Assembly: GCF_000003605.2 (NCBI RefSeq)
Contig: NW_003108083.1
Coordinates: 951,586-978,088 of the forward strand
DNA: 26,503 bases
From: Saccoglossus kowalevskii
Lineage: Eukaryota > Hemichordata > Enteropneusta > Harrimaniidae
Direction: 5' to 3'
Below are positions 1-26,503 of this stretch, piece after piece. The position numbers and the translations under genes were made by a program. The number at the start of each line of letters is the position of its first letter. The stretch's first letter is position 1. A model generated the notes under the pieces. It worked only from the letters and a program-made list of their open reading frames with translations. It was not told the origin of the DNA and made no database searches.

Positions 1-538
1 ACGTGCTATGCACTTTTCTACCCATTACATTTTGTACGATAGTCTGAGGCCCTGTACAGAAATAAAATTACATAATACAAAATTGACTAATACTAAAATG
101 AATAATTGTAGACAGATTTCGACATAAAATCGTGTCACTTTTATGTGCGCTAACATCTGCGAAGAGCGAAAAAACTCGTAAGTAGCCTTCTACCTTAAAA
201 TACTTAGACAATAATGCTAGATAAGTACAGTCTTGTCTTTCTGTGTGTACAACATTTTGCCGTAATGGATCAATGGTGTGGATGTGTTTGTCTGTAGGTG
301 AGGAATGGCTCAGGACCCCTTCTCTAAAATGGTAAAATAGTTCAAAGATATTATGTGAAATATCTTACCAACGTAACACAAAGTAAATCAATTGAATTTA
401 AAACCGATAATATGAAAATGTCTGTAAAAGAGCTCAAATACACTTTTTCAATATTATAAAATTCACACATTTCACATCAAATATATAATTGTTGTTTTCG
501 AACTCCCTATTCAAAAGTGCTGGCTACGGGCCTGGGAA

Positions 539-945
539 TCAAGATTTGTTTTCAGTGAACCTTACTACAGAGGGCGCCATCACTCAGAACTGACATGGAG
601 GGTATCAAGATTTGTTTTCAGTGAACCTTACTACAGAGGGCGCCATCACCCAGAACTGACATGGAGGGTATCAAGATTTGTTTTCAGTGAACCTTACTAC
701 AGAGGGCGCCATCACCCAGAACTGACATGGAGGGTATCAAGATTTATATTTGGGGAGGGTGTGTTGGAGCATGGAAGGTCCATTAGTACCTTCCATGGTT
801 GGAGGTACATTTCCTTTCAGTGAACCTTACTACAGAGGGCGCCATCACCCGAACTGACATGTAGATATATATTCTTGGAGGGTGTTATAGGTGGTTCAGT
901 GAACCCTAACACAGAGGGTTCCCATCATTTACTTTCAGTGATCCG
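539..945. repeat. 66-bp tandem repeat with AGAGGGCGCC core
   Basis: Copies begin at 539, 605, 671 and 737 (the last diverges after the start). A further copy lies at about 815-865 and a decayed one at about 893-945. Each good unit holds CTACAGAGGGCGCCATCA. The first three units are nearly identical. Confidence 0.85.
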
Positions 946-1145
946 AGCACACAAAAACCATTTTCACTGTTAATATTTTTATCAATTTCACATGCCATAT
1001 ATTACATTTCATATATACACAATTCATTTATTGATAAATAAGTTGAAATTTGTACACCTAAACCAAATTTATAGAAAAATAGAATTTCATTCATTTTAGG
1101 TAAATTTCATTACAATTATACCACAAACAATATGCAAATAAGTAA

Positions 1146-1225
1146 CACATGTGACCACTTTAACAAATCATGTGGACATCTTAACAAATCATGTGACTAT
1201 TTCAACAAATCATGAGAACACGTTG
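1146..1225. repeat. 21-bp tandem repeat
   Basis: AACAAATCATGT recurs at 1162, 1183 and 1204 with a decayed copy before it. The copies differ at several positions. Confidence 0.6.
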
Positions 1226-3047
1226 AAAAAAACATGCAACAGTAAATGAGTTAGTGACAATCAAGCACCAAATCAATCATTTTATAACTTGAAAATTTTA
1301 CAAATAAAAAATTAGCAAAAATACAGGTTAATTTCATTTTTTTTACATAAAAAAAGAATTTTGTTCCATACAAAAGTAGTGCAAGCTGTTATCTCAATTC
1401 CAAACTGACAGTTACTTAATATCTACATCTCTATTTTGAGACTGCGCTTGTCACAAGACATTTTTGTGCTATTCTATGATACAGCAAGAGAAATATAGTA
1501 AGCCTACTAAGATACCAGTCAATAGTATCAGTCAAGAAACTAGTTCCCTCATAAAAAATGTGCAAGGCATAGTAATATAAAAATTGAACTCTCAGTAAAA
1601 AGACTTCACTTCACATGGTGCTTTTGGGGAGGAAGATCTTAGAAGATAAGTTAGCCTGCCCTCTAGAGGTACATGGAAGAATCAGGCTTGTAAAATTTGT
1701 ACATCTTTGGTATGGCTGCAAAATATGAACGCTTGATTGGACGGATTGTTTTACAACATATTTCATTAAAAAAATATACTAAAAGTGAAATATACAAAAA
1801 AAAGTATAAAAAAAATACAAAGGTGAATATGTTAGTGACACTGACATAAATGGAACAAACAATCCAATGAAAATGAAGGCCTGGTTAGTCACATGATCAC
1901 AGCCAGCCAATCACATATTTTAACACTTCCCTCTTAACTTAGGGGGGCTTCATTCCTGTATTGAGGTGACAACATAATACATTCTGTGTATTCATGAGTA
2001 ATACTGTGTTTTGAAAAGAACACATTGTAACTTACAATATCTTATTATTGTAAACGATTAAACAAAACCCACACATTTGGAATAGTTTATTTTTAAATTA
2101 ATGATGTATGATACAGTTTCACTTTTGCGATGTGTCCATGATGGGGGATATAATCTCCACTAGTTCAAATATAGGTTTGTACAAGGGTGAGAATAATTGG
2201 GATTTATTTTATCCTTGTATGTATTAAGTGTAACTCCATGAATTTCTGTGCAAAAAATAAAAAATCTCAACATTTTCAGTGAACATTCAAATACTATAAA
2301 TGAGTATAATCATTACACTGTTTTCATGTCGCAAACTATTGAAGCGTAAATAAGATTATTATAGAATACTCCCAGTGTACAAAAAATGAGAAAATTCGCA
2401 ATGTTTTTGTGAATCTGTATTAAACAGGCTAGAAATGCTTAAAACATAATTATTCTATTTCAAATGATATCCAGCCACTTGGTTACTTGCCAATCCACCA
2501 ACCACAGCTCACTTACATGGTCACATGTGACAAATCCACCAATCACAACATTTGGGTCCCATTAAAATATTCACAAAAATAGAGAAAAAAAAGATATTCC
2601 TTAAAAAATAAACCATGCACTTTTTTCTTTTAACATACTTCAATAAATCAGGAGAGCTCCAAAACAGTGTAGAATATTGAAACTAGCATTTTGTAATAAA
2701 TAATTTGTGTCTCTTGTATTTTTACAAGTATGTACAATCAAACATTCAATTTTATTTGGACACTCCATGATTTTAAAATTTGTAATATTTCAACCTTATG
2801 TATTCTTATAAATCAAACTTTTCAGGAACTAAAAATATTTCCTTCAGAATACCACCTGTCCTACCCATGATTATTGGTTGAATCCAATATAATGGAGTCT
2901 ATTTTGGAAAAGGGCAGTCCACAGTCCGTCAGCACTGCAGACACATGTTTAAAGCCAATTAGTAAATTAATGTAGAATAGTTGTGTATGATTGGATTCAA
3001 AGACAATTATGACTTTGCCCTGCATTTTGATCATTCATAACAAAACT

Positions 3048-3053
3048 TTTAAT
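3048..3053 (-). promoter_or_regulatory. possible polyadenylation signal (ATTAAA)
   Basis: ATTAAA on the minus strand lies about 140 nt past the stop codon. AATAAA on the same strand occurs further on, at 2751-2756, 2203-2208 and 2086-2091. The sequence does not say which is used. Confidence 0.3.
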
Positions 3054-3191
3054 ACATTGTGAGTTTAAGTGAATCTGAAACATCTAATACATCCTGCCCT
3101 TCCTTCAACTAATAAATGGTATAACCCTCATATTGTTAAAGCATGGAAGATACCATTTGTATAAAGGTAAGTCAAAGTACTTTCAGTTGGG

Positions 3192-3407
3192 TCAATTCCA
3201 AGTGACTGATAATGTTTCACTGGATGATGACGAGAGGTTTCCAGGAGCACTGGAATAACTTGTCACGGTACTGCTCGGTAAACTTGAGTTGTGATAGCGT
3301 TCTCGCCAATGTGCAAAAGTGGACTTCATTAAATTCTTCAAATGCTGATCATGAACCTTGTTACCGAGGCGACGAACTGCTGTATACTGACGCAATCCAT
3401 TGAATGC
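3192..3407 (-). CDS. SFI1: Sfi1-like gene, last coding exon (exon y)
   Basis: It begins with a decayed repeat (AFNGL, Leu where Trp is expected), then STFAHW, the last motif. A Ser-rich tail of about 33 residues follows, with the TGA stop at 3194-3192. The tail has no recognisable domain. Confidence 0.85.
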   Translation of the reverse strand, partial: AFNGLRQYTAVRRLGNKVHDQHLKNLMKSTFAHWRERYHNSSLPSSTVTSYSSAPGNLSSSSSETLSVTWN

Positions 3408-6400
3408 CTAGAAGAATGAGAAAATTGATGAGACTGTAATCAACCAATCACAGCAAATATTCTGATCACATGGTAAAGATGAACCAATCACATGACTTAC
3501 CTCAGACCTGAGATGCTTATTATCTTGTGATGTCATGGCCTTAGCAACGCTAATTTGAATGAAAGCCTTTCTCCATCTACTCCATACAGAGTTGTAGATT
3601 TTGTGAGCAGCCTACAACAGTAAACAAAAAATATATTAAGGCATGAGCCTCAATTTCATAAGAGAAATCATAGCAAAGCAGATTTTTACCATCATTATCA
3701 ATATTTATGATAGTTTAACAGCAAAGAATTGTTTTCCAACCAGTGACATAATTCGCGTAACTTGAATCTATTTCTGGAATAGCTAGAAATTAAACCAATC
3801 AGAAACTATCATATTTGCATAATATGGAATTTGACGGAAAGAAAACTATTATCTGTTTCGTTATTATATTTTCCATTCAAAGTTTAATGTTCAATATTTT
3901 GTGATATCATAGAATGACAGTTTGTGAATCAGCAACAAGTTCATTGCTTGGTTTGCTGGAAGGTATGGTATGGTATGTGCACCATGTTCCATGCAAACAG
4001 GCCTTGTGTTATGCAAATTGCAGCTCATGAATATTAATAGCAACTGAAACTTTGCAAGAAACACAAGTAAGCCAAAATTGAGCATTGCACTATCTTTAAC
4101 CCACAGCTACAGGTGTATAGTATACAGTGGTACAATAAATGATCCCAGGGATAAATTTAATTTTCCATAACCACAAAAGTAATCTGGTGCAGGTCAAATT
4201 CATACATACTATATGTCTAGCAGTGAATTCCTTATCCGCTGTGGATTTCCAAACATTCCAGCAATCTTTTGTCTGTTTTTGATTTCTGCATTTTACAAAG
4301 TTCATCATCTTGGCTTCGTTTCTCCAGTGAAAGGTAATTTTCTTACTGTAAAATAAAATTAGTTTGTTATTTTAAAAAACTGTACAATAAATAATATCCC
4401 TGTAATAGCAACAGAAATGACAGGATTATATGTCTTTGTAATATCTGAAAGAGTTGTATTTAGTGCTTTGTATTTTCTGTCATATGGATCAAATAACTGT
4501 TTACAGTTCTGACTATTAAAATAACAAGTGTTATAGACTACCGGTAAATAAGTCTTTTGTGTAGTAATGCATTATGTTAGCAAATACTGTGCAATACTTT
4601 ATTTTCGCTTGGAATTAATTTTAGCTATTTTCGCTGAAAGGATGATTCAGTGAAAATAAAATCCAGAAAATATACGGTTTTTCCTATATTTTACATTCAA
4701 CTTGTCAAAAAAATAAATTCCATACAAAACACCCAAAAATAAATTCCAGCTAAAATAAAGTATTTTACAGTATATGTTTTTTTTTTGCACTTCCATAACA
4801 TTTTTAGATGACTTGTAAGACGCATCACATAATTACAATTGTTCTTACCATAAGGTTTTATTGTAGTGATCTTCGGCTAATTCCATCATGTCCCTCTCAT
4901 TCTGTCTTTCTTCTTTCTTGTGACGAACAAAACACTTCCATTTCTTGACTACATGCCTTTGTATCAAATACTGCCGATGTCTGTCTGCTTTCAGTTCCTG
5001 GATTTGTTTCCTCCACTGCAACAGACTCTTCAGCAGTTGTCTTTGGTTTCTTTTCTCCAGTGCAAGATGCAGTACTTGTTTCATTCTTACACTATGCTGA
5101 TAGGTTTCTTTCCAGTGAGTGAGCACACCCTGAAGTAACGAACGTTGTTTTCGAGCTGTAATTACTTTCTCAATTACCGCCATCTGCTTCTCCTTTTTCA
5201 CCACCCGACTCCACTCGCGAATTGACTTTTGACTCAGTTTTGTCAAATAGTGTTCAGTTGCAGTGATTCTCTTCTCAGATTCAGTTTTCCAGTAAAGCAA
5301 CACTGAGCGTAATTTGTTTCTTCTACATGCATTCACAAGAATTTCCCCATTCTCTCTTCTCACTTTGTTGCCTAGGGAACAAAATGAGGTAAATCAGTGA
5401 AATTGAAAACATAAAAATGATCAGTATGCACAATTATAGTTTTGATCTTAAAATCAAATTTAATTGAAAGTACAACTATTTATTTTAACCGGTATTAAAT
5501 TAAACAACCCCAAATACTTATTTTAGAATTCGTTTTCACTGTAGCCATATTAATTAAAACACTGATAATAATCAAAAACTTGGTGAAAGGTGTACCACAG
5601 TTACTGCAGTGTTAGCTGTGTGACTTTTTAGATGCACTAACACAGCTGTTCACCTGCTGTTACTGATCATTGGTTAGATGGTATTACCTTTAGCCCATTG
5701 GCTCCAGAAGGTAACCGTGGCAACCATCTTCTCCTTTAGTTTATTTTCTGCAAAGATTTCTGCCTTTCTCTTGTACTCCATCGCTAGAGTCCACCTTGAC
5801 CACACCTGGTGAAATAAGCGCATTAGACCGACTAAGTTTCCCATCGACATTCAATTATTACTCAGTAACTTGATAAATGTTGATAATTTATCTTTATTGA
5901 AATTACAAAGCCCAATACTAATTATGATTGAGTAAACCACCCTGCGAGGGAAGCGAGAATCAAGACTGAGAAATGCAGTAATCCTGAGATTACAAATCTA
6001 TTTTGTATACCAAGCTAGAAAAATCTTTAGTCAAATCTAAATGAATGAAAATGAAAACAACATTGCTTGCAACACAGTTGATTTGTCAGCCAATTCGCTG
6101 ATGATATTACTGGTTAGGTGTACAGAACTAATTGGCAGTCACATTGAGACCACCAGAAGACCCAGCTTATAAAGAAAGGTTAAAATAGCACATGTCAGTG
6201 TCACTAACAGGGTGGCTCACCTTTCTTAATGTTGTAGTTCTAATAAATCTGTTCATTTTACTATCTCTACTGTACTGCTTCCATTCGTTCATAACGGACT
6301 GTAACAACCTGTTATCCCGTTTGTGTGTATGAACCTCCACTATTTCAGTGCGAGTTTCTGATACAATGTATTCATTTTTCCAGATGTCAAAAGTGCTCGC

Positions 6401-9400
6401 CATCTGAAAGAAAAAACAAAATTCATTACATGATTTAACAATGAAAAATCTTGTTTTATAATTCCAATTTTGATGCCAAGTTTATTTTGTTTTGTGAAAA
6501 GCATTTCAAATTCTATCAATTCAGCTCAAATAAAAAATGGCGGGAAAACAGTACTATTTCACTGTCGAAATGCTATATTTCCTTACTACTGTAAAATATT
6601 TTATTTTAGCTGGAATTAATTTTCGCTGAAAAGACTTTTTGGCTGTTTTGTATGGAATTTATTTTCACTGATTTTTGACGAGTTGAATGTAAAATATAGG
6701 AAAAAAGATATATTCGCTGGATTTTATTTTCACTGAATCATTACTTCAGCAAAAATAGCGAAAATTAATTCCAAGCGAAAATAAAGTATTTCATATTCTG
6801 ATGCAACATTTTGTACTTATATTTTTCTTAAAATAAACCGACATGAGGCCAACAAAAATAAATGATTTATTACTAAGTCATGTGTGTCAGTTTAAAAGGA
6901 GGCTGTTCACAACCTTTTGGTGGTTTCTTCCTAAATGTAGTAAAAAATGGAGAAAAAACAGGGGGAGCAAATCACTGCACCAGAAAACAAACTTTTTTTA
7001 GCCTCATTTTCCATTACTTTATATTTTGCTCAATATTTTTTGAAAAAAATATGGTTTCATTTTTTTAAAGCAAAAAAAATTGACTTTGGCCGTGAAACCA
7101 AACAAGCAGCCGGTCGGCTGAGATAGCTCGGCTGTTAGCAATGCACATTTCAATTATTAAAAGAACAGAAGATATCATTACAAATGAACAATATGTATAG
7201 TATCGGGACTTGTTGTTTTCAACAAGAAGTCAAAAATATCACTTTTCACCAACAATGACAAAAATAATCATCAAAATTAGATAATTGAAAATATTATCAC
7301 GAAATTAACAAACCTGAAAGAGGTCCACATGTAGTACCTATATATGTAATATCAAAGCAATTGGAATTGCGGTTTTTAACAAGAAGTCAAAAATATCACT
7401 TTTTACCAAAAATGACAAAAATATTCACCAAATTTAGTAAATTAAATATATCATTACAAATTGAACAAATCTGAGAGAAGTCCACATGTAGTACCTATAT
7501 ATGTAATATCTAAGCAATTGGAATTGCGGTTTTTAACAAGAAGTCAAAAATATCACTTTTTACCAAAAATGTCAAAAATATTCACCAAAATTAGAGAATT
7601 AAAGATATCATTACAAAATGAACAAATCTGAGAGAGGTCCACATGTAGTACTTATATATATAATATCAAAGCAATTGGACTTGCGGTTTTTAACAAGAAG
7701 TCGCAAATATCACTTTTTACCAAAAATGACAAAAATATTCACCAAAATTAGAGAATTGAAGATATCAACATGAAATGAACAAACCTAAGAGAGGTCTACC
7801 CAAGGTACATATACACCAAGTATCAAAGCATTCAGGCTAGTAGTTTTCAAGAAAAAGTCGAAAAAGTAAAACATTGAAACGGACGACGACGACGGACAAT
7901 CACTCATATGATAAACTCCGCTTGACAAAGTCGACAGCGGAGCTAAAAAAGCAGATGTTTCAGAGAAGTTTGTTTACCTGTCTTATCATAGATTTCTCTC
8001 TGAAATCTAACATCATCTTTCTCTGTTTGATTCGCTTCTGTATTTCATGGATCCATCCATTGAAGCATCTAGAAAATAAAAAAAGTAAACACAATAGATA
8101 ATGTTGGTGATAATGTCATAGGAATGTGAGGTCATAAGAATGAGATGTCATGGGGACGTCATGCCATAGGAACGCCATAGAGACGTGATGTCATAGAGAC
8201 GTAATGTCATGGGGACGTGATGTCGGGAACAAATAAATAAATTTTGGGTGATAGTGCCACATCTCATACAGACATACTAGTAATATCATAGTCAGTATGT
8301 CATAGAGATAAGTCATATGGACATGTCATAGTGACCTTAATTCACATGGATGTGATGTCATTGGAACATGTCATAGCAACAGGATGTCATAGAGATGTGA
8401 TGTCATAGGGGCATGAAGTCATACGAGCTCAAGATCTTAGGTATGCGATATCACAGGAACATTAACAAAGCCACAATGTATAATACATTTGATTTTTAAA
8501 ACGCTTGTCATTTTTATCTGAACTCATTAACATTGTATTATAATTTACATAATCTCTACTAAATCAACATGATCCAAACAATCATTGATTGCTTTGTACA
8601 TGTATATCTATTGCAAAAAATGTTAGTGAGATATCTTTGCAGGAAAAATCTGTGAGTGAAACAACTTACTTTCTCTTGACTACTTCGTTATAATAATCTC
8701 GGCTCATGATTGATTTCTCTGTATTATCCACCCATTTCCTGAAGACATTAGCAATCTGCATTTCCCTGTATTCTTGGCAGTATCTATCGGCAATGTCACG
8801 CATCTTGGCACAATTCCGTGCCTGACTCCTCCAGTGATGGACGATGAGCTTCAGGCGATACTTCAGTCTTTTCTGTTCTTCGATGTGTTCTTTCCACAAA
8901 TAGAAACACTGCAAGATAAAAGTTTGTGAATATGCTCGTCATTAAACACTGTGGCAAAATGAAAGCCAGCAATGAACTAATTTTTTTTGGAACTAATCTC
9001 CAACAAATTTAAAAGTGTCAGTACCCGAGAATTAAACTAATGATGGATTTTGTTACCTTGCATAAAGTACTCCTGGTATAATGCCTTTGACCTTTAGTGA
9101 TTAATGCACACTCCCTCCACTCGATGAACATACTTTGGACCATTCTAGTCTCTGTGTGCTGTCTGTATTCACATGCTAGTTTATTCTGACGATGAGAAAG
9201 CCACCATTGCGTAAATGTCTTCATCAGTGTTTTACGCATTTGTATTTGTTGATACTCCTCACATTTGCGTTTGTTTTCTTTACGTCGTCTAACTTCTATA
9301 TGCCATGCCATCAGAGTTCTGTAATAAATAAACATGTAAATGCATTTAGTTGTTTCACACTCACAAGTAAACAAAAGTTAAGAGAAGAATCAGTCTATGA

Positions 9401-12400
9401 AAACAAACTGAATATTAGTTAATAAAAGAGTTAAAAAAAACAGTTTCAAATACAAAAAAGTCATAAAAACAAAAGAACCAGTCCATAAAAACAAAAGAAC
9501 CAGTCCATGAAAACAAAAGAACCAGTCCATGAAAACAAAAGAACCAGTCAATTAAAAAAAAAAGGCAAATCAAAACAAATATACACAGTTTGCACAATTG
9601 CGACTATATTTAAAAAAATAAAATGTTTTTTTCAAATTGACTATTAATTTTGAAGGATATATCCAAATTGTCTGAAAAATACAGTGTAAAATATTTTTTA
9701 ATTTCCTATTGGTTATTGATAGTAAAATATCAGCTAATTTTGTTGTAATAGTGTTTAGCACTAAAATGCATACATGTGGTGAGACAGTGGGTTTCTAGTT
9801 TTGTTTGCACCAACTTTATTTTCATTTTTTCCTCGTTTAATACTTAAACACAAATGTACACTAATGATTGTAACAGAATAATTTTGTAATGTTTTTGTTC
9901 AAAGCAATAAATTTAAATTCAAGATAAAACAGTGAAAGTCTACAATGAAGTAACGTATGTGAGGTTGAAAAGATCTGTAATGTCTGCACACATTGTCCAC
10001 AACTATCTGTAAAATATACAGAATTGTATGGTTATCATCGCCTCTATTTTGCGAAAGAACAGGTTAACGTGACCAACATTATTTGTGAATATTTGCGTTT
10101 CGACTTACTTTGAGGCTAGATTGGTTTCATATATGATCTTCATCTGTTGCAGCTTATGAGTTTCTTGTCTCCACACTCTCCAACACTGTTGAAGTCGTCT
10201 GACTTCAAAGACGCAAGTCAAGTTCTTAGAGATGTCACTCCACATCCTATTCTGAATTGCCCAACAATGCCATCTCTGTAGAATCTCCTTCAATCGATTC
10301 TCAACGATGACATCATGCCGGTAATCTACTTCTGTTTTCTGGGATAATCGCAGTTGCCACACTCTAAAGGCCTGAATCAAAGCATAGAGTGAATCGTTAA
10401 TTATGTTTGCAATTCCATGATTAGAGGTAGTTGGTTACCATTAAAACTTTATTGAATTTTACAATATGGTTTCAGTTTTTGCTGTTGTTTACAAAACTCA
10501 GATAAAAGTATATGGTGATCAAATGCTTTAACAGAATCCTATACAAAATGTTTCAAATATATAATTTTTTGCATATTTTCTACAAAAAAATAATTCATAC
10601 TGGGAAAAAAATTAATAATCATGTAACACTTGATTGTGATCATTTTTTTACCCAAATTTATTTTGTCCAGTACCTGTGGTAAGTAAATCTTAATTTACCC
10701 ATTAAAAGTGTTTACTCTTACAAAATGTCAAGATTTTCATGACTTGTAAAAGTCACCAACATTTGACTCTCACCAATTAAAATAACTTATGGTACTTTGA
10801 CTTCCGTATGCATATACAACATAACAATAGTCAGGTGATCAACTTTGAAACAGACACAATGCAATTAACACTTACCATTGACCTGCAACGCTTTTCTTGA
10901 AATGCAAGCATTTTCTTTTGTTGTTCAACCCTCTGTCTAGCAACTTCAAGCCAGCCATAGAATGACCTAGTACATGAATGACATTATGCGGGTTATAACA
11001 AATATTAGGAACTGATGATATATCACAATTTATGCATGAATTGAATGCAGTGCCAATATTATGACAGAACGTGTTAGATAGATTCTACATGCTATACACC
11101 ACTAGTACTACTCTGTAGATACTTGTACAGCAAAATATGTCATGACTTAAGCATAGCACAGGAAACAGCACTGGTGAAGATTACCGGTAGTCTAATAAGT
11201 TCTGTAATTTTATTATTATATTTAAAACCTTTCAGTTGTTTTCCAGAACCATCTTCCATTCACATTTAGCAGAAATATGAGCACTATGTGACTGTTCTAC
11301 AGGGTGTGAGCCAGCCACCAGTCCACCTACCAAACGAACTGGCAACTTTGATTTTGGACTGGCAACTTTTTCCCATTTTTCTGTTTTTTTCTACTGTTCT
11401 TTGATAATTTTACCAAAATATTTCCAAAACCATCTACATTGTTTTGTACTGGCAGTTGCAAATTCCTGGCTAATAGCCTGTTGTTCTAATTGGTTTAAAT
11501 TTGAACCTCTAAGTTGCATACAAGATAACGTTTAAATAAAGTTATTCATCATTATAACGCACATTGTAGTACCCAGACATTCTAGGAAAAGCACTTGGTA
11601 ATAATTACAACAATTAATAGTAATTTTTCCTTACCTTTTAACAATTGCATTGTTATGATATTCAGTCACTCTGTTCACTTGTTGTCGTCTTAGTTTCCAG
11701 ACTGAGAAACATTCTTTAAGCGTATTCATAGCGATATACTGCCTCATCTTGCGAGCCCGACCTTCCATTCGTACATTTTCTGATACGTAATCCTGCCAAT
11801 TGGTGACAATACCCTGAATTTGACGACGCTCGGCAGTCTAGAATGAAACAACAGAAATTGAGGGGAATGTCTTGGCAAACATTTCCATCATCACCTTACG
11901 CTTGGACAACAATTTGAAAATAAACTGGATGTCTGGTTTCTGCCCAGTTTTCCAGCCATAACTGTTTTCAGCAGACATATGCAGACATATACCGGGAAAA
12001 AAAATTGTGAAAATAGAAACACTTCTTGATCATGTAATGGACGCATAACATACATAAAACAGTCACATTCAGTAAAGATAGTCACATAGTCCAGTGAAAG
12101 ACAATGTAAATCAATCTGTACGAAACATGGTTATAATACAACTCAGGTTTTAAAATACATCAAAAAAACATTAAAATATAGTATAATACACCAATACATG
12201 GTGTAATACATTAAAACAGTGTAATACATTAAAACATAGTGTAATACATTAAAACATAGTGTAATACATCAACCCATAGTGTAATACATCAAAACATAGT
12301 GAAATACATCAAAACATAGTGTAATACATCAAAACATAGTGTAATACATCAAAACATAGTGTAATACATTAAAACATAGTGTAATACATTAAAACATAGT

Positions 12401-15400
12401 GTAAGCCTTTGTGAATTCTGAAAATGTGTAATAGCAGTTTACACTAAGTTAAAACACAGTTATATGTCATCCAGGGTTATACAGCCAAACATGTAGACAA
12501 CAAGGATAGGAATGATAACGTATGTGGAATAATTATCATAGTATTGCAATACCACATGACACATGCCAGTATTATATGCAGGGAGGAAATCACAACAGTA
12601 CACACGTGCTGCAAAGCTTCATGCAGCAGTCTAGGTTGGGACACTAATTTTCATATGTTGTATTTCCTGTATTTGAGCTCAACAATCAACACATTGTAGT
12701 GATTCAACCTTTGAGCTTTGAGTGGCAAAGTCTACTAATTATATTTTTTTAATAATATAATGTATTACCCGGTATATGTCTATTTGGTCTAAAATTAACA
12801 GAAAAGTTAAAATTAAAAGAAAAATACATAAAAATGATGCACCAATATTTTGGTGGAAACAAACTATGGCGCTCGAAGGTTTGAAACAGGAGATACAAAC
12901 TAATCTGACGACTTGTATGTCAATGTTCTTATTATTGATTGGTGACATTGAGGCACACAATACATTGCATTCTGGGATACACCACAGTAGGACAATTTAA
13001 GTGAAGACACACACACACACACAAAGTAAACAGATTGCTTACAGAGACATCATTGGTTTGATGTTGAAAAGTACTGGACTGCAATTGACAGATTAAATGA
13101 AAAAATTAGAATTATGTCATAATAAATATTGATGTTTGTCAAAAAGTTGTCATTTTGGGGGTTATGATTAAACAAAAAACCTATATTTTGTTTCATAAAA
13201 CAAATTTAGCAATTCAATGCAATGTTGAACTCTTCTGTGCATAAGTAATGAGCTGATTTGAATATATTCTGTGCATAAGTAATGAGCTGATTTGAATATA
13301 TTCTGTGCATAAGTAATGAGCTGATTTGAATATATATATATGCATAAGTAATGAGCTTATTTGAATATATTTATGCATAAGTAATGAGCTTATTTGAATA
13401 AATCTATGCATACGAAATGAGCTAATTTGAATATATTCTGTGCATAAGAAATGAGCTGATTCGAATATATCTCTGCATAAGTAATGAGCTTCTTTGAATA
13501 TATCTATGCATAAGTAATGAGCTTATTTGAATAAATCTATGCATAAGAAATGAGCTAATTTGAGTATATTCTGTGCATAAGAAATGAGCTGATTCGAATA
13601 CTGTAAAGGGGGTAATTATTCACTGGGTTTTAATTTAGCTTATTTCGCTGACTGGAAAAATGCGCTAAATTAAAACACAGTGAATATGTAATATTTAGCA
13701 TAGAACACATTATCCAAATAACGAAACCGTGAATTTAAAACCCACTGAATATGCCTGAAATGGTAAATCAGTGAAATTTAAACCCAGTGAAAATTAGTCA
13801 TTTTACAGTATATCTCAGCATAAGTAATGAGCTTATTTGAATATATCTATGCATAAGTAATGAGCTGATTTGAATATATCTATGCATAAGTAATGAGCTG
13901 ATTTGAATATATTCTGTGCATAAGAAATGAGCTTATTTTTAATATATTCTGTGCATAAGAAATGAGTTTATTTTAATATATTCTGTGCATAAGAAATGAG
14001 TTTATTTGAATAGTGTCAATTTTCACAAAATAAACCAAATTCATTTTTAAACAAGAATGTGACCAATTAGAAATGTCCATTTGGTTGAAGACCAAGGAAA
14101 AAATTATATAAATACACAAAATTTTACAACAAAATCATGCCAGAAAAAAATATGGCGTTCATAAAAAGTACAAGAATAATAATCAAAGACAGTTTTACCA
14201 TATAAGGAAAATACATTTCCATATATGGTCAAAGACAAGTATAAATGTATGCAAATTAAAACCATTATATATAAAAGTACTTACCCGATGTTTCCATACA
14301 AGGAATGCCCTCATGAGGTCACCAGAGTTTGAATGTCTGGTTGCTATGGCAGTCTTGTGTTGTTTACGTTTTCGATCAATTTTATAATATAACAAGGCCT
14401 TCAGACATTTCTCTTTCATCTTGGTTTCCTGCAATCATAACAATATTTTGTTGATTTTACAAATTTCACAAATTAGAGGGTTTTGTGAAATTTATGTGCT
14501 TTTGACAAGGGTGCAAATTATTCTCAATTTTGAAGCAAGTGAATAATTACAAAATAAGAATAATAATGGCAAATTTTATCTATCGGGTGGAAAACTGACA
14601 CTGACAAAATTAATCAAACTGAAATAAAATTGCAAAAATGTGATAACAATGATACTAATTCCATCATACGTTAAAGAGCAATGGACCTCGCACAGTGTAC
14701 GTTTGATTTCATTTAAACCAACAATGCTTTTTGCACACACAAGTCTCATATCGAACAAGACATGCTGCAACAACCACTGCCCTTTAAGTTTACGTGCTAA
14801 TTTACGTGCTAATAAGGCATGACGTCTAAGTATGTCAGTGAACAAGCGTTATGGCGACAAATGATTACCGATAAACAGTAAAAATATTACCCTGCAATCG
14901 ATATCTTTTCCAAATAAACTTTTGGTCGATATTATCATTACATCAGTATGACCAAACGATTTGTTTTTCTCTACTGCCGAAATCCAAAAAGTTTAGAACA
15001 GAATCAGCGAACTTCTTTGGCTGGAGTCTGATCAAACCCTGATGGCAACCATGTTTGTTTTTATTATTAGAGGACGCTTAATCATTCCATATTTGGAATT
15101 CACATTTCCTTATATGGTAGGATGAAAATACTCCGTAAAATACCGCAAAATTACGTCACCCTATAACTTATGGCGTTACAGTGACAGATGTATAATGATG
15201 AAGCATAACTGATTTTTCAACTTACCCAATGTTCGGCTGCTTTAACTGAAGCAGCATGTTGTCTCTTCCAGACCTGCATACCATGCTTTAAAGTCAACAG
15301 CATGCTTGTATACTGCATATGGTACTGCAGTTGACACAGTAATTTCTGTTTTCTAGTGTACGACAGCCATTGCTGAAAAGCGGTGCTTGCTGGGTATAGT

Positions 15401-18400
15401 TTCCAATGTAGAATTATACGCTTTAGAGTCAGCTGGAAATATAAAAGAAAACGTGAAATAAGCTAATTTTACTAATTTGTCTTCAGATTTTTAACAAGTT
15501 TTTCTGCCAAAGCTGTTGTCTCAAAATTGCTATCACTGTAACGGCATTAATTACTCACTGGGTTTTAATCTCACTATTTTCAGTGATAAGTAAAATCTGC
15601 TGAAAAAAAGCCATGTGAAAATGTAAAATAACATTAGAACTCACTGTTTCTCACAGTTTCAGCCAAATTCGTGAACTTAAAACCAAGTGAAAAGGCTCAA
15701 ACATTAAAACAGTGAAATTAAATGACAGTGAAAATGAAAGGGTTGTACAGTATCATAAACATAATTATTTACCTGTCTGTTTTGTGGTATCTCTACATGC
15801 AGTGAGTCCGAGTACAGACTAGATGGATAGGAGTTGGATTTAAAGCTAAGTGGTTTCGGGAACATTCCCTGTCCATCCCATCGATCCGCCTCATCATGGA
15901 TGGGATAACCTGGATATCCATCAAAATGATTACCGTTGTTACTACTACCGGTGGATGCAATTGGAATGTTGCTATGGAAACCACTACTATTCTGTGACAC
16001 TGTTTCCGAGAGTTGGCTTGCAAGCGACAGGGTAGAGTCGTCGCTCAGAGTAGGCGAGCTGGGTCCACCCAGCGATAGCTTGAATTTCTCCACAGAATCT
16101 TGGCAAGTTTGTTTGGCATGGCCGTTCCATGACTGAACAACTTGGCGCATCAATCGCAACTGTAGATCATCATGGTATTCTCTGAAATATAAACCCATAA
16201 ACATACATGAGCACTGTTTTCTATTAAATTTAGAAGCAATATCAGAAGATAATATTACCTGAATGTATTTTTTTTGTTATGCAGAACAATTGATTTGGTG
16301 TCAAGAAACAAAACTTTGACCTGCTCTGTCCTATAAAAAACTTAAAACTTAAAAAATATTTTTATATGTTGATTTTAGCTTCCAATGACAACAATCATTC
16401 GAAAATTATTTATTACAAACAAACAATCTACCATCAAATCAACAAGACATGATGAGATATTATATTTACTAAAGTAAACAAATTTGGAAATCATAAGCGT
16501 AAACTCTTCAATACATTCTGACCACATGGTTTATTGATGAACTTACCTAGCTAACTGGTTTCCCAGAAGTTGCTTCTTCCAGTTAAAAAATGCATTTTTC
16601 ATTGTATTCCCAGACTGGTAATCACTAAATGATTTCAACACATCATCGGTTTTATCTTTATGATCATACAAAGTATCTCTCCATTTCCCAAGAAACACAC
16701 TCTTCAAAATATGGCCTTCAGCCTGTGAAGAACAAGAAAAAAGAAAAAAAAACATGAATTTTAAAAGGACTAGTAATTAAAGGAATTATATGAGCACATA
16801 ATGAGATTCCATGTAAATAAACAAGTGCATAAATAATGAAGACATTCTCCATCAAATGCAATAAAATATGCACATAAATAATGAAGACATTCTTTATCAA
16901 CTGTAATTAAATATGCACATAAATAATGAAGACATTCTCCATCAAATGTAATAAAATATGTGCATAAATAATGAAGACATTCTTTATCAACTGTAATTAA
17001 ATATGCACATAAATAATGAAGACATTCTCCATCAAATGTAATAAAATATGTGCATAAATAATGAAGACATTCTTTATCAAATAATTAAATATGTGCAAAA
17101 AATAATTTTAAGAAGTGGCTCATCCATGCAAGATTGGGATTTGGCATTCCAGAGACAAACAAATACATCACCTTTTGTGCTTCATCATCGTCCCTTTTTT
17201 CCACAAGGTCTTCCCATGATTCTTTCCATTTATCAAAGGTGTGTTGCAGTTTACTGTGATGGATTTGCTCTGTAAGCATTTGACATTGTACGGTTCTCTG
17301 AGCGACACCACGCCAACCCTTCATACAACGGCGTAATTTATTATCCAGTATCTCTTGGGCAACTTCTTTTTCCCGCTGTAGCAACTCGGCTTTCTCCCTG
17401 CAAACACAAGATATTAATGAAAACAAATTTAAAAGGAAGCAGCAATGCATTATGGGATACATTCACATCAGATTAGTTCTCTTTCATCATTTGTTTTTGT
17501 TGTAGCAAGGAGATGAATATAGAACAGATATGGTACATAATGCAGTCTTACTTTCTTTCTACCTCCAGTTATATCCACAACTGAGGGTGTTACTGCACAT
17601 ATATGCAATGCATTATGGGATACATTCACATCAGATTAGTTCTCTTTCATCATTTGTTTTTGTTGTAGCAAGGAGATGAATATAGAACAGATACGGTACA
17701 TAATGCAGTCTTACTTTCTTCTTTCTACCTCCAGTTATATCCACAACTGAGGGTGTTACTGCACATATATGCAATGCATTATGGGATACATTCACATCAG
17801 ATTAGTTCTCTTTCATCATTTGTTTTTGTTGTAGCAAGGAGATGAATATAGAACAGATACGGTACATAATGCAGTCTTACTTTCTTTCTACCTCCAGTTA
17901 TATCCACAACTGAGGGTGTTACTGTACATATATGCAATGAATTATGGGATACATTCACATCAGATTAGTTCTATTTCATCATTTGTTTTTGTTGTAGCCA
18001 GGAGATGAATATAGAACAGATACGGTACATTATACAGTCTTACTTTCTTTCTACCTCCAGTTATATCCACAACTGAGGGTGTTACTGTACATATATGCAA
18101 TGCATTATGGAAATAACTTCCCATTGTACCCATAGATAAAGGAAAACAATTTTTTTTAAATGGTAATATAATATAATATAATATAATATAATATAATATA
18201 ATATAATATAATATAATATAATATAATATAATATAATATAATATAATATAATATAATATAATATAATATAATATAATATAATATAATATAATATAATATA
18301 TGTCCCCCAAGCAAAATTTTGAGATATGAAGAAAAAAAACGTTAGTCCAAGTATTTTAAGAACTGGATACTTACTTCCAAGCACTGAATGCTCCACTTAG

Positions 18401-21400
18401 TTTGTTTTGTTGACTGTACTCATAGTGGTTTACACACTGTCTTCTTCGCAATACAATACTCCTCCATGCATCAAATACACTAGATAAAAAAAAAAAACAA
18501 TTTAGTTAACACTCTCCAACAATTACTATAACTTTCTTAGAGAATCATTGACAATGTTTTGAATGAAGGAGTCACATGATCAGCACTTAACTTTTGATTG
18601 GTCAAAGAAGTCACATGATCAGCACTTAACTTTTGATTGGTCAAAGAAGTCACATGATCAGCACTTAACTTTTGATTGGTCAAAGAAGTCACATGATCAG
18701 CACATAGTCGGCAATAGTTATTGAGCCCTTGCCAACACATTCACTCAAATATTTGAAAAAGATATTATCCTCTGTCAGGTTTTGATAAAAATCATAACAT
18801 TTTATTTTTGCCTAAGACTTCCAGAATGTTCAGGAAAAAATCTTTCAAGTGGTTGTTATTCTTTAAAAAGTGAATAAACAACTGACACACAAACACCACT
18901 TCGTAATATAGTGTCATTGAATGAAAACAGTAGCCATGGTTTAAATCTTATAGGTGTGTTGTTACCATGACAATCACCGAGTATACATGTCAGATTGCCA
19001 GGTTAGAGAGAGAGAGAGACATGACAACGTTTACACAAGTCAATCATGACCAAATTCAGTCCTAGTCCTGAGATATTAAATGGTTTACAATAGTTTGTGA
19101 AGCACATGTAAAATTCATTTGCAGGTCACGACAGATTGTAGATCAAAATGCTGACAGACAACACATAGAAACCACAGAAACTGTCGTTACTAGGAAATGC
19201 ATTAACCTTTGAGATGTCATCATAAATCGGTACTTACTGTGCCATTTCTTTTCTTTCCCTCCTGACAACCAGTGGTTGAATTGTCTTGGTTTGTTTTGTT
19301 AATAATCTCCACTGTGTCAATACTCTATAAGCATTGTTATGTTCCAAAATCAACTGTACTGATTTGGCTCTCTGCGTGTCCCAGTCAGATTGCTGTTTAG
19401 CAGCCAGCCATGTCCGGAAAGCAGCTAAAATTAGAGTCGTAAAGTATCATACATAATTATATACTAATACATAATACTATTATTAAAGAGAGCGGTGGTC
19501 GTCACACCATGCAAGTGAAACATTTGTGTTGATAAACATTGATTTTGCCACAATCCAATGTGCTCTTCTCATGGGAATCACAAGTATGAGGTTTGACCTG
19601 GTCGTAACATGCACTAATTACCGCCGGGGACTTCTTTGATACTTTCCAATCACGTTAAAAAATACCTAATTAAAGCTCGGTAACGTCTCAGTTTGTACTC
19701 GTTGATTTGCACAACAGTCGCCATCTTTGTTTATACGAGACCCATATATCTCGCACATACGTGGCTAGACGACTACCACCCTTTCATTAATATAAATATT
19801 ATTTTTAAATTATTTAGTTACCATATTTATTACACAGAATTGATAATTCCAATATTTCATCATTTCTGTGGTTGTTGGAGAAAAACTTTTCTCATAAAAA
19901 TTCAGATTTGAGCACCAAACTTACATTGCAGTAAATTGCTATCTCTGTGTGGTTGGGTCATCCTCAGCTTTGCTTCTAATCGTCTTCGTCTGACCATCTC
20001 TGTCCAAGCCTTGTATGCTGTCATTGTACATCGATCTGACCACACTTGTCTAGATTGTATCTGTTGTAACCGAATGTTATACCGCCCCATCCAATAATGG
20101 CAGCACTTCTTTAACAGTCTTTTGTTTCTCATTTCTTTAAATGACGTCATTTTCTTCCTAAAATTATAAATGTAAAAACTTGTAATCAGGAAATCTTTTA
20201 AACAAAAATGATGGGAATGTGCATAACATTATGAATAATTATTGAACCTTTAGATGGTCTGAGGAACGTTTGATCAGTGCCTAACTGGAGATCTCAGGAA
20301 AGTATTATCAGTGTCTAGCTAGGGGGTTTCAGGAATGTATGACCAGTGCCTAAGTAGGGAGTCTAAGAAAGGTATGACCAGCACCCAACTATGGGGTCTC
20401 GGGGGAAATTCAACTACTGCTTGCCTAGGGAGTTTCAAAAAAGTATAATCAATAGATAACGAGAGGGTCTTGAGAGAAGCTTACTGACACATAACTAGAG
20501 GTTTCAGTACAGTATAGCCAATGCATAATTAGAGAGGGTACAGGGTCCAGGGATCTCAAGATTAGAAAACTTTATATTTTCATAAGAATTTAATATGCAG
20601 TAATAAATATATACATGAATACAGAGCAAATACAGGAAAACAAGGACACAATGCCGCCAAACATTGCTATAGCACCCTCATGCAGCCATTTGAAGAAATC
20701 TCACCTGAGTTGTTTTTTGAAAAGTGTAAACTGTCTCCAGTCACAAAGTGCCTGTCTGACATGTATACGGTGTAATACTGATATGAATCTCTCTCGGATT
20801 TCTTTCTGTTTTCTCACATTCACCATCCAGGCATACAAGACACGTCTCTTCAACGTCTTTCTTGCCATAGATTCCTCTATTTGTCGTTGGATAGCCTGAC
20901 GTTGTTGTTTCAAGTACCATACCTCAAAACATTGCCTGAAATATACAGGAGTTGAATTTTAACTTCAAAAAAATGGATATTAGTGTTCCCAACACAGTGA
21001 TTGCTAAAATCATACACAAAATTTGTTTTTAAAGAAATGATATACATTTCGTATGGTAGTCGTGCACACACAAGAGTTACACAATCAGAACTTTTTGTAG
21101 AAGTGAAAATTTCTTTGGGGTGCTATGTTTGGAAGTGTTAGCAATTTTTTGCAAAATTTTGTCTTTAAAAATGCCATAAAATGAGTAATCGTGAAAATTC
21201 CAAGTAGTGTAAATTAAACAGTATACATATTAGGGTCCAATACAGAATTGTTGTGATGATAAATATGTGGTGTGAAACATACTGTAAAAGGGTCAATTAT
21301 TTACTGGCTTTTAATTTTGCTTATTTCGCTGACTGGAAAATGCGCTAAATTAAATATGAATATGTACAATTTAGCATAGAACACATTATCTAAATGATAA

Positions 21401-24400
21401 AACCGTGAATTTAAAACCCACTGAATATGCCTGAAATAGTAAATTAGAAAAATTTAAACCCAGTGAATATTAGTCATTTTACAGTAGTTCATTTCTATGA
21501 TATATGTTTCAATGAACTGTGTGCATGAGTGAGATGGGTGAAAACAAGCAAATATGTACATACAGATACTGCCCAACAAACTGCTTAAACTGTTTTTAAA
21601 TTTAGAAAACAATTACAAAATTTGGAAGCACAGAACTTTTTATAAAAACTTTCATAAGATTTTGTTCTCACAAACATTTATAAATCAATGAAATAAAAAA
21701 AAAATTCCTAATAACAAGAATTACAGTTACAGTTACCAGTAATTTGTTTGTGAACTTGGATTGAATGTGCTTCAGACATTTGAGTTGTTCATTCAGAAAT
21801 ACAGTTCTACATATGATGGTGTCATATATGAGCATATCCACAAATTGGTCAGTAAACGACAAATTAGTCCTACGGTATACACAGATATTGTAAATAAAAA
21901 AACAATTTTAATTTCCTCTGCAAAAGTCCTGGACAATTATATCAAAACAACACAAAGTTCAACTTACTTGAGTCTATTCCTGTTCATCATTTTTTGCATT
22001 ATTTGTTGTTTAAGCTTCAACGACCACTGTGCAAAATACACCTTCAATAGCGCCTTCTTGTGGAATTCTTTAGCTTCACTCATATCTTGCAACCGTTCTG
22101 CTCGTACAATCGGCAGACTTCGTCTCCATCCAGTCAGTATCTTAGAGAGCACAGTCATGCTTCAAGAGAATAAAGAGTAACTAATTATAAAACTAAATGG
22201 CAGACTTTGTCTCAGTCAAGTCAGTATCTTGGGAGAGTGCGAGAATGATGTTAATAATAGAATAATTTGTGAAGTTTTATTGCAGTAAACTGCGTGGAAA
22301 AAAAAGAAATTGTGAGTCTGGGAAATGTTTTTTTTTTAGCTGTGAACATTTTATCTTCTATAGAAAAAAAGTTTTCCTGTAAAAACAGGAGCTATGGAAT
22401 AGGTGAATTTGATAATGGTTCTTTGATATGTGCCAAAGGTGTGAAATCATTGTCTCCATGTCAAGTACATGGCATTCATGTCAGGTCCTTTTGTTGCTAC
22501 GGGATCACACCTCAAAGTCAGAACTTTTTTTCTCTTGTATTCAGTGAATTTTCAAAAGCGAGAATTAATCAATCTGTCGACATTGTGAAATCATTTAACA
22601 TAAAGGGCGCAAGTTTGGAAGCATTTATCAATTGCTAAATACAAAGTGGTATGAAAATTATTGAGAGCTACTCGAGGAGTTTTTTTTCCCCTAAGTTTTA
22701 GATCCATAAAATTTAGAAATATATTGAAGACAGATGAAGTTTAAATTTTTCGAAATACATTGAGGAAGTTTTGAAAAGGAACTACTTGAAATCAAAATAA
22801 AAATCTACTTAATTTTCACCATGAAACTCATACACATATTTGACTTTGAAAGGTACAATTGCAAGAAAATCAAAATGTCACAGTCAAATGCTGACAGCGA
22901 AAGATCAATAATTAAAAGAAAATAATATAATTAATGAATAAATATAATTACACTAACAAATACATTTAAAAATAGTACCAGCTGGGTTTCAAAACTAGGA
23001 AATTAAGCCAGATAGAAACAGATGACAAGAAGTTCTTTGTACCAAAAACAGATCTATTATCTGTGTTTTCAAGGCCACAATTTGTTTTTGTTTTTTTGGT
23101 ACAACATTTTATACATTTTCTATAATTTCTTACTTTTACTGCTGGTTATGTAAAATATTTTAAGGATTTTTTTTTAAAAAGTTACAAATGTATGCGAGTT
23201 TAAGTAGAAAAAGTTGACAAAAGTAGACAATGATGATGAAACAGTGAACTATAGGAAACTAACCTATGATGATGAAACAGGGAACTATAGGAAACTAACC
23301 TATGATGATGAAACAGTGAACTATAGGAAACTAACCTATGATGATGAAACAGTGAACTATAGGAAACTAACCTATGATGATGAAACAGTGAACTATAGGA
23401 AACTAACCTATGATGATGAAACAGTGAACTATAGGAAACTAACCTATGATGATGAAACAGTGAACTATAGGAAACTAACCTATGATGATGAAACAGTGAA
23501 CTATAGGAAACTAACCTATGATGATGAAACAGTGAACTATAGGAAACTAACCTATGATGATGAAACAGTGAACTATAGGAAACTAACCTATGATGATTCT
23601 TGGCAATCTGGAATTTATCATACTCAGCTTGCCAATTCTTGAAATATTTCACAAAAGTTTTCTCCTCAAAGTAAACTTTCCCCATTTCATTCTGTGTCGT
23701 TTTAACTCGTCTTTCTGACGTGTAAAGTCTCCAGCTTTGAAAACCTTTACTGAATAGAGTTACTCTGAAAAGAAGGAATTAGTAGAAAAATATAAGTATT
23801 GTGTATTCGCTAGCACTGATTTTCCAGGGTTTTTGTGAATATTTGTCATTATTGCATTCTGAAACATTTGCTGGGTACATATATCCTCGGGGGCGGAACT
23901 ACGTCACAGACGTTCCACGTTGCTAAGACGAGCACCACTGTACATGCATTTCTATGGGCTCTGTGCGCGCTGCTGTGGAACGCCGGTCGAGCTGGTGAAA
24001 ATTCGAGAAAACAACACAAACTCAACTTTGAAGTAATCCCGAACAGCCAAATTTATATATGTTACACACGTAGGGCTAATCTTGTTACACTGTTCAGAGG
24101 AGTCTCAACAATCATCCCAAAGTACCGTTTTCTGCAAGTTTTGGGCCTTTGTTTTCACCGCCGCAGGTTGCCAGGCATTGAAAATGCCCGGATGTCCGCC
24201 CCCGAGGATAGCTAAGTATTTTGCATGACAGGGTAAATACTATGTTAAAGTAAACAAATACTTTGTGCGTATCTCAGACAAATGCACATGTACAACACCA
24301 TATCACCGAGTAGATAATATTTGGTGATTTATGTTCTAAGTACCGGTAACTATTAAAAATAGCTTGATGTTTCAAGCAATGACTCTTAATTGATAGCATA

Positions 24401-26274
24401 GAAAAAAATGGTCCTCTATTGATAGCACAGAATTTTCTATTATGCTATTGATAAAGAGACATTGTTCCAAACATTTAGCTATTTTAATAGTTACTTAGAA
24501 CAATGATTACCAAATATTATCTACTATATATCATATTTATCGGTCCAAGCAGCAGCATTCATTCATTCATTCATTCATTCATTCATTTATTACTTTTACC
24601 AAATCACCAAGCCTGATGACTCGTCACATCTTCTATAATGGCCATTGGACATTCCTCAAAAGGGATACTTAATAACCATAATTTATTCGTGGCGATAACT
24701 TACTTGTAATGAAGTCCCGCTAGCCCCTCTTTCTGTACATCACTGTGTTTATCTTTCCACGCTCGGAACGCACCAGACACTTTCATTTTATCATGTTTAC
24801 AAGACAGTTGTTTAAACTTGTCGGTATCCAGTTTAAATTGTTGCCACGTCAGGAAAGCATGCCGTAATGTTTCGTGCCTGTGTTCATGATATGTGGATTT
24901 CCACTGCAATGATAAACAGGAGAAAAGATTAGAATTCAGTGATTTCAACCACATGGAAACAAGTTAAAAGTTTCCATAAATGTTTTTTTTTTTTTTTCCC
25001 ACAACATAGTAGTGAGATGATTAAAGTTTGATTGGAATAACAAATTTTAAAACAATAACCCCATTTCTTCTATTGAAATACTGTAAAATACTTTATTTTA
25101 GCTAGAAATAATTTGTGGGTGTTTTGTGTGTTATTTTCACTGATTTTTGATAAGTTGAATGTAAAATATAGGAAAAAAGGTATATTTGCTGGATTTTATT
25201 TTCAGTGAATTATTCCTTCAGCGAAAATAAAGTATTCTACAGTATGCGAAAACATTTTAACAAATCACAGTGCAAGTGATTTGTGTGGCAGTGAGTGTTG
25301 TTTGTGTGGCAGTGAGTTTGGTTTGTGTGGCAGTGAGTGTGAAGTGTGATTGCTGTGATCATGCAGTGAATTTAAAATCCTATCTTTTATGTTGTAATAT
25401 GTGTCTAATTTGTTTGCATGTACAATTTATTACAAACTTATAGCACAACCTTTGTTTATGTATTGTAACATTATTTGGTCGCCTCGTTTTTAAATGGAAA
25501 GTTGAAAAAGGTTCAAAAAGTTACATGTTAAACATGCAATCACTGGTGTTTAGACGAGGGATGGTGACATGATACAAATATATAAGATCCAGATCCTATC
25601 TATATTTTTATCCCCTTTCTGTTATCCTGCTACAAAAAGTTATAGCCAAAAACTCACTAAAGGCCCTTGCAAACTAAAACTGCAAAAGAACTTTTTCAAC
25701 CAGAGCATCACCAACGTTTGGAATTCACTGCCAGACAACACAATGACTTCCGGAACAATTAACACTTTTAAATTTCACTGACAAAAATAACATTTGAATT
25801 TTAAATATATAATAGGAGCATTTAGTTTCATTTTTAAAACAGTACCGAAATACAACTGGCGTTTTAGACCACTTTTTCATTACATGTATTATACTATACT
25901 ACTATAATACTAAACCTACAGTTGTAAGTATTGTATCATTGAGAAAAAAAACATGTGCTTTTTTTTTTACCAAAGTCACACATCTGCCATGTTCTTCACA
26001 TGTTCTTCTAATAGAGCAAAAACCTATGCACAAACAAAAACCAATACTCACAGTGTCAAAATGTCTAACTAGCAAATTACTCTGACACTGAGCTGCCAGC
26101 TTTTCTTCTAATTGCTTCTTTTGACAGATGGCATATTTCAAACCTTGGAGTCCTTTCGTCAACATGTGCCGTCTATGAAGGTGCTCGGCATCATTTCTTT
26201 TATCCGGTGATGAACCATTTTTCCACACTGATAGACATTTTCGCAATAGATGCCTTCGCCAGAATACAGCAGCA
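3192..26274 (-). CDS. SFI1: Sfi1-like centrin-binding repeat protein, 25 exons, 5' end outside the window
   Basis: Exons in transcript order: 26274-26052, 24903-24704, 23764-23588, 22159-21968, 20935-20705, 20157-19925, 19424-19238, 18479-18375, 17397-17172, 16722-16547, 16181-15773, 15432-15226, 14428-14285, 11837-11635, 10966-10876, 10371-10109, 9318-9057, 8908-8670, 8068-7978, 6403-6221, 5805-5688, 5371-4849, 4345-4210, 3611-3501, 3407-3192. All junctions are GT-AG, and every split codon joins in phase, giving 1,714 residues plus stop. The protein is about 53 repeats ending in hydrophobic-x-x-Trp, mostly 29-33 residues apart. That is the pattern of Sfi1, whose long helix binds one centrin per repeat at spindle poles, centrosomes and basal bodies. 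A linker near residues 685-786 splits the array. Human SFI1 is about 1,240 residues with roughly half as many repeats, so this protein is long. Another Sfi1-repeat protein is possible; orthology is inferred from motif and architecture only. Confidence 0.82.
3501..3611 (-). CDS. SFI1: Sfi1-like gene, exon x
   Basis: Thirty-seven codons carry one motif, VWSRW, in phase 0 at both ends. The acceptor is CTGTTGTAG and the donor GTAAGT. Both neighbours join without a split codon. Confidence 0.85.
4210..4345 (-). CDS. SFI1: Sfi1-like gene, exon w
   Basis: Motifs are ITFHW and CWNVW. The acceptor is TATTTTACAG and the donor GTATGT. It joins exon v through a split Cys codon. Confidence 0.84.
4584..4774. 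mobile_element. MITE-like element, family A copy 1
   Basis: The ends read ATACTGTGCAATACTTTATT and AAAGTATTTTACAGTAT, so they form an inverted repeat. The interior holds further matching arms (GGAATTAATTTT against AATAAATTCC). Copies at 6587-6796 and 25079-25245 share the interior. It is short, AT-rich and non-coding, and lies in the intron between exons v and w. Confidence 0.75.
4849..5371 (-). CDS. SFI1: Sfi1-like gene, exon v (longest coding exon)
   Basis: About 174 residues carry five motifs in a row: VLLYW, SIREW, VLTHW, SLLQW and VVKKW. Spacers are rich in Lys, Arg, Glu and Gln, typical of long solvent-exposed Sfi1 helices. The donor is GTAAGA and the acceptor TTCCCTAG. Five repeats here are not separated by introns. 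Confidence 0.9.
5688..5805 (-). CDS. SFI1: Sfi1-like gene, exon u
   Basis: The exon opens on VWSRW and ends near FWSQW. The acceptor is TATTTCACCAG and the donor GTAATA. It leaves a single G, joined to GC of exon v as Gly. Confidence 0.85.
5806..6220. other. intron t/u, nothing recognised
   Basis: This is AT-rich intron sequence between exons t and u. I see no repeat, open frame or RNA gene in it. Confidence 0.5.
6221..6403 (-). CDS. SFI1: Sfi1-like gene, exon t
   Basis: Motifs are TFDIW and VMNEW over 61 codons, in phase 0 at both ends. The acceptor is TTTTTTCTTTCAG and the donor GTGAGC. The ATG at the exon start is internal, not a start codon, because the reading frame continues upstream through exon s. 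Confidence 0.86.
6587..6796. mobile_element. MITE-like element, family A copy 2
   Basis: It starts TACTGTAAAATATTTTATTT and ends in the inverse AAATAAAGTATTT. The interior has GGAATTAATTTTCGCTGAAA and TTCCAAGCGAAAATAAAG. Its orientation is opposite to copy 1. Confidence 0.75.
7150..7870. repeat. 157-bp tandem array, about 4.5 copies
   Basis: The anchor GTTTTTAACAAGAAGTC and its variants recur at 7213, 7371, 7528, 7685 and 7842. Each unit also holds GTCCACATGTAGTACCTATA. The outer copies are the most diverged. It lies in the intron between exons s and t. Confidence 0.85.
7880..7950. mobile_element. element tail: GAC-rich stretch and GC hairpin
   Basis: GGACGACGACGACGGAC is followed by an inverted repeat, CTCCGCT (7916-7922) and AGCGGAG (7936-7942), then a run of A. 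It directly follows the 157-bp array and looks like the 3' end of a non-autonomous element that includes it. The hairpin is about 36 bp from the donor of exon s. Confidence 0.5.
7978..8068 (-). CDS. SFI1: Sfi1-like gene, exon s
   Basis: This 91-bp exon is too short to stand out as an open frame. I found it because exons r and t do not join in phase without it. It reads C-F-N-G-W and then a basic helix ending SMIRQ. The acceptor is TTATTTTCTAG and the donor GTAAAC. Its size and layout match exon o. Confidence 0.85.
8095..8440. repeat. irregular short repeat, GATGTCATAGRGACGT type
   Basis: The words ATGTCATAG and GGGACGTGATGTC recur about every 20 bp with many changes through the intron between exons r and s. 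It is decayed, and copy number is uncertain. Confidence 0.6.
8670..8908 (-). CDS. SFI1: Sfi1-like gene, exon r
   Basis: The exon opens on CFYLW and continues with IVHHW and VFRKW. The donor GTAAGT overlaps what would otherwise read as a stop codon just past the exon, which fixes the boundary. It leaves AA, completed by A of exon s. Confidence 0.87.
9057..9318 (-). CDS. SFI1: Sfi1-like gene, exon q
   Basis: It contains TLMAW, TFTQW and MFIEW; the last two Trp are 29 residues apart. The donor is GTAACA and the acceptor TTTATTACAG. Confidence 0.87.
9319..10108. other. intron p/q, mostly featureless
   Basis: It contains the 22-bp repeat at 9462-9552. The rest is AT-rich with no other structure I can support. 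Confidence 0.5.
9462..9552. repeat. 22-bp tandem repeat, four copies
   Basis: The unit is AAAACAAAAGAACCAGTCCA plus two bases, with only a few changes between copies. Confidence 0.8.
10109..10371 (-). CDS. SFI1: Sfi1-like gene, exon p
   Basis: The exon opens on AFRVW and contains ILQRW (followed three residues later by another Trp) and CWRVW. The donor is GTAAGT and the acceptor TTGATTCAG. Confidence 0.87.
10372..10875. other. intron o/p, nothing recognised
   Basis: This is AT-rich intron sequence. I see no tandem repeat, inverted repeat or coding segment. Confidence 0.5.
10876..10966 (-). CDS. SFI1: Sfi1-like gene, exon o
   Basis: A 91-bp exon carries one motif, SFYGW, placed directly after the intron, followed by a Gln/Lys-rich helix. 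The donor is GTAAGT and the acceptor ends ACTAG. Confidence 0.86.
10967..11634. other. intron n/o, one short duplicated motif
   Basis: ACTGGCAACTTT occurs at about 11338 and again as GGACTGGCAACTTTTT at about 11356, with a looser TACTGGCAGTTGC at about 11449. Nothing else is recognised. Confidence 0.45.
11635..11837 (-). CDS. SFI1: Sfi1-like gene, exon n
   Basis: Motifs are IVTNW and CFSVW. It follows the longest intron in the window (11838-14284). The acceptor is TTCATTCTAG and the donor GTAAGG. It leaves two bases that join exon o as Arg. Confidence 0.85.
12150..12405. repeat. 20-bp tandem repeat, about 11 copies
   Basis: The unit is AAAACATAGTGTAATACATC with C/T variation at the end. The central copies are near identical. 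It lies in the intron between exons m and n. Confidence 0.85.
13236..14012. repeat. 34-bp minisatellite, about 17 copies, interrupted
   Basis: The unit starts TGTGCATAAGTAATGAGCTG and continues to GAATATATTC. Eleven copies lie before 13599 and six after 13810. A MITE-like element fills the gap. Confidence 0.88.
13599..13810. mobile_element. MITE-like element, family B copy 1, TA target duplication
   Basis: The ends are CTGTAAAG and TTTTACAG, each flanked by TA. It sits inside the 34-bp minisatellite. Removing it and one TA restores a normal unit (GAATATATCT), so the empty site can be read from the array itself. TA duplication and short inverted ends fit a Tc1/mariner-type non-autonomous element (inference). 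No coding capacity. Confidence 0.85.
14285..14428 (-). CDS. SFI1: Sfi1-like gene, exon m
   Basis: It has one good motif, AFLVW, near the end and a decayed one with Tyr in place of Trp (ALLYYK) near the start. It is 48 codons long and phase 0 at both ends. The donor is GTAAGT. Confidence 0.86.
14429..15225. other. intron l/m, unassigned
   Basis: It has no tandem array and no Sfi1 motif in any frame. A modest open frame on the minus strand at 14576-14845 lacks the Trp motif and suitable splice phase. The stretch 14680-15180 is slightly richer in CpG than its surroundings and may be an old element. Confidence 0.4.
15226..15432 (-). CDS. SFI1: Sfi1-like gene, exon l
   Basis: The repeat array restarts here with IILHW, AFQQW and GMQVW. 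The spacing between the first two is unusually short. The exon ends on a Trp codon (AEHW) directly at the donor GTAAGT. It is in phase 0 at both ends. Confidence 0.87.
15536..15752. mobile_element. MITE-like element, family B copy 3 (diverged)
   Basis: It starts CTGTAACGG and, like copy 1, has TCACTGGGTTTTAAT near the start. It ends GTACAGTA. The middle is diverged from copies 1 and 2. Its end is 20 bp from the donor of exon k. Confidence 0.6.
15773..16181 (-). CDS. SFI1: Sfi1-like gene, exon k (linker exon)
   Basis: The first third has one motif, VVQSW. The rest, about residues 685-786 of the reconstructed product, has no Trp repeat. It is rich in Ser, Asn, Pro and Gly (SLGGPSSPTLSDDSTLSLAS, then a GYPGYP stretch) and looks disordered. 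It contains Ser-Pro and Ser-rich patches that could be phosphorylated (inference). The exon is one of the largest in the gene. The donor GTAAAT lies about 20 bp from the end of a MITE-like element. Confidence 0.87.
16182..16546. other. intron j/k, nothing recognised
   Basis: This is AT-rich intron with no repeat or coding segment that I can support. Confidence 0.5.
16547..16722 (-). CDS. SFI1: Sfi1-like gene, exon j
   Basis: Motifs are VFLGKW and AFFNW, and the end (LLGNQLAR) continues into exon k. The donor is GTAAGT and the acceptor CTTCACAG. It joins upstream in phase 0. Confidence 0.86.
16815..17100. repeat. about 45-bp tandem repeat with alternating unit types
   Basis: ATAAATAATGAAGACATTCT recurs about six times. 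Units with TCCATCAAATG alternate with units with TTATCAACTG, so the higher-order period is about 91 bp. It ends about 70 bp from exon i. Confidence 0.85.
17172..17397 (-). CDS. SFI1: Sfi1-like gene, exon i
   Basis: It begins with a Glu/Lys-rich, coiled-coil-like stretch, followed by motifs CMKGW and TFDKW and then an acidic end (EKRDDDEAQK). The acceptor is GTTTGCAG and the donor GTGATG. Confidence 0.86.
17442..18110. repeat. 163-166-bp tandem array, four copies plus partial
   Basis: GCAATGCATTATGGGATAC (with small changes) recurs at 17442, 17605, 17771, 17934 and, partially, 18097. The copies are nearly identical, which points to recent amplification. It lies in the intron between exons h and i. 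Confidence 0.9.
18164..18301. repeat. (AATAT)n microsatellite, about 27 units
   Basis: A pure pentanucleotide run. It creates long artificial open frames on the minus strand that are not genes. The donor of exon h is about 75 bp away. Confidence 0.95.
18375..18479 (-). CDS. SFI1: Sfi1-like gene, exon h
   Basis: This short exon of 35 codons runs from VFDAW to AFSAW, with the Trp residues 29 apart, so it is essentially one repeat period. The donor is GTAAGT and the acceptor TTTATCTAG. An (AATAT)n tract starts 75 bp beyond the donor. Confidence 0.86.
18571..18702. repeat. 39-bp tandem repeat, 3.4 copies
   Basis: GTCACATGATCAGCACTTAA starts units at 18571, 18610, 18649 and 18688. Each full unit also holds TTGATTGGTCA. 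Copies are essentially identical. Confidence 0.88.
18703..19237. other. rest of intron g/h, nothing recognised
   Basis: It is AT-rich, with a short AG run at about 19007. I see no other structure. Confidence 0.45.
19238..19424 (-). CDS. SFI1: Sfi1-like gene, exon g
   Basis: The exon opens on AFRTW and contains VLTQW further on. The acceptor is TAATTTTAG and the donor GTAAGT. The intron falls immediately before the repeat motif, as in several other exons. Confidence 0.87.
19486..19785. mobile_element. candidate inverted-repeat element, about 300 bp
   Basis: The end AAGAGAGCGGTGGTCGTC (19486-19503) faces GACGACTACCACCCTTTC (19768-19785), an imperfect inverted pair with about 13 of 18 matches. 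ATTA flanks both sides. The interior is richer in CpG than the intron around it. No open frame resembles a transposase. Confidence 0.45.
19925..20157 (-). CDS. SFI1: Sfi1-like gene, exon f
   Basis: Motifs CCHYW and AYKAW are clear, with QVW between them as an off-register Trp. The donor GTAAGT follows a single leftover T, which joins CT of exon g as Ser. This is one of only two phase-1 introns in the gene. Confidence 0.87.
20250..20545. repeat. decayed repeat of about 40 bp, roughly seven copies
   Basis: Phrases such as CAGTGCCTAACT, GGGGTTTCAGGAATGTATGA and later variants recur with heavy divergence in the intron between exons e and f. Its period drifts, and it is clearly old. Confidence 0.55.
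20705..20935 (-). CDS. SFI1: Sfi1-like gene, exon e
   Basis: Three motifs, QCFEVW, VLYAW and ALCDW, lie about 30 residues apart with Lys/Arg/Gln-rich spacers. The acceptor is TATATTTCAG and the donor GTGAGA. Split codons are present at both ends. Confidence 0.87.
21280..21486. mobile_element. MITE-like element, family B copy 2
   Basis: It starts TACTGTAAAAGG and ends TTTTACAGTA. Most of the interior matches copy 1, including TTATTTCGCTGACTGGAAAA and TTTAGCATAGAACACATTAT. It lies in the intron between exons d and e. Confidence 0.82.
21968..22159 (-). CDS. SFI1: Sfi1-like gene, exon d
   Basis: Two motifs, ILTGW and YFAQW, lie in a strongly basic helix. The donor is GTAAGT. The acceptor (TTCTCTTGAAG) is weaker than its neighbours, but it is the one that joins in phase with exon c. 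Confidence 0.8.
22160..23225. other. intron c/d, unassigned part
   Basis: No repeat is recognised. A plus-strand open frame of 114 codons at 22294-22638 has no motif I recognise and no supporting context, so I do not call it a gene. The rest is AT-rich. Confidence 0.45.
23226..23596. repeat. 36-bp minisatellite across an exon-intron boundary, ten copies
   Basis: The plus-strand unit contains GATGATGAAACAGTGAACTA followed by TAGGAAACTAACCTAT. Ten full units are near identical; one has GGGAAC for GTGAAC. On the gene strand each unit contains CATCATAG|GTTAGTTTCC, a copy of the exon c donor. The period is a multiple of three and neither strand has a stop within the array, so long repetitive frames appear on both strands; only the gene strand has a plausible coding role. 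Confidence 0.95.
23588..23764 (-). CDS. SFI1: Sfi1-like gene, exon c (3' boundary lies in a 36-bp minisatellite)
   Basis: It carries two motifs, GFQSW and YFKNW. The proximal donor is CATCATAG|GTTAGT, with the intron starting at 23587. This splice site is the edge of a tandem array that repeats it nine more times, at exon ends 23552, 23516, 23480, 23444, 23408, 23372, 23336, 23300 and 23264. All ten leave the same split codon (AG), completed by the first base of exon d as Ser. Each more distal donor would add 12 residues, RLVSYSSLFHHH. I chose the proximal site because it gives a normal repeat spacing; the used site is not visible from sequence. Confidence 0.8.
23882..24210. mobile_element. 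329-bp element with perfect 16-bp inverted ends
   Basis: TATCCTCGGGGGCGGA at 23882-23897 is exactly inverted at 24195-24210. The outermost TA on each side could be the target duplication, leaving 14-bp ends. The inside is markedly richer in G+C and CpG than the intron. It is too short for a transposase, so it is a non-autonomous element. The superfamily is not determined. Confidence 0.82.
24311..24523. mobile_element. foldback element with inverted arms of about 50 bp
   Basis: The left arm starts TAGATAATATTTGG and runs to TATTAAAAATAGCT. The right arm is its near complement, ending CCAAATATTATCTA. The loop contains a second, smaller inverted pair (TTGATAGCATAGAA against TTCTATTATGCTATTGAT). 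No coding capacity. Confidence 0.7.
24558..24590. repeat. (ATTC)n microsatellite
   Basis: About eight tetranucleotide units in the intron between exons b and c. Confidence 0.9.
24704..24903 (-). CDS. SFI1: Sfi1-like gene, exon b
   Basis: It encodes WKSTYHEHRHETLRHAFLTW, followed by AFRAW with the Trp residues 30 apart. The junction with exon a rebuilds HFDTW across the intron. The acceptor is ATTGCAG and the donor is GTAAGT. It ends with two bases of a split Lys codon. Confidence 0.87.
25079..25245. mobile_element. MITE-like element, family A copy 3
   Basis: It starts TACTGTAAAATACTTTATTT and ends AAATAAAGTATTCTACAGTA, and shares GTTGAATGTAAAATATAGGA with copy 2. It is slightly shorter than the other two copies. 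Confidence 0.78.
25280..25340. repeat. 21-bp tandem repeat, three copies
   Basis: TTTGTGTGGCAGTGAGTGTTG repeats at 25280, 25301 and 25322 with one or two changes. Confidence 0.8.
25533..25781 (+). pseudogene. fossil C-terminus of a CR1/L2-type non-LTR reverse transcriptase
   Basis: The plus-strand frame reads NFFNQSITNVWNSLPDNT, then GTINTFKFH and a stop. This matches the usual end of CR1/Jockey-group polymerases (FF-x-x-R-x-x-x-x-WN-x-LP, then a conserved TFK). Upstream, an LxSLxFRR segment and GDMIQIYKI sit in different frames, so the copy is frameshifted. Only this 3' fragment remains, as is usual for 5'-truncated LINE insertions. It lies opposite the host gene in the intron between exons a and b. 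Confidence 0.75.
25782..26051. other. rest of intron a/b, nothing recognised
   Basis: It is AT-rich and may include the remaining 3' tail of the LINE fragment. No repeat was identified. Confidence 0.4.
26052..26274 (-). CDS. SFI1: Sfi1-like gene, first exon in window (exon a)
   Basis: This exon encodes about 74 residues with two Trp motifs, AAVFW and CLSVW, and a decayed third (GLQGL). The acceptor follows a T-rich tract ending in CAG next to 26274, and the donor is GTGAGT at 26051-26046. It begins with one base of a split codon, so at least one more exon lies upstream, beyond the right edge. It ends in phase 0 with HFDT and joins the Trp that opens the next exon. Confidence 0.85.
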
Positions 26275-26503
26275 CTGAAAAAAAGAGTGATGAAACAGGT
26301 TCTATATCTTTCATGCTTACAATTTTAAAAGAAATTTAATGAATATCTTAAAAATATAAATAGAACATGTCCAATAATCAAAATTGGTAGAGATCCCAAA
26401 TTGGATAATATAAGATGGAGTCAGCGACGACGACCACACAACAAGGACAGACATTTTCCCTAATATACCTTGCCTTTCATCTATGATGATACAGACAGGT
26501 AAA
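26275..26503. other. intron upstream of exon a, to the window edge
   Basis: The gene continues beyond 26503. I looked for another exon here and found none with an Sfi1 motif and matching phase. Confidence 0.45.

Follow-up and report, generated by a model that had tools for sequence, protein, structure and literature searches.

Turri, Cuin and Porter, in Nucleic Acids Res 23:1854 (1995), are said to have described a minisatellite of human IFI6 (6-16, G1P3) that gives multiple splice donors. The first site and two downstream repeat units of the IFI6 minisatellite serve as donors, giving rise to three mRNAs, as stated in the cited part of PMC4526556. Our search of the literature by title found no other donor-bearing repeat beyond works citing IFI6. 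Other known arrangements are comparable to such a repeat in one respect or another. In the ratchet points of recursive splicing, as described in the portion of PMC8605326 considered here, an acceptor and a donor are directly juxtaposed within long introns. In intron gain by tandem duplication, a tandem copy of AG/GT can provide an acceptor as well as a donor, and the duplication yields a new intron (the cited parts of PMC4974935 and PMC2891723).

Here we analysed a 36-bp minisatellite in an Sfi1 gene of the enteropneust Saccoglossus kowalevskii, which lies in a 26,503-nt stretch of DNA (hereafter the window). In both IFI6 and Sfi1, several splice donors come from a minisatellite located at an exon, those of Sfi1 being predicted. 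Nevertheless, the gene is a different one, its protein is unrelated to that of IFI6, and the ten donors of the Sfi1 array are known here from the sequence alone. The inner junctions of the Sfi1 array are in addition acceptor-like. The Sfi1 array crosses the end of an exon and carries a donor in each unit, which are the two sequence characteristics of the IFI6 kind. We regard it as a probable further case of that kind, which would add a ten-fold set of donors and an acceptor side, the use of multiple donors being predicted. The resemblance to ratchet points is restricted to the juxtaposition of acceptor and donor, as the Sfi1 array presents nine tandem copies at the edge of an exon, in an intron of 1428 nt. 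The array does not appear to be a case of intron gain by tandem duplication: the match between unit and exon edge is limited to 10 nt, the unit starts at the existing donor, and the array multiplies this donor, with no new intron between AG/GT copies in a coding exon being apparent.

Ten identical in-frame donors would constitute a natural experiment on donor choice, in which position is almost the only variable, and a natural dose series as well if the array length differs between individuals. The array also bears on how much change in spacing a centrin scaffold tolerates.

The Sfi1 gene and its minisatellite

On the minus strand of the window, 12 exons could be joined at canonical sites with no stop in one frame, and eight further exons placed beyond them gave a model of 20 exons. 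At least five candidate frames (near 14434, 11837, 10983, 3611 and 3407) lie outside this model. The first exons of the gene were not found, and the scaffold has long runs of N on either side of the window (L010, L011, L012 and L013), which are either gaps or sequence that was withheld. When the Pfam profile PF08457 (Sfi1) was run on the 668 residues of the joined protein, three stretches matched (57.8 bits, cut-off 22; E 1e-15), the best of which, residues 221-491, starts after the array junction. The assignment of the exon to Sfi1 in the original prediction, which had been made from the sequence of the window, is thereby borne out. Members of the Sfi1 family are known to bind centrin, and tryptophan repeats about 30 residues apart are found on both sides of the array.

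The features of the array and its surroundings are listed in Table 1. The array is 368 bp long and contains the last 10 nt of exon E3; it had been placed at 23226..23596, starting 8-9 nt inside the exon, and Tandem Repeats Finder (TRF) corrects both its limits and the overlap. The array itself is no chance match. Each of the ten units carries one exact donor, CATCATAG/GTTAGT, on the minus strand, and AGGTTAGT occurs ten times on that strand of the window and not once on the other. The units differ from one another at a single base, an A to C change in the unit that follows the ninth donor, which is synonymous (TCA/TCC, both Ser). Exon E3 ends in phase 2, and all ten donors join in frame to exon E4, so that the original prediction of ten in-phase donors in steps of 36 nt, with the frame kept from any of them, is confirmed both by the exact sites and by the frame-checked joins. 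The sequence over the junction after the join reads ...KNHHSMTVLSKILTGW, and every further repeat unit taken into the exon adds RLVSYSSLFHHH (12 residues). Beyond the array, the coding frame reads CLLLSTFST and then meets a stop. A frame on the plus strand, 23208-23642 (DDETVNYRKLTY), was rejected as coding, being a mirror of the repeat and having no other support.

Table 1. Positions in the window of the Sfi1 array, its predicted splice sites and the adjoining exons
Feature	Position	Strand	Details
36-bp minisatellite	23230-23597	-	TRF: period 36, 10.2 copies, 99% matches; gene-strand unit GTTAGTTTCCTATAGTTCACTGTTTCATCATCATAG
Ten in-phase donors TAG/GTTAGT	Last exon bases 23588, 23552, 23516, 23480, 23444, 23408, 23372, 23336, 23300, 23264	-	Step 36
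Nine inner junctions, acceptor-like and donor-like at once	23264..23552	-	Acceptor score 6.31 (last 7.59), donor score 6.11
Exon copy of 8-mer ATCATCAT, putative left seed of the array	23590..23597	-	Read from sequence
Intron copy of 8-mer ATCATCAT, putative right seed of the array	23230..23237	-	Read from sequence
Sfi1 exon E3 (exon c of the original prediction)	23764-23588	-	Acceptor TTTTCAG/AGTAAC; phase 2 end at first donor
Next Sfi1 exon, E4	22159-21968	-	Acceptor CTCTTGAAG/CATGAC
Intron with first donor	22160..23587	-	1428 nt; 1104 nt with tenth donor

Origin of the array and donor choice

The left edge of the array, in the exon, reads AAGA[ATCATCAT]AGGTTAGT, and the right edge, in the intron, reads GTTTC[ATCATCAT]TGTCTAC. 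If the array is counted as one copy, the two copies of ATCATCAT are 36 nt apart, with the donor between them. As published (the cited part of PMC3389668), minisatellites can start from stretches enclosed by direct repeats of 5-10 bp. While this anatomy is seen directly, we infer the step itself: slippage or unequal exchange between the two ATCATCAT copies would have duplicated the donor-bearing stretch, and later rounds would have led to the ten near-identical units. The donor was presumably multiplied because it sat inside the duplicated stretch, and the presence of just one base difference among the ten units suggests that the growth or homogenisation of the array was recent. What we see would then be a young minisatellite that, in expanding, came to span the 5' splice site of a single Sfi1 intron. 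Such an array could be tolerated because a 36-nt unit divides evenly into codons and contributes no stop when read in the coding frame, leaving the mRNA readable from every donor.

On balance, we lean towards a young and tolerated minisatellite over the Sfi1 donor that has no evolved function, with the first donor, or the first few, being used most and some mRNAs probably carrying one or more of the 12-residue units. The use of the first site and two downstream units in IFI6 counts for this explanation. The original prediction had offered, as its second reading, an array serving as a redundant donor; this is formally true, and there is no sign that the redundancy was selected for.

Scored with a matrix built from the 19 other donors of the gene, the array donor (6.11) is the seventh lowest of the 20 Sfi1 donors, and sites scoring at least as high occur at 2.1 per kb on the minus strand outside the array, true donors included. 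Its U1 pairing energy (-6.1, the other 19 donors ranging from -1.3 to -11.1) is uninformative. The idea that some donors are hidden by RNA folding was rejected, as all ten are alike and predicted to be unpaired at 0.40-0.43.

Under exon definition, short exons are thought to be favoured among long introns. For competing 5' splice sites there is a proximity rule, for which Hicks 2010 is cited. This rule favours the donor nearest to the next exon (the cited part of PMC3464268). It would thus count against predominant use of the first donor. At the Sfi1 array the two rules conflict, since proximity points to the tenth donor and short-exon recognition before a 1.4-kb intron points to the first few.

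If proximity prevails, the late donors, above all that at 23264, would be used most, and as many as nine units (108 residues) would separate two centrin-binding repeats in the usual protein. We consider this unlikely, even though the rule finds a parallel in DOK7, where the intron-proximal site is preferred and is also the stronger one (as given in part of PMC5585400). The ten sites of the array are equal in sequence and about equal in predicted openness. The exon would be 501 nt long; two exons in the model of the gene measure 409 and 523 nt. Nevertheless, 17 of the 20 exons in the model do not exceed 263 nt and are set between long introns, a situation in which short exons would be favoured, and late donor use means an insert of 108 residues in a helical scaffold.

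The spacing of the Sfi1 repeats, moreover, fits zero units. The tryptophan-to-tryptophan (W-to-W) distance over the junction is 26 residues with zero units, a value that presupposes splicing from the first donor, and 38 residues with one. Around the array, a run of 19 successive W-to-W intervals measures 25-34 residues, with the junction counted as having zero units. The tryptophan spacing is not strict everywhere, however, six of the 26 intervals of the model being outside that range (58, 19, 83, 45, 12 and 14). Provisionally, we take the form with zero units as the ancestral protein. AlphaFold2, run on the open frame with no alignment, predicted no helix in the repeat (repeat pLDDT about 30), in a model that is poor overall (mean pLDDT 39.6) and on which we base no claim. 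With the predicted array donors, the protein may carry a His/Ser insert of varying length, a reading that draws on the open frame and for which a precedent in kind exists.

Acceptor-like inner junctions

Within the array, the AG of a junction is preceded by CTGTTTCATCATCAT instead of exon sequence, which results in a fair acceptor score; ranked from the lowest upwards among the 20 acceptors of the gene itself, it would stand between the fourth (5.51) and the fifth (6.61). The true exon edge fails as an acceptor (-3.56), and 5.4% of all AG on the minus strand score as well as the inner junctions. There are 130 AGGT sites in the window (75 on the minus strand and 55 on the plus strand); an acceptor score of 6.30 together with a donor score of 6.10 is reached by all nine inner junctions and by none of the other 121 sites, these cut-offs having been taken from the unit itself and the nine junctions being copies of one event. 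The motif TTCAC, which we take to resemble a branch point, precedes eight of the nine inner junctions, its A lying 18 nt upstream.

The inner junctions thus resemble tandem recursive-splicing sites (AG/GT), which we offer as a lead. This acceptor side, like the IFI6 parallel, goes beyond the original prediction. Were they to work as such, units entering the exon would be removed again in frame, and insert-free mRNAs would arise by more than one path. The joint scores, the rank of the acceptor within the gene and the TTCAC motif all speak for this possibility. We find it quite improbable all the same, in view of the origin of the cut-offs, the single event behind the nine junctions and the frequency of equally good AG. 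Furthermore, the 36 nt from one junction to the next are too few for an intron, so that at least two units must leave together, and at 1428 nt the host intron cannot be called long. If recursive splicing does occur here, it is attractive to speculate that the repeat makes itself harmless, which would explain how an array that grows fast can occupy a splice site in a scaffold gene. The use of distal donors need not then lengthen the protein.

Uniqueness, chance and placement of the array

The unit core has ten matches in the 572-Mb assembly at up to two mismatches, all of them within the array, and this search detected no second allele, and no haplotig or paralog, in which the copy number differs. 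A genome search with 23600-24700, comprising most of exon E3 and the upstream intron, gave 43 scored matches, one of which is the locus itself; the others fall on a dispersed element or an inverted stretch, and none of them covers the exon. An assembly error, by which a real array of another length was collapsed or expanded, is conceivable, as near-identical short units are hard to assemble and runs of N flank the window. We hold such an error to be very doubtful, given an array of 368 bp with a unique internal variant, unique flanks and a unit that has no second copy elsewhere in the assembly.

Among 20,000 random 36-mers of the window, a fraction of 0.506 is open in a given frame when repeated, and the period is divisible by three in 13 of 27 TRF rows, which overlap and include the Sfi1 array. 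The openness and phase of the array are therefore not remarkable, and we rejected the open frame as evidence of a coding function, since about half of the random 36-mers are equally open. We give the least credence to the first reading of the original prediction, in which the variable insert is a selected protein feature with its length set by splice choice and allele: the unit is open and in phase and its one base change is synonymous, but an open frame and a fitting phase come easily here, a single synonymous change tests nothing, and ten near-identical units are too young to show conservation.

Three donors in a row (AGGTRAGT) gave 1736 matches in the genome, against 1844 for the pattern read backwards, both being counts of overlapping triplet matches and not of arrays. 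Hence donor-like arrays as such are apparently not enriched. Other minisatellites of the genome with a consensus donor in each unit have periods of 21, 35, 41 and about 26 bp. Comparison by eye of the donor arrays on four contigs (C128, C166, C850 and C998), from among the matches listed on five contigs with C1089 left out, revealed no evident exon ending at the first donor; a 54-codon open frame runs through the array on C128 and the array on C166 starts at a run of N, and exons are possible there.

In the window, one of 19 merged arrays overlaps a modelled exon, against 6.6 at random placement (5000 trials; P(at most 1) 0.0016), and one touches a splice site, against 5.2 (P(at most 1) 0.006), in a test that takes the 20 modelled exons, omits at least five unmodelled candidate exons and covers positions 3000-26503 only, though three arrays lie below 3000. 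As only one array overlaps an exon where 6.6 are expected, selection seems to keep arrays away from exons, and the array at 23230-23597 would have been let pass.

Neighbouring repeats

The intron upstream of exon E3 contains a dispersed element of about 330 bp (23882-24213), bounded by the inverted sequences CCTCGGGGGCGG and CCGCCCCCGAGG. Among 2578 candidates in the genome, 39 other copies were scored, with identities of 95-97%. The element looks like a non-autonomous DNA transposon (MITE). In the same intron, 24309-24525 matches its own reverse complement at 74%, forming a large imperfect palindrome.

Arrays with a period of 157 bp and a similar unit occur at 7215-7796, in a late Sfi1 intron, and at 5011-5662 of L010, beyond the upstream end of the window; judging from their units, the two belong to a dispersed tandem-repeat family. 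An array of 163-bp units (17442-18110) ends some 45 nt short of the acceptor of exon 17397-17172, and a perfect (TAATA) run of 27 copies lies at 18164-18300 in an Sfi1 intron.
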